Assembly: GCF_000737325.1 (NCBI RefSeq)
Contig: NZ_CP011125.1
Location: forward strand, 7,812,001-7,876,000
DNA length: 64,000 nucleotides
Direction: 5' to 3'
From: Sandaracinus amylolyticus
Lineage (GTDB): Bacteria; Myxococcota_A; Polyangia; Polyangiales; Sandaracinaceae
In this document: in pieces, positions 1-64,000 of the stretch
Numbering within the stretch: the stretch's first letter is position 1
Layout of the letters: the number at the start of each line of letters is the position of its first letter
The notes under the pieces: generated by a model
Told to the model about the DNA's origin: nothing
Databases searched by the model: none
The model's input: the letters and a program-made list of their open reading frames with translations, nothing else
Made by a program: the position numbers and the translations under genes

Positions 1-2
1 CG

Positions 3-314
3 TTCGAGTCGATGGCCGTCATGATCGAGGCGGCGCACGCGGGCCTCGGTCTGATCATGGTGCCGACGTACGCCGGAGATCCCGACCCCGAGCTCGAGCG
101 CCTCGCGAAGCCGGACCTGCGGCACGTCGGCGACTTCTGGCTCCTCGGCCACCGCGACCTCCGCGACAACGCGCGACTCCGCGCGGCGCGCGAGGTGATC
201 ACGCGAGGGCTGCTGGAGCGCCTGCCACTGTTTCGCGGCGAGGGCGACGGGTGGTCCGAAAACGCGACGCTGCGTACCGAAGTTGCGCCGAGCGCGCGTC
301 GCGCACGGTCGTAG
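3..314 (+). CDS. LysR-family transcriptional regulator, C-terminal fragment (5' end outside window)
   Basis: The reading frame is open from the window edge, so only about the last 103 residues are present. They match the end of a LysR effector-binding domain: an Ala-rich helix followed by GLGLIMVP, a GDPDPEL segment, then a WLLGHRDLRDNARLRA stretch typical of the last strand and helix of these regulators. The DNA-binding helix-turn-helix must lie upstream. The target genes cannot be told from this fragment. The stop lies 10 bases before the methyltransferase start, so the two may be co-transcribed. Confidence 0.75.
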   Translation, partial: FESMAVMIEAAHAGLGLIMVPTYAGDPDPELERLAKPDLRHVGDFWLLGHRDLRDNARLRAAREVITRGLLERLPLFRGEGDGWSENATLRTEVAPSARRARS

Positions 315-324
315 AGTCGGCTCG

Positions 325-960
325 ATGACGACGACGAGCGCCGACGCGAAGTTCTGGGACGACATCGCCGAGAAGTACGCGGCCAAGCCGGTCGAGGACG
401 TGCCGGCGTTCGAGCGCAAGAAGGCGATCACGCGCGAGCACCTGCGGCCCGACTCGACGATCCTGGAGATCGGATGCGGCACCGGCTCGCTCGCGCTCGA
501 GATGTCGCGGCACGCCGGGCACGTGCACGCGATGGACATCTCGACGGAGATGATCCGGATCGCGAACCGGAAGAAGGAGACGCAACGCGTGACGAACGTC
601 TCCTTCCACGTGGGCACGCTGGACGGCGGCAGCCCGCTGGGCGCGGCGAAGGTCGACGGCGTCTGGGCCTACTCGATCCTGCACCTCGTGCAGGATCGGC
701 AGCGGACGTTGCGCACGCTGTTCGAGGCCCTCGAGCCGGGCGGCGTCTTCATCTCGTCCAACGTCTGCCTGGGTGACTCGTGGGTCCCCTACGGCGCCCT
801 CCTCGCCGTGATGCGGTGGCTCGGCAAGGCGCCGGCGGTGCGCATCTACGATCGCGCGACGATCGTGCGCGAGATGAAGGACGCGGGCTTCGTCGACGTG
901 GAGGAGAAGGACGTCGGCGCCGAGCGCACGGTGGCGTTCTTCGTGGCGCGGAAGCCGTGA
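325..960 (+). CDS. class I SAM-dependent methyltransferase
   Basis: A 211-residue Rossmann-fold methyltransferase. Motif I is ILEIGCGTG at residues 46-54 and the acidic residue that would bind the SAM ribose is D71 in HAMDIS. A WAYSILHL strand and an LEPGGVFISSN segment follow, as in methyltransferase 11/25-type domains. The substrate cannot be assigned. I chose the ATG at 325 because the frame continues upstream for only 14 Arg-rich residues that overlap the LysR end. The gene probably follows the LysR gene on one transcript and converges with the epimerase gene. Confidence 0.8.
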   Translation: MTTTSADAKFWDDIAEKYAAKPVEDVPAFERKKAITREHLRPDSTILEIGCGTGSLALEMSRHAGHVHAMDISTEMIRIANRKKETQRVTNVSFHVGTLDGGSPLGAAKVDGVWAYSILHLVQDRQRTLRTLFEALEPGGVFISSNVCLGDSWVPYGALLAVMRWLGKAPAVRIYDRATIVREMKDAGFVDVEEKDVGAERTVAFFVARKP

Positions 961-967
961 CGGAGCG

Positions 968-1957
968 TCACGACATCCCGCGCGCGCGCATCCACTCGAT
1001 GCCCGCGCGGATGCCTTCGTCGGCGGGGCCGGGCGCGTAGCCGAGCTCGCGCGCGGCCTTCGCGTGCGAGAAGCGGAACCCCGGGCAGTACGCCCAGCGC
1101 ACCGACATCGAGTCGATCGCGGTGGGGACGCCGACGCGATGCGCGACGTCGCCGAGCCAGCCGAACGCGGTCGCGAGCGCGCGCGGCACGACGAAGCGCG
1201 GCGCGCGGTAGCCGCCGATGCGCGCGATGCGCGTGAAGAGCTCGTGGTACGTGACGTTCTCGCCGCCGAGGATGTAGCGCTCGCCGGTGCGGCCCTTCTC
1301 GGCGCAGAGCAGCAAGCCGCGCGCGACGTCGCGCACGTCGACGACGTTGTTGGTGCCGGGCGTGCCACCGGGGATGCGCCCCTTCGCGAGCTCGACCGCG
1401 AGCCGCCCGGTGCTCGGCTTCACGTCGTAGGGGCCCCACATGAGCGTCGGGCACGCGATGACCGCGTCGATCTCGCCGGCGCGCACCGCGGCCTCGACGA
1501 GATCCTGCGCGGCGCGCTTGGTCTCGGCGTAGCCATCGAGCATGTGGTGCTCGGCGAGGTTGAACGCGTCGTCCTCGGTCGCGTCGCGCGTTCCGTCGCT
1601 CACGCCGATCGCGGCGACGGTCGAGACGTGCACGAGGCGACGCACCTTCGCGCGACGGCACGCGTCGATCACGTGACGGGTGCCGGCGACGTTGGTCGCG
1701 CGCATCACGTCGTCCGCGTCCTTGCCGGTCACGACGATCGCGGCGCAGTGGATCACGATCTCGGCGCCCGCGAACGCGCGGGCGAGATCGTCCTCCGACG
1801 CGAGGTCGGCGTCGGCCCAGCGGATCGGGAGGTGCGCGAGGTGCTCGACGCGGCTGCCCGCGCGTTTGGTGCAGACGACGTCGTGCCCCGCCGCGATCGC
1901 GACGTCCGCGAGGTTGCCGCCCACGAGCCCGCTCGCGCCGGTGATGGCGATGCGCAT
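968..1957 (-). CDS. NAD-dependent epimerase/dehydratase (extended SDR)
   Basis: A 329-residue extended short-chain dehydrogenase. The N-terminal nucleotide-binding motif is TGASGLVG (residues 6-13), and the active-site pair is Y143 and K147 in GYAETK. It resembles dihydroflavonol-4-reductase/HpnA-like enzymes acting on sugar, sterol or flavonoid-type ketones; the substrate is unknown. I chose the ATG at 1957, which begins MRIAITG; the frame runs 14 Arg-rich residues further. Its promoter would lie in 1958-2089, shared divergently with the PhoX-like gene. Confidence 0.8.
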   Translation of the reverse strand: MRIAITGASGLVGGNLADVAIAAGHDVVCTKRAGSRVEHLAHLPIRWADADLASEDDLARAFAGAEIVIHCAAIVVTGKDADDVMRATNVAGTRHVIDACRRAKVRRLVHVSTVAAIGVSDGTRDATEDDAFNLAEHHMLDGYAETKRAAQDLVEAAVRAGEIDAVIACPTLMWGPYDVKPSTGRLAVELAKGRIPGGTPGTNNVVDVRDVARGLLLCAEKGRTGERYILGGENVTYHELFTRIARIGGYRAPRFVVPRALATAFGWLGDVAHRVGVPTAIDSMSVRWAYCPGFRFSHAKAARELGYAPGPADEGIRAGIEWMRARGMS

Positions 1958-2089
1958 GGCGCGCGAGCGTGGACCGAGCGCGCGCGACCTGCACGTCACG
2001 CACCCGACCGCGCTTCGCTACACGTCGCCTCCGCGCGCGCCACGTGCGCCGCGCATCGTCCGCCGCGTCGCAAGACTGGGAGGCAACGG

Positions 2090-4390
2090 ATGCGCAGACA
2101 TTGGATGCGAGCGGCGTGTGCGCTCGCGCTGAGCGGCATGCTCGCGACGACGGGCTGCACGGGCGAGCAAGGCCCGCCGGGCGCCGACGGCATGGACGGG
2201 ACCGACGGCCAGGACGGCATGGACGGTGACGACGGCACCGACGGCACCGACGGCGACGACGGCGCCGACGGAGACGACGGTGAGGACGGCACCGACGGTG
2301 AAGATGGCGAAGACGGGGTCGGCTTCGACGACTCGAGCGACATCCCGACGTTCGTGACCGAGCTCGTGGATCAGGTCGCGGCGGGCACGCTGCCCGAGGG
2401 CACGGTGTTCCCGCTCGACGCGCGCGCGACCGACAGCATGCGCGCGGTCGAGGGCCTGAAGCACGAGACGCTCGTGACGTGGCTCGAGCCGATCACGTTC
2501 CGCAGCGGCAACGACGATCCGCACTTCGGCGCGAACGCCGACTACATCGCGTACTTCGGCGACGGCTGGGACACGACCGCGGGCGACGCGCCGCAGTGGA
2601 ACGGCAGCGGCACGAGCGGCTGGCTCTGGGTCAACCACGAGTACGTGTCGAACGACGGCCCGACGCCGACGACGCCGCCGAGCGGGCAGTACCTCACGCT
2701 CGCGAGCTGGATGCGCGGCCGCGGTCTGCTCGCGAACGATCCGCTCTCGAGCACCTGGGAGCAGTCGTCGATCGACGCGATCATCACCCAGACGCGCCGC
2801 CAGCTCGGCGGCAGCTGGGTGCACATCGTGCGCGATCCCGCGAGCGGCACCTGGAGCGTCGATCGCAACGCAGCGAACCGCCGCTTCGACGCGACGAGCG
2901 CGACGCTGTCGCGCGTGACCGGCATGGCGGTGAGCGCCGACACGCGCGACGACGGCACCGCGCTGCCGGCGGGCGTCGTCGCGGGCACGCTCGCGAACTG
3001 CTCGGGCGGCCAGACGCCGTGGGGCACCGTGATCACCGCGGAGGAGAACGCGCAGGACTACTACGGCGATGCCGAGGCGTGCTGGAGCGGTCAGCGCTTC
3101 ACCGCGGGTCCGTGCGCGCCGGGCGGCGACGTGGCGATCGTCACTGCGCCGAGCACCTCGTCGGGCTTCGGCCGGCACTCGTCGCCGGGCGCGCGCCATC
3201 CGCGCGACGTCTACGGGTTCCTCACCGAGATCGATCCGAGCGCCGCGCCCGACGAGTGGTACGGCCGCAACACCGAGGGCGTCGGTCACCGCAAGCTCGG
3301 CGCGATGGGCCGCGCGCACTGGGAGAACGCGACGTTCGCGACCGACGAGGACTGGCAGCTGATCGAGGGTCAGCCGGTCGTCGTGTACGCCGCCGACGAT
3401 CGCCAGAGCGGCCACATCTATCGCTTCGTGAGCGCGCAGCCGTACACCGCGGGCATGACGCGCGCGCAGATCCGCGCGCTGCTCGATCAGGGCACGCTCC
3501 ACGTCGCGCACTTCGCCGACATGGCGCAGAACGGGTACGAGCTGCGCAGCGGCGCGTCGAGCGAGACGATGCGCGGCGCCGGCACCTGGATCGAGCTCTC
3601 GCTCACCAGCACCGACCTCGCGCCGAACGGCGCGGCGCTGGGCGATGCGACGATGACGGTCGGCGCCGCGCTCGCGAGCGCGACGTGGAACGGCATCGGC
3701 CGCTTCGCGACCGACGACGCGGTGCGCCGCGCGCTCTTCACCGCGAGCCAGAAGATCGGCGTGCGCGAGCTGAACCGCCCCGAGGACGTCGAGTGGAACC
3801 CGCGTGACCCGAGCGGCACGCCGCGGCTGTACGTCGCGTTCACCAACCAGACCGGCCAGCGCGCGCTGATGGACGACGGCTCGCTCGCGCCCACCGACGC
3901 CACCGCATACGCGACGGCGGCGTACCGCCCGAACGACACCGCGGGCTCGATCTTCGCGATCGAAGAGGGCACGCCCGCGACGCCCGCGACGAGCGACTCG
4001 TTCACGTTCTGGATCGTCGCGCGCGGCAACACCGCGAACGGCGCGTACGACTTCGGCAGCCCCGACAACCTGATGATCGACGGCTACGGCCACGTGTGGT
4101 TCGGCACCGACGGCACCTTCGGGCGCAGCGGGCACGCCGACGCGGTCTACTACCTCGATCTCGATCCCGCGCACCGCACGACGCCGACCGCGACGTACGG
4201 CCGTCCGTTCCGCGTGATCGCGGTGCCGAGCGACGCCGAGGCCACCGGGCCGACGCTCTCGAGCGACATGCGCACGTTCTTCGTCGCGGTGCAGCACCCG
4301 GGCGAGAGCGTGTGGAGCACCTGGCCCGCGACCGACCTCTACGCGCGCCCGCGCTCCGGCGTGGTCGCGATCTCGCGGCGCGCGCGCTGA
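2090..4390 (+). CDS. PhoX-like (DUF839) phosphatase family lipoprotein with collagen-like spacer
   Basis: A 766-residue predicted lipoprotein. A hydrophobic signal ends at C23 with an atypical box (TTGC). Residues 25-76 are an uninterrupted run of Gly-X-Y triplets, most of them Gly-X-Asp. The rest matches the PhoX/DUF839 family: GWLWVNHEYVS, TPWGTVITAEENAQD, a GFGRHSSPGARHPRDVYGF segment, NRPEDVEWNP, SPDNLMIDGYGHVWFGTDG and ATGPTLSSDM. Known PhoX enzymes are calcium/iron phosphomonoesterases exported by Tat; no twin-Arg motif is evident, so Sec/lipoprotein export is inferred. The acidic spacer could bind divalent cations. The ATG at 2090 follows an AGGCAACGG segment. Confidence 0.8.
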   Translation: MRRHWMRAACALALSGMLATTGCTGEQGPPGADGMDGTDGQDGMDGDDGTDGTDGDDGADGDDGEDGTDGEDGEDGVGFDDSSDIPTFVTELVDQVAAGTLPEGTVFPLDARATDSMRAVEGLKHETLVTWLEPITFRSGNDDPHFGANADYIAYFGDGWDTTAGDAPQWNGSGTSGWLWVNHEYVSNDGPTPTTPPSGQYLTLASWMRGRGLLANDPLSSTWEQSSIDAIITQTRRQLGGSWVHIVRDPASGTWSVDRNAANRRFDATSATLSRVTGMAVSADTRDDGTALPAGVVAGTLANCSGGQTPWGTVITAEENAQDYYGDAEACWSGQRFTAGPCAPGGDVAIVTAPSTSSGFGRHSSPGARHPRDVYGFLTEIDPSAAPDEWYGRNTEGVGHRKLGAMGRAHWENATFATDEDWQLIEGQPVVVYAADDRQSGHIYRFVSAQPYTAGMTRAQIRALLDQGTLHVAHFADMAQNGYELRSGASSETMRGAGTWIELSLTSTDLAPNGAALGDATMTVGAALASATWNGIGRFATDDAVRRALFTASQKIGVRELNRPEDVEWNPRDPSGTPRLYVAFTNQTGQRALMDDGSLAPTDATAYATAAYRPNDTAGSIFAIEEGTPATPATSDSFTFWIVARGNTANGAYDFGSPDNLMIDGYGHVWFGTDGTFGRSGHADAVYYLDLDPAHRTTPTATYGRPFRVIAVPSDAEATGPTLSSDMRTFFVAVQHPGESVWSTWPATDLYARPRSGVVAISRRAR

Positions 4391-4416
4391 TCGATCGGAA
4401 GAATCGACCACGGAGA

Positions 4417-4470
4417 CCGCAGAGGGCCACGGAGAGATTCATCTCTTCTGGACTCTGCGGCCCTCTGCGG
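4417..4470 (+). terminator. Hairpin after the PhoX-like gene
   Basis: Bases 4417-4428 (CCGCAGAGGGCC) and 4459-4470 (GGCCCTCTGCGG) are perfect 12-bp inverted repeats around a 30-base centre, which itself contains AGAGA/TCTCT arms. No T-run follows. It lies between two co-oriented genes, so a terminator or processing element is plausible. CCACGGAGA also occurs twice in direct orientation just upstream and inside it. Confidence 0.45.
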
Positions 4471-4498
4471 CTCAATCCTCCTCGCCGACGGTCTCGCG

Positions 4499-6085
<1,587 letters not shown>

Positions 6086-6127
6086 CCTCGCCAACACGCG
6101 CGCGCGCTCGTATCCTCGCGCGCCGCG

Positions 6128-7714
6128 ATGGTCATCCGGGGGAACGGCGCGAGCTCGGGCGACGACGAGAGCCGCGCGTTCTACCAGGCGCGGCTCGCGC
6201 TGTTCGCGCGCGTCCTCGCGATCCTCGGGCTCGGCTTCCTCGTGCTGGTGCTCGTCGCCGAGGCGACGGTCGCGGGCATGGACGAGCTCTTCGCCGAGGT
6301 GTCCACGCGCTTCCGCGTGCTCCACGTCGCGCTGATCGCGCTCTACACGGGCATCTGGATCTTCACGCGCACCGGGCCGCGCTCGCGGCGCGTGCTCGAG
6401 GCGATCGACGTCGGCGGCAACCTGCTCGCGTACGCGATGGTGGCCCTGACGGTCTCGCGCCCGCACGTCGGGCTCGAGCGCACGATGGCGCTGCTGCTCA
6501 CCGAGCTCCTCATGACGCGCGCGGTCCTCGTGCCCTCGGCGGCCTCGCGCAGCGCCGCGCTCGGCGTGATCGCGATCGCGATCTCCGTGATCACCACGTG
6601 GGCCGTCTACGCGACGAGCGGTCCCTTCGACGCGCGCGCCTGGGCCGCGATGATCGACGCGTTCGGGTGGCCTGCGTTCTCCACCGTCGTCGCGACCGTC
6701 GCGTCGCACACGATCTACGGTCTGCGCGCCGAGGTGCGCCAAGCGCGACGCCTCGGCCAGTACGTGCTCGAGGCCAAGCTCGGCGAGGGCGGCATGGGCG
6801 TCGTCTACCGCGCGCAGCACGCGCTGCTCCGCCGCCCCACCGCGATCAAGCTGCTCCCGCCGGAGCGCGTCGGCGCGGAGATGCTCGCGCGCTTCGAGCG
6901 CGAGGTCCGCCAGACAGCGCGCCTCACGCACCCCAACACGGTCCAGATCTACGACTACGGCCGCACGCCCGACGGCATCTTCTACTACGCGATGGAGTAC
7001 CTGCCGGGCTGCGACCTCGAGCTCGTCGTGAACGAGACCGGCGCGATGCCGCCCGCGCGCGTCGTGCACGTCGTCGCGCAGATCGCGTCGGCGCTCGCCG
7101 AGGCGCACGAGCTCGGCCTCGTGCACCGCGACGTGAAGCCCGCGAACGTGATCCTCACCACGCGCGCCGGCGAGCACGACGTCGCGAAGGTCGTCGACTT
7201 CGGCCTCGTGAAGGACCTCGCGCGCGATCCCGCGGGCTCGATGACCCACGACGCGACGATCCGCGGCACGCCGCTCTACCTCGCGCCCGAGACGATCGGC
7301 ACCGGCGACGTCGCGCCCGCGTCGGACCTCTACTCGCTCGGCGCGCTCGCGTACTTCCTGCTCACCGGCACTCACGTCTTCCGCGGCCACAACGTCGTCG
7401 AGATCTGCGCGCACCACCTCCACACGCCGCCCGAGCCGCCGAGCGCGCGCCTCGGCGCCGCGCTGCCGGAGGGGCTCGACGCGCTCGTGCTCCAGTGCCT
7501 CGCGAAGAAGCCCGGCGAGCGCCCCGCGAGCGCACGCGCGCTGCGCGCGTCGCTGCGCGCCTTGCGCATCGAGCCGTGGTCCGACGAGGACGCCGCGCGC
7601 TTCTGGACCGAGCACGGCCCGGCGCTCGAGGACGCCCGCGCTCACCGCGCGCAGCACGCCCCGCCGAGCAGCCGCGATCGCAGCGTCGCGATCGACCTCG
7701 ACCGCCGCACCTGA
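6128..7714 (+). CDS. Ser/Thr protein kinase with N-terminal membrane domain
   Basis: A 528-residue Hanks-type kinase with reversed layout: residues 1-200 hold about five hydrophobic segments (near 25-45, 62-80, 95-110, 118-137, 142-163, then 182-197), and the kinase domain occupies 210-490. All core motifs are intact: GEGGMGVVY (219-227), K241, HRDVKPAN (333-340), DFG from D357, and the APE motif LAPETI. It should autophosphorylate and phosphorylate cytoplasmic targets under control of the membrane part, which has no recognised sensor fold. The Arg/Asp-rich tail carries no second domain. The ATG at 6128 gives a short polar N-terminus. Confidence 0.88.
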   Translation: MVIRGNGASSGDDESRAFYQARLALFARVLAILGLGFLVLVLVAEATVAGMDELFAEVSTRFRVLHVALIALYTGIWIFTRTGPRSRRVLEAIDVGGNLLAYAMVALTVSRPHVGLERTMALLLTELLMTRAVLVPSAASRSAALGVIAIAISVITTWAVYATSGPFDARAWAAMIDAFGWPAFSTVVATVASHTIYGLRAEVRQARRLGQYVLEAKLGEGGMGVVYRAQHALLRRPTAIKLLPPERVGAEMLARFEREVRQTARLTHPNTVQIYDYGRTPDGIFYYAMEYLPGCDLELVVNETGAMPPARVVHVVAQIASALAEAHELGLVHRDVKPANVILTTRAGEHDVAKVVDFGLVKDLARDPAGSMTHDATIRGTPLYLAPETIGTGDVAPASDLYSLGALAYFLLTGTHVFRGHNVVEICAHHLHTPPEPPSARLGAALPEGLDALVLQCLAKKPGERPASARALRASLRALRIEPWSDEDAARFWTEHGPALEDARAHRAQHAPPSSRDRSVAIDLDRRT

Positions 7715-7761
7715 GCCCCACCCCTCGACGCAGGCCCCATCGGCGGCGATATTCCCGCGCC

Positions 7762-9522
7762 ATGGCGCCGCTCCGGTCCGTTCCACGCGCATTTCCTCGG
7801 GAAATCGCGCGCGGACAAATGACGCTCGTCGTCGCGCTCGCGCTCGCGCTGCTCTCCGGGTGCGGCGGCGGCCTCCGCCGGTTCCCCCTCGCCGAGCCGA
7901 TGTGGCTGGATCGCGACCGTCGTCCATTCACGCCACAGCCGCCCGAGTGGTACTCGCCGTACGTCTGGGACGGCGCCGACAACAGCGTCTTCCGCCCGCT
8001 CGCCGACGTCTGGCGCTTCGAGCTCGATCGCGAGGCGGTGAACGTCAACGCGATGGACGAGGTGCCGGACTCGAGCTGGTACACCAATCGCCTCTCGCGC
8101 GGGCCGCTCTCCCCGATCCAGATCGCCTACGGCCCGTGCGCCGACGTCGACCCCGCGATCCCCGGCGTCGACGACGACGTCCCCGGCCCGCTCACGATCG
8201 TGCGCGGCAAGCCCGACGGCTCGAACCCCGGCTTCTTCGTGCGCGACGCGAACGGGCAGATGTACCTGATGAAGCCCGACGGCGATCTCCAGGCCGAGCG
8301 GCCCTCCGCGAGCGACGCGATCGCCGCGTCCGTCTACTGGTCCGCCGGCTTCTTCGCGCCCTGCAACCGCGTCGTGTTCGTGCGGCGCGAGGACCTCGTG
8401 CTCGATCCCGGGGCCGAGGTGCGGCGCACCGACGGACGTCGCGGTCCGCTCGCGCAGCAGACCGTCGACGAGATCCTCGACAAGGCGGTCGAGCTCCCCG
8501 ACGGACGCCTGCGCTTCAGCCTCTCGCAGTTCATCGACGGCGAGCCGATCGCGCCCTGGACCTACGAGGGCACCTGGCCGCACGACCCGAACGACGTGAT
8601 CCCCCACGAGCACCGCCGCGAGGTGCGCGGCATGTACGTGCTCTCGTCGTGGCTCAGCCACATCGACTCCCGCCAGGAGAACACGATGTCGGCGTGGATC
8701 GAGGTCGAGGGCGATCGCGGCTACGTGCGCCACTACATGATCGACTTCAGCGACACGCTGGGGATCCTCTTCACGTGGGACGCGCTCGCGCGGCGCTTCG
8801 GGCACTCGGGCTACTTCGACGTGCAGCACCTGACCGAGGACTTCCTCACGCTCGGTCTGCTCGATCGCCCGTGGCACCACGCGCAGTACGGCGCGGCCGG
8901 CAACATCCTCGGCTACTACGATCTCGAGCGCTACGAGCCCGATCAGTGGCGCCCCGGCTACGGCAATCCCGCGTACGAGCGCATGACCGAGCACGACGCG
9001 GCGTGGATGACGCGCATCGTCGCGCGCATCGGCGACGAGCACCTGCGCGCGCTGATCGATCGCGGTCGCTGGTCGAGCCTCACGGTGCGCGACGAGGTGT
9101 TCCGCATCGTGCGCGGCCGTCGTGATCGTGTGCTCGAGCGCTGGCTCACGCGCCTCTCGCCGCTGACCCAGCCGGTGCCCGAGCAGGACGGCGCGCGCGT
9201 GTGCGTGGAGGACCTCGCGCTCACGTCGGGGCTGCGCGATCCCGACACCCGCGTGTATCTCGCGCGCGGGTTCGCGGGCGACGACTACGAGCCGCGCGCC
9301 GTCGCGCTCGAGACGCGCGCCGAGGGCCGCGTGTGCGTCGAGATGCCGCGCGTCGCGGGCGCGAGCCACGACCACCCCGGCTACGTCATCGCGGAGATCG
9401 TCGCGCGCAGCGAGGGCCGCGAGACCACCGGCCCGCTCCGCCTCCACGCCTACGATCTCGGCGACGAAGTGCGCATCGTCGGGCTCGAGCGCCTCCACGG
9501 CGTCGAGGAGCCGCGCCGATGA
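7762..9522 (+). CDS. conserved lipoprotein with kinase-like landmarks, paired with outer-membrane barrel
   Basis: A 586-residue predicted lipoprotein: a basic N-terminus, hydrophobic segment and LSGC box with lipid Cys C34. A shorter start at 7819 would also give a signal but without basic residues. No named domain is recognised, but landmarks in the order of an atypical kinase fold are visible: a Lys in YLMKPDGD (K171), a helix in SASDAIAASVYWSAGF, HIDSRQEN (H300, D302, N307) and MIDFSD (D328). I infer a kinase-like or pseudokinase fold; catalysis is unproven and an envelope location would be odd for ATP use. The stop overlaps the next gene's ATG (ATGA), implying coupling. Confidence 0.65.
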   Translation: MAPLRSVPRAFPREIARGQMTLVVALALALLSGCGGGLRRFPLAEPMWLDRDRRPFTPQPPEWYSPYVWDGADNSVFRPLADVWRFELDREAVNVNAMDEVPDSSWYTNRLSRGPLSPIQIAYGPCADVDPAIPGVDDDVPGPLTIVRGKPDGSNPGFFVRDANGQMYLMKPDGDLQAERPSASDAIAASVYWSAGFFAPCNRVVFVRREDLVLDPGAEVRRTDGRRGPLAQQTVDEILDKAVELPDGRLRFSLSQFIDGEPIAPWTYEGTWPHDPNDVIPHEHRREVRGMYVLSSWLSHIDSRQENTMSAWIEVEGDRGYVRHYMIDFSDTLGILFTWDALARRFGHSGYFDVQHLTEDFLTLGLLDRPWHHAQYGAAGNILGYYDLERYEPDQWRPGYGNPAYERMTEHDAAWMTRIVARIGDEHLRALIDRGRWSSLTVRDEVFRIVRGRRDRVLERWLTRLSPLTQPVPEQDGARVCVEDLALTSGLRDPDTRVYLARGFAGDDYEPRAVALETRAEGRVCVEMPRVAGASHDHPGYVIAEIVARSEGRETTGPLRLHAYDLGDEVRIVGLERLHGVEEPRR

Positions 9523-11003
9523 CCACCCGCACACCGCTCGTCGCGCTCGTCGCGATCACGATCGCGATCTCGCCCGCGATCACCCCCGCTCTCGCCCACG
9601 CGCAGACCGGTCAGGACGGCGAGGACGGCCAGGACCTCGGCCCCGGCGCGAGCGCCGCCGAGCAGCAGCGCCGCGCCGACGACTCCGCGGGCGATCAGGG
9701 CATGGAGGACGATCGCGAGGGCGATCCTCCGTCGATCGGCCGCCGCGAGGTCCCCGACTTCGACGGCCGCCCCGATCCCGGCATCTCGTTCGAGGACGCG
9801 ATCCTCTGGGTCCCGCGCGTCCTCTTCTATCCGCTGCACCTCGTCTTCGAGTGGATCATCCGGCGCCCGCTCGGATGGATCCTCACGACCGGCGAGCGCG
9901 AGCGCTGGGGCGCGTTCCAATTCCCGCCCTTCGCCGAAGAAGAGCCGGAGTGGGGCCTCGTGCCGACGCTCTTCGTCGACTTCGGCTTCCAGCCGAGCGG
10001 CGGGCTCTACCTCTGGACCGACAACGTCGTCGTGCCGCGCAACGGGCTGCGCTTCCAGCTCGGCTTCGGCGGCATCGACTGGCTGCGCGCGTCGGTCCTC
10101 GATCGTTATCGCTTCGACGATCAGGGCACGATGATGCAGGTGAAGGTCGTCGGCACCATGCGCCCCGACTACCTGCTCGCCGCGATCAACGGCGAGGGCG
10201 AGAGCGACGAGCTCGTCCGCTATGGCGCGCGCTCGATCGAGGGCGAGGTCGCCGTGGCGTTCCGCCCGTGGCGCTCGAGCCACCTGCGCATCGAAGCCGG
10301 GGTGCGCGGCTACGAGTTCTACGACACCGACTGGGTCAACGACGAGCGCGGCGAGCAGACGATCAGCGACGGCGTCGCGCAGGGCTGGTTCGAGTATCCG
10401 CCCGGCTGGGAGGGCTACGTCGCGTACCGACAGCGCCTCGAGGGCTCGATCGACACGCGCCAGCGCCGGCCGATCGAGGGCAGCGGCGTGCGCGTCGAGG
10501 GCTACGTCGAGCAGGGCTTCGATCTCGCCGAGGCGCAGGATCGACGCTGGCTGACGTACGGCGGCGCGGTCGGTGCGTACTGGGAGATCAGCCAGGGCCG
10601 CACGCTCGGCCTCTGGGGCGGCGCGGAGTTCGCGACCGCGCTCGGCAGCCTGCCCGTCCCGTTCACCGAGCTGCCCGATCTGTCGGGCCGCGGCCGCATG
10701 GTCGGCTTCCGGCGCGGATGGCTCTACGGAGAGAGCATCGCCTGGGCGACGCTGGAGTACCGTTATCCCATCTGGATCACCGTCGACGGCTTCGTGAACG
10801 TCACCACCGGAAACGCATTCGGCGCAGAGCTCGACGGGTTCGATCCCGCGAAGCTGCGCATGTCGTTCGCGCTCGGCCTGCGCACGGTCGGCGATCCCGA
10901 TCAGTCGTTCACGATCCAGATCGGGTTCGGCACCGACACCTTCGAGCGCGGCGCCGAGCCCGCCGTGCTGCGCATCACCGCGGGCATGCAGGAAGGCTTC
11001 TGA
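9519..11003 (+). CDS. outer-membrane beta-barrel protein, BamA/TamA (D15)-like
   Basis: A 494-residue secreted protein. An N-terminal signal ends near ALAHAQ, followed by an acidic Gln/Asp/Glu-rich stretch to about residue 85. A hydrophobic FYPLHLVFEWIIRRPLGWI segment comes next. From about residue 145 alternating hydrophobic/polar strands predominate (FVDFGFQPSGGLYLWTDN, LRFQLGFGG, TLEYRYPIWITVDGFV, FTIQIGFG), as in C-terminal barrels of the bacterial surface antigen superfamily. No POTRA domains are apparent. The ATG overlaps the preceding lipoprotein stop, so the two are probably made together and may form a surface complex. Function unknown. Confidence 0.65.
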   Translation: MTTRTPLVALVAITIAISPAITPALAHAQTGQDGEDGQDLGPGASAAEQQRRADDSAGDQGMEDDREGDPPSIGRREVPDFDGRPDPGISFEDAILWVPRVLFYPLHLVFEWIIRRPLGWILTTGERERWGAFQFPPFAEEEPEWGLVPTLFVDFGFQPSGGLYLWTDNVVVPRNGLRFQLGFGGIDWLRASVLDRYRFDDQGTMMQVKVVGTMRPDYLLAAINGEGESDELVRYGARSIEGEVAVAFRPWRSSHLRIEAGVRGYEFYDTDWVNDERGEQTISDGVAQGWFEYPPGWEGYVAYRQRLEGSIDTRQRRPIEGSGVRVEGYVEQGFDLAEAQDRRWLTYGGAVGAYWEISQGRTLGLWGGAEFATALGSLPVPFTELPDLSGRGRMVGFRRGWLYGESIAWATLEYRYPIWITVDGFVNVTTGNAFGAELDGFDPAKLRMSFALGLRTVGDPDQSFTIQIGFGTDTFERGAEPAVLRITAGMQEGF

Positions 11004-11031
11004 CGATGGCGCGGCGAGGGGCGAAGCCGGC

Positions 11032-13332
11032 GTGACGAACGGTCGCGCATCCTTGCCGCCCTCGGCCAAGCGCGCGGAGCTCTTCCTCGCCGGCGGCGCG
11101 GCGGCGCTGCTCGTCGCGCAGCAGGTCGCGGGCAAGGCCACGCGCGACGCGCTCTTCCTCACCTCGTTCGATCCGCGCCGCCTGCCGATCGTCATGGGCG
11201 CGGGCGCGCTCCTCTCGCTGCTCGCCGTGCTCGCGATGTCGAACGCGATGGCGGTGCGCGGCCCCTCGCGCACCGTGCCCGCCGCGCTCGGCGTGAACGC
11301 GACGTTCTTCGCGATCGAGTGGCTCGCGCAGCCGCTCTTCCGCGACGGAGTCGCGGTCGCGATCTACCTGCACGTCGCGGCGCTCGGCTCGGTGCTCATC
11401 AGCGGGTTCTGGACGCTCGTGTCCGAGCGCTACGATCCCCGGCGCGCGCGCGCGTTCGTCTCGCGCGTCGCGGCGGGCGGCACGTTCGGCGGCGTGCTCG
11501 GCGGCGTGTCCGCCGACGTGATCGCGGGCAACCTCGGCGCGCGCCCGATGCTGCTCGTGCTCGCGGGCGCGAGCGTCGCGTCCGCCGCGCTGATCCACCG
11601 CTTCGCGGGCGCGCTGCCCGACGTCGAGGGCGCCACCGTCTCCGAGCCACAGACGGCGCGCGCGCTGAAGCTCGTCGGGCGCACGCCGTACCTGCGCACG
11701 CTCTCGGCGCTCTCGCTGCTCGCCGCGGTGTGGGCCGCGCTGCTCGACTACGCGTTCAAGGCGCAGGCCGACGCGGCGTACGTCGACGAGACCTCGCTCG
11801 TGCGCTTCTTCGCGTGGTTCTACACGGGCACCAGCCTCGTCACGTTCCTCGTGCAGACCGGGCTCGGGCGCACCGTGCTCGATCGGCTCCCGCTCTACGG
11901 AACGGTCGCGCTCTCGCCGCTCGTGGTCGCGTTCGGTGGCCTCGGCATGCTGCTCGGTCTGCCGTTCGCCGCGCTGATCGCGCTGCGCGGCGCCGAGAGC
12001 GTGCTCTCGAACTCGCTCTATCGATCGGCGTACGAGCTCTTCTTCACGCCGCTGCCGCCGCAGACGAAGCGGCCGACCAAGACGCTCGTCGACGTCGCCG
12101 CGACGCGGGTGGGCGACGCGCTCGGGAGCCTCGCGATCCTCGCGCTCATCTACGGGTGGCACGACATGCCGGGCATCGTGCCCGCCGTGGTCGCGGCGGG
12201 CGCGGCGCTGTTCTCGCTGCTGCTGGTGCCCTCGATCGCGCGCGGCTACGTCGAGTCGCTGCAGGAAGCGCTGCGCAGCGGGACGCTCGAGCTCGACGAG
12301 CAGAGCGCGCTCGACGCGACGACGCGCCGCACGCTCTCCGACACCGCGATGGCGATCGATCGCGAGCGCCTGCTCGCGGAGATCGAGTCGCTGCGCCGCC
12401 AGAGCCCGGCGCTGACCAGCATCGAGGCCGCGGCGATCGCCGCCGCGACCGCCGACGTGCAGTCGCACCCCGAGCCGCAGGTCGAGGGCGAGGCGCCGTC
12501 CGCGGTGGTGCCCACCGAGCCGAGCATCGTGCAGCGCTTCGCCGCGATCGCGTCGGGCGCGATCGATCGCACACGCGCCGCGCTCGACGCGCCGCTCGAG
12601 CCCGAGCTCGTCCCGATCACGCTGCACCTGCTCGCCCACCCGGAGCTCGGCCGCGACGCGATCGCCGCGCTCCGGCGCGTCGCGCCGAGCATCACCGGCA
12701 CGCTGATCGACGCGCTGCTCGATCTGCGCACGCCGTTCGAGATCCGGTTCCGCATCCCGCGCGTGCTGCGCGTGAGCACGTCGCGCCGCGCGGCCGAGGG
12801 GCTGATCATGGGGCTCGACGATCCGCGGCTCGAGGTGCGCTTCCAGTGCGCGCGCGCGCTGGTGCACCTGGCGTCGACCGACCCCGCGCTCGCGCCGCCG
12901 ACGACGGTGGTGTTCGGCGCGGTCGAGCGCGAGCTGGGCGAGCGCGGCGCGACGTGGAGCGCGGTCGCGACGATCGCGCCGCACGATCCGAACCACCCCG
13001 ACCACCACGACGACGAGCCGATCTCGCTCGACGAGCTGGTGCGCATGCGCGCGAGCCGCAGCCTGCAGTACGTGCTCACGCTGCTCTCGCTGGTGGTCGA
13101 GGGCGAGTCGCTGCAGCTCGCGCTGCGCGGCCTCTCGGCGCACGACGAGAAGATCCGCGGCACCGCGATCGAGCTGCTCGAGAACGTGGTGCCCGAGCCG
13201 GTGCGCAGCTCGCTGATCCCGGTGCTCGCGGCCCGCCCGCGCTCGGAGATCCGCGCGCGCAGCCGCGAGGAGATCGTCGCGGAGCTGCTGCGCTCCCAGG
13301 AGAGCCTCCCGATCGTGCGCCCTCGGGGCTGA
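11032..13332 (+). CDS. NTT/TLC-like nucleotide translocase with HEAT-like C-terminus
   Basis: A 766-residue protein. Residues 1-420 are a polytopic membrane domain of the ADP/ATP translocase (TLC) type within the major facilitator superfamily: KATRDALFLTSFD near the start and NSLYRSAYELFFTPLPPQTK near residue 330, both typical of the family. Residues 430-766 are soluble and largely helical, with repeated LL-rich pairs suggesting HEAT-type repeats (for example LRGLSAHDEKIRGTAIELLE). Known members move ATP, ADP or NAD; the substrate here is unknown. The start is GTG. A second family member lies at 15448. The stop is followed by 1.1 kb without a convincing gene. Confidence 0.75.
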   Translation: MTNGRASLPPSAKRAELFLAGGAAALLVAQQVAGKATRDALFLTSFDPRRLPIVMGAGALLSLLAVLAMSNAMAVRGPSRTVPAALGVNATFFAIEWLAQPLFRDGVAVAIYLHVAALGSVLISGFWTLVSERYDPRRARAFVSRVAAGGTFGGVLGGVSADVIAGNLGARPMLLVLAGASVASAALIHRFAGALPDVEGATVSEPQTARALKLVGRTPYLRTLSALSLLAAVWAALLDYAFKAQADAAYVDETSLVRFFAWFYTGTSLVTFLVQTGLGRTVLDRLPLYGTVALSPLVVAFGGLGMLLGLPFAALIALRGAESVLSNSLYRSAYELFFTPLPPQTKRPTKTLVDVAATRVGDALGSLAILALIYGWHDMPGIVPAVVAAGAALFSLLLVPSIARGYVESLQEALRSGTLELDEQSALDATTRRTLSDTAMAIDRERLLAEIESLRRQSPALTSIEAAAIAAATADVQSHPEPQVEGEAPSAVVPTEPSIVQRFAAIASGAIDRTRAALDAPLEPELVPITLHLLAHPELGRDAIAALRRVAPSITGTLIDALLDLRTPFEIRFRIPRVLRVSTSRRAAEGLIMGLDDPRLEVRFQCARALVHLASTDPALAPPTTVVFGAVERELGERGATWSAVATIAPHDPNHPDHHDDEPISLDELVRMRASRSLQYVLTLLSLVVEGESLQLALRGLSAHDEKIRGTAIELLENVVPEPVRSSLIPVLAARPRSEIRARSREEIVAELLRSQESLPIVRPRG

Positions 13333-13364
13333 GCCCGCTGAGGGGAGCTCCGCTGAGGGGAGCA

Positions 13365-13402
13365 GGAGAATTGCCGCTGAGGAGAGCAGGAGGAGCAGGA
13401 GG
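13365..13402 (+). repeat. Copy A of a dispersed purine-rich repeat
   Basis: A GGAGAATTGCCGCTGAGGAG segment followed by AGCAGGAGGAGCAGGAGG. The reverse complement of 24953-24990 carries nearly the same string (GGGAATTGCCGCCAAGGAG, then AGCAGGAGGGGCAGGAGG). A shorter related stretch immediately precedes it (13340-13364, CCGCTGAGGGGAG). It lies just after the translocase stop. Confidence 0.6.
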
Positions 13403-13515
13403 TTGGGGGCTCGCCTTCGCTCGTCTCGTGCGTTCCGTGTCTGCTTCGGCGAACGTCGCGCGCCGCGAGCTCGGATCGATCGGCTTCGGACACGAGTCGA
13501 CGCAGCTCGAGCGCG

Positions 13516-13676
13516 TTCGATCGCGATCGGACGCGGGTCGATCGAGCTTCGATCGCGACCGGACGCGGGTCGATCGAGCTTCGATCGCGATCGGACGCGG
13601 ATCGATCGAATTTCGATCGCGATCTGACACGGATCGATCGAATTTCGGTCGCGATCTGGCGAGAGATCGCTCGAAT
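13516..13676 (+). repeat. Five tandem 32-bp repeats, palindrome-rich
   Basis: Units start at 13516, 13548, 13580, 13612 and 13644 (the last is 33 bp). Each begins TTCGATCGCGATC or a variant and ends near TCGATCGA(GC/AT). The first units contain CGATCGCGATCG, a perfect 12-bp palindrome. Divergence increases from left to right. No coding frame with a recognisable protein runs through it. Confidence 0.8.
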
Positions 13677-13804
13677 TCGCGGCACTTTCGACGCGTCTCG
13701 CCAAGCTCCGACGGGAGGGGGGTGGGAAGGCCAACTTCCGGGGGTCGGAAGGCCAGCTCCTGGCCATCCATCGCCACGCCTCGGGGATCTCGACGCCAAC
13801 CGGC

Positions 13805-13905
13805 GGCGGTCGAGCCCTCCCGATGCGGCGATCGAACCCTCCGCAGGCGGTGATCGAACCCTCCCGAGGCGCCGATCGAGCCCGCCGAGGCGCCGATCGA
13901 TCGCC
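13805..13905 (+). repeat. Tandem 22-bp repeats
   Basis: GATCGA(A/G)CCC or a close variant recurs at about 13809, 13830, 13852, 13874 and 13895, with spacing 21-22 bp. The units contain GGCG(G/C)(C/T)GATCGA and CCCTCC. It continues the non-coding repeat mosaic after the 32-bp array. Confidence 0.6.
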
Positions 13906-13994
13906 GCGCGACGGCAATTCACACCCACGCGACCGGGATCGCTCCCCTCCTCGACGACGTGGAGCGCCGGCGAGGCCCGCGTCGAGCTCGTGCA

Positions 13995-14154
13995 CGCGCG
14001 CCTCGACGCCGCGCAGCGCCGACGCGATCCGCGTCGAGCTCGTCGACGCGCTCGAAATCTCGCGCGACAGCGCGCACACGCGCGCCTCGACGCCGCGCAG
14101 CGCCGACGCGACCCGCGTCGACGCGCTCGAAATCTCGCGCGACAGCGCGCACAC
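13995..14154 (-). pseudogene. Tandem 84/75-bp repeat that reads as coiled-coil protein on the minus strand
   Basis: Two direct repeats of 84 bp (13995-14078) and 75 bp (14079-14153) differ by a 9-base in-frame deletion. Read on the minus strand they give VCALSREISSAST-containing units of 28 and 25 residues. In the 28-residue unit hydrophobic or small residues fall at positions 1, 4, 8, 11, 15, 18, 22 and 25, a coiled-coil heptad pattern. A TAG lies in frame seven codons before the first unit. After the second unit and VHELDAGLAG the frame becomes Arg-rich and unconvincing. I read this as a remnant or a very short gene. Confidence 0.4.
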
Positions 14155-14260
14155 GCGCGCAGCGCGGTGCTACGCGCGAGCGCCCGGGCCGCGGCGGAGC
14201 GCGGACCGGTCGCGAGCCATCGCCACCTCACCACGCGAGGCGGCAGACACGCGGTACCGG

Positions 14261-14444
14261 GCGTGGGGAGGAGGGTCCGGCGGGGCCACGCAGCGGGGCT
14301 CGCAGACACCTCGGCGAGGCTGACGTGGTCGCTTCGCGGCAGAGCGCGACGCGCGCGCCGCGAACGACCCTCCGCCTCCCGACGCTCGCGCCGCGTGCGT
14401 CCGGCAGCCGCGAGTACCGCCCCGCCGGACCCTCCTCCCCGCGC
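14261..14444. repeat. 26-bp inverted repeat pair bounding about 130 bp
   Basis: Bases 14261-14286 and the reverse complement of 14419-14444 agree at 25 of 26 positions; the core is GGGGAGGAGGGTCCGGCGGGG. The enclosed 132 bases show no gene. The right arm ends 21 bases from the PAP2 gene stop. It could form a long stem in RNA from either strand, or mark the ends of a small non-autonomous element; no target-site duplication is obvious. Confidence 0.6.
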
Positions 14445-14465
14445 CGCGCGCCGAAGCGCCTCCGG

Positions 14466-15332
14466 TCAGAACGTCCCGCTGAACGTCGGCCCGATCATCA
14501 CCGGCGGCGGGCCTTCGAGCGCTTGCGGCGTGACCGGCGTCGCTTGTGCGTGATCGATCTCGGGCACGATCGCGAGCGGCAGGAAGAAGCCGACGAGGAA
14601 GCCGAGCGTCGCGCCCACCAGCACGTCGGAGAGGTAGTGGCGGTCCGACACCACGCGCAGCAGACCGGTGGTCGCGGCCATCGCGAGCGACACGCCGCAC
14701 GCCGTCGCGTCGGCCGCGACGTTCCCGTACATGCCGCGCACCGCGTGCATCGAGCACATGAAGCCGGCCGACGTGAACGTGACGCCGCTGTGCAGGCTGT
14801 AGAACGACGAGAAGATGTCGGAGTCGTCGCAGCCGTGGCGACTCGGATCGTCGGCGCAGTCGCGCTCGAACGGACGCGCGCGGCCGGCGACGCGCTTCAC
14901 GATCTCGCCCGCGCCGAGCGTCACGCCGAGCGCGAGCAGGTGCGCGAACGACGCACGCCACGCGAGCTCGCCGTTGCCCTGGGCGAGCGGCGTCGCGAGC
15001 CCGTCGACGAGCGCGACGAGCGGCACCGTGAGCAGCAGCACGTCGCTCACGTGGCGCGCGATCTCCTGGTCCTCGACCGCGCTGAGGCGGATCGCCGAGC
15101 GGAACGCCTCGTCGAAGAGGATGCCCCCGCGCCAGCGCCCGTCGCTCACCCGCGCTGGCGCGAGCGTGAGCGCGAAGTCGCGCACCGGCTCGACGATCGT
15201 CGGCGGCACCGGCGACGTCACGCCCGACGACGCGGGGCGCGCGGGGTCGGGCTCCTGCGCGGACGCGATCGGGACGCTCGCCAGGAGCGCGATCACGAGC
15301 GCGGAGATACGGAGGAGCGGAGTCTTCGCCAA
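14466..15332 (-). CDS. PAP2-family phosphatase, exported
   Basis: A 288-residue protein with a signal peptide (MAKTPLL, hydrophobic core, ASA before Q26) when started at the TTG at 15332; frames starting further upstream would bury this signal. The PAP2 signatures are KxxxxxxRP at 146-154 (KRVAGRARP) and RxxxxxHxxxD with R226, H232 and D236. The middle signature, usually PSGH, reads YSLH, keeping Ser and His. Four or five membrane segments follow the signal. Family members dephosphorylate lipid or isoprenoid phosphates in the periplasm or membrane. Divergent from the second NTT-like transporter, so an intergenic promoter region of about 115 bp is shared. Confidence 0.75.
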   Translation of the reverse strand: MAKTPLLRISALVIALLASVPIASAQEPDPARPASSGVTSPVPPTIVEPVRDFALTLAPARVSDGRWRGGILFDEAFRSAIRLSAVEDQEIARHVSDVLLLTVPLVALVDGLATPLAQGNGELAWRASFAHLLALGVTLGAGEIVKRVAGRARPFERDCADDPSRHGCDDSDIFSSFYSLHSGVTFTSAGFMCSMHAVRGMYGNVAADATACGVSLAMAATTGLLRVVSDRHYLSDVLVGATLGFLVGFFLPLAIVPEIDHAQATPVTPQALEGPPPVMIGPTFSGTF

Positions 15333-15447
15333 GCTCGACAGCTCGCTGGGCAGGACGTGGACGGACGGAGCGCGGCGGAAACCCTGAGACACGGATCGCG
15401 AATGCGCCAGGGTTGCTGCCCGAACGTGCAGGCTCGCAACGACGGGC

Positions 15448-16815
15448 GTGGTGCCCATCATCGAGGCAAGCTGCGCGACCCCAGTGCCAACGAATACCGA
15501 GAAGAAATCGCCGCTGCGCTCCCTCCTGGACGTGCGCCCCGGCGAGTGGCCGCTGGCGATCCCGATGTTCGCCCAGTTCTTCCTGGTGATCGCGACGTTC
15601 TGGGTCCTCAAGCCGATCAAGAAGGGGATCTTCGTCGCGTTCTACGACGAGCACGGCCTCGACCTCGGCGGCTGGCACCTCGAGGCGGCGCAGGCCGAGC
15701 TGCTCGCGAAGGTCGCGAACATGGTGGTCGCCGCGCTCGCGGTGGTCGTGTTCTCGGCGCTCTCGCGCACGCTGCGGCGCGAGAAGCTCACGTTCGTCTT
15801 CGCGGGCTTCTTCGTGGTCGCGCTCGCGGTGTTCGCGCTGGTGATCGGCGACCCCGGGCACTTCGTCGTGTGGTCGTTCTACCTGCTGGGCGACCTCTAC
15901 ACGACGCTGATGGTCGCGACGTTCTTCGCGTTCCTGAACGACAGCGTCAGCCCCGACGACGCGAAGCGCCTCTACCCGCCGATCGTGCTCGGGGGCGTCG
16001 CCGGCGGCGCGTTCGGCAGCTCGGTGCTCTCGGCGTGGATCGACTCGATCGACCACGCGACGTGGATCTGGATCTGCGTGGGCACCACGGTGACGGCGGC
16101 GCTGCTGGCGGGGCTCGCGGGGCGCGTCGTCGCGCGTCGTGAGCCCGAGCCGGCGCGCGAGCCCGAGGCGCGCGAGCCGGAGGCGGGCAACCCGGTGATC
16201 GCGGGCGCGCGGCTCGTCGCGCGCTCGCCGTATCTGCTCGCGATCGCGGCGATCGTGGGCCTCTACGAGATCGTGTCGACGCTGCTCGACTTCCAGTTCA
16301 CGTCGACGGTCGCGCACTTCCTCGACGACGAGGCGATCGGCGAGCAGTTCGCGCTCGTGTTCACGATCACCAACGTCGCCGCGCTCTTCGTGCAGATCTT
16401 CGTGACGACGTTCGTGATGAGCCGCTTCCCGCTCGTCGTCTCGCTGATGACGACGCCGCTGGTGATCCTCGGCGCCTCGATGGGCTACCTGATCGTGCCG
16501 ATCCTCTGGACCGGCAGCTTGCTCAACACCGCCGACAACGCGTTCAGCTACTCGATCAACCAGTCGGCGAAGGAAGCGCTCTACACGCCCACGAGCCGCG
16601 ACGAGAAGTACAAGGCGAAGGCGTTCCTCGACATGTTCGTGCAGCGCTTCGCGAAGTCGATCGCGGTCGGCGTGAGCCTGCTCGTGACGACGGTCTTCAC
16701 CGACTTCTCGACGATCCGCTGGCTGAGCATCGCGGTGGTCGCGCTGGTCGCGGTGTGGCTCTTCGCGGCGCGCTACGCGGGCATGCGCTTCCGCGAGATG
16801 ACCCACGACCGCTGA
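15448..16815 (+). CDS. NTT/TLC-like ADP,ATP carrier family transporter
   Basis: A polytopic protein of about 455 residues with around 11-12 hydrophobic segments and no C-terminal extension. Hallmarks of the TLC/NTT family are present: FWVLKPIKKGIF near the start and SINQSAKEALYTPTSRDEK followed by YKAKAFLDMFVQRFAKS. Characterised relatives exchange ATP for ADP or take up nucleotides or NAD, mostly in intracellular bacteria and plastids; the substrate here is unknown. GTG codons at 15448, 15451 and 15484 are all possible starts. Paralogue of the protein at 11032. Its stop lies 6 bases from the next, convergent gene. Confidence 0.8.
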   Translation: MVPIIEASCATPVPTNTEKKSPLRSLLDVRPGEWPLAIPMFAQFFLVIATFWVLKPIKKGIFVAFYDEHGLDLGGWHLEAAQAELLAKVANMVVAALAVVVFSALSRTLRREKLTFVFAGFFVVALAVFALVIGDPGHFVVWSFYLLGDLYTTLMVATFFAFLNDSVSPDDAKRLYPPIVLGGVAGGAFGSSVLSAWIDSIDHATWIWICVGTTVTAALLAGLAGRVVARREPEPAREPEAREPEAGNPVIAGARLVARSPYLLAIAAIVGLYEIVSTLLDFQFTSTVAHFLDDEAIGEQFALVFTITNVAALFVQIFVTTFVMSRFPLVVSLMTTPLVILGASMGYLIVPILWTGSLLNTADNAFSYSINQSAKEALYTPTSRDEKYKAKAFLDMFVQRFAKSIAVGVSLLVTTVFTDFSTIRWLSIAVVALVAVWLFAARYAGMRFREMTHDR

Positions 16816-16821
16816 GCGCCG

Positions 16822-17232
16822 TCAGAGCGAGGGCCAGATCACCTCGAAGAAGACGATGATGCCGACCAGCGAGACGACCCAGGTCAGGCATCCGCACCCG
16901 ATCGGCGCGCCGACCGCGACGCCGGTGCCCTTCTTCCGCAGCAGCAGCGCGACGATCCAGGGGAAGAGCCCCGCGACGATCGTCGGCACCGTCACGTAGG
17001 AGACCTCCATCGCGAAGCGCTCGCTCTCGTTCGCGGCGACGATGCCGGTGACCGCGCACGCGAGGAACGAGCCGAGCAGGAAGAGCACCGAGAGGATCAC
17101 GCCGATCCACGTGCCGTTCGGCTCGTTGGGCCCGCCCGGCGGCGTGACCTGCGGCGGCTGCGGCGCCCAGCCCTGGCCCGGCGGCGGCCCCGGCTGCGAG
17201 TACGACGGCGGAGGCGCGCCATAGCCCGGCAC
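16822..17232 (-). CDS. Pro/Gly-rich small membrane protein, probably truncated by a frameshift
   Basis: The frame as given (136 residues, GTG at 17232) has a Pro/Gly/Gln-rich N-terminus of about 40 residues, then three hydrophobic segments (near 42-65, 75-97, 108-132). Function unknown. The Pro/Gly tract does not start here: in another frame a GTG at 17306, overlapping the upstream stop as GTGA, opens MSVPGGTPPPGGGGGWG. A one-base insertion in the G run at 17257-17260 would join the two into a continuous Pro/Gly tract (WGPPQGGGAPVPGYG). So the intact gene was probably 16822-17306, coupled to the TerB-like gene. Confidence 0.6.
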   Translation of the reverse strand: MPGYGAPPPSYSQPGPPPGQGWAPQPPQVTPPGGPNEPNGTWIGVILSVLFLLGSFLACAVTGIVAANESERFAMEVSYVTVPTIVAGLFPWIVALLLRKKGTGVAVGAPIGCGCLTWVVSLVGIIVFFEVIWPSL

Positions 17233-17302
17233 CGGCGCGCCACCGCCCTGCGGCGGCCCCAGCCGCCCCCTCCGCCCGGCGGCGGCGTCCCCCCCGGCAC
17301 GC

Positions 17303-17647
17303 TCACGCGCCCGCGCTCCACGCGGCGCGCACCGCGTCGATGAGGCCCATCTCGGAAGGCGAGATCGTGTCCGCCGCGGCGATGCCCGCGAGCACGCCGA
17401 GGATCAGCTCGCGCGCCTCGGGCCGCGTGACCTTGAGCGTCGCGGTGCGGATCCCCTGCTCGTCGGGGAACGCCTGCGCCGAGTCCGAGATGACTTTCCA
17501 GAACGCGTCGCGCCCGCCGAGCTCGTCGCCGATGCGATCGATGCGCGCCTCCTCGAGGTCCGAGAACGACCCGTCCGCGCGCACGATCAGCCTCACGAGC
17601 CCGCCGAGCGCGAGCTTCTCTTCCGCCGTCAGATCCTGGAGCTGCAT
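17303..17647 (-). CDS. TerB-like protein
   Basis: A 114-residue soluble, all-helical protein resembling the TerB/tellurite-resistance fold: EEKLALGGLVRLIVRADGSF, a pattern that often binds metal through acidic residues, then LGVLAGIAAADTISPSEMGL. No tellurite operon is present, so a resistance role is not supported; such proteins often accompany membrane-associated systems. Its stop overlaps a GTG that probably begins the adjoining Pro/Gly-rich membrane protein. Confidence 0.65.
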   Translation of the reverse strand: MQLQDLTAEEKLALGGLVRLIVRADGSFSDLEEARIDRIGDELGGRDAFWKVISDSAQAFPDEQGIRTATLKVTRPEARELILGVLAGIAAADTISPSEMGLIDAVRAAWSAGA

Positions 17648-17679
17648 AGACGGCGGAGACTACCCGATCGCGCAGCGTT

Positions 17680-18348
17680 TCACTGCACGTCGCGCTTGCG
17701 CTTGCCGGGCGACGAGTCGCGCGCGGCGTCGGCGAGCGCGCGGCGCACGGTCTCGCGCACCTTCTCCTCGTCGACCTCGCCGAGCTCGAGCTCGCGCTCG
17801 GCACCTCGCGTCGGCACGCGCACCTCGATCCGCTCGCGCGCGACGCGCGCCGCGCGGCGGCCCCGACGCTCGCGCCACAGGCGAGGCAGCTTCCACGCGT
17901 CCGCTCCGTCGAGCGGCGGGAGCGGCATCAGGTTGAGCGCCATGATCCACACGTTCGTCCAGGTCAGCGCGGAGAGCAGCTGCGCGACGAACGGGCTCGT
18001 GATCGGCACGAATGCCGCGACCACGAGCGCGGCGACGAGCAGCACGGCCTGCGCGAGGACGCCGCCCCACGCGACGACCGAGCGCTGCCACTGCGAGACC
18101 GAGCCGCCGCCGTAGCGCGCTTGTCCGCCGAGCGCGTGGATCTCGATCGAGCGCGCGTGGAGCCCGACGCGCCGCATGAGGAACGCGTGCCCCATCTCGT
18201 GCAGCCCGACGATCAGCAGGTACCCGAGCCAGAACCCGGGCACGAACGCGAAGCGCCCGAAGAGCAGCATCCCGAGCGGCGTGCTCCAGTGCACGCGGAT
18301 CGGCGTTCCCTTCCAGCGCGCGACCGTCACGTAGCCGGTGTCGAACAT
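17680..18348 (-). CDS. site-2 protease family (M50) zinc metalloprotease
   Basis: A 222-residue membrane protease. HEMGH at residues 50-54 is the zinc-binding HExxH in a hydrophobic segment, and NLMPLPPLDG near residue 140 supplies the third ligand (Asp) typical of M50. About four membrane segments precede an Arg/Glu-rich cytoplasmic tail. Such enzymes cleave membrane-embedded substrates, for example anti-sigma factors; the target is unknown. The ATG at 18348 is preferred to the one five codons upstream. Compare the second M50 protein at 51771, where the second His is lost. Confidence 0.8.
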   Translation of the reverse strand: MFDTGYVTVARWKGTPIRVHWSTPLGMLLFGRFAFVPGFWLGYLLIVGLHEMGHAFLMRRVGLHARSIEIHALGGQARYGGGSVSQWQRSVVAWGGVLAQAVLLVAALVVAAFVPITSPFVAQLLSALTWTNVWIMALNLMPLPPLDGADAWKLPRLWRERRGRRAARVARERIEVRVPTRGAERELELGEVDEEKVRETVRRALADAARDSSPGKRKRDVQ

Positions 18349-18391
18349 CGCTGCGCTCAGCATGCCATGCGGCGTGCCGACCCGCTCCGGC

Positions 18392-19102
18392 CTACCCGCG
18401 AAGACCGAGCCGCGCGCCGAGCAGGAGCGCGAGCTCCTCGACCGTGACCTCTTCGCCGCAGCGCACGACGGGCACGTCGCGCCCGAGCACGTCGCGCGCG
18501 CGCTGCGCGAGATCCTCCTTCGTGCCCCATGCGAGCACCGCCACGATCGAGGCGCCCTCGGCGCGCAGCGCGTCCTTCGCGATCGCGTCGGCGCTGCGCC
18601 CGTCGAGCACCAGCGCGCACGGCGCGGACCCGAGCGCCCCGACGCGGATCGCCTCGCCGAGCTCGGGGTGTCCCACCACGACCGCGCGCCCCTCGAGCTC
18701 GAGCCGGATGCCCGCCGCGAGCCGCACGTCGCTCGAGATCACGATCACGCGCGGGCGCTTGGCGCCTCCCTCGTCGGGCGACCACGTCGCGCCGTTCGCG
18801 GTGGGCGCGCCACCGTCGCGCCAGTCGATCGCCGCGATCACGCGCGCGAGCCGATCGCTCACTCCGTCCGCGGCTTCTTCGCCGAGGCGGGCGACGATCT
18901 CGGCGCGGAGCCAGAGCTCGACGAAGCGCCGCAGCGCGCGCGGCGATCGCGGTACGCCGGTGAGCGAGGCGCGCTCGAGCGCGACCTGGAGCGCGCGCTC
19001 CGCGACCTCGTCGGGCGCGTACGCGGAGATCGCCTCACGCACCGCGCGTCGCAGCGGATCGGCGGGGTCATTGGCGGGCGGGGGGCGGCGGCTTCCGCTC
19101 AC
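18392..19102 (-). CDS. protein with degenerate receiver-like C-terminal domain
   Basis: About 236 residues from a GTG at 19102. The N-terminal 100 residues form a helical, Arg/Ala-rich segment of no recognised family. From about residue 120 the sequence resembles a response-regulator receiver: RVIVISSD (only one of the usual two acidic residues), CALVLDG (the candidate phospho-Asp), then VLAWGT and an ending helix. The conserved Lys is not evident, so phosphorylation is doubtful. It is divergent from the PP2C-cNMP gene, with a 93-base region between. Confidence 0.5.
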   Translation of the reverse strand: MSGSRRPPPANDPADPLRRAVREAISAYAPDEVAERALQVALERASLTGVPRSPRALRRFVELWLRAEIVARLGEEAADGVSDRLARVIAAIDWRDGGAPTANGATWSPDEGGAKRPRVIVISSDVRLAAGIRLELEGRAVVVGHPELGEAIRVGALGSAPCALVLDGRSADAIAKDALRAEGASIVAVLAWGTKEDLAQRARDVLGRDVPVVRCGEEVTVEELALLLGARLGLRG

Positions 19103-19195
19103 GACACGGCATCGTTCCACTCTCACCGAAACGCCGCAACAACTGCGTGCGCTTCCCGAGAGACGGGCCGTTCGGGCAGACTCGTTCGTCCGACC

Positions 19196-20509
19196 ATGCA
19201 GATCCACGTCGCCTCCGCCACCGACGTCGGCCGCGAGCGCACCCTCAACGAAGACTTCTGTCTCGTCGACCCCGCGCTGGGCCTCTACATCGTCTGCGAC
19301 GGGATGGGAGGCCACGCAGCGGGCGAGATCGCCTCGCGCACCGCGGCGTCCACCGTGCAGGCCTACGTCCGCGATCGCCAGGACGTGCTGCGCGCGATCG
19401 ATCGCGGCGAGCAGCCGATCGAGAGCGCCGCGGTGCTCATGCGCGAAGCGGTCGAGACCGCGTCGCGGACCATCTACGAGATGGGCAAGAACGACCGCGG
19501 CAAGAAGGGCATGGGCACGACCTGCGTCGCGCTGCTCGTCCGCGGCGGCAAGGGCGTGATGGCGCACGTCGGCGACTCGAGGCTCTACCTCGTGCGCCAG
19601 GCGCGCCTCTACCAGCTCAGCGAGGATCACACCTTCATCCAGGAAGCGCTGCGCTGCGGGATGCTCACGCCCGAGCAGGCGAAGCAGAGCGAGCACCACA
19701 ACATCGTCACGCGCGCGGTCGGTCCGCTCGAGCGCGTGATCGTCGACACGCTCGTGTTCGACATGATCGTCGACGACACGCTGCTGCTCTGCAGCGACGG
19801 CCTGCACGGGTATCTCGGCGAGGGCCAGGAGCTCCCGACGCTGCTCTCGACCGCCGATCTCGACGCGGTCTCGCGTCGCCTGGTCGATCTCGCGAACCAG
19901 CGCGGCGGCAGCGACAACATCACCGCGGTGGTGCTCCGCGCGAGCGCGCACGCAGCGAGCCGCGAAGAGGACGCGCAGCGCACCACGATCGTCAACCAGA
20001 CGTTCGAGACGCTGCAGCACGTCGATCTCTTCGTGGAGCTCACGATGCCGGAGCTCGTGCGCGTCTCGAACGCGTGCCGCTGCGTCGAGCTCGGCGCGGG
20101 CGAGGTCGTGATCGGCGAGGGCGAGGCGAGCGAGACGCTCTTCCTGCTGATCGACGGCGCGGTCGAGGTCGTGCGCAGCAACGTGCGGCTCGCCGAGCTC
20201 GGCCCGGGCAGTCACTTCGGCGAGATGGCGCTGCTCAGCCAGCGCCCGCGCTCCGCGACGGTGCGCACGACCGCGGAGACGCGCCTGCTCGCGCTCGATC
20301 GCCAGCAGTTCTACGGGCTGCTCCAGCAGGACCCGGTGCTCGCCGGGAAGTTTCTCTGGAAGCTCGCGCAGACGCTGAGCCTGCGGCTCGACGACTTCTA
20401 CCTCTATCACGAGCAGGTGCTCGGGATGCCGGTGAAGTCCACACTGCGCTTCGGCCTCTACCCGTCGCCGTTCAACCATCCGGCGGGCAGCGGCTCGGGC
20501 CAGACGTGA
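19196..20509 (+). CDS. PP2C-type Ser/Thr phosphatase fused to a cyclic-nucleotide-binding domain
   Basis: A 437-residue cytoplasmic protein. Residues 1-250 are a PPM/PP2C phosphatase with metal ligands E19-D20 (NEDF), D35-G36 (CDGMGGH), HVGDSRLY, CSDGL and GGSDNIT. Residues 290-410 are a cNMP-binding domain with LFLLIDGAVEV, GPGSHFGEMALLSQRPRSA and an Arg in the phosphate-binding cassette. It probably reverses phosphorylation by Hanks-type kinases, such as the three in this window, with ligand control of the phosphatase; the pairing is inferred. ATG at 19196. The stop overlaps the MOSC gene start (GTGA). Confidence 0.88.
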   Translation: MQIHVASATDVGRERTLNEDFCLVDPALGLYIVCDGMGGHAAGEIASRTAASTVQAYVRDRQDVLRAIDRGEQPIESAAVLMREAVETASRTIYEMGKNDRGKKGMGTTCVALLVRGGKGVMAHVGDSRLYLVRQARLYQLSEDHTFIQEALRCGMLTPEQAKQSEHHNIVTRAVGPLERVIVDTLVFDMIVDDTLLLCSDGLHGYLGEGQELPTLLSTADLDAVSRRLVDLANQRGGSDNITAVVLRASAHAASREEDAQRTTIVNQTFETLQHVDLFVELTMPELVRVSNACRCVELGAGEVVIGEGEASETLFLLIDGAVEVVRSNVRLAELGPGSHFGEMALLSQRPRSATVRTTAETRLLALDRQQFYGLLQQDPVLAGKFLWKLAQTLSLRLDDFYLYHEQVLGMPVKSTLRFGLYPSPFNHPAGSGSGQT

Positions 20510-21309
20510 AGCTCTCCGGGATCAGCCGCTTCCCCATCAAGTCGTGCCGCGGCAGCGACGTCGAGCGCGCGCACGTCGAGCGCCGCGGCATCACGGACGA
20601 TCGACGGTGGATGATCGTCGACGCCGACGGTCGCTTCGTCACGCAGCGCGAGGACGCGCGGCTCGCGCTGATCGACGTGACGCTCGAGGACGATCGACTG
20701 CGGCTCGGCGCGCCCGGCGCGAGCGCGATCGAGATCCCGTCGCGCCTCGATGCCGGCGCGCGCGTGTCGGTCACGGTGTGGCGCAGCACGGTCGACGCGA
20801 TCGCGCATGCCGACGCGAGCGCGTGGCTCTCCGAGCACCTCGGGCGCACCGTGCGCGTCGTGTACATGCCCGACGACGTGCGCCGGGGCATCAACGAGAA
20901 GTACGCGCAGCAGGGCGACGTCGTGTCGTTCGCCGACGGCTATCCGCTGCTGCTCGCGACGCGCGAGTCGCTCGCGGATCTCGAGGCGCGCGCGGGCACG
21001 TCGCTGGAGATGCGTCGCTTCCGACCGAACGTGGTGATCGAGGGCGCGCCGGCGTGGGCCGAGGACGGCTGGTCGCGCCTGCGCATCGGTCGCATCGTGT
21101 TCCGCGCGCCGAAGCCATGCGATCGGTGCGTGATCACGACGATCGATCCGAGCACCGCGATCGCCGGCAAGGAGCCGCTGCGCACGCTCGCGAAGTTCCG
21201 TCGCACCACGGACGGCAAGGTGCTCTTCGGGGTGAACCTGATCCCCGAGCTCGACGATCACGAGTCGGTCGAGATCTCGATCGGCGACGAGGTCGAGATC
21301 CTCGCCTGA
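20506..21309 (+). CDS. MOSC domain protein (YcbX-like)
   Basis: A 267-residue protein starting at a GTG that overlaps the previous stop. The N-terminal MOSC beta-barrel (KLSGISRFPIKSCRG) is followed by the MOSC domain; FRPNVVIEG and KPCDRCVITTIDP contain the Cys expected to handle sulfur or bind the molybdenum cofactor. Relatives detoxify N-hydroxylated bases or sulfurate cofactors with a redox partner. No ferredoxin domain is attached, unlike E. coli YcbX. The last 52 bases overlap the convergent membrane-protein gene. Confidence 0.82.
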   Translation: MKLSGISRFPIKSCRGSDVERAHVERRGITDDRRWMIVDADGRFVTQREDARLALIDVTLEDDRLRLGAPGASAIEIPSRLDAGARVSVTVWRSTVDAIAHADASAWLSEHLGRTVRVVYMPDDVRRGINEKYAQQGDVVSFADGYPLLLATRESLADLEARAGTSLEMRRFRPNVVIEGAPAWAEDGWSRLRIGRIVFRAPKPCDRCVITTIDPSTAIAGKEPLRTLAKFRRTTDGKVLFGVNLIPELDDHESVEISIGDEVEILA

Positions 21310-21908
21310 TCTTCGGCGTCGAGCGCCGCGACGCGGCGTCCCGCGACGAGCACCACGAGCGCGACGACGAGGCCGATGCCGCACGGCACCGCGAGCGCGA
21401 CGTACGCGGGGCCCGCGTCGCGATACGGATCGAGCAGGAGCGGCAGCGGGAAGAGCACCCAGATCAGCGCGTGGTGACACACGGCGTGAAGCGCGGTCGC
21501 GCGCGCGACGCTCGGCGCGCCCGCAGCACGGTGCGCGAGCGCGTGGCCCGCGCGGAAGAGCGTGAACGCCAGCGCGGTGCCCGAGACCAAGGAGGCGCCG
21601 ACGACGAGCGCGCCGATCACCACGCGCGGCTCGTGCGATCCGACCAGCATCGCCGCCAGCACCGCGCCCGCGGGCACGAGCACGACGAGCGTGATCGCGC
21701 CCCACATCGACGTGAGCAGCGCGGCGGTCACGACCGAGAGCGGCACGCGACGCGCGGTCTCGCGCGTCACGCGCCCCGCGCGATACGCACCCTCCCCCGC
21801 TGCGACCGGCGCGCGCGACACGCCCCAGCGATCAGGCGCCTCGAGCAGCAGGCAGACGCCGGCCACGCCGGCCACCACAGCGGGCACGACCACGCAGAGC
21901 CACTCCAT
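21258..21908 (-). CDS. integral membrane protein, unknown
   Basis: A 216-residue protein with about six hydrophobic segments (residues 1-20, 58-85, 94-117, 140-160, 166-190) and no recognised family. Short charged loops (RAGRVTRETARR) separate them. The 3' end overlaps the MOSC gene on the other strand by 52 bases. The C-terminal tail is Ser/Asp-rich. Nothing in the sequence indicates a substrate. Confidence 0.6.
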   Translation of the reverse strand: MEWLCVVVPAVVAGVAGVCLLLEAPDRWGVSRAPVAAGEGAYRAGRVTRETARRVPLSVVTAALLTSMWGAITLVVLVPAGAVLAAMLVGSHEPRVVIGALVVGASLVSGTALAFTLFRAGHALAHRAAGAPSVARATALHAVCHHALIWVLFPLPLLLDPYRDAGPAYVALAVPCGIGLVVALVVLVAGRRVAALDAEDQARISTSSPIEISTDS

Positions 21909-21950
21909 CGCTCACCTCGCGTTCGTCGACGATCGAACGCTGAGGTCGGT

Positions 21951-22721
21951 TCAGAGGCAGGGCGAGACGGGGCACCAGACTTCGTCTTCGAGCCGTCCGC
22001 TGCCCGGCACCACGACGAGCGTGAGGCGCTCGGTCGCGACCACCACTCCGTCGTCGCGCTTCACGGTGTACTGGAACGGATAGGCCCGCATGCACTCGCG
22101 CGCCTCGCCCGAGAACTGGAAGCGCACTTCGTAGATCAGGAGCGTCCGACCGCGCACGCCGATGAACGACTGCGTGGCCTCGTCGAGCTCGAACACGTTC
22201 GCCATCGGCTCCGCGCCGACCGGGCCCGCGCCCGCGAAGTACGCGTCGGCGTCGACGTCGTCGGGCACCACCTGCGCGGCGGGCGTGAACGATCCGCTGA
22301 ACGTCTCGCCCGAGCCCTCGACCGCGATCGAGACCGTCGCGCGCGCGGTGCCCGTCGCGGTCTCGCGCAGGAAGATCACGCGATCGGCGTTGGGCGACGT
22401 GCGCGAGAGCGGGTTGTGCCCGAGCGAGACCTCGGTGAGGTCGGAGTAACCGTCGGCGTCGGTGTCGGGGTCGTCGATGCGCAGCCCGCGCGAGCGCTCG
22501 TGCTCGTCGCAGAGCCCGTCGCGATCACTGTCGTCGCCGCCGCCGTCGCCCTCCGGTCCCGCATCGAAGAGCCACGGGTTGCGGCGTCGCGGACACCCCG
22601 AGGTCGTCGCGGCGAGCATCACCAACGCGGCGAGCACCGCGATGGAGCGGAGCGTGCGGGCGAAGAACGTCGTCCGGAGGCTCACGCGCAGGAGCGTGCG
22701 CGGGCTCACGTGCGAGGTCAA
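21951..22721 (-). CDS. lipoprotein with TSP3-like calcium-binding repeats
   Basis: A 256-residue predicted lipoprotein. It begins at a TTG preceded by GGAGGG with 7-base spacing, followed by a basic, hydrophobic signal ending TTSGC. After a DAGPEGDGGG spacer come thrombospondin type 3-like Asp repeats (DSDRDGLCDEHE, DDPDTDADGYSDLTE), expected to bind calcium. The remaining 150 residues look like a beta-sandwich and hold three further Cys, two near the C-terminus. It probably sits on the cell surface or outer membrane; function unknown. Confidence 0.65.
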   Translation of the reverse strand: MTSHVSPRTLLRVSLRTTFFARTLRSIAVLAALVMLAATTSGCPRRRNPWLFDAGPEGDGGGDDSDRDGLCDEHERSRGLRIDDPDTDADGYSDLTEVSLGHNPLSRTSPNADRVIFLRETATGTARATVSIAVEGSGETFSGSFTPAAQVVPDDVDADAYFAGAGPVGAEPMANVFELDEATQSFIGVRGRTLLIYEVRFQFSGEARECMRAYPFQYTVKRDDGVVVATERLTLVVVPGSGRLEDEVWCPVSPCL

Positions 22722-22728
22722 ACGCTCA

Positions 22729-22734
22729 CCCTCC
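22729..22734 (-). promoter_or_regulatory. Shine-Dalgarno GGAGGG supporting a TTG start
   Basis: GGAGGG on the minus strand lies 7 bases before TTG 22721, supporting that rare start for the TSP3-like lipoprotein rather than the GTG codons inside the signal peptide. Confidence 0.5.
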
Positions 22735-22773
22735 GTGTTGACCGCTTCGCGCGCACGACGCTAAGCCAGCGCG

Positions 22774-23631
22774 ATGCCCAAGCCTTTGAATCCCGCTGCG
22801 ATCGGGGCCGAGAGCGAAGCGCTCCAGTTCACGTACCGCTGGCAGGACGCCGCGCTCTACGCGCTCGGCATCGGTGCGACGCAGACGGACCTCGGGTTCC
22901 TCTACGAGCACAGCGAGCCCGCGATGCGCGTCTTCCCGACGTACGCGGTGATCCCGACGTTCGAGGCGTGCAAGGCGCTCTTCGACGTCGTCGGTGGTGA
23001 TTTCTCGGGCGTGGTGCACGGCGGACAGACGATTCGTCTACACAAGCCCTTCCCGGCAGCCGGAACGCTCACCACGGTCGGTCGCGTCGCGAACGTCGGC
23101 GACCTCAAGCGCATGGCGCAGGTGATCTTCGCGACGAAGACGACCGACGAGACCGGCGCGCTCGTGTGCGAGACCGAGTGGACGATCATGTACCTGCTCG
23201 ACGGCGGGTATGGCGGTGAGCCGCCGCCGAAGAGCGTCCGCATCCGCGCGCCGGAGCGCGAGCCCGACTGGGTCGTCGAGGAGAAGACCTCGCCGGAGCA
23301 GGCGCTGCTCTATCGCCTGAGCGGTGATCACAACCCGCTGCACGCGGATCCGAAGGCCGCGGAGAAGGCCGCGAAGGTCACCGAGGGCAAGCCGATCCTC
23401 CACGGCCTCTGCACGTACGGCTTCATCGGTCGCGCGATCCTCGCGAACGAGTGCGGAAACGATCCGTCGCGCCTGCGCGCGTTCAGCGGTCGCTTCAGCA
23501 AGCCGGTCTGGCCCGGCGACACGATCATCACGCGCGGATGGCGCGAGGACGGTCGCGTGCTCGTCGTCGCGGGCACGAAGGAGCACCCCGAGGAGCCGGT
23601 GTTCACCAACGCGTTCGCAGAGATCGTCTGA
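22774..23631 (+). CDS. MaoC-family (R)-specific enoyl-CoA hydratase
   Basis: A 285-residue double-hotdog hydratase. The N-terminal half resembles the non-catalytic hotdog of multifunctional-enzyme hydratase 2. The C-terminal half carries the hydratase-2 motif YRLSGDHNPLHADP, with the catalytic Asp and His, and PILHGLCTYG. It should hydrate trans-2-enoyl-CoA to (R)-3-hydroxyacyl-CoA in fatty-acid or polyhydroxyalkanoate metabolism. The thiolase gene follows 13 bases downstream, so the two form an operon. Confidence 0.87.
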   Translation: MPKPLNPAAIGAESEALQFTYRWQDAALYALGIGATQTDLGFLYEHSEPAMRVFPTYAVIPTFEACKALFDVVGGDFSGVVHGGQTIRLHKPFPAAGTLTTVGRVANVGDLKRMAQVIFATKTTDETGALVCETEWTIMYLLDGGYGGEPPPKSVRIRAPEREPDWVVEEKTSPEQALLYRLSGDHNPLHADPKAAEKAAKVTEGKPILHGLCTYGFIGRAILANECGNDPSRLRAFSGRFSKPVWPGDTIITRGWREDGRVLVVAGTKEHPEEPVFTNAFAEIV

Positions 23632-23637
23632 GGAGAG
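23631..23637 (+). promoter_or_regulatory. Shine-Dalgarno AGGAGAG of the thiolase gene
   Basis: AGGAGAG overlaps the MaoC stop codon and lies 7 bases before ATG 23645 but only 4 before GTG 23642, favouring the ATG. The arrangement couples thiolase translation to MaoC. Confidence 0.6.
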
Positions 23638-23644
23638 ACTCGTG

Positions 23645-24841
<1,197 letters not shown>

Positions 24842-24883
24842 TCCGCGCCCGCCCGCCGAGGAGGCAGGGAGGAGAGATCCTCT

Positions 24884-24980
24884 GAGGAGAGCAGGAAAGC
24901 AGGAGAGAGCTTTCGTGTCACACGACGCGAACGGCGAGCGAGTCTCTCTCCCTCCCTCCTGCCCCTCCTGCTCTCCTTGG
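24884..24980 (+). terminator. Long purine/pyrimidine inverted repeat after the thiolase gene (repeat copy B in right arm)
   Basis: The left arm 24884-24909 (GAGGAGAGCAGGAAAGCAGG and onward) is largely complementary to the right arm 24943-24980 (TCTCTCTCCCTCCCTCCTG and onward), with a 33-base centre. The right arm with 24981-24990 is a reverse-complement copy of the repeat at 13365-13402. It could terminate thiolase transcription and also attenuate the synthase gene downstream. The stretch 24842-25061 otherwise holds no gene. Confidence 0.5.
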
Positions 24981-25049
24981 CGGCAATTCCCAGGCTTCAT
25001 CCGCTCAGCGCGGCGGAGATCTCCTGGCTTCTCGTGGCAGACTGATGAG

Positions 25050-25055
25050 GGAGGT
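25050..25055 (+). promoter_or_regulatory. Shine-Dalgarno GGAGGT deciding the GTG start at 25062
   Basis: GGAGGT with 6 bases to GTG 25062 is a near-ideal ribosome-binding site. It rules out the longer frame from 24915, whose first 49 residues are encoded by the inverted repeat. Confidence 0.7.
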
Positions 25056-25061
25056 GGAGCC

Positions 25062-26300
25062 GTGGACACGCAGCTCATCTACGACTGGAACTTCGCCGAG
25101 CGACGTCAGCCCGTCGTGCTGAAGAAGCGCTTCGAGCTCCACGACGAGACGCTGCGCGACGGATTGCAGAATCCGTCCGTCGTCGATCCCACGATCGACG
25201 AGAAGCTCGAGATCCTCCACCTGCTCGATCAGGTCGGTGTCGACACCGTCGACGTCGGTCTGCCGGGCGCGGGGCCGCGCGCGTTCGAGGACGTGCTGCG
25301 CCTCTGCCGCGAGATCGCCGACTGCAAGCTCGCGATCCGCCCGACGTGCGCCGGCCGCACGCACCTCGCGGACATCGAGCCGATGGCGAAGGTCGCGCAG
25401 CGCGCGGGCATCGCGATCGAGGTGATGACGTTCATCGGCAGCTCGCCCATCCGCGCGCTCGCCGAGGACTGGTCGGTCGAGCTCATCCGCAAGCGCAGCG
25501 TCGAGGCGATCTCGTTCGCGGTGAAGGAAGGCCTCCCGGTCAACTACGTCACCGAGGACACCACGCGCTCGAAGCCCGAGGTGCTCCACACGCTCTTCCA
25601 CGCCGCGATCGAGTCGGGCGCGACGCGCCTCACGCTCTGCGACACCGTCGGTCACGTCACGCCCGACGGCGTGCGCAACCTCGTGCAGTTCACGCGCAGC
25701 CTGCTCAGCGCGTGGGGCGCGCCGCAGGTCGGGATCGACTGGCACGGCCACAACGATCGCGGGCTCGGCGTGACGAACTCGATCTACGCGCTCGAGTACG
25801 GCGCCGATCGCGTCCACGGCGCGATCCTCGGCGTCGGTGAGCGCGTGGGCAACGCGTCGCTCGATCAGATCCTCGTGAACCTCAAGCTGATCGGCGAGCT
25901 CGGCGACCGCGACGTGACGAAGCTCGGCGAGCTCTGCGACAAGGTCAGCAAGGCGCTCCACTTCCCGATCCCGATCAACTATCCGGTCGTCGGCGAGGAC
26001 GCGTTCCGCACCGGCACCGGCGTGCACGCAGCCGCGATCATCAAGGCGCTCGAGAAGGGCGATCAGGATCTCGCGGATCGCGTGTACTCGGGCGTGCCCG
26101 CGTGGATGTTCGGGCGCGAGCAGGAGATCGGCATCGGCCCGATGAGCGGCGCGAGCAACGTGAACTTCTGGCTCAAGAAGCGCGGCTTCACGCCGAGCGA
26201 GGGCCTCGTGAAGGCGATCCTCGCTCGCGCGAAGGAGAGCAATCACCTGCTGACGGACGCCGAGGTCCGCGAGGTGATCACGAAGGTCGGCGCGCGCTGA
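25062..26300 (+). CDS. HMGL-like acyltransferase/lyase, 2-isopropylmalate/homocitrate synthase type
   Basis: A 412-residue TIM-barrel enzyme. HDETLRDGLQNPSVVD holds the metal-binding Asp and the Arg of the family, GIDWHGHNDRGLG the HxH metal ligands, and GVGERVGNASLDQ the conserved loop. The family condenses acetyl-CoA with a 2-oxoacid or cleaves HMG-CoA. RDGLQ resembles HMG-CoA lyase, while the HGHNDRGLG and GERVGNA loops resemble isopropylmalate/homocitrate synthases; I favour a synthase but the substrate is open. There is no LeuA regulatory domain and no leu genes adjoin. The lone position after a thiolase suggests acyl-CoA metabolism. Confidence 0.75.
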   Translation: MDTQLIYDWNFAERRQPVVLKKRFELHDETLRDGLQNPSVVDPTIDEKLEILHLLDQVGVDTVDVGLPGAGPRAFEDVLRLCREIADCKLAIRPTCAGRTHLADIEPMAKVAQRAGIAIEVMTFIGSSPIRALAEDWSVELIRKRSVEAISFAVKEGLPVNYVTEDTTRSKPEVLHTLFHAAIESGATRLTLCDTVGHVTPDGVRNLVQFTRSLLSAWGAPQVGIDWHGHNDRGLGVTNSIYALEYGADRVHGAILGVGERVGNASLDQILVNLKLIGELGDRDVTKLGELCDKVSKALHFPIPINYPVVGEDAFRTGTGVHAAAIIKALEKGDQDLADRVYSGVPAWMFGREQEIGIGPMSGASNVNFWLKKRGFTPSEGLVKAILARAKESNHLLTDAEVREVITKVGAR

Positions 26301-26306
26301 TCAGCG
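26291..26306. terminator. 16-bp palindrome over the synthase stop codon
   Basis: CGCGCTGATCAGCGCG is a perfect palindrome that includes the TGA stop at 26298-26300. It is short and lacks a loop or T-run, so a terminator role is weak; it lies in the convergent region before the lipoprotein genes. Confidence 0.25.
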
Positions 26307-26391
26307 CGCAGGAGGGCTCGGTCGCGGCGGGCCGCATGGCAGCGCACGGAGCGTGCGGACGGAAGGACGCGCCGGGGCCGAGCCGACTTGA

Positions 26392-26823
26392 TCAGAGACA
26401 GCCCGTCGATCCGTTGCACACGCGGATCGACGCGCTGCCTTCTTCGCGCGTTCCGTCTTCGAGCTCGAGCGACCAACGCAGCTCGACGCGGTCGCCGTCG
26501 ACGTCGATCGTCTCGACCGTGCCGCCGACGACGTCGACGCAGACGTCGTCGATGCAGCGCTCCGCCGCGAAGGTGCGACTCATGTCGAACGACGGGGATC
26601 CGACGTCGAGCGTGCGGTCGGAGTACAGGTGCAGCCGCGTCGGCAGCGACGGTGCCGTGGGGCACGCGATCTCGTCGGACGTGACGAGCAGCTCGGTCGC
26701 CGAATCGCCCGAGTCGCAGCCGCGCGGCGACGACGCGTGACGGAGGATGCCGTGCTCGAACGTCGCGGGCTCGGCGCAGCCCGCGACGAGCGCGAGCAGC
26801 ACGACGAGGTGCCTCACAGACAT
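26392..26823 (-). CDS. small lipoprotein, paralogue 1 of 3
   Basis: A 143-residue predicted lipoprotein: MSVRHLVVLLALVAGC with lipid Cys C16. The mature part has paired Cys in AERCIDDVCVDVVGGT and a C-terminal DGTREEGSASIRVC...C, suggesting disulfides in a small beta-rich domain. About 40% of positions look shared with the next two genes upstream (AERC, GGT, ELRWSLELEDG, RVC). No known family is recognised. The start overlaps the end of paralogue 2 by 10 bases, so the two are cotranscribed. Confidence 0.7.
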   Translation of the reverse strand: MSVRHLVVLLALVAGCAEPATFEHGILRHASSPRGCDSGDSATELLVTSDEIACPTAPSLPTRLHLYSDRTLDVGSPSFDMSRTFAAERCIDDVCVDVVGGTVETIDVDGDRVELRWSLELEDGTREEGSASIRVCNGSTGCL

Positions 26824-27260
26824 CGAGTGGTCGCGTCGCGACACACGCGCACCCACGCCGTGCCCTCGTCGAGCGAGCCGTCCTCGAGCTCGATCGACCA
26901 CCGCACCTCGGCGCGATCGCCGTCCACGCGCAGCGTCTCGAGCGTGCCGCCCGCGGCCTCGATGCACGCGCCATCGACACAGCGCTCGGCGGTGTAGGCG
27001 CGCTCCATCTCGATGCTCTCGAGCTCGTCGACGGTGCCGAACGCGTACACGGCGAGCCGTGTCGAAGGGCGATCGGCGATCGGCGTGTCGCAGCCGAGCG
27101 CGTCCTGGGTGAGCACGAGGTCGATCGCGGGACCATCCGCCGGCCCGCACGTCGCCCGGAGCAGTCCGTCGTCGAAGACGCTGGGGTCCGCGCTCGAGCC
27201 GCATCCGGCGAGCGCGAACAACGAGAGGGAAGCGATTGGGAGGAACGAAGTCAGTCGCAT
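26814..27260 (-). CDS. small lipoprotein, paralogue 2 of 3
   Basis: A 148-residue predicted lipoprotein with lipid Cys C20 (ALAGC). The mature sequence repeats the layout of paralogue 1: LRATCGPA, then AERCVDGACIEAAGGT, VRWSIELEDG, EGTAWVRVC and a terminal Cys. Translated DNA homology to both neighbours shows tandem duplication. Function unknown; the exported Cys-rich form suggests a periplasmic or surface binding domain. Confidence 0.7.
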   Translation of the reverse strand: MRLTSFLPIASLSLFALAGCGSSADPSVFDDGLLRATCGPADGPAIDLVLTQDALGCDTPIADRPSTRLAVYAFGTVDELESIEMERAYTAERCVDGACIEAAGGTLETLRVDGDRAEVRWSIELEDGSLDEGTAWVRVCRDATTRCL

Positions 27261-27297
27261 GACGATCAGACTACGCGCCGAGCCCCTCGCCGCAAAG

Positions 27298-27717
27298 TCA
27301 GCGGCACGGGTGCGCGAGCGCGGCGCAGACGCGGACCCACGCGGTGCCCTCGTCGTGCGCTCCGTCGGCGAGCTCCAGTGACCAGCGCACCTCGCTGCGA
27401 TCCGCTTCCGCGCGGAGCGTGTGCACCGTCCCGCCGACGATGCTCGCGCACGCGCCCTCGATGCAGCGCTCCGCGCCGTGCGCGCGCGCGATCTCGACCT
27501 CGTCGAGCGACGTGCCTTGCGCCCAGATCGTGATGTGCGTCGCCGGCTCCGGTGTCTCGCACGTGAGCTCGCCGTCCGCGAGCACGAGGCGCACCGCCGA
27601 GCCGCCCGCGGGACCGCACGTGGGCGACAGACTCCCCGCGCGGAACGCGCTCGTCGCGGCGTTCGAGCCACACGCCGTGAGCGCGATCGCGATCGAGCAG
27701 AAGAACACCATTCGCAT
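27298..27717 (-). CDS. small lipoprotein, paralogue 3 of 3
   Basis: A 139-residue predicted lipoprotein; ATG at 27717 (or 27711) gives a signal ending LTAC. The mature part again has LSPTCGPAGG, AERCIEGACASIVGGT, VRWSLELADG, EGTAWVRVC and a late Cys. This is the first gene of the three in transcription order; 37 bases separate it from paralogue 2. It is divergent from the large PPC-like lipoprotein at 27843, sharing about 125 bases of upstream DNA. Confidence 0.7.
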   Translation of the reverse strand: MRMVFFCSIAIALTACGSNAATSAFRAGSLSPTCGPAGGSAVRLVLADGELTCETPEPATHITIWAQGTSLDEVEIARAHGAERCIEGACASIVGGTVHTLRAEADRSEVRWSLELADGAHDEGTAWVRVCAALAHPCR

Positions 27718-27842
27718 CGTGCGCGCAGCCTCGCACACGTGAACGCGGACCCCCAGCGCGTGAACGTCGATTCACGCGCAGAATCGCGTTTTCCCCACGT
27801 TTCGTGCGTGGCGTACGCGTTGCTGAACGGCGCGACACTCCC

Positions 27843-29837
27843 ATGCGTCGTCCGCTCGCCTCGTTCTTCGTCGGTCTCGCGCTCGCTGGCTGTGGTGGTC
27901 CGATCGCCGGCGCGAGACAGACGCTCCCACTGCCCGCTCACTTCACGGCGGTCGCGCGCGCGACCACCGACGATCCAGACGGCCTGCGCGTCCTCTGGAA
28001 CGGCGGCGCCGACACCTCCGAGCACGGCGCGTGGATCGCGACCACGCACGCCGAGCTCGAGGCGCTCTGGGAGCGCGTCGGCGCCGCGGGCCCAGTGCCC
28101 GAGGTCGATCTCCGCACCCACGTCGTGATCGGCGAGGCGTTCATGAACGGCGCGTGCATGGACGAGATCGTCGCGGTCGAGCGCGATGCCGAGGGGCGCG
28201 TGCTGCTGCGCACCGAGCCGCTCGTCGAGATGTGCATCGCGCTCGCGGTGCAGGACGCGCGTGTCGTCGCGGTGCCGCGCAGCGTGCTCGGCGAGCGCAT
28301 CACGTGGTTCTCGGTCGACGACGACGACGGCGGCGCGTACGCGTTCCGCATCCCGCCGCCCTCCCCCGACGCCTCGGGCACGGTCTCGCCCGGCGCGCCC
28401 TCGACCGAGCGCGACGCGATCGCGAGCGCGCTCGGGACCATCGCGCTCCCCGCGCGCGGCACGCTCGCGCTGCGCGCGCTCGACGACGGGCGCGAGGTCT
28501 GGGTCGCGCACCTGCCCGACGGCCGCGTGCACGTCGTCGCCGCCGACGCGGTCTCCACCAACGACTGGCTCCGTCATCCGGTGCGCTGGGACGCGGCGCG
28601 CGGGCGCTTCGCCACCGAGCACGACGTGACCGGTCGCTCGGTGCACGGCGGCGTGCCCCTCGAGACCCACGCGTTCGCGCGCGTCGGCGAGGATCGGATC
28701 GCGGTGGGCGAGGTGGTGTCGATCGCACCGCGCGGCACCGTCGAGCCCCGCGCCGCCGCACCGGCGATCGAGGGCGACGCGATGCCCTACGCGTCGCTCC
28801 CGGTGATCGATCAGCAGACGCTCGAGGCCGTGCCCGAGGGCTTCGTCGCGCGCGTCGGCGCCGATCTCGTCACCGGCCTCGACGGCCCGCCGCGCCTCTG
28901 CATGCTGCCCGAGGATCCCAAGCTCCGCGCGCACTTCGAGGGATGCGACGACACCTCGCTCGCGCTGCGCGACGCGCCCGCCGAGGCGCGCCGCGGCATC
29001 TCGGTGGTGCACGGCCCGCTCCTCGTGCGTCGTCGCGGCGACACGCTCGACCTCGCGATCGCCGATGGCGCGGGCGAGAGCGGATGGGTCGTCGAGCACC
29101 GCATCGCCGAGCCCGCGCCTGCCGGCCCGACGCGCGCGCGCGGCGCCCTCGCGCTCGACGTCGAAGCGAGCGGCGACACGCGCGGCGCGCCCGACGGCTT
29201 CGCGATCGAGTGCGTGCCCGCGGGCGGGTCGCCCGACGAGTCGTGGTCGTTCGTGGCGCCGCGCGACGGCTCGTTCGCGTTCGAGCTCGCGAGCGATCAC
29301 GACGGCGCCATCGCGATCGTCGCCGACGACGGCTCGCCGCTCGCCTGCAACGACGATCGCCACGGCCACTACCGCTCGTCGGTCGCGCACGCGACGCTCG
29401 CCGCCGGCCAGCAGGTGCGCGTGATCGTCGACGGCTTCGGCGGCCAGGCGGGCGCGTATCGCCTCCGCGCGACCGAGACGCCGGCGCTGGAGCGCGAGGG
29501 CGTGCTCGCGCTCGGCGTCACCGTCGCGGGCGACACCTCGCGCGCCACCGACGACCTCAGCGCGGGCTGCCACGCGCCCGCGCACGACGACGCGTGGCGC
29601 CTCGAGGTCAGCGAGCCCGGCCGCCACCGCGTGCGCATCGAGGCCGACGGCTGGCACCCGCTGCTCGCGGCCTACGCCGACGGCGAGTCGATCCCGGCGA
29701 CCTGCGGGCTCGGCACCGGCGGCGGCTCGCGCGAGGAGACCTACGATCTCGCCGCGGGCACGTGGTGGATCGTCGTCGACGGCGCGCGCGAGGAGGACGT
29801 GGGCGCGTACCGGCTCACGGTGGAGCGCGCTGATTAG
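27843..29837 (+). CDS. large lipoprotein with C-terminal PPC-like beta domains
   Basis: A 664-residue predicted lipoprotein with lipid Cys C17 (LALAGC). The middle has an SH3-like or beta-rich segment around GTLALRALDDGREVWVAHL and later paired Cys (RLCMLPED, FEGCDD). Residues 440-550 and 555-660 look like two pre-peptidase C-terminal (PPC)-type beta-sandwiches: GAIAIVADDGSPLACNDD, QQVRVIVDGFGGQAGAYRL and TWWIVVDGAREEDVGAYRL. PPC domains usually aid secretion or substrate contact of exported enzymes; no catalytic domain is recognised here. ATG at 27843 starts after a 13-codon upstream frame. Confidence 0.65.
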   Translation: MRRPLASFFVGLALAGCGGPIAGARQTLPLPAHFTAVARATTDDPDGLRVLWNGGADTSEHGAWIATTHAELEALWERVGAAGPVPEVDLRTHVVIGEAFMNGACMDEIVAVERDAEGRVLLRTEPLVEMCIALAVQDARVVAVPRSVLGERITWFSVDDDDGGAYAFRIPPPSPDASGTVSPGAPSTERDAIASALGTIALPARGTLALRALDDGREVWVAHLPDGRVHVVAADAVSTNDWLRHPVRWDAARGRFATEHDVTGRSVHGGVPLETHAFARVGEDRIAVGEVVSIAPRGTVEPRAAAPAIEGDAMPYASLPVIDQQTLEAVPEGFVARVGADLVTGLDGPPRLCMLPEDPKLRAHFEGCDDTSLALRDAPAEARRGISVVHGPLLVRRRGDTLDLAIADGAGESGWVVEHRIAEPAPAGPTRARGALALDVEASGDTRGAPDGFAIECVPAGGSPDESWSFVAPRDGSFAFELASDHDGAIAIVADDGSPLACNDDRHGHYRSSVAHATLAAGQQVRVIVDGFGGQAGAYRLRATETPALEREGVLALGVTVAGDTSRATDDLSAGCHAPAHDDAWRLEVSEPGRHRVRIEADGWHPLLAAYADGESIPATCGLGTGGGSREETYDLAAGTWWIVVDGAREEDVGAYRLTVERAD

Positions 29838-29891
29838 CCGCACCCACCGCGCGTGACGAACGCGCGCTCCGGCCCCATCGTTGGCCGGTCG

Positions 29892-30920
29892 ATGTCGAAC
29901 CTGTTCCGCCCCTGGCTCCTCGCGCGCTTCTCGACGGGCGCGGCGGCGGCCGTGCTCGTCGTGGTCGGGCTCTTCGTCGCGATCCGCGTGCTGCGCCACT
30001 ACCGCATCGCGCGCACGTCCGAGGGACAGCTCGCGCTCGAGCGACGCGCCGAGCTCGCGGGGACGCTGATCGAGGTCGCGCTCGGCGCGACGATCGCGGG
30101 GCTCGCGCTCGCGGTGCTCGGCGCCGATCGCATGACCGCGTCGATCCGCGGCGCGATGTGCGCGTGGGGTGTGCTCGACGCGTCGCCCTGGGGCTTCCGC
30201 TCGCTCGCGCTCTCGGCGATCGCCGCGCTCGCGTGCGCGCTCTGGATCGCGCTGCACCGGCTCGACCTCCGGCTGCGCAAGCCCGCGCTCACCCGCGCGA
30301 AGTTCTCGGCGCTCCTCGTCGTCGCGCCGCTCGTGCTCGCCGACTTCGCGGCCGCGACCGCATACGCGCTCGATCTCGATCTGCGCGTCGTCGCGTCGTG
30401 CTGCTCGACCGGGCTCGACGCCGCGCGCGAGGTCGCGGGCACGGGCGCGAGCGGCGGTCCGCGCGACGTCGCGGCCGCGCTCTTCGTCGTGGGGTCGATC
30501 GCGGCGATCGCGCTCGCCCTGTTCACGCGAGCGCGTCCCTCGACGCGCGCAGCATCGCTCGTCGGTGTCGCGTCGCTCGTCGCGGGCCTCGCGTCGGTGC
30601 CCGCCGTCGTGTGGTGGGTCGCGCCCCACGTCTACGAGACGCCGACGCACCTCTGCCCGTTCTGCCTGCTCCACGCCGACGTGCTCGGGATCGGATGGCC
30701 GCTCTTCGCCGCGATCTTCGTCGCGACCGCGATGGGGCTCTCCGCGGCGATGACCGGTCTCCTCGAGCGCGCGAGCGGCGAGCCCGAGACCGCGCGCGCG
30801 CTCGAGGCGCGCCTCGCGACGCGGACCGCCATCGCGTGGTCCCTCGCGCTCGCCATCGCGCTGCTCCCGATCGCGCGCTGGACGATCGTCTCCGGGGGCG
30901 CATCTCTCTTCGGAAGCTGA
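29892..30920 (+). CDS. polytopic membrane protein with CPFC motif, upstream of NosL-like gene
   Basis: A 342-residue protein with about seven or eight hydrophobic segments. Cys occur singly and paired: C90 in RGAMCAWG, C170-C171, and C255/C258 in HLCPFCLLHADV near a membrane segment. CxxC in a membrane protein next to a NosL-like lipoprotein suggests metal or disulfide handling, for example copper delivery, but no family name is certain. ATG 29892 is preferred to GTG 29853. The NosL-like gene follows after 8 bases. Confidence 0.6.
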   Translation: MSNLFRPWLLARFSTGAAAAVLVVVGLFVAIRVLRHYRIARTSEGQLALERRAELAGTLIEVALGATIAGLALAVLGADRMTASIRGAMCAWGVLDASPWGFRSLALSAIAALACALWIALHRLDLRLRKPALTRAKFSALLVVAPLVLADFAAATAYALDLDLRVVASCCSTGLDAAREVAGTGASGGPRDVAAALFVVGSIAAIALALFTRARPSTRAASLVGVASLVAGLASVPAVVWWVAPHVYETPTHLCPFCLLHADVLGIGWPLFAAIFVATAMGLSAAMTGLLERASGEPETARALEARLATRTAIAWSLALAIALLPIARWTIVSGGASLFGS

Positions 30921-30928
30921 GATCACGC

Positions 30929-31420
30929 ATGCACCGCGCGAACGTCCTCACCCGGCTCGTCCTCACTGCATCGATGGTGCTCGCCGTGCTCGCCGCGTGC
31001 GCCTCGGGCGACACCGGCGCGAGCGCGCAGGCCGCCGGACGCTGCGCGCACTGCGGGATGCGCGTGCCCGCGGACTCGACGTGGCGCGCCGGGCTCACCA
31101 CCGCGTCGGGCGAAGCGCTGCTCTTCGACGCGCCGAAGTGCATGTTCCGGATCCTGCGCGGCGAGCGCGGGCGCGACGCGCGCGAGCCGTGGGTCATCGA
31201 GTACTACGCGAGCGAGCGTCGCCCCGCGTCGTCGCTCGTCTACGTGCTCGGCAGCGACGTCGAGAGCCCGATGGGCCGCGACCTCGTGCCGATCGAGGGC
31301 CGCGAGCGCGCCGAGCGCTTCCAGCGCGATCACCACGCGCAGCGCGTGCTCACGTACGACGAGGTCACGTCGAGCGTGATCGACGAGCTCTTCCGCCCGG
31401 GCGGCGGTCACGCGCACTGA
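30929..31420 (+). CDS. NosL-like copper-binding lipoprotein
   Basis: A 163-residue predicted lipoprotein with LAAC box, C24. The NosL motif CAHCGM (C39, C42, M44) follows, and DAPKCMFRIL plus FQRDHHAQRVLTYDEV match the rest of the NosL family. NosL delivers Cu(I) to nitrous oxide reductase in denitrifiers; no nosZ or other nos gene is in this window, so another copper client is likely, perhaps the adjacent CPFC membrane protein. It probably shares a transcript with that gene. Confidence 0.78.
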   Translation: MHRANVLTRLVLTASMVLAVLAACASGDTGASAQAAGRCAHCGMRVPADSTWRAGLTTASGEALLFDAPKCMFRILRGERGRDAREPWVIEYYASERRPASSLVYVLGSDVESPMGRDLVPIEGRERAERFQRDHHAQRVLTYDEVTSSVIDELFRPGGGHAH

Positions 31421-31460
31421 GGAGGGAGGCTCCACCCTCCGATCGTGCCCGGCGCGAGCG

Positions 31461-31736
31461 ACGATCCAACGCTCGACCGTGGCTGCGGTGCTCGGCGCAC
31501 ACGATCCATCCACGCTCGACCGTGGCCGTGGTGCTCGGCGCACACGATCCATCCACGCTCGACCGTGGCCGTGGTGCTCGGCGCACACGATCCATCCACG
31601 CTCGACCGTGGCCGTGGTGCTCGGCGCACACGATCCATCCACGCTCGACCGTGGCCGTGGTGCTGGGCGCACACGATCCACCCACGCTCGACCGTGGCTG
31701 CGGCGCTCGGGCTGCACGATCGATGCACGCTCGACC
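31461..31736 (+). repeat. 43-bp tandem repeat array (minisatellite)
   Basis: ACGATCC or a variant recurs at 31461, 31501, 31544, 31587, 31630, 31673 and 31716; the first spacing is 40 and the rest are 43 bp. Units include ATCCATCCACGCTCGACCGT followed by GGCCGTGGTGCTCGGCGCAC. Each contains CCACG-ctcgac-CGTGG, a small inverted repeat. The middle four units are nearly identical; the edges have diverged. Since 43 is not a multiple of three, no protein repeat is encoded. It fills most of the 391-base gap before the kinase gene. Confidence 0.9.
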
Positions 31737-31811
31737 CTTCGCGTCGCGTTCGCGCGCACCGACGGGATCTCCGCCCTCTCCGCGCGTGCGCGCTATGCTG
31801 CGCGCGCCTCG

Positions 31812-33455
31812 ATGACCCCCTGTCCTCGCTGCGGCCACGAGAACGTCGATCACGCGCGCTTCTGCTCCGCGTGCGGCGCGATCCTCGAAGCCCGCGCGAG
31901 CGTCGACGATCCGCTGATCGGACGGATCGTCGCCGATCGATACCGCATCGTCCGCCCGATCGGCGAGGGCGGCATGGGCCGCGTCTACCTCGCCGAGCAG
32001 CGCATGGGCACCACGACGCGCGCGGTCGCGATCAAGGTGCTCACCACGCCGATGAGCGACTCGCTCGCGGTCGCGCGCTTCTACCGCGAGTGCGAGACCG
32101 TCGTGCAGCTCACGCACCCGCACACGATCCGCTTCTACGACTTCGGCGAGCTCGCGCTCCCGCTCTCGAGCGGCGCGGTCGATCGCCGGCTCTACATCGC
32201 GATGGAGTACGTCGACGGTCGCTCGCTCGCGACCGCGATCGAGTCGGGCCCGCTGCCGCTCGACATCGTCGATCGCCTGGTGCGTCAGATCGGCGGCGCG
32301 CTCACCGAGGCGCACCGGCGCGGCATCGTCCATCGCGATCTGAAGCCCGACAACGTGCTGCTCGCGCACAACGAGGCCGAGGGCGAGATCGCGAAGGTGC
32401 TCGACTTCGGCATCGCGAAGAAGGACCACGTCGAGGGCCCCGAGATCACCGCGCAGGGCACGATCATCGGCACGCCGGCCTACATGAGCCCGGAGCAGAT
32501 CTCGGGCATGCGCGTCGACGAGCGCTCCGACGTCTACGCGCTCGCGCTGATGACCTACGAGATGCTCACCGGCGCGCGGCCCTTCGCGGCGCGCACGCCG
32601 ATCGAGTGGGCCACGGCGCACATGATGTCGGCGCCGCGATCGTTCGACGAGTTCCCGTCGGCGCAGGCGCTCTCGCCCGAGCGACGCGCGGCGATCCTGC
32701 GCGGGCTCGAGAAGGACCCGCAGAGCCGCACCGCGTCGGTGCGCCGCTTCGTCGACGACTTCTGCGGCATCGAATCGAGCCAGCCCACGCCGATCCCGCG
32801 CATCCCGTCGACCGCGCCGCCGAGCGATCTCGGCAACGCGCCGACGCTCGCCGCGCCGCACACGCCGCGCGACACCGCGCCGCACGTCGGGGCGATCCCG
32901 GGCGCAGGCCCCGGCCTCGGCGCGATCCTCGGCGCGGCGCTCGGCGGCATCGCGCTGATCGCGGCGGGCGCAGCGACGGTGTGGGTCGTCGCAGGCGGGC
33001 CGAGCGACGTGCAGGACGTCGCGGACGCGGCGGCGCCGCACGATGCGGGCACCGATGCCGAGGGCCACCTGCCGCACGAGTGGCTCACGATCCTCCACTT
33101 CGAGGAGCGAGCGCGCGACGCCACGCACGCGCTCGGCCCGCCCGACGGACGCTGCGCATCGATCGCGCCGGGCGGCACGATCACGCTCGAGCTCACGCCG
33201 GGGGCGCGCATGCTCACCGACGGCACCGAGCACCCCGACCTGCAGATCGAAGTGCGCGAGGGATCGGGCCCCTATCGCGTCGACGTGGGCGTCGAGCGCC
33301 GGCAGTTCCGCACGATCGCGCAGGGCCTCGTGACGAGCTCACCGCTCGACGTGGATCAGTTCGGGATCCCGCGCTTCCGCTACGTGAAGATCAAGAACCG
33401 CGCGACCCGCGGCGACGTGTGCGTCGACGCGGTCGCGGCGCATCGACACGAGTGA
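31812..33455 (+). CDS. Ser/Thr protein kinase with zinc ribbon and C-terminal envelope domain
   Basis: A 547-residue transmembrane kinase. Residues 4-21 hold a zinc ribbon (C4, C7, C18, C21). The kinase domain spans about 44-315 with GEGGMGRVY (51-59), K75, HRDLKPDN (174-181), DFGIAKK and MSPEQISG. A Pro/Thr-rich linker leads to one membrane segment near 367-395. The outer domain of about 150 residues has ALGPPDGRCASI and a YVKIKNRA strand, resembling a galactose-binding-like beta sandwich; this is inferred. It would sense an envelope signal. The 43-bp repeat array lies directly upstream, and the convergent neighbour's stop abuts its own. Confidence 0.87.
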   Translation: MTPCPRCGHENVDHARFCSACGAILEARASVDDPLIGRIVADRYRIVRPIGEGGMGRVYLAEQRMGTTTRAVAIKVLTTPMSDSLAVARFYRECETVVQLTHPHTIRFYDFGELALPLSSGAVDRRLYIAMEYVDGRSLATAIESGPLPLDIVDRLVRQIGGALTEAHRRGIVHRDLKPDNVLLAHNEAEGEIAKVLDFGIAKKDHVEGPEITAQGTIIGTPAYMSPEQISGMRVDERSDVYALALMTYEMLTGARPFAARTPIEWATAHMMSAPRSFDEFPSAQALSPERRAAILRGLEKDPQSRTASVRRFVDDFCGIESSQPTPIPRIPSTAPPSDLGNAPTLAAPHTPRDTAPHVGAIPGAGPGLGAILGAALGGIALIAAGAATVWVVAGGPSDVQDVADAAAPHDAGTDAEGHLPHEWLTILHFEERARDATHALGPPDGRCASIAPGGTITLELTPGARMLTDGTEHPDLQIEVREGSGPYRVDVGVERRQFRTIAQGLVTSSPLDVDQFGIPRFRYVKIKNRATRGDVCVDAVAAHRHE

Positions 33456-34103
33456 TCACATCTCGAGCCGCGCGCCGATCATCCCGCCGCCGGGCAGCGT
33501 GATCGCGTCGATCGTCAGCCGCGCGCCGGGCATGGGCTCCATCACGTACTCGTAGTCGGTGTACGTGCGGCGGATCGTCAGACCGAGGACGATCGCGAGC
33601 GCGGCGAGCCCCTGCACGACGCCCGACACCACGATGCCCGCCTCGTGCCCGTTGAGGTCCTGGGTGAGCATCAGCCACGGGCCGACCACGGGGATCCACG
33701 AGAACGTGGCGGCATCGCCGAAGAACACCGTCGTCGAGATGGTCCACGTCGTGACCCACGCGATCGGCAGGACGATCAGCCCGGGCAGCCAGAGGCCGCG
33801 GATGGTCTCGCTGCGCTCGACCGGGATGCGGCGCGCGCGCGCTGCGGGAGGCGCGACCGGCGTGCCGTAGGGCGCCGCGGGCGCGACGGTGCCGTAGGCG
33901 TTGCCGGGATCGGTGGGCTGCACCGGCTGCTCGTATCCGTACGACGGCGGAGGCGCCGAGGGATCGGGCGGTGGAGCGCTCTCGTACCCGGGCGGCGTGT
34001 AGGGCTGTGCCGTCTGCGCGACTGCCACGCTCGGCAGCACCGTCGCCGCGAGCGCGGCGAGCGCGATCACGATCGGGACTGCGACGTGGGTCGTGCCTCT
34101 CAT
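33456..34103 (-). CDS. Pro-rich exported membrane protein, unknown
   Basis: A 215-residue protein. An N-terminal signal (VALAALAATVLPSVAVA) precedes a Pro/Tyr/Gly/Gln-rich stretch to about residue 90, an Arg-rich link, then two or three membrane segments (LPGLIVLPIAWVTTWTI, GIVVSGVVQGLAALAIVLGL). The last 25 residues include GARLTIDAITLPGGG. The type is common next to kinases in this region but has no named function. ATG 34103. Its stop TCA directly follows the kinase stop TGA, giving TGATCA. Confidence 0.6.
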   Translation of the reverse strand: MRGTTHVAVPIVIALAALAATVLPSVAVAQTAQPYTPPGYESAPPPDPSAPPPSYGYEQPVQPTDPGNAYGTVAPAAPYGTPVAPPAARARRIPVERSETIRGLWLPGLIVLPIAWVTTWTISTTVFFGDAATFSWIPVVGPWLMLTQDLNGHEAGIVVSGVVQGLAALAIVLGLTIRRTYTDYEYVMEPMPGARLTIDAITLPGGGMIGARLEM

Positions 34104-34171
34104 CGACGCTCGAATCCAGCGTAGCACGGGGCTCGATGCGGTCCGACGCTCGATCGGGATACGCTGTTCAC

Positions 34172-36475
34172 GTGACGCGCGAAGCACTGACGTATGCGCT
34201 GTGGCTGGGCCTGTGTGGGAGCCTTTCCGCGTGCGGCGACTCCGACGCTGCGACCCCCGACGCCGGGCCCGCGGACTCGGGGCCCGTCGATGCCGGTCCA
34301 CCGCCTGCGTCGCGCCCCGCCGCCACACCGCTGCTCCAGTGGGTCGACGCGTTCATCGGGACCGGCGGGATCGGATTCAACGACATCGGGAGCACGTATC
34401 CGGGCCCCGCGATGCCGTTCGGGATGATCCATCCGGGCCCCGACACGATGAACGAGACCGGTGCGCTCGTGTTCACGCACTGCAGCGGATATGCGTACCG
34501 CGACCGTTACATCCGGGCCTTCTCGCACACGCGGATGAACGGAGTCGGGATCACCGACTACGGCGCGGTCGCGCTGATGCCGACGATCGGGATGAGCGCG
34601 GAGCGCACGACCGCGCTCGGACATCGCTCGAGCTACGACAAGGAGAGCGAGCTCGCGTCGCCGGGCTATTACGCGGTGACGCTCGACGAGGGCGACATCC
34701 GCGTGGAGCTCACGAGCGGTCTGCGCGCGGCGCTGCATCGCTACACGTTCCAGGCGGGCTCGGACGCGACGGTGCTGCTCGACGTCGCGCACGCGCTGCC
34801 CGAGGTGCGCGTCGACGACGGCGCGATCACGGTGCTGCCCGAGAGCCGCGAATTCGAAGGCTTCGTGCACTTCTCGGGCGGGTACTCGGGGCGCTTCGGC
34901 GGCGTGCGCGTGTACTACGTCGCGCGCTTCGATCGTGACTTCGCCGCGCACGGCGTGTGGCAGGCGGGCGCGCTGCACGAGGGCGAGACGACGCGCAGCG
35001 GCGCGGACGTCGGAGGCTGGGCGCGCTTCGACGCATCGAGCGACCGCGAGGTGAGCGTGGCAGTCGGGATCTCGTTCCTCGACGTCGCGCGCGCGCGGAT
35101 GAACCTCGAGGCCGAGGCGGCGGATCTCGATTTCGATCGGATGCGCGCAGCGGCGGAGTCGGAGTGGGAGTCGCAGCTGGCGCGGGTGGAGATCGAGGGA
35201 CGCGACGAGCGCGATTTCCGGATCTTCTACACCGCGCTCTATCACGCGCTGCTGATGCCGACGCTGGCGACGGAGTCCGATGGTCGCTATCGCGGCCTCG
35301 ATGGAGAAGAGCACGTGGCCGACGGATTCACGTACTACACGGATCTGTCGCTGTGGGACACGTATCGAACGTTCCATCCGTGGGCGACGCTGCTGTGGCG
35401 CGATCGCGCGACCGACTTCGTGAAGTCGATGATCGCGATGGCGGAGCAGCACGGCAGCTATCCGCGCTGGCCGCTGGGCACCGGCGAGACCGGAGGGATG
35501 CTCGGAGATCCCGCGGTGATCGTGCTCGCCGACACGTGGCAGCGCGGCGTGCGCGACTGGGACGTCGCGCGCGCCTACGAGCTCGCGCGGGTGAGCGCGG
35601 ACGGTGATCCGCCGAGCGGTGGGCGCGGCAACATGGAGCCCTATCTGCGGCTCGGGTTCGTGCCGATCGAGAGCGCGGGATCGAGCGCGTCGAAGACGAT
35701 GGAGTACGCGTACGCCGACGATGCGGTGGCGACGCTGGCGCGCGCGGCGGGTGACGACGAGAGCGCGGCGACGTACGAGTCGCGGGGGCGGAATTACCAG
35801 AACCTCTGGGACGCGGAGCGAGAGCTGTTCATCGGTCGTCACGAGGACGGCAGTTGGCCCGCAGAGGTCAACGAGCGTCGATGGGAGGACTTCTATGCAG
35901 AGGGCAATGCATGGCAGTACCTCTGGCTCGCTCCCCACGACGTCGAAGGGCTCGCGGAGACGATGGGTGGACGCGAGCGGATGCTCGAGCGCCTGGCGTT
36001 CTTCTTCCAGGAGAGCGAGCTCGAGCGGCGCACGGTCGGTCCGCCCGCGTGGTACTGGCACGGCAACGAGCCGGATCTGCACGCGCCTTATCTGTTCGCG
36101 GGCCTCGGCGATCACGACGGGAGCGCGCGCTGGGCGGCGTGGGCGCGGCGCACGTTCTACGGCGACACGCCCGAAGGGCTGCCGGGCAACGACGACGGCG
36201 GGACGATGAGCGCCTGGTACCTCTTCGCGAGCCTCGGGCTCTACCCGATGGCGGGCGACGACGACTTCGTGCTCGGCACGCCCCTCTGGACGCGCGCGGT
36301 GGTGCATCTCGAGGACGGCGATCTGGTGATCGAGGCGCCCGAGGCGAGCGCGCACGCGGTGTACGCGCGATCGATGTCGTGGAACGGCGCGGCGATCGCG
36401 GGGACGCGCATCGAGCACGTCGACGTCGCGGCAGGTGGGACGCTCTCGTTCGGGATGAGCGCGAGCCCCGAGTGA
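34172..36475 (+). CDS. glycoside hydrolase family 92 alpha-mannosidase, lipoprotein
   Basis: A 767-residue predicted lipoprotein: GTG start, signal ending LSAC at C21, then a DAATPDAGPADSGPVDAGPP spacer. The GH92 fold follows: GSTYPGPAMPFGMIHPGPDT, SGYAYRDRYIRAFSHTRMNG, YYTDLSLWDTYRTFHPW, GNEPDLHAPYLF and GNDDGGTMSAWYLFASLG. GH92 enzymes are calcium-dependent exo-alpha-mannosidases, mostly alpha-1,2. The spacer suggests display on the cell surface for feeding on mannosylated glycans or host/prey glycoproteins. An alternative ATG upstream would add 12 residues. The convergent MFS gene begins at the next base. Confidence 0.9.
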   Translation: MTREALTYALWLGLCGSLSACGDSDAATPDAGPADSGPVDAGPPPASRPAATPLLQWVDAFIGTGGIGFNDIGSTYPGPAMPFGMIHPGPDTMNETGALVFTHCSGYAYRDRYIRAFSHTRMNGVGITDYGAVALMPTIGMSAERTTALGHRSSYDKESELASPGYYAVTLDEGDIRVELTSGLRAALHRYTFQAGSDATVLLDVAHALPEVRVDDGAITVLPESREFEGFVHFSGGYSGRFGGVRVYYVARFDRDFAAHGVWQAGALHEGETTRSGADVGGWARFDASSDREVSVAVGISFLDVARARMNLEAEAADLDFDRMRAAAESEWESQLARVEIEGRDERDFRIFYTALYHALLMPTLATESDGRYRGLDGEEHVADGFTYYTDLSLWDTYRTFHPWATLLWRDRATDFVKSMIAMAEQHGSYPRWPLGTGETGGMLGDPAVIVLADTWQRGVRDWDVARAYELARVSADGDPPSGGRGNMEPYLRLGFVPIESAGSSASKTMEYAYADDAVATLARAAGDDESAATYESRGRNYQNLWDAERELFIGRHEDGSWPAEVNERRWEDFYAEGNAWQYLWLAPHDVEGLAETMGGRERMLERLAFFFQESELERRTVGPPAWYWHGNEPDLHAPYLFAGLGDHDGSARWAAWARRTFYGDTPEGLPGNDDGGTMSAWYLFASLGLYPMAGDDDFVLGTPLWTRAVVHLEDGDLVIEAPEASAHAVYARSMSWNGAAIAGTRIEHVDVAAGGTLSFGMSASPE

Positions 36476-37678
36476 TCAGCGCCGCGTCGCGGGATCGTCC
36501 TTGCGGAAGATGAGGCTGAGCACGATCAGCGCGGTCCACAGCGACGCGAAGAGATAGAGGATCGCCTCGCGGCCGAGCGACTCCGACACGCGCCCGGTGA
36601 GGTAGGGGCCGCTGAGCAGGCCTGTCGCGAAGAACACGTTGAAGATCGAATTCGAGCGCGCGTACTCGCTCGGGCTCGCGATCGCGCCCTGGAGCGCGAG
36701 CGAGAGCGGCGGGATGGACGCGAGCGATCCGCCGCCGATCAGCACCGCGACGAGCATCACCGGGAAGCTCGTGAGCGGTACGAACGAGAGCAGGACGAGC
36801 ACGCCGACGATCGCGAGCGCGCGCAGCACGAAGAGGTGTCCGACGCGATCGCCGAGGCGCCCCGCGACGTTCGAGATGACGAGCATGCCGCCCGCCGACA
36901 CCGCGGTGACGAGCGTCGTGTCCTCCTCGGGCACGTGCTTCACGTAGTGGAGGTACGCGGGCAGGAAGATCACGACCGACGCCTGGAAGAAGCCGGTGCA
37001 GAAGGTCGCGAAGCTCGAGGTCTTGATGCGCCACGCGAGCGAGGCCCAGTCGCGCACGTTCGCGGCGCCGTGGTGCTCGTCCGACGTGTGCAGCGCGGGC
37101 GGGTCGGGCTCGAGGCGGAAGAGCGCGATCAGGCTCGAGAGCGCGGCGACGACGGCGGCGATCACGAACACGGTGCCGAGCGACATCACGTGCACGAGCG
37201 CCCAGCAGATCCCGCCGCCGACGAAGTACCCGAGGCCGGTCGCGATCGCGTAGAGGCTCGTCGCGAACGCCTTGTGCTCCTTGGGCGCGCGCAGGAGGAG
37301 GAGCGTCTCGCAGCTCACCCACACGCCGACCGAGAACGCGCCGTCGAGGAAGCGGTTGATCCCGATCTGCCAGAGCTCCGGGAGGAACGGGAAGAGCGCG
37401 ATCATCGACGCGTAGCCGAGGATGCACACGACGAGCGTGCGGCGCGCGCTGAAGCGCCGGATGATCCAGCCCGAGGGGATCGCGAAGCTGACGATGCCGG
37501 CGCCGAACCACGACGCGGTGGCGCCGATCTCGCCGTCGGTGAAGTGCCGCTCGATCAGGACGAGCGGCGTGGTCGCGAGCGCGAGGCCGTACGCGGTCGC
37601 GAGCACCCACGTGGTCAGGTAGACGACCCAGAGGTTGCGATCGGGGATGCGCTCCCGGAGCGTGTGGATCGGCGACAA
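36476..37678 (-). CDS. major facilitator superfamily transporter
   Basis: A 400-residue MFS permease with about 12 membrane segments. The loop 2-3 motif is GWIIRRFSARRTLV and the equivalent loop in the second half is GRLGDRVGHLF. It starts at a TTG (37678) and ends with a basic tail. The substrate is unknown; neighbours do not specify it. A possible role in exporting sugars or drugs is inference only. Confidence 0.82.
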   Translation of the reverse strand: MSPIHTLRERIPDRNLWVVYLTTWVLATAYGLALATTPLVLIERHFTDGEIGATASWFGAGIVSFAIPSGWIIRRFSARRTLVVCILGYASMIALFPFLPELWQIGINRFLDGAFSVGVWVSCETLLLLRAPKEHKAFATSLYAIATGLGYFVGGGICWALVHVMSLGTVFVIAAVVAALSSLIALFRLEPDPPALHTSDEHHGAANVRDWASLAWRIKTSSFATFCTGFFQASVVIFLPAYLHYVKHVPEEDTTLVTAVSAGGMLVISNVAGRLGDRVGHLFVLRALAIVGVLVLLSFVPLTSFPVMLVAVLIGGGSLASIPPLSLALQGAIASPSEYARSNSIFNVFFATGLLSGPYLTGRVSESLGREAILYLFASLWTALIVLSLIFRKDDPATRR

Positions 37679-37712
37679 AGCGCGCGCAGATTGGAAGACG
37701 CGCGGTGCGCTG

Positions 37713-38435
37713 TCACGCGCGCAGCGCGTCGAGCTCGGCGCGCACGTCGGGCGCGAGGTGCTTGCTCGCCTCGCGGTACGTGAGGCCGCTGCAGCGCGTC
37801 GCGTTCGCGCGGAGGAACGCCTCGGTGCGCGCGGGATGTTTGCGCGAGACGTCGCGCAGCACCCAGCCGATCGCCTTGCGGATCCAGAACGACCGATCGT
37901 CGAGCATCGGCTCGGCGATCGCGCGCCAGCGATCGAAGTCGCCCTTCCCCGCGCGCAGCACGTCGAGGTGCGCGAGCAGCGCGGTGCGACGCACCCAGAC
38001 GTCCTCGTCGCGCGCCCAGACCTCGACCATCGACGACGACGCGGGGTGCGCCTCGAGCACGGCGCCGATCACCTTCGTCGCGAGCCAGTCGACGTGCGCC
38101 CACGCGGCGGCGTCGCGCACGAGCGAGACCAGCCACGCGAGATCGTCCGGCGCGAGCACGCGATGGCGCCGCTCGAGCAGCGCGATCGCGGCGTGACGGA
38201 GGTCGAACCAGCCCGACGCGAAGAGCGCGTCGGCGATCGCGCGCAGCGCGGCGCGATCGAGGTCGCGATGGGCCTTCTCGAAGTCGCGCGCAGCGCTGCG
38301 GATCGCGGCCATCGGGACGCCGTGGAACGCGAGCTCGCTCTTCATGTACGCCTTCTCGCTCGCGGCGCGCGCCGGGTCGCCCTCGGCCTCGAAGCGCGCG
38401 GTGAAGAAGGCGATCGCGTCGCCCGCCGTCGTCAT
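37713..38435 (-). CDS. AlkD-like DNA alkylation repair enzyme
   Basis: A 240-residue all-helical protein of the AlkD/HEAT-repeat DNA glycosylase family. Family features include WFDLRHAAIALLERRHR, WAHVDWLATKVIGAVLE, DVWVRRTALLAHL and FWIRKAIGWVLRDVSRKHP. Members remove 3-alkyl and 7-alkyl purines by base excision repair in the cytoplasm. Start ATG 38435 gives the normal family length; the longer upstream frame is a chance extension. It lies 34 bases after the MFS start, same strand, possibly cotranscribed. Confidence 0.85.
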   Translation of the reverse strand: MTTAGDAIAFFTARFEAEGDPARAASEKAYMKSELAFHGVPMAAIRSAARDFEKAHRDLDRAALRAIADALFASGWFDLRHAAIALLERRHRVLAPDDLAWLVSLVRDAAAWAHVDWLATKVIGAVLEAHPASSSMVEVWARDEDVWVRRTALLAHLDVLRAGKGDFDRWRAIAEPMLDDRSFWIRKAIGWVLRDVSRKHPARTEAFLRANATRCSGLTYREASKHLAPDVRAELDALRA

Positions 38436-38541
38436 CCGATCCTCACTGCGACGTCGGGGTGATCGTGGCCGAGCGTGCCGTACACGAGCTCGCGATGCTC
38501 CATGCGGGCACGCATGATGGCAGATCGCGCGCGGAGGACGG

Positions 38542-38916
38542 GTGGAAGGAATCGAAGCGGCGAGCTGGATGGCGATGGTGGGCTCGCTCGCGGCGACCCT
38601 GCTGTCGCTCGTGGTCGACGTCGGGCTGCTGCTCGTCGCGCTCGGCCCGGTGCGGCGGCACCGGCCCGACGTGAGCGGGCTGCTCGCGACCGCCGCGTGC
38701 ATCCTGGCGCTGAGCACGCTCTGCGCGCCGGTGCTGATCGCGATCGGGCCGATGATCTCGGCCGCGGCAGGTGCGTCGCTCGATTCGACGATCGCGCTCA
38801 CGACCGCGACGAGCTTCTTCATCGGGCTCGTGCGCGCCGCGGGGTTCGCGATGGTGATCGCGGGCATCGCGCGGCTCGCATCGCCGCGGCGGCACGATCC
38901 GCGCGAGCCGAGCTGA
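38542..38916 (+). CDS. small membrane protein, unknown
   Basis: A 124-residue protein with three hydrophobic segments (residues 9-34, 46-73, 84-112). A GTG at 38542 follows GGAGGA by only 3 bases; a start at the internal ATG 38569 is possible. No family is recognised. It is divergent from the AlkD-like gene. Confidence 0.55.
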   Translation: MEGIEAASWMAMVGSLAATLLSLVVDVGLLLVALGPVRRHRPDVSGLLATAACILALSTLCAPVLIAIGPMISAAAGASLDSTIALTTATSFFIGLVRAAGFAMVIAGIARLASPRRHDPREPS

Positions 38917-38974
38917 TCCGGGACCGCGCGCGGCGCGCGTGCGCACGGGCCCGCTCTCGCCCAGAATCCGGGCG

Positions 38975-39700
38975 ATGCGCGGGTGGATCGTGGGTCTCGC
39001 GTACGTCGCGAGCGTGCTCCTCGTCTCGTGTGGTGGAGAGCCGAGCGCTCCGGAGGGCGCGCCGGCGTCGCCCGAGGAGCAGGGCGAGATCGTGACGCCG
39101 CCGTTCGCGGTGCGCGGTGACGCGGAGGGGCTCGTGCTCACGTGGTTCGACGAGCAGGGCGCGCACACCGCGAGCGCGCGCCACGAGATCCCCGAGGCGC
39201 GGCGAGGCGAGGTGCGCGTCGACTCGCTCGAGGTGGCGCCCGAGCAGCGCGATCCCGATCACGTCTACGTCGCGGATCTGCGCACGCCTGGCGAGGACGG
39301 GCGCTACGTCGTGCGGCGCACGACGCGCGACGCGTTCGATCGGCGCGTCGAGACGTTCGGCGAGACGCTCGAGGGCGGCGGGCCGGCGAGCACCGGCGAG
39401 GTCGCGTCGGCGGACGTGATCGTGTTCGGCGCGTCGTGGTGCGGCGCATGCCGCGAGACCGAGGCGTTCCTGCGTGGCCGCGGGATCCCGTTCGTCGAGC
39501 GCGACATCGAACGCGAGCCCGGCGCGCGCGAGGACATGATGCAGCGCGCATCGCGCGCGGGCGTGTCGCCGCGCGGCATCCCGGTGATCGACTTCCGCGG
39601 GCGGATCATCCAGGGTTTCGATCGCGGCGCGCTCGAGCGCGCGATCCGCGAGACGAGCAGCGCGGGCGGTGCCGGCGGGGGCGGCGGGATCAGCATCTGA
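38975..39700 (+). CDS. lipid-anchored glutaredoxin-like protein
   Basis: A 241-residue predicted lipoprotein (LVSC, C19). Residues 40-135 look like an antiparallel beta domain of unknown family. Residues 145-230 are a glutaredoxin/thioredoxin-like fold: VIVFGASWCGACRE with redox pair C156/C159, FVERDIE, and GIPVIDFRGRIIQGFD with the cis-Pro. An exported glutaredoxin is unusual because glutathione systems are normally cytoplasmic; it could reduce or isomerise envelope disulfides. The tail is Gly-rich. ATG 38975 is chosen for its signal peptide; the longer frame adds 12 residues. Confidence 0.75.
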   Translation: MRGWIVGLAYVASVLLVSCGGEPSAPEGAPASPEEQGEIVTPPFAVRGDAEGLVLTWFDEQGAHTASARHEIPEARRGEVRVDSLEVAPEQRDPDHVYVADLRTPGEDGRYVVRRTTRDAFDRRVETFGETLEGGGPASTGEVASADVIVFGASWCGACRETEAFLRGRGIPFVERDIEREPGAREDMMQRASRAGVSPRGIPVIDFRGRIIQGFDRGALERAIRETSSAGGAGGGGGISI

Positions 39701-39748
39701 TCCCGTGTTTGCTCGCCGTCGCTCGTCGGGTCATGCCTCGGGCGCCCG

Positions 39749-40234
39749 ATGCGCGCGCGAAGCCTGGCTCTGCTCACGATCCTCGTCGCCGTCGGCGCGC
39801 TGGCCGTGATGTTCTTCTTCACGCGGCAGGACGACCGCACGCGCAACGACGCGCTGCTCTTCCTCGATCGCTACCAGGGGCTCGACATCGACGATCCGAT
39901 CGAGGAGCGGCGCGAGCGCGTGGATGCGCTCGATGCGCTTCCGTTCGGCTCGGACGACGTCGAGCGCGTGCGCGACCGGTGCGTCGAGGCGCACCGCCTG
40001 CTGATCGTCGCCGAGGAGCGTGGGGCCGAAGCGCGCGCGATCTTCGAGCGCGAGACCGACCACGGTCGCATCGAGGAGAGCGCGCTCTCGACCGAGGCGC
40101 GTGCGTCGATCGAAGCGGCGCTCGCGGAGTCGAACGAGGCGCTCCCGCGCGCGAGAGAGCAGCTGCGCACGTGCATGGACGACGCGCGCCGCCTCGAGGT
40201 GCGCTTCCAGCCGCGCCGACGTTCGGAGCGCTGA
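39749..40234 (+). CDS. single-pass membrane protein with helical domain, unknown
   Basis: A 161-residue protein with an N-terminal membrane helix (LALLTILVAVGALAVMFFFT) and an acidic/basic helical rest rich in Glu, Arg and Ala, likely coiled coil over 50-150. Two Cys (RDRCVEAHR, LRTCMDD) are spaced to form a disulfide within a helical hairpin. No family is recognised. Confidence 0.6.
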   Translation: MRARSLALLTILVAVGALAVMFFFTRQDDRTRNDALLFLDRYQGLDIDDPIEERRERVDALDALPFGSDDVERVRDRCVEAHRLLIVAEERGAEARAIFERETDHGRIEESALSTEARASIEAALAESNEALPRAREQLRTCMDDARRLEVRFQPRRRSER

Positions 40235-40299
40235 GCCGCGCCGGGTGATCCGCGCGAGGAGAGAGCGGCGACATCGCTCGGCGGGAGCTTTCCTTTCGC

Positions 40300-40314
40300 C
40301 TGACCGTCGGTCAG
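40300..40314. promoter_or_regulatory. Perfect 15-bp dyad, candidate TetR-type operator
   Basis: CTGACCGTCGGTCAG is a perfect palindrome around one central base. The half-site TGACCG resembles operators of many TetR-family repressors. It ends 10 bases before ATG 40325, where a bound protein would block transcription or translation initiation of the TPR gene. No TetR gene is in the window. Confidence 0.5.
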
Positions 40315-40324
40315 CATCCGCCGG

Positions 40325-41080
40325 ATGAAGGGACTGCTGGTTCTCGCGCTGACACTGGGGATCGTGAGCCCCGCCCTGGCTCAGACCCCAGATCCGACGC
40401 GCGACGCCGAGGCGCGCGCGCTCTTCGACGCGGGAGCGGCCTCGTACGAAGCGGGGCGCTACGACGAGGCGCTCGGCTATTTCCAGCGCAGCTACGAGCT
40501 CAGCGGGCGCCCGCAGCTCCTCTACAACATCGGCTCCGCGGCGGAGCGGACGCGGCAGGACGCGCTCGCCCTGCGCTCCTACGAGGAGTATCTGCGGCTC
40601 GTCCCCGACGCGCCGAACCGTGCTCGCGCCGAGACCCGGATCGAAGCGCTGCGACGCATCGTGAGCGCCGACGAGACCGCGGAGCCACCGACGGCGGAGC
40701 AAGCCGCGACGGCGGCCGTCGTCGAGCCGAGCACCGGCCCGAGCGGAGGCGAGCCGAGTTCCGGCCCGGGCGTCGGCCCTTGGATCGTCGTCGGCGGCGG
40801 CGCGGCGGTGATGGTCGCGGGCGCGATCCTGCTCGGCGTGGGGCTCGCGGATCGTGCGGCCGTCGAGGACCCGGCGGACGGCGCGCGCTGGGCGGACGCC
40901 GAGGCCGCGTACGAGCGTGGACCGGCGATCCTGACGAGCGGCATCGTGCTCCTTCCGGTCGGCGCGGCGATCGTCGGAGCGGGGCTGGCGTGGGCGTTCA
41001 TCCCCGTCGAGAGCGGGGGCGTCGAGCGCATCTCGCTGCGGGTCGGGCCCGGGTCGATCGCGGTCGCGGGGAGGTTCTGA
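40325..41080 (+). CDS. TPR-containing periplasmic/membrane protein
   Basis: A 251-residue protein. A signal peptide (LLVLALTLGIVSPALAQ) leads into one or two TPR units: FDAGAASYEAGRYDEALGYF and LYNIGSAAERTRQDALALRS. A Pro/Ser/Gly linker is followed by two membrane segments (GPWIVVGGGAAVMVAGAILLG, GIVLLPVGAAIVGAGLAWAF). Such proteins commonly sit beside myxobacterial kinases and may hold together envelope complexes. The next gene's ATG overlaps the TGA by one base. A palindrome sits just before the start. Confidence 0.7.
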   Translation: MKGLLVLALTLGIVSPALAQTPDPTRDAEARALFDAGAASYEAGRYDEALGYFQRSYELSGRPQLLYNIGSAAERTRQDALALRSYEEYLRLVPDAPNRARAETRIEALRRIVSADETAEPPTAEQAATAAVVEPSTGPSGGEPSSGPGVGPWIVVGGGAAVMVAGAILLGVGLADRAAVEDPADGARWADAEAAYERGPAILTSGIVLLPVGAAIVGAGLAWAFIPVESGGVERISLRVGPGSIAVAGRF

Positions 41081-41892
41081 TGCGCTCGATCTCGGTGTCC
41101 GCTCTGCTCTTCGCGCTCGTGATCGGCTGCGAGTTCGACGTCCCGTCGGGACGGTTCGCGTGCGACCTCTCGGCGGACTGCCCGCCGGGTCAGCAGTGCG
41201 TCGAGGGCCTGTGCGTGGAGGGCGATCTCGACGCGGGGATGCGCGACGGCGGCGCGCGCGATGGAGGCGCGGTCGATGGAGGCGGGCTCGACGCCGGAGA
41301 GCGCGACGCGGGGGGACGCGACGCGGCTTCGGAGGACGCCGCCGCGGACGACGCGGGATCGACCGACGGCGGCACGGACGCGGGCAGCGACGCAGGCACC
41401 GACAGCGGGCCGCCGGGCTGCAACCCGGTCGCGAACGACTGCGGGCCCGGTGAGTACTGCAGCGCGTCCGACTGCGGCAGCTCGGGCGTGTGCATGCCGC
41501 GGCCCAGCTCGACGTCGAACGTCCACCAGCCGGCCTGCGGGTGCAACGGCGTGTCCTACTGGAACGAGACGCACGCGCGCTGGCTCGGCGCGACGGCGTT
41601 CGCGACCGGGTCGTACCTGGGTTGCGCGAGCACGGCGCGAACGTGCGCGAGCAGCGCGGAATGCCTGCCCGGCACCGAGTGCATCATCGAGCGCGGCCTC
41701 GGAGCGTCGACCTGTGGGACGGCGGTCGCGGGACGATGCTGGGGAATCCCGAGCACCGCGACGCCCGCGATCTGTCCGGGCCCCGTGACGCCGCCCGACG
41801 TCGGATACCGTCGCTGCGGGAGCTCCGGCACGGAGTGCATCGACGTCTGCACTGCGCGGCTCGCGCGCAACTACTTCACGGCCTGCCTCTGA
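41080..41892 (+). CDS. lipoprotein with Asp-Ala-Gly spacer and Kazal-like domain
   Basis: A 270-residue predicted lipoprotein (VIGC, C17). A Cys-containing FACDLSADCPPGQQCVEGLC segment precedes a repetitive DAG/DGG/DAGSD spacer over about residues 48-110. The C-terminal region resembles a Kazal-like module (ACGCNGVSYWNETHARWLG) with further disulfide-rich segments to the end. Kazal domains bind serine proteases, but in myxobacteria this type is also seen as a surface structural module. It probably shares a transcript with the TPR gene. Confidence 0.65.
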   Translation: MRSISVSALLFALVIGCEFDVPSGRFACDLSADCPPGQQCVEGLCVEGDLDAGMRDGGARDGGAVDGGGLDAGERDAGGRDAASEDAAADDAGSTDGGTDAGSDAGTDSGPPGCNPVANDCGPGEYCSASDCGSSGVCMPRPSSTSNVHQPACGCNGVSYWNETHARWLGATAFATGSYLGCASTARTCASSAECLPGTECIIERGLGASTCGTAVAGRCWGIPSTATPAICPGPVTPPDVGYRRCGSSGTECIDVCTARLARNYFTACL

Positions 41893-41925
41893 CGTTCTGC
41901 CTCCGACGTCGACGCGCGCTGGAGC

Positions 41926-43815
<1,890 letters not shown>

Positions 43816-43840
43816 CGGGGTCGCGTCTCGTCTCTCTCGC

Positions 43841-44224
43841 TCAGGTCGCTGCGTCCGTGCCCGCGTCCTCGGTGCTCGCGTCGGTGCCGGCGTCGTCCCC
43901 ACCAGCGTCGCTACCGGCGTCGGTCTCTCCATCGCCGGCGTCGGTCTCTCCTTCACCGGCGTCGGTCTCTCCTTCACCGGCGTCGACCTCTCCTTCGCCA
44001 GCGTCCTCCTCCATACCGGCGTCGGTCTCGGTGATGTCGGTGCACTCGGAGTCCGGCTGGCAGGTGCCGCGGGCCGGGACCGATCCGGTGGTCTTGCAGC
44101 AGATCAGCCCGCTCTCGCAGTCGCCGTGGACCTGGCACGTCTCGCCGCGCGTCTGACCGCAGCCCGAGGCGGTGATGGCGAGGACGAGCGCTGTGGCGAA
44201 GAGCGTTGCGAATCGAGACGACAA
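43841..44224 (-). CDS. DAG-repeat lipoprotein, 127 aa
   Basis: A 127-residue predicted lipoprotein. TTG 44224 is preceded by GGAGG with 6-base spacing; the signal ends TASGC at C22. A Cys-rich segment (ETCQVHGDCESGLICCK) of about 45 residues resembles a small disulfide module. The rest is seven-residue acidic repeats of the type EGETDAG, followed by DAG repeats. The repeats make a negatively charged spacer, usual in this organism's surface lipoproteins. It sits 25 bases before the kinase start. Confidence 0.65.
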   Translation of the reverse strand: MSSRFATLFATALVLAITASGCGQTRGETCQVHGDCESGLICCKTTGSVPARGTCQPDSECTDITETDAGMEEDAGEGEVDAGEGETDAGEGETDAGDGETDAGSDAGGDDAGTDASTEDAGTDAAT

Positions 44225-44230
44225 GGGAAT

Positions 44231-44235
44231 CCTCC
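44231..44235 (-). promoter_or_regulatory. Shine-Dalgarno GGAGG for a TTG start
   Basis: GGAGG on the minus strand lies 6 bases before TTG 44224. It is the best ribosome-binding site in this group and supports the non-ATG start. Confidence 0.6.
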
Positions 44236-44285
44236 GGGGGTCGGCGGCGGAGGATAGCCGCCGGAACCGCGGCTTTCCAGCGACG

Positions 44286-45167
44286 TCACCGCGCGCGCGG
44301 AGGGTCGTACGCACAGCGCACGCCGACGTCGACGCGCGCGTCGCTCGCGAGCAGGAGCGCGCGGTGCGTGACGCGCATCGAGACCGCGGGATGGCTCCAC
44401 GATCCGCCGCGCAGGATGCGATACGGCGTGGGGTCCTGGTCCTGCACGCCGAGCACGTCGAAGTCCTCTTCGCTCGGGCGCGACGAGGTCCACTCGTACA
44501 CGTTGCCCGCCATGTCGAGCACGCCGTAGGGGCTCGCGCCGTCGGGGAACGAGCCGACCGGCGCGGCCCAGCGGAACCCGTCGCCGACGTCGGGGCGCAG
44601 CGGAGGACGACCATGGTTCGCGAGGCGCGCGTGGTAGAAGCGACCCCACGGGAAGCGCCGGTTCGTGTCGCCGCGCGCGGCCTTCTCCCACTCGTCCTCG
44701 GTGGGCAAGCGACCGCCCGCGAACGCGCAGTACGCCTCGGCGTCGCCCGCGGTGATCCCGGCGACCGGCATCGTGTCGCCGCCCACGCGCGCGTCACCTT
44801 CGTCGATGCGCGGCGGAGCGCAGCGCCCCGCGGCCACACAGCGGCGGTACGCCGCGTGGGTGACCTCGGTGCGATCGATGCCGAACGTCGCGACGTGCAC
44901 GCGGCGCGGGCGGCCCTCGTGGTCGAAGCGCGCGTCGGCGCAGCCCTCGGCGACCGCGAGATCGTGCTCGTCCTGGCAGAGCAGGATCGCGAAGAGCACG
45001 TCGCCGCGCGAAGGGCCCATCGTGAATTCACCCTCTTCGATCCACACGACGTCGTCCCGCTCGAGGCGGAGATCGTGTGGACCCTCGATCGCGCTCGCGC
45101 GGAGCTGCAGGTGCAGGCCGCCGAGGAGCGACGCGAGCAGTGGGATCGTGAGCGCGACGCGCGTCAT
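44286..45167 (-). CDS. formylglycine-generating-enzyme-fold (FGE-sulfatase) protein
   Basis: A 293-residue exported protein with a hydrophobic N-terminus. The FGE-sulfatase domain is clear: WIEEGEFTMG, GIDRTEVTHAAYRRC, GRLPTEDEWEKAARG, GVLDMAGNVYEWTSS and ILRGGSWSHP. True FGEs oxidise a Cys in sulfatases with a pair of active-site Cys; this protein ends VGVRCAYDP, and it is unclear whether the pair is present. No sulfatase gene is in the window. Many such domains act as lectin- or kinase-linked modules in myxobacteria. Nine bases separate it from lgt. Confidence 0.8.
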   Translation of the reverse strand: MTRVALTIPLLASLLGGLHLQLRASAIEGPHDLRLERDDVVWIEEGEFTMGPSRGDVLFAILLCQDEHDLAVAEGCADARFDHEGRPRRVHVATFGIDRTEVTHAAYRRCVAAGRCAPPRIDEGDARVGGDTMPVAGITAGDAEAYCAFAGGRLPTEDEWEKAARGDTNRRFPWGRFYHARLANHGRPPLRPDVGDGFRWAAPVGSFPDGASPYGVLDMAGNVYEWTSSRPSEEDFDVLGVQDQDPTPYRILRGGSWSHPAVSMRVTHRALLLASDARVDVGVRCAYDPPRAR

Positions 45168-45176
45168 GGCGCGCGC

Positions 45177-45947
45177 TCAGGCTGCCACGGTCGCGCGCCG
45201 TCGCGCGAGCAGCACGCCCGACGCGAGCACGATGAGCACGACGGAGATCGTCTGCGAGGTCGAGAGCGGGCCCCACACGCCGCGGATCGCGTCGCCGCGG
45301 AGGCCCTCGACGCAGAAGCGGAGCACGCCGTAGGCGATCACGTACGCGAGCGTGCGTGTGCCGTTGGTGCGTCCGACGGGAACGAGCGCGAACACGAGGC
45401 CGAGCACGAGCAGCCCCGCGGACTCGTAGAGCTGCACGGGGTGGCGCGGGATCGGCGGGTGCGCCGCGGGCGCGAGCGGATGGGTGAACACGACCGCGAG
45501 CGGGCCGTGGTGCTCCGCGCCGTAGCAGCAGCCGCCGAGGAAGCACCCGACGCGACCGATCGCGTGGCCCGCGGCGATCCCCGGGACGCTGAGGTCGAGC
45601 ATCTTCACGAAGGGCACGCGCAGGTAGCGCGCACCGAGCCAGGTCGCGAGCGTGCCGCCCGGCACCGCGCCGTAGAAGACGAGCCCGCCGCCGGTGCTCA
45701 GCGCGGTGATCGGCGATCCGGTGCGCGCCCACTCGACCGCGACGAACGTGAGCCACGCGCCGGCGAGGCCCCCGGCGACCGCGTAGCCGCAGCACGCGAT
45801 GACCGCGCCGACGTCCTCGCGCGCGCGCTGCGCGGCGCGCGTCGCGAACGCGCCGGTCAACAGCATGCCGATCGCGACCGCGACGCCGTAGCCACCGAGC
45901 GGCCGCGTGACGCCGCCGATCGTGAGCTCGCCGACGATGGGGTTCAT
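45177..45947 (-). CDS. lgt: prolipoprotein diacylglyceryl transferase
   Basis: A 256-residue polytopic enzyme with about seven membrane segments. The Lgt signature GRVGCFLGGCCYG and the HPVQLYES motif are intact, as is the LRFCVEGLRGD Arg region. Lgt transfers diacylglyceryl from phosphatidylglycerol to the lipobox Cys of prelipoproteins in the inner membrane, the first maturation step for the many lipoproteins encoded here. Its start overlaps the upstream membrane-protein stop (ATGA), so expression is coupled. Confidence 0.93.
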   Translation of the reverse strand: MNPIVGELTIGGVTRPLGGYGVAVAIGMLLTGAFATRAAQRAREDVGAVIACCGYAVAGGLAGAWLTFVAVEWARTGSPITALSTGGGLVFYGAVPGGTLATWLGARYLRVPFVKMLDLSVPGIAAGHAIGRVGCFLGGCCYGAEHHGPLAVVFTHPLAPAAHPPIPRHPVQLYESAGLLVLGLVFALVPVGRTNGTRTLAYVIAYGVLRFCVEGLRGDAIRGVWGPLSTSQTISVVLIVLASGVLLARRRATVAA

Positions 45948-46510
45948 CGCGCGCTCGTCTCCGGCGCGGGCGCGACGGGTCCGGGCGGGAGCGGAGGAGG
46001 AGGCAGCGTGCCCGGCGGCTGGGCGGGCGCTCCGGGCGGCGCGCTCGGCAACGGTTCGATCGGAGACGGCGGCGCGATTGGCGGGGGCGCGATCGGAGGC
46101 GGCGTGTTCGGCGCGTTCGGCGTCGCGTGCGGCACGCCTGCGTCGACGAAGAGCACGTCGAACGGAGAAGGCCCGGCGTCGCGCTGGTACCAGGGCGTCG
46201 CGTTGGGATCGCTCGGCGTGAGCGCGATCCCGGTGCACACCGTGTTGCAGAGACCGCACGTGACGGCGACGAGCATCGCCGGCACGAACGCCACGATGTT
46301 CACGACGAGCCCCGCGATCGCGAGCCCCTCGTTCTGCCGGTTCTCCCTCGCGCGCGAGAGCGCGACGCCGCCCAGCACGATGCCCGCCACCGCCAGCACC
46401 GGCGCGAGGAACGAGAGCATCGTGCCGAGGAAGGGCACGAACGTGAGCACGAACCCGCCGAACATGAAGATCAGCGCGAAGACGCCGAGCAGGATCGAGC
46501 CGAGGCCCAT
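45944..46510 (-). CDS. DUF4190-like membrane protein with Pro-rich tail
   Basis: A 188-residue protein. Three hydrophobic segments in residues 1-90 (GSILLGVFALIFMFGGFVL, SFLAPVLAVAGIVLGGVAL, GLAIAGLVVNIVAFVPAML) carry the SRARENRQNEGLAIAG loop typical of DUF4190. The C-terminal 70 residues are Pro/Ala/Ile-rich repeats (PPPIAPPPIAPP). First gene of the minus-strand lgt group; divergent from the TreZ-like gene. Confidence 0.7.
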   Translation of the reverse strand: MGLGSILLGVFALIFMFGGFVLTFVPFLGTMLSFLAPVLAVAGIVLGGVALSRARENRQNEGLAIAGLVVNIVAFVPAMLVAVTCGLCNTVCTGIALTPSDPNATPWYQRDAGPSPFDVLFVDAGVPHATPNAPNTPPPIAPPPIAPPSPIEPLPSAPPGAPAQPPGTLPPPPLPPGPVAPAPETSAR

Positions 46511-46632
46511 CGCGGCGGACTCTACGCCATCGCGCCCGCGCTCGCTCGATCGCCGAGGTCGCGTGCCGCGCGACGAGCGGGGCAGCGCGCCACGCGCATC
46601 GCGTCATCGGCGTCACGCACGCCGTTTGCTCG

Positions 46633-48630
46633 GTGATGTCGATCGATGGAGCGATCGATGGAGCGAGCGACGGGATGATCGCACCGCGACGAGCACCGAT
46701 CGGCGCCGAAGTGCAGCGCGACGGCGTCGAGCTGCGCGTCTGGGCGCCCACGACGAAGCGCGTGGAGGCGGTGCTCGATCCCGGCACGCGGCACGAGCGG
46801 CGCGTGCTCCTCGACCGCGACGGCACGCAACACTGGCGCGTGCTGGTGCGCGAGGCGGGCCCGGGCACGCGCTACGGCTTCCTGCTCGACGACGACCCGA
46901 AGCTCTACCCGGATCCCGGCTCGCGCTCGCAGCCCGACGGCCCCCACGGCGCATCGGAGGTGATCGATCCGCGCGCGTTCACGTGGAGCGATCACGAGTG
47001 GCGCGGTCGCGCGCTCCGCGACGCGGTGTTCTACGAGATGCACGTCGGCACGTTCACGCGCGCGGGCACGTGGCGCGCGGCGGCGGAGCACCTGCGCGAG
47101 CTCGCCGACGTCGGGATCACGGTGATCGAGATGATGCCGGTCACCGCGTTCCCCGGGCGGTTCGGGTGGGGCTACGACGGAGTCTCGCTGTTCGCGCCGT
47201 ACGCGGGGTACGGCAGGCCGGACGATCTGCGCCGCTTCGTCGATCACGCGCATGGGCTCGGCCTCGCGGTGATCCTCGACGTCGTCTACAACCACCTCGG
47301 GCCCGACGGGAACTACCTCCCTCGATTCTCGCCGTCGTTCTCCAGCGATCGATACGAGACGGACTGGGGTCTGTCTCCGCGCTTCGACGGTCCGGGCTGC
47401 GAGCCGGTGCGCGAGCTCGTGATCGCGAACGCGCGATTCTGGATCGACGAGTACCGGTTCGACGGTCTGCGCCTCGATGCGACCCAGGACATCTACGACT
47501 TCGACGCCGATCACGAGCACCTCGTGTCGGCGCTGGCGCGCGCCGTGCGCGATGCAGCCCCCGAGCGCACGACGCTGGTGATCGGCGAGAACGAGCCGCA
47601 GCGTGTGGAGCTCGTGCGACCGCGCGACGAGGGCGGGATGGGCCTCGATGCGCTGTGGAACGACGACTTCCATCACTCGGCGACGGTGGCGCTGACGGGT
47701 CGCGACGAGGCCTATTATCGCGACTACACCGGATCGGCGCAGGAGATCGCGTCGGCGCTGAAGCACGGATTCCTGTACCAAGGTCAGCGTTATGCGTGGC
47801 AGTCGCAGCGCCGCGGAACTGCCACCTTCGACGTCGACCCGACTCGGTTCGTCGCATATCTGCAGAACCACGATCAGGTCGCGAACTCGCTCGACGGACG
47901 GCGCGTCCACCAGCTCACGTGCCCGGCGAAGTACCGCGCGCTGCTCTCGCTCGTGCTGCTCGGGCCCGCGACCCCGCTGCTCTTCCAAGGCGAGGAATTC
48001 CTCGCCTCGGCGCCGTTCCTCTATTTCGCAGATCACGAGCCGGCGCTCGCGGCGTGCGTGAGGAAGGGACGCGGCGAGTTCCTCGCGCAGTTCCCCTCGG
48101 TCGCGCAGGCGCGAGCACGTCTGTCCGATCCCGCCGCGCTCGAGACGTTCGAGCGCTCGAAGCTCGATCACGCCGAGCGCACGCGCAATGCCTCGCACGT
48201 CGACATGGTGCGCACGCTGCTCGCGTTGCGGCGCGAGGATCGGACGATCGCCGGCGATGCGCGGGTCGGGCTCGACGCGGCGGCGCTGAGCGATCCCGCG
48301 CAGCACGCGCTCGTGCTGCGCTACTTCGGGAGCGCCCCGGATCACGATCGACTGCTGGTCGTGAACCTCGGGCCGAGCCGCCACCTGGCCTCGTGCTCGG
48401 AGCCGCTCTGCGCGCCGCCGTTCGCGCGGCGCTGGCGCGACGCGTTCAGCAGCGAGGACCCGCGCTGGGGCGGGCGCGGCGCGACGCCGACCGAGCAGGA
48501 CGACGGCTGGCACCTGACCGCGGACTCCACCGCGCTGCTCGTGCCCGAGCCCGATCCGACGCCGCGCTTCGGCCCGCCCGAGAAGAAGCGGAGCAGCGAC
48601 ACCACGACGAGCACGGAGGAGCGCCGATGA
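46633..48630 (+). CDS. treZ: malto-oligosyltrehalose trehalohydrolase (GH13, TreZ-like)
   Basis: About 665 residues. An N-terminal immunoglobulin-like domain (GVELRVWAPTTKRVE) is followed by a GH13 barrel with DVVYNHLGPDGNYL, nucleophile D282 in LRLDATQ, acid E319 in IGENEPQ and D414 in QNHDQ. This arrangement fits TreZ, which releases trehalose from malto-oligosyltrehalose made by TreY; no treY is in the window, so another GH13 role such as debranching is possible. Starts GTG 46633, ATG 46636 or ATG 46675 are possible. The next gene overlaps by 4 bases. Confidence 0.8.
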   Translation: MMSIDGAIDGASDGMIAPRRAPIGAEVQRDGVELRVWAPTTKRVEAVLDPGTRHERRVLLDRDGTQHWRVLVREAGPGTRYGFLLDDDPKLYPDPGSRSQPDGPHGASEVIDPRAFTWSDHEWRGRALRDAVFYEMHVGTFTRAGTWRAAAEHLRELADVGITVIEMMPVTAFPGRFGWGYDGVSLFAPYAGYGRPDDLRRFVDHAHGLGLAVILDVVYNHLGPDGNYLPRFSPSFSSDRYETDWGLSPRFDGPGCEPVRELVIANARFWIDEYRFDGLRLDATQDIYDFDADHEHLVSALARAVRDAAPERTTLVIGENEPQRVELVRPRDEGGMGLDALWNDDFHHSATVALTGRDEAYYRDYTGSAQEIASALKHGFLYQGQRYAWQSQRRGTATFDVDPTRFVAYLQNHDQVANSLDGRRVHQLTCPAKYRALLSLVLLGPATPLLFQGEEFLASAPFLYFADHEPALAACVRKGRGEFLAQFPSVAQARARLSDPAALETFERSKLDHAERTRNASHVDMVRTLLALRREDRTIAGDARVGLDAAALSDPAQHALVLRYFGSAPDHDRLLVVNLGPSRHLASCSEPLCAPPFARRWRDAFSSEDPRWGGRGATPTEQDDGWHLTADSTALLVPEPDPTPRFGPPEKKRSSDTTTSTEERR

Positions 48631-50705
48631 GCCCGCCGATTCGCATCCTCGGCATCGACGCCACGAAGGATCCCGACGAGCTGCCGCGCGCGTGCACCGT
48701 CGATCCGGAGGCGCCTTCGCGACCGCTCGTCGCGCACGAGTGGCTCGTCACCAACGGCCTCGGTGGATACGCCGCCGGCACGGTGAGCGGCGTGATCACG
48801 CGACGCTTCCACGGTGTGCTCGTCGCCGCGCTGCCCGCGCCGCGCGGACGCACGATGATGCTGAATCACCTCGGCGAGCGCGTGATGCTCGGCGCTCGTA
48901 CGATGCGGATCTGCGGGCAGGAAGATCCGCACCGGCGCGACGAGCCGATCGCGCGGTGCACGGACTTCCGCATCGAGATGGGCCTGCCGGTGTGGCGCTA
49001 CGAGATCGCCGACTGCGTCATCGAGCGACGCGTCGTGATGCCGCACCGCCAGAACACGACGTTCGTCGTCTACACGCTGTGCTCTGGGAGCTCCGAGCCC
49101 GAGATCGAGCTCGAGCCGTGGCTGCACTTCCGCCATCACGAGGGCTCGGTCGAGGGGCGCGTCGAGGGCGAGTACTCGCTGAAGCTCATCGGCGATCGCT
49201 TCGAGGTCTCGCAGGAGGACCACGCCGACGTGCCGCCCTTGCGCATGCAGGTGCGAGGATGCGAGTCGGCGTTCCGGATCGAAGGCAAGCGCATCCACGA
49301 CGTGCGCTATCACATCGAAGCGAGCCGCGGATACGACGCCGTCGGTGCGTTGTACACGCCGGGGTTCTTCCGTGCGCGGCTGCGGCGCGGAGAGCCGATC
49401 GCGCTGGTCGCGTCGGTCGAGGACTGGAACGTCGTGCACGCGGTGCCGCACGATCAGGTGGTCGCGCGCGAGCGCGAGCGGCGCGCGAAGCTCGCGGCGC
49501 TCGCGCACCCGAAAGCACGCGAAGGGCTCGCGGCGGAGCTGGTGCAGGCCGCGGATCAATTCCTGATCACGCCGGCCGGACGCACCGAGGATGCAGCGCG
49601 CGCGCACGCGTCGGGCGACGAGATCCGCACCGTGATCGCGGGATATCACTGGTTCACCGACTGGGGCCGCGACACGATGATCTCGCTCGAGGGACTGACG
49701 CTCACGACGGGGCGCCACAACGAAGCGGGCTACATCCTCCGCACGTTCGCGCACTACGTCCGCGACGGTCTGATCCCGAACATGTTCCCCGAAGGGAAGA
49801 ACGACGGCCTCTATCACACGGCCGACGCGACACTTTGGTTCTTCCACGCGCTGCAGCGCTACGTCGAGGTCACGCAGGATCGCGTGACGCTGCGGCTGCT
49901 GATGCCGACGCTGATGGACATCGTCGCGCACCACATGCGCGGAACGCGCTTCGGGATCGGCGTCGACCCCGACGACGGTCTCCTGCGTCAGGGCGCGGAG
50001 GGCTATCAGCTCACGTGGATGGACGCGAAGGTCGGCGACTACGTCGTCACGCCGCGTCGCGGCAAGGCCGTCGAGATCAACGCGCTCTGGTACAACGCGC
50101 TCCGCTGCATGCAGCGCTGGGCGCTCGACGAGCTGCGCGACGAGGGCACGGCGCGTCACTTCGCGGAGCACGCCGATCGCGCGTTCGCGTCGTTCAACGC
50201 GCGATTCTGGTGCTCGCAGGGCGGCTATCTCTACGACCTGATCGACGGAGAGGGCGGAGACGATCCCGCGTTCCGCCCGAATCAGATCTTCGCGTTCTCG
50301 CTCGCGCATCCGGTGCTCGAGAAGTCGAAGTGGGAGACCGTGCTGCACAAGGTGCAGACTCGACTGCTCACACCGTTCGGGCTGCGCTCGCTCGCGCCGG
50401 GACATGCCGACTACAAGCCGCGCTATTTCGGCGACCTGCGTGCGCGCGATCTCGCGTACCACCAGGGCACCGTCTGGGCGTGGCTGATCGGCCCGTTCGT
50501 CGACGCGTTCCTGCGCGTGCACCCGGAGCGCGTCGCCGAGGCGAGATCGCTGCTCTCGGGGTTCGGGAGCGCGATGAACGACGCGTGCGTCGGCAACATC
50601 AGCGAGATCTTCGACGCCGAGGAGCCGTACGTGCCGCGCGGGTGTTGCGCGCAGGCGTGGAGCGTGGCGGAAGTGCTGCGCGCGCTGGTGAAGACCGCGA
50701 CGTGA
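48627..50705 (+). CDS. glycogen debranching enzyme (amylo-alpha-1,6-glucosidase type)
   Basis: A 692-residue cytoplasmic enzyme. The N-terminal half matches the bacterial/archaeal debranching N-domain (WLVTNGLGGYAAGTVSG, RFHGVLVAALP). The C-terminal (alpha/alpha)6 domain carries GYHWFTDWGRDTMISLEGL, the GKNDGLYHTADATLWFFHA segment and the YHQGTVWAWLIGPF motif. It hydrolyses alpha-1,6 branches in glycogen. The ATGA overlap with the TreZ-like gene implies coupling in glycogen-to-trehalose or glycogen-use metabolism. Confidence 0.9.
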   Translation: MSPPIRILGIDATKDPDELPRACTVDPEAPSRPLVAHEWLVTNGLGGYAAGTVSGVITRRFHGVLVAALPAPRGRTMMLNHLGERVMLGARTMRICGQEDPHRRDEPIARCTDFRIEMGLPVWRYEIADCVIERRVVMPHRQNTTFVVYTLCSGSSEPEIELEPWLHFRHHEGSVEGRVEGEYSLKLIGDRFEVSQEDHADVPPLRMQVRGCESAFRIEGKRIHDVRYHIEASRGYDAVGALYTPGFFRARLRRGEPIALVASVEDWNVVHAVPHDQVVARERERRAKLAALAHPKAREGLAAELVQAADQFLITPAGRTEDAARAHASGDEIRTVIAGYHWFTDWGRDTMISLEGLTLTTGRHNEAGYILRTFAHYVRDGLIPNMFPEGKNDGLYHTADATLWFFHALQRYVEVTQDRVTLRLLMPTLMDIVAHHMRGTRFGIGVDPDDGLLRQGAEGYQLTWMDAKVGDYVVTPRRGKAVEINALWYNALRCMQRWALDELRDEGTARHFAEHADRAFASFNARFWCSQGGYLYDLIDGEGGDDPAFRPNQIFAFSLAHPVLEKSKWETVLHKVQTRLLTPFGLRSLAPGHADYKPRYFGDLRARDLAYHQGTVWAWLIGPFVDAFLRVHPERVAEARSLLSGFGSAMNDACVGNISEIFDAEEPYVPRGCCAQAWSVAEVLRALVKTAT

Positions 50706-50763
50706 TCTCGTGGCGCGCCGTCATCCTCGTTCTCGGCCCGACTCTTGAACTCACGCGTCCTCC

Positions 50764-51762
50764 ATGAAGGGCATCGCGGTGATCACCGGGGCGAGCGCGG
50801 GCGTGGGACGCGCCACCGCTCGCGAGCTCGCGGCGCGCGGCTGGGGGCTGGCGCTCCTCGCACGAGGGCACGACGGGCTCGTGGCCGCACAGCGCGAGGC
50901 GTGGGCGCTCGGAGTGCCTGCGATCGCGATCCCCACCGACGTCGCGGACGAAGCAGCCGTCGAGGCCGCGGCGGATCTCACCGAGCGCGAGCTCGGCCCG
51001 ATCGACGTGTGGATCAACAACGCGATGAACACCGTCGTGTCGCCGATCGATCAGCTGATGCCCGACGAGGTGCGCCGCGTGACCGAGGTGACGTATCTCG
51101 GCGCGGTGTGGGGCACGATGGCCGCGCTGCGTCGCATGAAGCCTCGCGACCGCGGGCACATCATCCAAGTGGGCTCGGCGCTCGCCTATCGCGCGATCCC
51201 GCTGCAGGCCGCGTACTGCGGCGCGAAGCACGCGATGCGCGGGTTCACCGACTCGCTGCGCAGCGAGCTGCTCCACGACGGCAGTCGCGTCGCGCTCACG
51301 ATGATCCACCTGCCGGCGATGAACACGCCGCAGTTCTCGTGGTGCAGGACTCGATTCGACAAGCACCCTCAGCCGGTGCCGCCGATCTACCAGCCCGAGG
51401 TCGCAGCGCGCGTGATCGCCGACTCGATCGGATACCGGCGCCGCGAGGTGTTCGTCGGAAAGCCGACGGTGAAGGCGATCCTCGGCTCGAAGCTCTTGCC
51501 GGGGTACGCCGATCACGTGCTCGCGCGCGAGGGCTACGACGGGCAGATGGCGGACATGCCGCTGCACCAGCCGCGTCGCGACAACCTGTTCGAGCCGCTG
51601 CCCGGCGACTTCGGTGCGCACGGCGTCTTCACCGATCGTGCGACGAACGACTCGCCCTACTCGCGGCTCTCGGTCCTCTGGACGCACGTGCGCAACGCCG
51701 TCGAGCGCGCCCTCGCGCCGCGGCGCGGTCCGTTCGCGCTGCCGAGCGGCTCGAAGGAGTGA
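50764..51762 (+). CDS. short-chain dehydrogenase/reductase
   Basis: A 332-residue SDR. The cofactor motif is TGASAGVGRA near the N-terminus, with NNAMNT, then a Ser in VGSALAYR and the YCGAKHA motif for catalysis. The C-terminal extension of about 120 residues is longer than in classical SDRs and includes KPTVKAILGSKLLPG. Such extended SDRs are common and the substrate is unknown. The stop overlaps a GTG and precedes the M50-CBS gene. Confidence 0.82.
   Translation: MKGIAVITGASAGVGRATARELAARGWGLALLARGHDGLVAAQREAWALGVPAIAIPTDVADEAAVEAAADLTERELGPIDVWINNAMNTVVSPIDQLMPDEVRRVTEVTYLGAVWGTMAALRRMKPRDRGHIIQVGSALAYRAIPLQAAYCGAKHAMRGFTDSLRSELLHDGSRVALTMIHLPAMNTPQFSWCRTRFDKHPQPVPPIYQPEVAARVIADSIGYRRREVFVGKPTVKAILGSKLLPGYADHVLAREGYDGQMADMPLHQPRRDNLFEPLPGDFGAHGVFTDRATNDSPYSRLSVLWTHVRNAVERALAPRRGPFALPSGSKE
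51754..51759 (+). promoter_or_regulatory. Shine-Dalgarno AAGGAG at SDR stop, for the M50-CBS gene
   Basis: AAGGAG lies 11 bases before ATG 51771 and touches the alternative GTG 51759, which is therefore unlikely. Spacing is longer than usual. Confidence 0.4.
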
Positions 51763-51770
51763 TCGCCACG

Positions 51771-52949
51771 ATGCAGGGCAACCTACGGCTCGGACACGTC
51801 GCGGGGATCGACGTACGGCTCGACTGGAGCTGGCTGCTCGTCGGACTGCTCTTCTTCGTGAGCCTCAGCGCGCACTTCTTCGCGAGCCATCCGCTCTGGT
51901 CGCTCGGGCTCTCGGTGCTGCTCGCGTTCCTCGCGGTGATCGGGATCGCAGCGTCGATCATCGCCCACGAGCTCGTGCAGGCGGTCGTCGCGCGCAGGCT
52001 CGGCACGCCGGTGACCGCGATCACGCTCTTCCTGCTGGGCGGCATCGCGACGTATCCGCGCGAGGGGCGCACGCCCGCGCGCGAGATCGTCGTCGCGTTC
52101 GTCGGTCCAGTCACGAGCCTCGTGCTCGGCTTCGTGCTGATCACGCTCGCCGGGCTCCTGCAGGTCCCGCTCGCGAAGCTCTGGGTCGACGCGTCGGGTG
52201 TGCTCGCGTGGCTCGAGCCGGTGCCCGCGCTGCTCGCGTGGGTCGGCATCGCGAACCTCGCGATCGCGCTCTTCAACGCGATCCCCGCGTTCCCGCTCGA
52301 CGGCGGTCGCGTGCTGCGCGCGCTGCTCTGGGCGCTCGACGGCGACTACCGCACCGCGACGCGTGTCGCCGCGCGCATCGGACAGGCGATCTCGCTCGTG
52401 ATGATCGCGATCGGGATCGCGTCGGCGTTCCGGCTCGGCCCGCTCGCGTTCACGAGCGGCATCTGGGTCGCGTTCCTCGGCTGGTTCCTGCTGAGCGCGG
52501 CGAGCACGTACCACCAGAGCGCGCTGCTCGAGGAGCGCCTCGGCGGGCTCGTCGCGTCGCACCTCATGCACCCGGTGACCAGCGCGATCGGGCCCGACGT
52601 GCCGATCGCGAGCGCGGTCGCGAACCACTTCGTCGGCACCTCGGCGCGCGCGCTGCCGGTGATGGAGCACGGCGCGTGCGTCGGGCTCCTGCGCTTCGAG
52701 GACGTGCGTCGCGTGCCCGCGCGCGAGTGGGAGGCGCGCCCGGTGCGCGACGCGATGATCGCGGTCGCCGAGCTGCCGCGCATCGGCGCACGGACCGATC
52801 TCGCGGAGACGCTCCGGACCATGCTGCGCGCGGAGATCGCGACGCTTCCGGTGCTCGAGGGCGACGACGTGATCGGCGTGCTGGAGATGCAGGACATCGT
52901 GCGGTGGATCGAGTTCCCCGAGCCCGAGCCGCGCATCGCCCCGGCGTGA
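51771..52949 (+). CDS. M50 site-2-protease-like protein with CBS domains, HExxH altered to HELVQ
   Basis: A 392-residue polytopic protein. The expected zinc motif reads HELVQ (H66, E67, Q70), so the second His is Gln; one base (CAG for CAC/CAT) separates them. The third ligand is kept in IPAFPLDGGRV (N169, D177). Membrane segments fill residues 20-260; residues 265-385 look like a CBS pair (ASHLMHPVTSAIGPD, LPVMEHGACVGLLR, VLEGDDVIGVLEMQDIV). The other M50 protein in the window (17680) has an intact HEMGH. Activity is doubtful unless Gln can coordinate zinc. Confidence 0.78.
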   Translation: MQGNLRLGHVAGIDVRLDWSWLLVGLLFFVSLSAHFFASHPLWSLGLSVLLAFLAVIGIAASIIAHELVQAVVARRLGTPVTAITLFLLGGIATYPREGRTPAREIVVAFVGPVTSLVLGFVLITLAGLLQVPLAKLWVDASGVLAWLEPVPALLAWVGIANLAIALFNAIPAFPLDGGRVLRALLWALDGDYRTATRVAARIGQAISLVMIAIGIASAFRLGPLAFTSGIWVAFLGWFLLSAASTYHQSALLEERLGGLVASHLMHPVTSAIGPDVPIASAVANHFVGTSARALPVMEHGACVGLLRFEDVRRVPAREWEARPVRDAMIAVAELPRIGARTDLAETLRTMLRAEIATLPVLEGDDVIGVLEMQDIVRWIEFPEPEPRIAPA

Positions 52950-52950
52950 C

Positions 52951-55728
52951 GTGATGGTGGCGACGCCGTCGCCGGCGAGCAGGAAGGTTGACCTCGGGAC
53001 GCAAGCGCGGACCTATGGGGGCGTGCGAGAGAACGGCTCGACCAACAGGGACTGGCACACGAAACGCGCCGGCGACGTCGTCACCGCGCTCGGCGGCGAC
53101 GATCGCGCGGGCCTCGACGAGGCGGAGGCCGGGCGGCGCCTGGAGCGTGACGGGCCCAACCGCCTCTCGCGACGGCGCGGGCGACCGGCGTGGCGGAGGT
53201 TGCTCGATCAGTTCATCGCGCCGCTCGTGCTCGTGCTGATCGTCGCCGTGATCGTGTCGATCGCGCTCGGCGACTACGTCGACGCCGCGGTGATCGGCGC
53301 GGTCGTGCTGCTCAACGCCCTGATCGGGTTCTTCCAGGAGCAGCGCGCCGAGAGCGCGATCGCCGCGCTCGATGCGCTCGTCGTCACCGAAGCGACCGTG
53401 CTCCGCGGCGGGCACAAGACGCGGGTGCGCAGCGAGCAGCTCGTCGTCGGAGATCTCGTCGAGCTGCACTCGGGCGACTCGGTGCCCGCGGACCTCCGTC
53501 TCCTGCGCATCCGCGATCTGCACGTCGACGAGGCGCCGCTCACCGGCGAGTCGGTGCCGGTGCGCAAGCAGATCGCGGAGCTGTCGATCGACACCGTGCT
53601 CGCCGATCGCACGAACCTCGCCTTCGCCGGCACCGCGGTCACGTACGGCAGTGGCACCGGCATCGTGATCGCGACGGGCGACGCGACCGAGACCGGCCGC
53701 ATCGCGGGGCTGATCGCGTCGGCGGACGAGATGACGACGCCGCTCACGCGGCGCATCGAGGGGCTCTCGCGCGCCCTCGTGTGGATCATCCTCGCCGTCG
53801 CGGCGGCCGCGTTCGCGCTCGAAGCGGTGCGCCGATCCGATCTCGCGCAGACCTTCAACGCCGCGGTCGCGCTCGCGGTCGGCGCGATCCCCGAGGGCCT
53901 GCCCGCGGCGGTCACGGTGCTGCTCGCGGTCGGCGTGTCGCAGATGGCGAAGCGGCGCGCGCTGGTGCGCAGGCTTCCCGCGGTCGAGACGCTCGGCAGC
54001 ACGTCGGTGATCTGCTCGGACAAGACCGGCACGCTCACCGAGAACCAGATGACGGTCACGCACGTGTGGGCGGGCGGGACGAGCTTCGGCGTGAAGGGCG
54101 TCGGCTACGACCGCGCCGGCGGGTTCGTGCGCGAGAGCTCGACGGTCGAGGTCAGCTCGCATCGCGCACTGCTCGAGTGCGTGCGCGCGGGCGCGCTGTG
54201 CAACGACACACGCGTGCTGCGCGGGCCCGACGGAACGAAGGTCGAGGGTGATCCCACCGAGGCCGCGCTCGTCGTGCTCGCGGAGAAAGCGGGCGGCGCG
54301 CTCGCGCTCGAGGAGAGCCGGCGGCTCGACGTCATCGCGTTCGAGTCGGACCACATGTACATGGCCACGCTCGATCACGACGAGCGGCGCGGCCAGTCGT
54401 TCATGCACGTGAAGGGCTCGTCCGACGTGCTGCTCGACGCGTGCACCGACGCGCTCGACGCGGACGGCGCGCGCACCGCGTTCGATCGCGCAGCGGCGGC
54501 GGCGAAGGTCGACGAGCTCGCGTCGCGCGGGCTGCGCATCCTCGTCGTCGCGAAGCGCGAGATGCCCGCGGGCGCGACCGACATCGTGCACGCCGACGTG
54601 AAGGAGCTGACGTTCCTCGGGCTCGTCGGGATGATCGATCCGCCGCGCGCCGAGGCGAAGCGCGCGGTCGCGAGCTGTCACGCGGCGGGCGTGAAGGTGA
54701 AGATGATCACGGGCGATCACGCGGTGACGGCCTCGGCGATCGCGGACGATCTCGGGCTCGAAGGCGAGCGCGACGCGAGCGGTCGGCTGCGCGCGATCAC
54801 GGGACGCGAGCTGGAAGGCGTGAGCGACGAGGCGCTCCCCGAGCTCGCGGAGCGCGCGTCGGTCTTCGCGCGCGTGGCGCCCGAGCAGAAGCTGCGCCTC
54901 GTGCGCGCGCTACAGAAGCGCGGTCACGTCGTCGCGATGACCGGCGACGGAGTGAACGACGCGCCGGCCCTGAAGCAGGCCGACATCGGCGTCGCGATGG
55001 GGAAGAACGGCACCGACGTCGCGCGCGGCGCGGCGGCGATGATTCTCACCGACGACAACTTCGCGACGATCGAGGCGGCGATCGAAGAGGGGCGTCGCGT
55101 CTACGACAACCTCGTGAAGTTCATCGCGTGGACGCTCCCGACGAACGGCGGCGAGGGCCTGGTGCTGCTCGCGGCGATCGTCGCGGAGACGGAGCTGCCG
55201 ATCCTGCCGGTGCAGATCCTCTGGGTGAACCTCGCGACCGCGGTGCTGCTCGGCGTGACGCTGGTGTTCGAGAAGAAAGAGCCGGGCGTGATGTCGCGCC
55301 CGCCGCGCGACGCGAAGAAGCCGCTGCTCGACGTGCGGCTCGCGGTGCGGACACTGATCGTCTCGTGCCTGATCGCGGGCGCGGCGTTCGGGTTCTTCGA
55401 GTGGGCGTACGCGGAGGACCCGACGAAGGTCGCGGAGGCGCGCACCATCGCGACCAACACGATCGTCGTGGTCGAGGTGGGCTATCTGTTCTCGTGTCGA
55501 TCGCTGCGGATTCCCGCGCACCGACTGGGGCTCTTCACGAACAAGTGGGTCTGGGGCGGTGCGATCGCGATGCTCGCGTGCCAGCTGCTCTTCACGTACG
55601 CGCCGTTCATGAACGTGCTGTTCCACAGCGCGCCGATCGAGTGGCGCTGGTGGGGATATTTCGCGGGCATCGGTCTCGTGGTGTACGTGCTGAGCGAAGT
55701 GTCGAAGGCAGTCGCGCCGGTGAAGTGA
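52951..55728 (+). CDS. P-type cation-transporting ATPase (P2 type)
   Basis: About 925 residues. Phosphorylation motif SDKTGTLTENQ, TGES in the actuator (APLTGESVPV), ion site VALAVGAIPEGLPAAV, hinge MTGDGVNDAPALKQADIGVA and MITGDH. The PEGLP motif and IPEGLPA loop suggest Ca2+ or Mg2+/monovalent cation P2 pumps. Transport direction and ion are not certain. The 30-residue head before WHTKRAGDVV may be shortened if the true start is the GTG at 53023. Begins 2 bases after the previous stop. Confidence 0.88.
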   Translation: MMVATPSPASRKVDLGTQARTYGGVRENGSTNRDWHTKRAGDVVTALGGDDRAGLDEAEAGRRLERDGPNRLSRRRGRPAWRRLLDQFIAPLVLVLIVAVIVSIALGDYVDAAVIGAVVLLNALIGFFQEQRAESAIAALDALVVTEATVLRGGHKTRVRSEQLVVGDLVELHSGDSVPADLRLLRIRDLHVDEAPLTGESVPVRKQIAELSIDTVLADRTNLAFAGTAVTYGSGTGIVIATGDATETGRIAGLIASADEMTTPLTRRIEGLSRALVWIILAVAAAAFALEAVRRSDLAQTFNAAVALAVGAIPEGLPAAVTVLLAVGVSQMAKRRALVRRLPAVETLGSTSVICSDKTGTLTENQMTVTHVWAGGTSFGVKGVGYDRAGGFVRESSTVEVSSHRALLECVRAGALCNDTRVLRGPDGTKVEGDPTEAALVVLAEKAGGALALEESRRLDVIAFESDHMYMATLDHDERRGQSFMHVKGSSDVLLDACTDALDADGARTAFDRAAAAAKVDELASRGLRILVVAKREMPAGATDIVHADVKELTFLGLVGMIDPPRAEAKRAVASCHAAGVKVKMITGDHAVTASAIADDLGLEGERDASGRLRAITGRELEGVSDEALPELAERASVFARVAPEQKLRLVRALQKRGHVVAMTGDGVNDAPALKQADIGVAMGKNGTDVARGAAAMILTDDNFATIEAAIEEGRRVYDNLVKFIAWTLPTNGGEGLVLLAAIVAETELPILPVQILWVNLATAVLLGVTLVFEKKEPGVMSRPPRDAKKPLLDVRLAVRTLIVSCLIAGAAFGFFEWAYAEDPTKVAEARTIATNTIVVVEVGYLFSCRSLRIPAHRLGLFTNKWVWGGAIAMLACQLLFTYAPFMNVLFHSAPIEWRWWGYFAGIGLVVYVLSEVSKAVAPVK

Positions 55729-55767
55729 GCGGCGCGGCGTGCATCGCGGTCGCCGGCGCGCCCTCGT

Positions 55768-56595
55768 TCATCGACTCGCGTCGAAGAGCGGGGGAAGCTT
55801 TTCGCCGGAGGGAAGGATGCGCATCGCGAGCTCGCGCGGCCTCCAAGTGAACAGACCTTCGCCGTGGCCCAGGTACATCGTCACGGTCGGCGATCGCAAG
55901 CCCGAGCGCGGAAACGATCGAAGATCCACGTGCTCACCGGACGCCGACTGGATGTTGATTCGCGTGATGTCTCTCGACGCATCGAGCCGGTACGCCTGCA
56001 GGCGCTCGAGCCCGACACCACGCAGCTCGACGCAGCGCTGAGCCGCGTCGGCGACTTCGCCGAAGCGAACGACGACCTCGTCGCCGGTCTCACGGGCTTC
56101 GAAGCCGAGCTCGAGAAGTCGAGCAGCATCGGGCCAGGTGCGCGGCAGTCGCAGGTCCGTTCCGGAGGCAGACTCCGGTACCGACACGCCACCGTCCGAC
56201 CTGGTCGGCGCAGCACGCGCTTTCGTGCGTATCGCCGCGGACAGCGCGTCTGCTTGGAACGCCAGGGCAGCCGCGGGCACGAATCGAAGATCGACTCCGA
56301 TCGATTGGGCCTCGTGATGAACGAGATCCAGAACGGGAACGTCTGCTCCCGCGCGAGTGATGTGCCCGAAGGTGACGTAGTCGGGCTCTGCGACCTCGAA
56401 GATGATCAGATTCGTGACTCTCGTCGCGCGCACGAGCAGATCCACGTGGCAGTCGACGGTGCTCGGATCGCCGACGCGATGAGCGCGAGCGTCGTCGAAC
56501 TGCATCAGGACGTCGCGGGTGCGGGCATCGAAGTGCAGGGCCGCCAAGACCGAGTCGTGCAAGTCGATCCATTCCAGCGAGGGCTCGACGGTCAT
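55768..56595 (-). CDS. hypothetical protein, 275 aa
   Basis: I do not recognise this protein. It begins MTVEPSLEWIDLHDSVLAAL at ATG 56595 and has no signal or membrane segment. The N-terminal 110 residues alternate beta strands and short loops (RVTNLIIFEVAEPDYVTFGH). The C-terminal half contains SFPRSGLRSPTVTMYLGHGE. It lies alone between the ATPase (convergent) and a lipase gene. Base composition is slightly lower in GC than the neighbours, with more A/T-ending codons, which may hint at different history. Confidence 0.5.
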   Translation of the reverse strand: MTVEPSLEWIDLHDSVLAALHFDARTRDVLMQFDDARAHRVGDPSTVDCHVDLLVRATRVTNLIIFEVAEPDYVTFGHITRAGADVPVLDLVHHEAQSIGVDLRFVPAAALAFQADALSAAIRTKARAAPTRSDGGVSVPESASGTDLRLPRTWPDAARLLELGFEARETGDEVVVRFGEVADAAQRCVELRGVGLERLQAYRLDASRDITRINIQSASGEHVDLRSFPRSGLRSPTVTMYLGHGEGLFTWRPRELAMRILPSGEKLPPLFDASR

Positions 56596-56726
56596 CGGTG
56601 GGCTCTTTCTGGACTGGGCCGGGGATTGTCCTCGCGACGCTGGCCCGCCCGGGGGGGACGGTTGAACCACGCGGGGAACCGAGCACGACCCGACCGCGGT
56701 CCTCTCCGACGTCGTGGCTCGGTGAG

Positions 56727-57956
56727 TCACTCCGACTCTCGACAGGACTCCAGCTCCTGCTCGACTGCCGCCCACACTCGCTCGTTCTGCAGCACGCCCG
56801 TGTGGGTGTCCTCGTATCCTCTCACGAATTGCGCTTCGTCCTGCGCCTCTGCGCGCAATTGGCTCGCGATGGGCACCACTCCGTCGTCCGACTGACCTGC
56901 TCGATATGCGAACAACAGCGCATATCGCGTCTCCGCCGGGAGCGGCACCTCGTACAGATCGCGCAAGAACAAGCTCGCCGGCACCAGCGAGCGCCACGAG
57001 TCGATCACCACCGGGCTCAGCACCACGCCTTGCGCGGCACCGGGATGTCCGCCGAGCGGCGATGCGATGGTCACGAGCCCGCGCACGAACGAGCGCGTCG
57101 GGTCCTCGCGCTGTCGCGCATGCATCGCGAGCGCGCGACGCGCGATCACACCGCCCATGCTGTGCGCCACGACGCACAGCCGCTCGAAGCGCGTCCTCGT
57201 GTGCGCCTCGCTCATCGCGCGGTGCAGGTACGACGCGATGCTCTCGAGGTCCCAGCCCGACGGATAGAACGCGACCCACGCCTGGTGCGTCCGGCGATCG
57301 AGGCGCGCGATCATCGACGCGAATTCCCGCGGATGACCGCCCATCCCGTGCACGAAGAGCACCGGCGTGCGCGACGCGTCGTAGGGCTCGAGGAAGTACA
57401 CGCCCGCGCCCGACTCGCGCAGGAAGCGCAGCGGCTCCCAGATGCCCACGCGCGCGACCTCGGGCGCGAAGCGCGCGTCGTCGAGCGTGCGCACCTCGCC
57501 GACGCTCAGCCCGCTCGGCGCGGGCGCCGTCGTGATCGCCGGCTCGAAGCGCGGCGCGAGCCCCGAGAGCTCGAGATCGATCCCGGGATGGAACCGCGGC
57601 GTGAGCTCGAGATCCTCGAAGTCGTGCCACGCGACGATGCGCTCGCCGGGCGAGTACTCGAGATCACGCGACGTGTCTTCGAACGCGACGAGCCGATACG
57701 CGCCCGGCTCCGCGAGCATCTCGTATCCGCCCTCGCGCCCGAACACCTGGCGTCGATCGACGACCTCGTAGGGACAGCCCTCGCGCGCCGGCGCGCGCAG
57801 CAGCGCGACCACCACCGGCGCGCCGTTTCCCTCTTCCACGCGCACGCGGCCTGCGACGAGCGCGAGCTGCGCGCGCGCGTCGATGTCTTCTCTCGCGCGC
57901 TGCAGGCTCCCGCACGACGCGAGCAGCAGCGCGACCAGCACCCACCCTCGAGCCAC
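56727..57956 (-). CDS. alpha/beta-hydrolase (lipase/esterase) lipoprotein
   Basis: A 409-residue predicted lipoprotein (LASC, C15). An N-terminal beta-rich region of about 150 residues precedes a lipase-like alpha/beta-hydrolase: oxyanion HG in FVHGMGGHPREF, nucleophile Ser in VVAHSMGGV, and DDGVVPI with the Asp region; the catalytic His could be in YEDTHTGVL. It would cleave acyl esters at the outer membrane or surface. The 130-base gap before it shows no other gene. Confidence 0.78.
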   Translation of the reverse strand: MARGWVLVALLLASCGSLQRAREDIDARAQLALVAGRVRVEEGNGAPVVVALLRAPAREGCPYEVVDRRQVFGREGGYEMLAEPGAYRLVAFEDTSRDLEYSPGERIVAWHDFEDLELTPRFHPGIDLELSGLAPRFEPAITTAPAPSGLSVGEVRTLDDARFAPEVARVGIWEPLRFLRESGAGVYFLEPYDASRTPVLFVHGMGGHPREFASMIARLDRRTHQAWVAFYPSGWDLESIASYLHRAMSEAHTRTRFERLCVVAHSMGGVIARRALAMHARQREDPTRSFVRGLVTIASPLGGHPGAAQGVVLSPVVIDSWRSLVPASLFLRDLYEVPLPAETRYALLFAYRAGQSDDGVVPIASQLRAEAQDEAQFVRGYEDTHTGVLQNERVWAAVEQELESCRESE

Positions 57957-58056
57957 GCGCGCAGCAGAGCACGAGACGCGCGCCGCTCAAAGCGCTGCAA
58001 GATCGCTCGACGCGCTCTCCAAGTCCTCTTCGAACCCAAGACGAGCCCCCGGCTCC

Positions 58057-58063
58057 AGGAGAG
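58057..58063 (+). promoter_or_regulatory. Shine-Dalgarno AGGAGAG supporting GTG 58069
   Basis: AGGAGAG with 5-base spacing to GTG 58069 fixes the start of the small secreted protein; longer frames upstream would cross the divergent lipase gene. Confidence 0.6.
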
Positions 58064-58068
58064 ATCTC

Positions 58069-58617
58069 GTGAACGCTCATCGCTTCGTCCTCTCGCTCTG
58101 CATCGCTGCCCTCGCCGCGCTCGGCGGCACCTCGTCCGCGCACGCGCAGCCGCCGCTCGGCGGGAGCGGCACGATCGCGCCGCTCGTCAGCTACACGGTC
58201 GTGCTCACCGCCGAAGACGGCCGGAGCGACGGCACCGCGTCCGAAGTCGCCGTGCAGTTCCGAACTTCCGAAGGCGTTGTGACCGCGCCGGTGCGCTTCA
58301 CGCGCGGCGTCGGAGCGGGCCAGTCGGTGTCGCTGAGCTTCAGTCGCGCGCCGCTCGGTCGTGTCGTCGAAGCGATCGTGACGATCGCCGGGAGCGACGG
58401 AGCGCGCGTGAGCGTCGAGCTCTACGATCCGTCGGAGCTCGTGGGCTCGTTCGGTCCGCCCACGTACGTCGCGGCCGGCTCGATCGCGCTCGACGACGGC
58501 AGCACCAACGGCGACTACGGCGACTGCATGAAGTACTGCATCGGTGACGGGAACACGTTCACCTCGTGCCACGCGATCTGCCGGCCGCTCGCCGACAAGG
58601 CCCCGCCCCCGCAGTGA
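58069..58617 (+). CDS. small secreted protein, unknown
   Basis: A 182-residue exported protein with a signal ending SAHAQ. The mature part is a single beta-rich domain (SYTVVLTAEDG, VVEAIVTIAGSDG, VSVELYD) and a C-terminal tail with four Cys (GDCMKYCIGDG, TSCHAICRP), probably two disulfides. No family is recognised. GTG start. Confidence 0.6.
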   Translation: MNAHRFVLSLCIAALAALGGTSSAHAQPPLGGSGTIAPLVSYTVVLTAEDGRSDGTASEVAVQFRTSEGVVTAPVRFTRGVGAGQSVSLSFSRAPLGRVVEAIVTIAGSDGARVSVELYDPSELVGSFGPPTYVAAGSIALDDGSTNGDYGDCMKYCIGDGNTFTSCHAICRPLADKAPPPQ

Positions 58618-58636
58618 TCCGGAGCGCGGCACGCGT

Positions 58637-58665
58637 GGGCGCTCGAGGCTGATCCTCGAGCGCCC
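58637..58665. terminator. 12-bp stem-loop between convergent genes
   Basis: GGGCGCTCGAGG-CTGAT-CCTCGAGCGCCC is a perfect 12-bp stem with a 5-base loop between the ends of the 58069 and 58678 genes. A T-poor tail means it may act on either strand as a structured end rather than a classical intrinsic terminator. Confidence 0.65.
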
Positions 58666-58677
58666 GCGCTCGCGTCT

Positions 58678-60486
58678 CTACTCCTCGGGCAACATCCCGC
58701 GGCTCTGCTTCGCGACCAGCGACGCGTAGTAGCCCTTCGCGCGCAGCAGCTCCTCGTGCTTGCCGATCTCGATGACCTCGCCGTGCCTCAGCACGACGAT
58801 GCGATCCGCGTTCACCACGGTCGCGAGACGATGCGCGATCACGAACGTCGTGCGCCCGACCACGAGCTTCTCGATCGCGTCCTGCACGAGCGCCTCCGAC
58901 TCCGCGTCGAGCGCGCTCGTCGCCTCGTCGAGGATCAGGATCGCGGGGTCTTTCAGCAGCGCGCGCGCGATCGCGATGCGCTGTCGCTCGCCGACCGAGA
59001 GCAGCGCGCCGCGCTCGCCGACCTTCGTCTGATAGCCCTTCGCGAGCTTCTCCACGAACACGTCCGCGTGCGCCGCGCGGCTCGCCGCCTCGACCTGCGC
59101 CGGCGTCGCCTCGGGCCGCCCGTACGCGATGTTCGCGGCGATCGTGTCGTTGAAGAGGATCGGCTCCTGGAGCACCACGCCGATCTGCCGCCGCAGCGAC
59201 GACTGCCTGAGGTCACGCACGTCGACGCCGTCGACGCGCACCGAGCCCTCCCACGGATCGTAGAAGCGCTGCAGGAGCGACATCAGCGTCGACTTGCCCG
59301 AGCCGCTCGGCCCGACGAGCGCGATCGTCTCGCCCGCCTTCACGTGCAGATCGACGTGCTCGAGGATCGGGCGCTCGCGGCGGTATCCGAAGCGCACGGC
59401 GTCGAAGTCGACGTCGCCGCGCACGTGCGAGATCTCCTTCGCGTCGGGCGCGTCGCCGAGGTGCTCCTGCGCGTCGAGGATCGAGAAGATCGTGTCGATC
59501 GAGACCGTCGCCATGCGCAGCGTGCGGTACATGCCCGCGAGGTTTTGCACCGGTCCGAACGCGCCCGCGACGTAGCCGAGGAACGCGATCAGCGTCCCGA
59601 TCGAGATCTCGCCGCGCACGATCAGCACCGCGCCGAGCCCGATCGCGCTGACGCGCGCTGCGGTGACCGCCGCGTTCTGCATCGCGCCCACCCGCGTGTC
59701 GAAGCCGACGCCGCGCACCACCACGTCGTTCGCTCCACGCACGTCGTCGAGGAAGCGCTCCTTCTCGAAGTCCTCCATCGCGAAGCTGCGCACCGTGACG
59801 AGCCCGGAGAGCACCTCGTTGAAGCGCGAGTAGATCTTCGACCAGCGCGAGAGCAGCGCCTCTTCGCGGCGCGTCTGCGTCGGCGCCGCGCGCGCCGCGA
59901 TCAGCGCGGGCAGCGGCGCGAACGCGAGCACGAGCAGCGCGAGGCGCCAATCGAGCTGGACCATCACGATCACGCCGAAGAGCAGATAGCCGAGCGCCGG
60001 CAGCAGGTTGAACGCGATCTCGTTGAGCGCGCCGACGAAGCCCTGGATGCCGCGATCGAGCTTCGTCATCGTCGCGCCGACGCCCTCGGCCTTGTGGAAC
60101 TCGATCGGCAGTCGGTGCAGGCGCTCGACGGTCGCGTCGAGCAGCGCGAAGTGGATCGCGAGCCTCGTGCGCCACGTCATGAACGTCGCGGTGCCCGCGC
60201 CGATCTCGCGCAGCACGCCCACGACCGCGAGCGCGGCGACACCGGTGAGCGCGACGTCGATGTCGCCGGTGCCCGCGGCGAGCGCGTCGAAGATCCAGCG
60301 CAACACGAGCGGCTCCGCGGCGCCGAGCGCGGCGGCCATCATCGTCAGCCCGAGGATCAGCGTGATCGATCGCCGGTGCGGCCTCGCGAACGTGAGCGCA
60401 CGCCGGAGGAGCGCCCATCGCGAGCGTTCCTTCTCGGCAACCTCAGCGCTCGCGTCGCTCGAAGGCTCGTGAGCGATGTCCGTCAT
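58678..60486 (-). CDS. ABC transporter, fused permease and ATPase (exporter type)
   Basis: A 602-residue half-transporter. Residues 30-330 hold six membrane segments of the ABC exporter (type IV) fold; residues 345-590 are the ATPase with Walker A GPSGSGKST, signature LSVGERQR (usual LSGGQ), Walker B ILILDEATSALD and the switch His in IAHRL. It probably homodimerises and exports lipid, peptide or drug; substrate unknown. The amylase gene lies upstream on the same strand with a 94-base gap. Confidence 0.88.
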   Translation of the reverse strand: MTDIAHEPSSDASAEVAEKERSRWALLRRALTFARPHRRSITLILGLTMMAAALGAAEPLVLRWIFDALAAGTGDIDVALTGVAALAVVGVLREIGAGTATFMTWRTRLAIHFALLDATVERLHRLPIEFHKAEGVGATMTKLDRGIQGFVGALNEIAFNLLPALGYLLFGVIVMVQLDWRLALLVLAFAPLPALIAARAAPTQTRREEALLSRWSKIYSRFNEVLSGLVTVRSFAMEDFEKERFLDDVRGANDVVVRGVGFDTRVGAMQNAAVTAARVSAIGLGAVLIVRGEISIGTLIAFLGYVAGAFGPVQNLAGMYRTLRMATVSIDTIFSILDAQEHLGDAPDAKEISHVRGDVDFDAVRFGYRRERPILEHVDLHVKAGETIALVGPSGSGKSTLMSLLQRFYDPWEGSVRVDGVDVRDLRQSSLRRQIGVVLQEPILFNDTIAANIAYGRPEATPAQVEAASRAAHADVFVEKLAKGYQTKVGERGALLSVGERQRIAIARALLKDPAILILDEATSALDAESEALVQDAIEKLVVGRTTFVIAHRLATVVNADRIVVLRHGEVIEIGKHEELLRAKGYYASLVAKQSRGMLPEE

Positions 60487-60580
60487 CGGCGCGCTGCTCT
60501 ATCCGGATCCCTGATCCCGGGGACCGAGAGCGCAAGCGCGCGTGCTCGTCGCGTGGCAGCGCACCACGCGGCGCGCCGCA

Positions 60581-62593
60581 TCAACGACGGCCGGCGCCCT
60601 CGAACACGCGCGCGCCGTGTGCACCGAGCGGGACGATCACCTCTCCCGCACGCCGCTCGACCGACACCGCTACGTCCTGCAGCCGGTCACGCCACGCACG
60701 CGCCCCGAACGCCCGCTGCGCGTCGGCGGGCAGCGTGATGCGCGCGCGCCGCGCCTCACCGCCGAGCTCGATCGCGACCAGCGCAGGCGCGGCATCGCCT
60801 TCGGGATCGCGACGCAGGAACGCGATCACCGCGTCCGCGGGCTCGACCTCGAGCATGACGAGCTCACCCTCGGTCAGCGCGCGCACCGAACGCCGCGTCG
60901 CGATGCCGCGCGCGAGCACGCGCGCGACGTCCTCCCCGCCCTCCCACTCGAGCGGCTCCTCGCGCGCATACGGCTCGTACTCCGCGCCGATCTCCGCGCC
61001 GGTGAAGAGCGCGGGGAGACCCGGCAGCGTGAAGAGCAACATGCTCGCGGCGTCGTGTGCGCCGCGTCCCTGGCGCGACAGGAAGCGCGCGCCGGTGTCG
61101 TTGTTGTCGAGGAAGCGCACGACCTCGAGCCCGTCGCGCGCCCGCTCGGTCGCGACGATCGCTTGTCGGAGCGCAGGCACGTCGATGCCGGGATCGGTGC
61201 CCGACCATCCGGTCGCCTCGCGCCACGCCCAGTGCCCGATCTCGTCGGTCCAGTCGTACGCGGCCGCGAACCCGACCTCGCGCCAGTAGGGATCGCGCGC
61301 GCTCGCCTCCGCGATCAACAAGAGCTGCGGATCGACGCGATAGAGCTCCTCGGCGAGCGTGCGGAAGAACGCGGGGTCGCGCTGCTGCACGCCCCACGCG
61401 GCGTCGATGCGGAACCCGTCGACGTCGAGGTCGCGCGCCCAGTGCGCGAACGCCTCGCGCATCATGCGGCTCACCTCGGGATCGTCGTACTCGAGGTTCG
61501 GCAGGTTCTCCCAGTCGAAGTAGTGCGTGACCTCGCCGGCCTCGTCGCGATCGAAGAACCCGTGGTACGGCGAGCGCGCGCCGTAGCGTTGCGCGTGCTC
61601 GAAGTACGGGTGCCGATCCGACGCGTGGTTCGGTACGAAGTCCATCAGCACGCGCATCCCGCGCGCGTGCGCGGCGTCGACGAGCGCGCGCAGATCCTCG
61701 GTCGTGCCGTAGCGCTCGCGCACCTCGAAGTAGTCGGTCACGGCGTAGCCGTAGTCGTCGTCGGGCGATCGCGTGATCGGCGAGAGCCAGATCGTGTCGA
61801 CGCCGAGCGCGCGGATCGCGTCGAGGCGCGCCGTGATCGCGGGGAGCCCCGGCGCGCCGAACAAGAAGGGCACCGCGCCGTAGATCACCGCCTCGCGGAT
61901 CCACCGCGCGTGCTCGCGCATCGGATCGCTCACGCGCGCGACGCCGCCCTCCACGACGATGCGCGCCGCCGCGCGATCGCTGCGCCCCAGCGCGTCCGTG
62001 ATCTCGCCCTCGACGACGTGCTCGCCGTCGCTCGTCGGCACGCGCAGCACCACCGCGCGATCCGTCACCGAGTCGATCGGCGCGCCGCTCTCGGTGGTCA
62101 GCCCGGCGCCGCTCCACCTCGCGCGCACCAACGGCGCGCTGCGTCCTTCGGCGGGCGTGCTCGACTCGAGATCGACGATCACGCATTCGCCCTGGACCCT
62201 CGCGCGCACCACGGCGCGTGGGCGATCCTCGAGCCGCACCAGCAGCCGCAGCGGCGCGCTCTCCACGCTGCGTCCGCCCGCGAGCTCACAGCGCGCCACG
62301 ATCACGTTCGCGCCCGAGACGAGCGGCACCATCGCGACGAAGCGCGCGCCTTCGCGCGCGACCTCGATCTCGCTCTCCCCGCGTCGCAGCTCGACGTCCA
62401 CGCACGCCGCGTCGGCCGTGCCCTCCACGCGTCGCTCGAACGCCCACACGTCGGAGTCCATCGAGACGAACGCGACGCGTGGCTCGACGTCCTCCGCGCG
62501 CTCGACCCGCGGCGCCGGTGCTCCGCACGCCGCGACGAGCATCGCGAGCGCCACCGCGCGAGCCACGCGCGTCTTGCCTGCTCGGTCGTTCAC
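60581..62593 (-). CDS. alpha-amylase family (GH13) lipoprotein
   Basis: A 670-residue predicted lipoprotein (VAAC, C23). Residues 30-220 are beta-rich extra domains; the GH13 barrel follows with DFVPNH, the nucleophile Asp in GFRIDAAWG, the acid Glu in LLIAEAS and the third Asp in FLDNND. A C-terminal beta domain ends the protein. It would attack starch or other alpha-glucans at the cell surface. GTG 62593 overlaps the aldo/keto reductase stop (GTGA), so translation is coupled. Confidence 0.88.
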   Translation of the reverse strand: MNDRAGKTRVARAVALAMLVAACGAPAPRVERAEDVEPRVAFVSMDSDVWAFERRVEGTADAACVDVELRRGESEIEVAREGARFVAMVPLVSGANVIVARCELAGGRSVESAPLRLLVRLEDRPRAVVRARVQGECVIVDLESSTPAEGRSAPLVRARWSGAGLTTESGAPIDSVTDRAVVLRVPTSDGEHVVEGEITDALGRSDRAAARIVVEGGVARVSDPMREHARWIREAVIYGAVPFLFGAPGLPAITARLDAIRALGVDTIWLSPITRSPDDDYGYAVTDYFEVRERYGTTEDLRALVDAAHARGMRVLMDFVPNHASDRHPYFEHAQRYGARSPYHGFFDRDEAGEVTHYFDWENLPNLEYDDPEVSRMMREAFAHWARDLDVDGFRIDAAWGVQQRDPAFFRTLAEELYRVDPQLLLIAEASARDPYWREVGFAAAYDWTDEIGHWAWREATGWSGTDPGIDVPALRQAIVATERARDGLEVVRFLDNNDTGARFLSRQGRGAHDAASMLLFTLPGLPALFTGAEIGAEYEPYAREEPLEWEGGEDVARVLARGIATRRSVRALTEGELVMLEVEPADAVIAFLRRDPEGDAAPALVAIELGGEARRARITLPADAQRAFGARAWRDRLQDVAVSVERRAGEVIVPLGAHGARVFEGAGRR

Positions 62594-63444
62594 AACGTCG
62601 GCACCCCGCGCCGCCGCTTCCCCTTCGGGAACACCGCGTCGATGTGCGCGATCTCGTCGTCGTCGAGCACGAGCTCCATCGCGCCCGCGTTGTCCTCCAC
62701 GTGCGCGACCTTCGACGCCTTCGGGATCACCAGCGCGCCCGGCACGACCTGCAGCAAGAACGCGAGCGCGACCTGCCTCGGCGTCGCGCCGTGCGCGCGC
62801 GCGATCTCCGCGAGCACCTTGCCGCCCTTGCTCCCCGCCGCGGGGAATTCGCCCGATCCGAACGGCGAATAGCTCACCACCGCGACGCCGCGCGCCGCGC
62901 ACCACGGCGCGACCGCGTGCTCGATCGCGCGCTCCTGCAGGTGATGCAGCACCTGGTTGCACGCGATGCGCCCGTCGCCCGCGATCCGCTGCGCGTCCTC
63001 GAGCTCCTCCTCGTCGAAGTTGCTCACGCCCCAGCGCACGATCTTCCCGGCGCGCACGAGCTCTTCGAACGCCTCGATCGTCTCCTCGAGCGGGAACGAT
63101 CCCGGCCAGTGCAGCAGATACGCGTCGAGCCGATCGGTGCCGAGCCGCGCGAGGCTTCGCTCGCACGCCTCGATCGTCCCGCGGCGTGATGCGTTCGACG
63201 GGAGCACCTTGCTCACGAGGAACACCTCGTCGCGCCGCCCCGCGATCGCCTCGCGCACGATCTCCTCGACGCGCCCGCTCCCGTAGAGCTCCGCGGTGTC
63301 GACGTGGGTGAGCCCGAGATCGAGCCCACGCCGCAGCGCGCGCACGACCTCGTCGCGCGCGTCCTGCTCCATGTTCCACGTCCCCTGCCCGATCACGGGC
63401 ACGAGAGCGTCCCCGAACCTCCGCGTCCGCACCCTCATCGCCAT
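62590..63444 (-). CDS. aldo/keto reductase
   Basis: A 284-residue TIM-barrel NADPH reductase. The catalytic tetrad is D49, Y54, K79 and H112 (in THVDTAELYG, LVSKV and YLLHWPG). The GTWNMEQ start, NFDEEELEDA and IPKASKVAHVEDN segments fit the AKR5/AKR-type family. It may reduce sugars or aldehydes produced in carbohydrate use. ATG 63444 and 63438 are both possible, and starts at 63486 and 63480 would lengthen it. Confidence 0.88.
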   Translation of the reverse strand: MAMRVRTRRFGDALVPVIGQGTWNMEQDARDEVVRALRRGLDLGLTHVDTAELYGSGRVEEIVREAIAGRRDEVFLVSKVLPSNASRRGTIEACERSLARLGTDRLDAYLLHWPGSFPLEETIEAFEELVRAGKIVRWGVSNFDEEELEDAQRIAGDGRIACNQVLHHLQERAIEHAVAPWCAARGVAVVSYSPFGSGEFPAAGSKGGKVLAEIARAHGATPRQVALAFLLQVVPGALVIPKASKVAHVEDNAGAMELVLDDDEIAHIDAVFPKGKRRRGVPTL

Positions 63445-63562
63445 AGGCGCGGGCACCGCGATGCCCACCTCGGTGCGCATGGGCATCCCCTCGATGCGCA
63501 CTGCGCACCACCCTCGATCGAGCGCTCTCGAGCGCGGTACGGCAGATGCTCGAGGCGCGCGC

Positions 63563-64000
63563 ATGACGATGCGTCGCAACCTCCTCCGCGATCCACGCGG
63601 ACAGCTCGGCACCGAGCAGCTCCTCCTCGCAGGGACGCTCGCGATCTTCGGCGCGACCGCGGTCGGCACGCTCGGCGTCGCGACCTCCGAGACCTTCGTC
63701 GGCGACGGCGGCGAGCTCGACGACTCCGCGATCGCCGGCCTCGATCCCGGCCTCGGGGGCGTCGGCGATCTCGGCCTCGTCCCGCCGCCGATCGGCGCGC
63801 CCGATCGCGACCGCCGCCGCGACCGAGATCGAGATCGAGATCGGGATCGAGGCCCGGCGCGCGACTACGACCGCGACGACGATCCTCGCCCCTGCTCGCG
63901 CGGCGGCGACGATCCCGGCGAAGGCCCGTCGAGCGCACCGCCGATGCCGCGCCCCACCCTCGGCGACATCGAGGGCTTCGACGTCGGCGATCCCGAGCGC
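63563..64000 (+). CDS. Flp/TadE-like exported protein, 5' part (gene runs off the window)
   Basis: ATG 63563 opens a frame that continues to the window end (146 codons) without a stop. MTMRRNLLRDPRGQLGTEQL followed by a hydrophobic LLAGTLAIFGATAVGTLG resembles the class III leader and hydrophobic helix of Flp pilins or TadE-like proteins; a cleavage site before LGTEQL is only a guess. A Gly/Leu/Asp-rich stretch and a DRDRDRDRDRG repeat follow. Divergent from the aldo/keto reductase gene, 118 bases apart. No Tad genes are visible. Confidence 0.45.
   Translation, partial: MTMRRNLLRDPRGQLGTEQLLLAGTLAIFGATAVGTLGVATSETFVGDGGELDDSAIAGLDPGLGGVGDLGLVPPPIGAPDRDRRRDRDRDRDRDRGPARDYDRDDDPRPCSRGGDDPGEGPSSAPPMPRPTLGDIEGFDVGDPER

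Follow-up and report, generated by a model that had tools for sequence, protein, structure and literature searches.

Why does a chromosomal Ser/Thr kinase gene of Sandaracinus amylolyticus have a tandem array of 43-bp units directly in front of it? A preliminary description of the window (the whole 64,000-nucleotide stretch of DNA that was analyzed) had taken the array for a recently homogenized minisatellite of seven units, whose copy number could tune expression of the kinase. We assessed the array itself, the same locus in related species, and the repeats of the genome at large. The features of the locus are as follows, with gene models from our own simple caller, not from a curated annotation.

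30929..31420, + strand: NosL-family gene, 163 amino acids (gene model; PF05573, 1.6e-15)
31412..31420, + strand: GCGCACTGA, left copy of an 8/9 direct repeat in the last NosL codons, at the edge of the gained segment, placed by eye
31421..31440, + strand: GGAGGGAGGCTCCACCCTCC hairpin directly 3' of the NosL stop, without a U-tract (z 0.15, ordinary for its composition)
31421..31762, + strand: 342-bp gained segment, the array plus edges that resemble degenerate units when inspected by eye (from the spacer comparison; exact ends by eye)
31464..31736, + strand: 43-bp tandem array (TRF, 6.3 copies; seven CGCTCGACC cores)
31510..31525, + strand: CCACGCTCGACCGTGG dyad, the first of five exact copies, which start at 31510, 31553, 31596, 31639, and 31682
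31754..31762, + strand: GCGCACCGA, the matching right-hand copy of GCGCACTGA, at the other edge of the gained segment
31812..33455, + strand: zinc-ribbon Ser/Thr protein kinase gene, 547 amino acids (PF00069, 1.3e-44; PF13240, 3.4e-8)

The array proved to be real. TRF called a period of 43 bp with 93% matches and a score of 451, whereas the best score among dinucleotide shuffles of the 391-bp intergenic region (n = 300) was 73. The CGCTCGACC cores start at 31470, 31513, 31556, 31599, 31642, 31685, and 31728, so that six of six gaps measure 43 bp. Three of the middle four units are identical and the remaining one carries a single change, which bears out the near-identity described for them. Head-to-tail units of about 10-100 bp, repeated beyond chance, make the array a minisatellite. 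The CCACG/CGTGG inverted repeat had been assigned to each unit, which is slightly too strong, because the exact CCACGCTCGACCGTGG form is present in only five of the seven; the first unit reads CAACG..CGTGG, and the last one lacks the right arm. For its composition, the inverted repeat of the unit is no better than chance (unit fold z -0.63, dyad score z 0.0 to 0.5).

Open reading frames cross the array in all six frames. A coding repeat was ruled out, as 43 is not divisible by 3 and a congener without the array (G002) keeps the start of the kinase gene, in agreement with the initial proposal that selection is on DNA or RNA. Rfam covariance models gave no match at E values up to 1 in 31001-32000, and a simple scan of 31300-31900 revealed no promoter-like and no U-tract terminator-like site. 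A phage- or plasmid-derived array was rejected as well, since blastn at E 1e-5 returned no match to it in collections of 72,556 plasmid and 50,697 phage records.

The kinase ATG (31812) lies 75 bp beyond the end of the array. Each of the 10 genomes searched in the family has a kinase homologue, and the orthologue in G002 is 90% identical. A NosL homologue was present in the fetched flank of the kinase at 3 of 12 loci, those of the studied genome (G000) and of its congeners G001 and G002. Both congeners are array-free at this locus: the NosL-kinase spacer measures 391 bp in G000 versus 49 bp in G002 and 51 bp in G001. Between anchors, the distance is 305 bp in G000 versus 34 bp in G002, with flanks that are 91% and 96% identical. 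Parsimony applied to these spacers suggests that the G000 lineage acquired 342 bp, the equivalent of about eight units. The array-free congeners and the near-identical middle units uphold the view of the array as recent and homogenized. Where one sister genome has an array and another lacks it at the corresponding site, the origin of such arrays becomes testable.

Because the CGCTCGACC core came from the kinase-upstream array, we ran a survey of G000 that did not use the core. The sample totaled 1.264 Mb and was made up of the window, 400 kb surrounding it, and forty 20-kb stretches distributed over the genome; arrays with at least 2.5 copies and a period of 25-70 bp were counted. Periods of 39-43 bp accounted for 13 of the 19 noncoding arrays but only 2 of the 19 in coding DNA (Fisher p 6e-4); the sample contains the window, itself chosen for the kinase-upstream array, and leaving out the two arrays of the window gives a noncoding fraction of 12 of 17. 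Extrapolation gives about 106 noncoding arrays of 39-43 bp per G000 genome. The other 12 arrays of this period in the sample were not core-picked, and their listed units are without the core; the core was thus rejected as a common signal of all 42-bp arrays. Genes around the 13 arrays are co-directional at nine, divergent at three, and convergent at one, and several arrays of the class begin 3-30 bp from a stop codon.

For periods of 18-60 bp, those of noncoding arrays tend to fall at full turns of the helix (helical phase R 0.80, n = 27), compared with R 0.25 for coding arrays (n = 85). Removing the 20-22 and 39-43 bp classes leaves six arrays (p about 0.06), and a plain 21-bp unit could therefore explain most of this phase. 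A count of 8-mer pair spacings in 121 kb of intergenic DNA, made without TRF, was highest at 42, 21, 41, 84, 12, 123, 43, 83, 63, 30, and 22 bp, of which 12 and 30 bp fall outside the 21-bp series. Unrecognized coding DNA may add to these counts, because 21, 42, 63, 84, and 105 are divisible by 3; the peaks at 41, 43, and 83 bp are not. In an all-against-all comparison of 31 units, 451 of 465 pairs scored like shuffles, indicating that the common feature is mainly the period. The other 14 exceeded the threshold, set as the best of one set of shuffles, and three of them represent a coding repeat in G005. The three 42-bp arrays of G005 (L199) were set aside, since on inspection by eye they resemble an overlooked coding repeat of 14 residues; they enter the unit comparison only and no period statistic. 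In the window, a 32-bp array (13472-13677) and a 22-bp array (13802-13900) share one 1.1-kb intergenic region, with periods of about three and two helical turns. In G002, the interval between the corresponding anchors contains a related 32-bp pair as well as 21/43-bp repeats of its own.

The class is dynamic, in line with the first impression of a changing array: besides the kinase-upstream locus, which is array-free in two congeners, the array stretches L097 and L117 align end to end in G002 and are 34 and 44 bp shorter there, about one unit each. The L131 array is much reduced or absent in G002 (148 bp between anchors versus 348 bp in G000), and a fourth class array compared with G002 was without clean flanks. 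Matches to array units at further G002 loci suggest that the units form small dispersed families. We also observed a 21-bp array in the window (43913-44029; noncoding according to the gene caller), whose G002 copy has 3.9 units versus 5.7 here. In G002, a run at L175 15109-15199 (G002:C1:10455109) contains the palindromes CGATTCTAGAATCG, GAATCTCCGAGATTC (twice), and TGGATTTTGATCCA at a spacing that, judged by eye, is about 21 bp. The run shows a 75-84% match to the L097 array of G000, and one of its palindromes resembles the L151 unit.

In 500 kb of G175, which belongs to another family of the order, the four noncoding arrays with a period of 31-84 bp had periods of 40, 42, 42, and 43 bp, accompanied by many shorter ones; low-complexity DNA of 95% GC makes up one of the four. 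Arrays of 42-43 bp also occur in G013, G048, G057, and G060, which were fetched because of the core. At a threshold of 2.5 copies, TRF detected no noncoding 39-43 bp array in a 400-kb sample of G002, although two such arrays are known from other parts of that genome; a 100-kb sample of G007 likewise yielded no noncoding array close to 42 bp. The controls from other phyla are thin. In 250 kb of a Cupriavidus megaplasmid, no noncoding 39-43 bp array was found, where the density seen in Sandaracinus predicts about 2.6, and a single 42-bp array was called coding; the Sandaracinus-trained gene caller assigned only 43% of this stretch as coding, and only 49% in G159. No array was found in 50 kb of E. 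coli, where the gene caller is unusable. Two further observations concern individual arrays. L193 7088-7831 (G175:C1) is a 17-copy 43-bp array with 97% match and the palindrome ACGAGCCGGCTCGT. In the related 42-bp arrays L139 9668-9920 and L140 9756-9971 of G013, the unit is invariant over a run of 21 columns, and its other half varies, with blocks swapped between copies; this pattern suggests either mosaic exchange or a conserved site whose spacer is free to vary.

On balance, we consider the kinase-upstream array to be probably a recently gained, near-neutral minisatellite, one of a noncoding population whose period is held at about 42 bp, or about four turns of B-DNA, and whose units mostly differ. 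It would have arisen by insertion or local amplification between the NosL-like and kinase genes after the split from the sister species, and such arrays would then grow, shrink, and homogenize through slippage or unequal exchange. Copy number is probably near neutral. A common length without a common sequence points to a ruler, such as a whole-turn duplication step or a nucleoid structure in which no other lengths are tolerated. The unit length may be set by DNA geometry and not by a shared sequence signal. The ruler could be a mutational intermediate or duplication step that favors whole helical turns, or the purging of copy-number changes that rotate the phase of neighboring sites; the 42 bp could also reflect a protein that, as at sopC, contacts a single helix face at intervals of four turns. 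Locally, the chief consequence, should there be one, would be the 342 extra bases between the two genes, which could weaken read-through into the kinase. We propose a broader version more tentatively, and would not call it probable: Sandaracinus and related members of the order may possess a geometry-defined class of about a hundred arrays per genome, in which a protein or DNA-processing ruler locks the period to about 42 bp, smaller peaks falling at two, three, and five turns; the kinase array would be a newly born member.

The best-surviving alternative is that the units are iterons, in which the CGCTCGACC core would recur on one helix face every four turns and bind a protein cooperatively, copy number setting the occupancy. 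By analogy this is conceivable, and we regard it as unlikely. Other copies of the core do exist: a triple core at 40-43 bp spacing was found at five loci in G000 (the kinase-upstream array and four further ones, at 41-43 bp), two in G002, and one each in G001, G013, G048, G057, and G087. The core is, however, a biased query, having been taken from the kinase-upstream array itself, and a reversed control pattern gave 6 matches in G000 against 13 for the core pattern. A wider core pattern had some match in 24 of 183 genomes of the order, of which 17 were judged, from the match listing, to be coding repeats or other spacings. Among 188 genomes drawn across the phylum, the core pattern matched three, all in the same order, and a wide genome contig scan for the triple core pattern gave 61 stretches in many phyla as raw pattern matches. 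Conservation within arrays also speaks for a binding site, as invariant runs over the 18 arrays tested gave a Fisher combined p of 3.6e-4, and those of 21 columns in the two related G013 arrays reached p below 0.001 each. The longest run in the kinase-upstream unit, CCACGCTCGACCGTGGC (17 columns, p 0.044), is weak as a single value among 18 tests, and the half-unit contrast over the same 18 arrays gave only p 0.045. Against iterons stand, furthermore, the 12 same-period arrays of the unbiased sample whose listed units are without the core, the array-free orthologous locus in two congeners, and the flanking NosL and kinase genes, which are not partition genes. Sequence is nevertheless not irrelevant, given the five CGCTCGACC loci in G000 and the related unit pairs, and a binding protein therefore remains a candidate.

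A second alternative places the function in RNA: a transcribed chain of hairpins, two per unit, would end or stabilize transcripts in the manner of tandem terminators or REP elements. The units of the class are indeed richer in dyads than shuffles (mean z 0.96 for 29 units, not all of them independent, and 1.15 for the 13 among them that come from the G000 sample), and the two best dyads lie at least 19 bp apart, about half a period, in 19 of 29 units versus 37% of shuffles. The kinase-upstream unit has this form, with the dyads CCACGCTCGACCGTGG and GTGCTCGGCGCAC 19.5 bp apart, a single case without significance. Folding of 147 nt of this array gave z -1.9, whereas its single-unit hairpins are ordinary. 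In G000, distinct neighboring hairpins 19-24 bp apart numbered 22 versus 10.6 in shuffles, a modest excess, and other distances showed excesses too. Within arrays, stem covariation amounted to 10 double changes, counted without a control, of which one in the last unit of the kinase-upstream array is probably an alignment slip. The start of several arrays close to a stop codon would suit an RNA element; their position between divergent genes in 3 of 13 cases, and the lack of an Rfam match or U-tract terminator at the locus, would not. Overall, we consider an RNA-level element quite improbable.

The gain could alternatively be a mobile insertion, composed of a 333-bp element and a 9-bp target duplication. 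The words GCGCACTGA and GCGCACCGA at the edges of the 342-bp gain agree at eight of nine positions (chance of 8/9 or better between random 9-mers of the genome, 0.00097), and a same-core array is present in G000 at G000:C1:6391057. The direct repeat is only suggestive of a target duplication, because the unit contains the similar word GCGCACACGA, so that the edge match may be a degenerate unit, and because the edge, at one locus only, was picked by eye. No terminal inverted repeats were visible by eye, and neither flanking gene encodes a transposase. We therefore judge a mobile insertion to be very unlikely.

Apart from the 42-bp class, we observed a palindromic element of 84-99 bp with the ends TCGGCTCGCC...GACGAGCACTCC, in one to four tandem copies per site that are mostly 96-100% alike within a site and seem, by eye, to share a site-specific linker. 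It is located at G000:C1:7704584-7704856, 7799465-7799810, 7792391-7792488, and 7943673-7943767, and at sites found only in G002 (in L164-L183). Its presence in one Sandaracinus species and absence at the same site in the other make it look like an active MITE- or REP-like element.

Finally, a copy-number dial for kinase expression, as first proposed, has in its favor that the array ends 75 bp before the kinase ATG and was recently homogenized. A conserved dial of this kind is not supported, however, and we hold the reading to be highly improbable, since the array is a recent gain absent from two congeners that keep the NosL-kinase pair, arrays of the class occur in all three gene orientations, and the simple scan of 31300-31900 revealed no promoter- or terminator-like site. 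The separation of NosL and kinase could still matter for expression of the latter. The kinase locus counsels caution: a regulator gene may be preceded by an array that does not act as a regulatory switch.

Returning to the array as a near-neutral member of a period-held population, we compared it with known systems. In one published account (PMC9178275), sopC (parSF) of plasmid F is made up of twelve 43-bp repeats, and every repeat contains an inverted repeat of 16 bp. The kinase-upstream array likewise consists of 43-bp direct repeats with an inverted repeat, which is exact in five of seven units and not above chance. Unlike sopC, which has one binding protein and lies beside sopA and sopB, the kinase-upstream array is chromosomal and flanked by a NosL and a kinase gene, most arrays of the class do not share its sequence, and two congeners lack it at this locus. 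With no parA or parB among the two flanking genes (NosL and Pkinase), a sopC-type centromere is not indicated, and the array resembles sopC in layout only.

CRISPR arrays combine regular direct repeats with unique spacers. The kinase-upstream array shares the regular direct repeats, but its entire 43-bp unit is repeated and there are no unique spacers, so that CRISPR was ruled out. REP/BIME-type palindromic repeats are intergenic, dyad-rich, and dispersed, as is the 42-bp class; REPs, however, have one sequence in common across the genome, whereas the arrays of the class share mainly their period, and the palindromic 84-99-bp element is nearer to REP. The closest counterparts are bacterial intergenic minisatellites or VNTR loci of the MLVA or MIRU type, which are built of head-to-tail noncoding units and differ between relatives. 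Like them, the kinase-upstream array has a homogenized middle and degenerate edge copies, and the class differs between close relatives, here compared between species. Unlike them, many G000 arrays have a common period near 42 bp and no common sequence. Among the matches listed in a search of the open literature by titles and abstracts, no paper dealt with period-locked intergenic arrays in myxobacteria. What sets the 42-bp class apart is a shared period without a shared sequence, and this length rule is of more interest than the kinase-upstream array alone.
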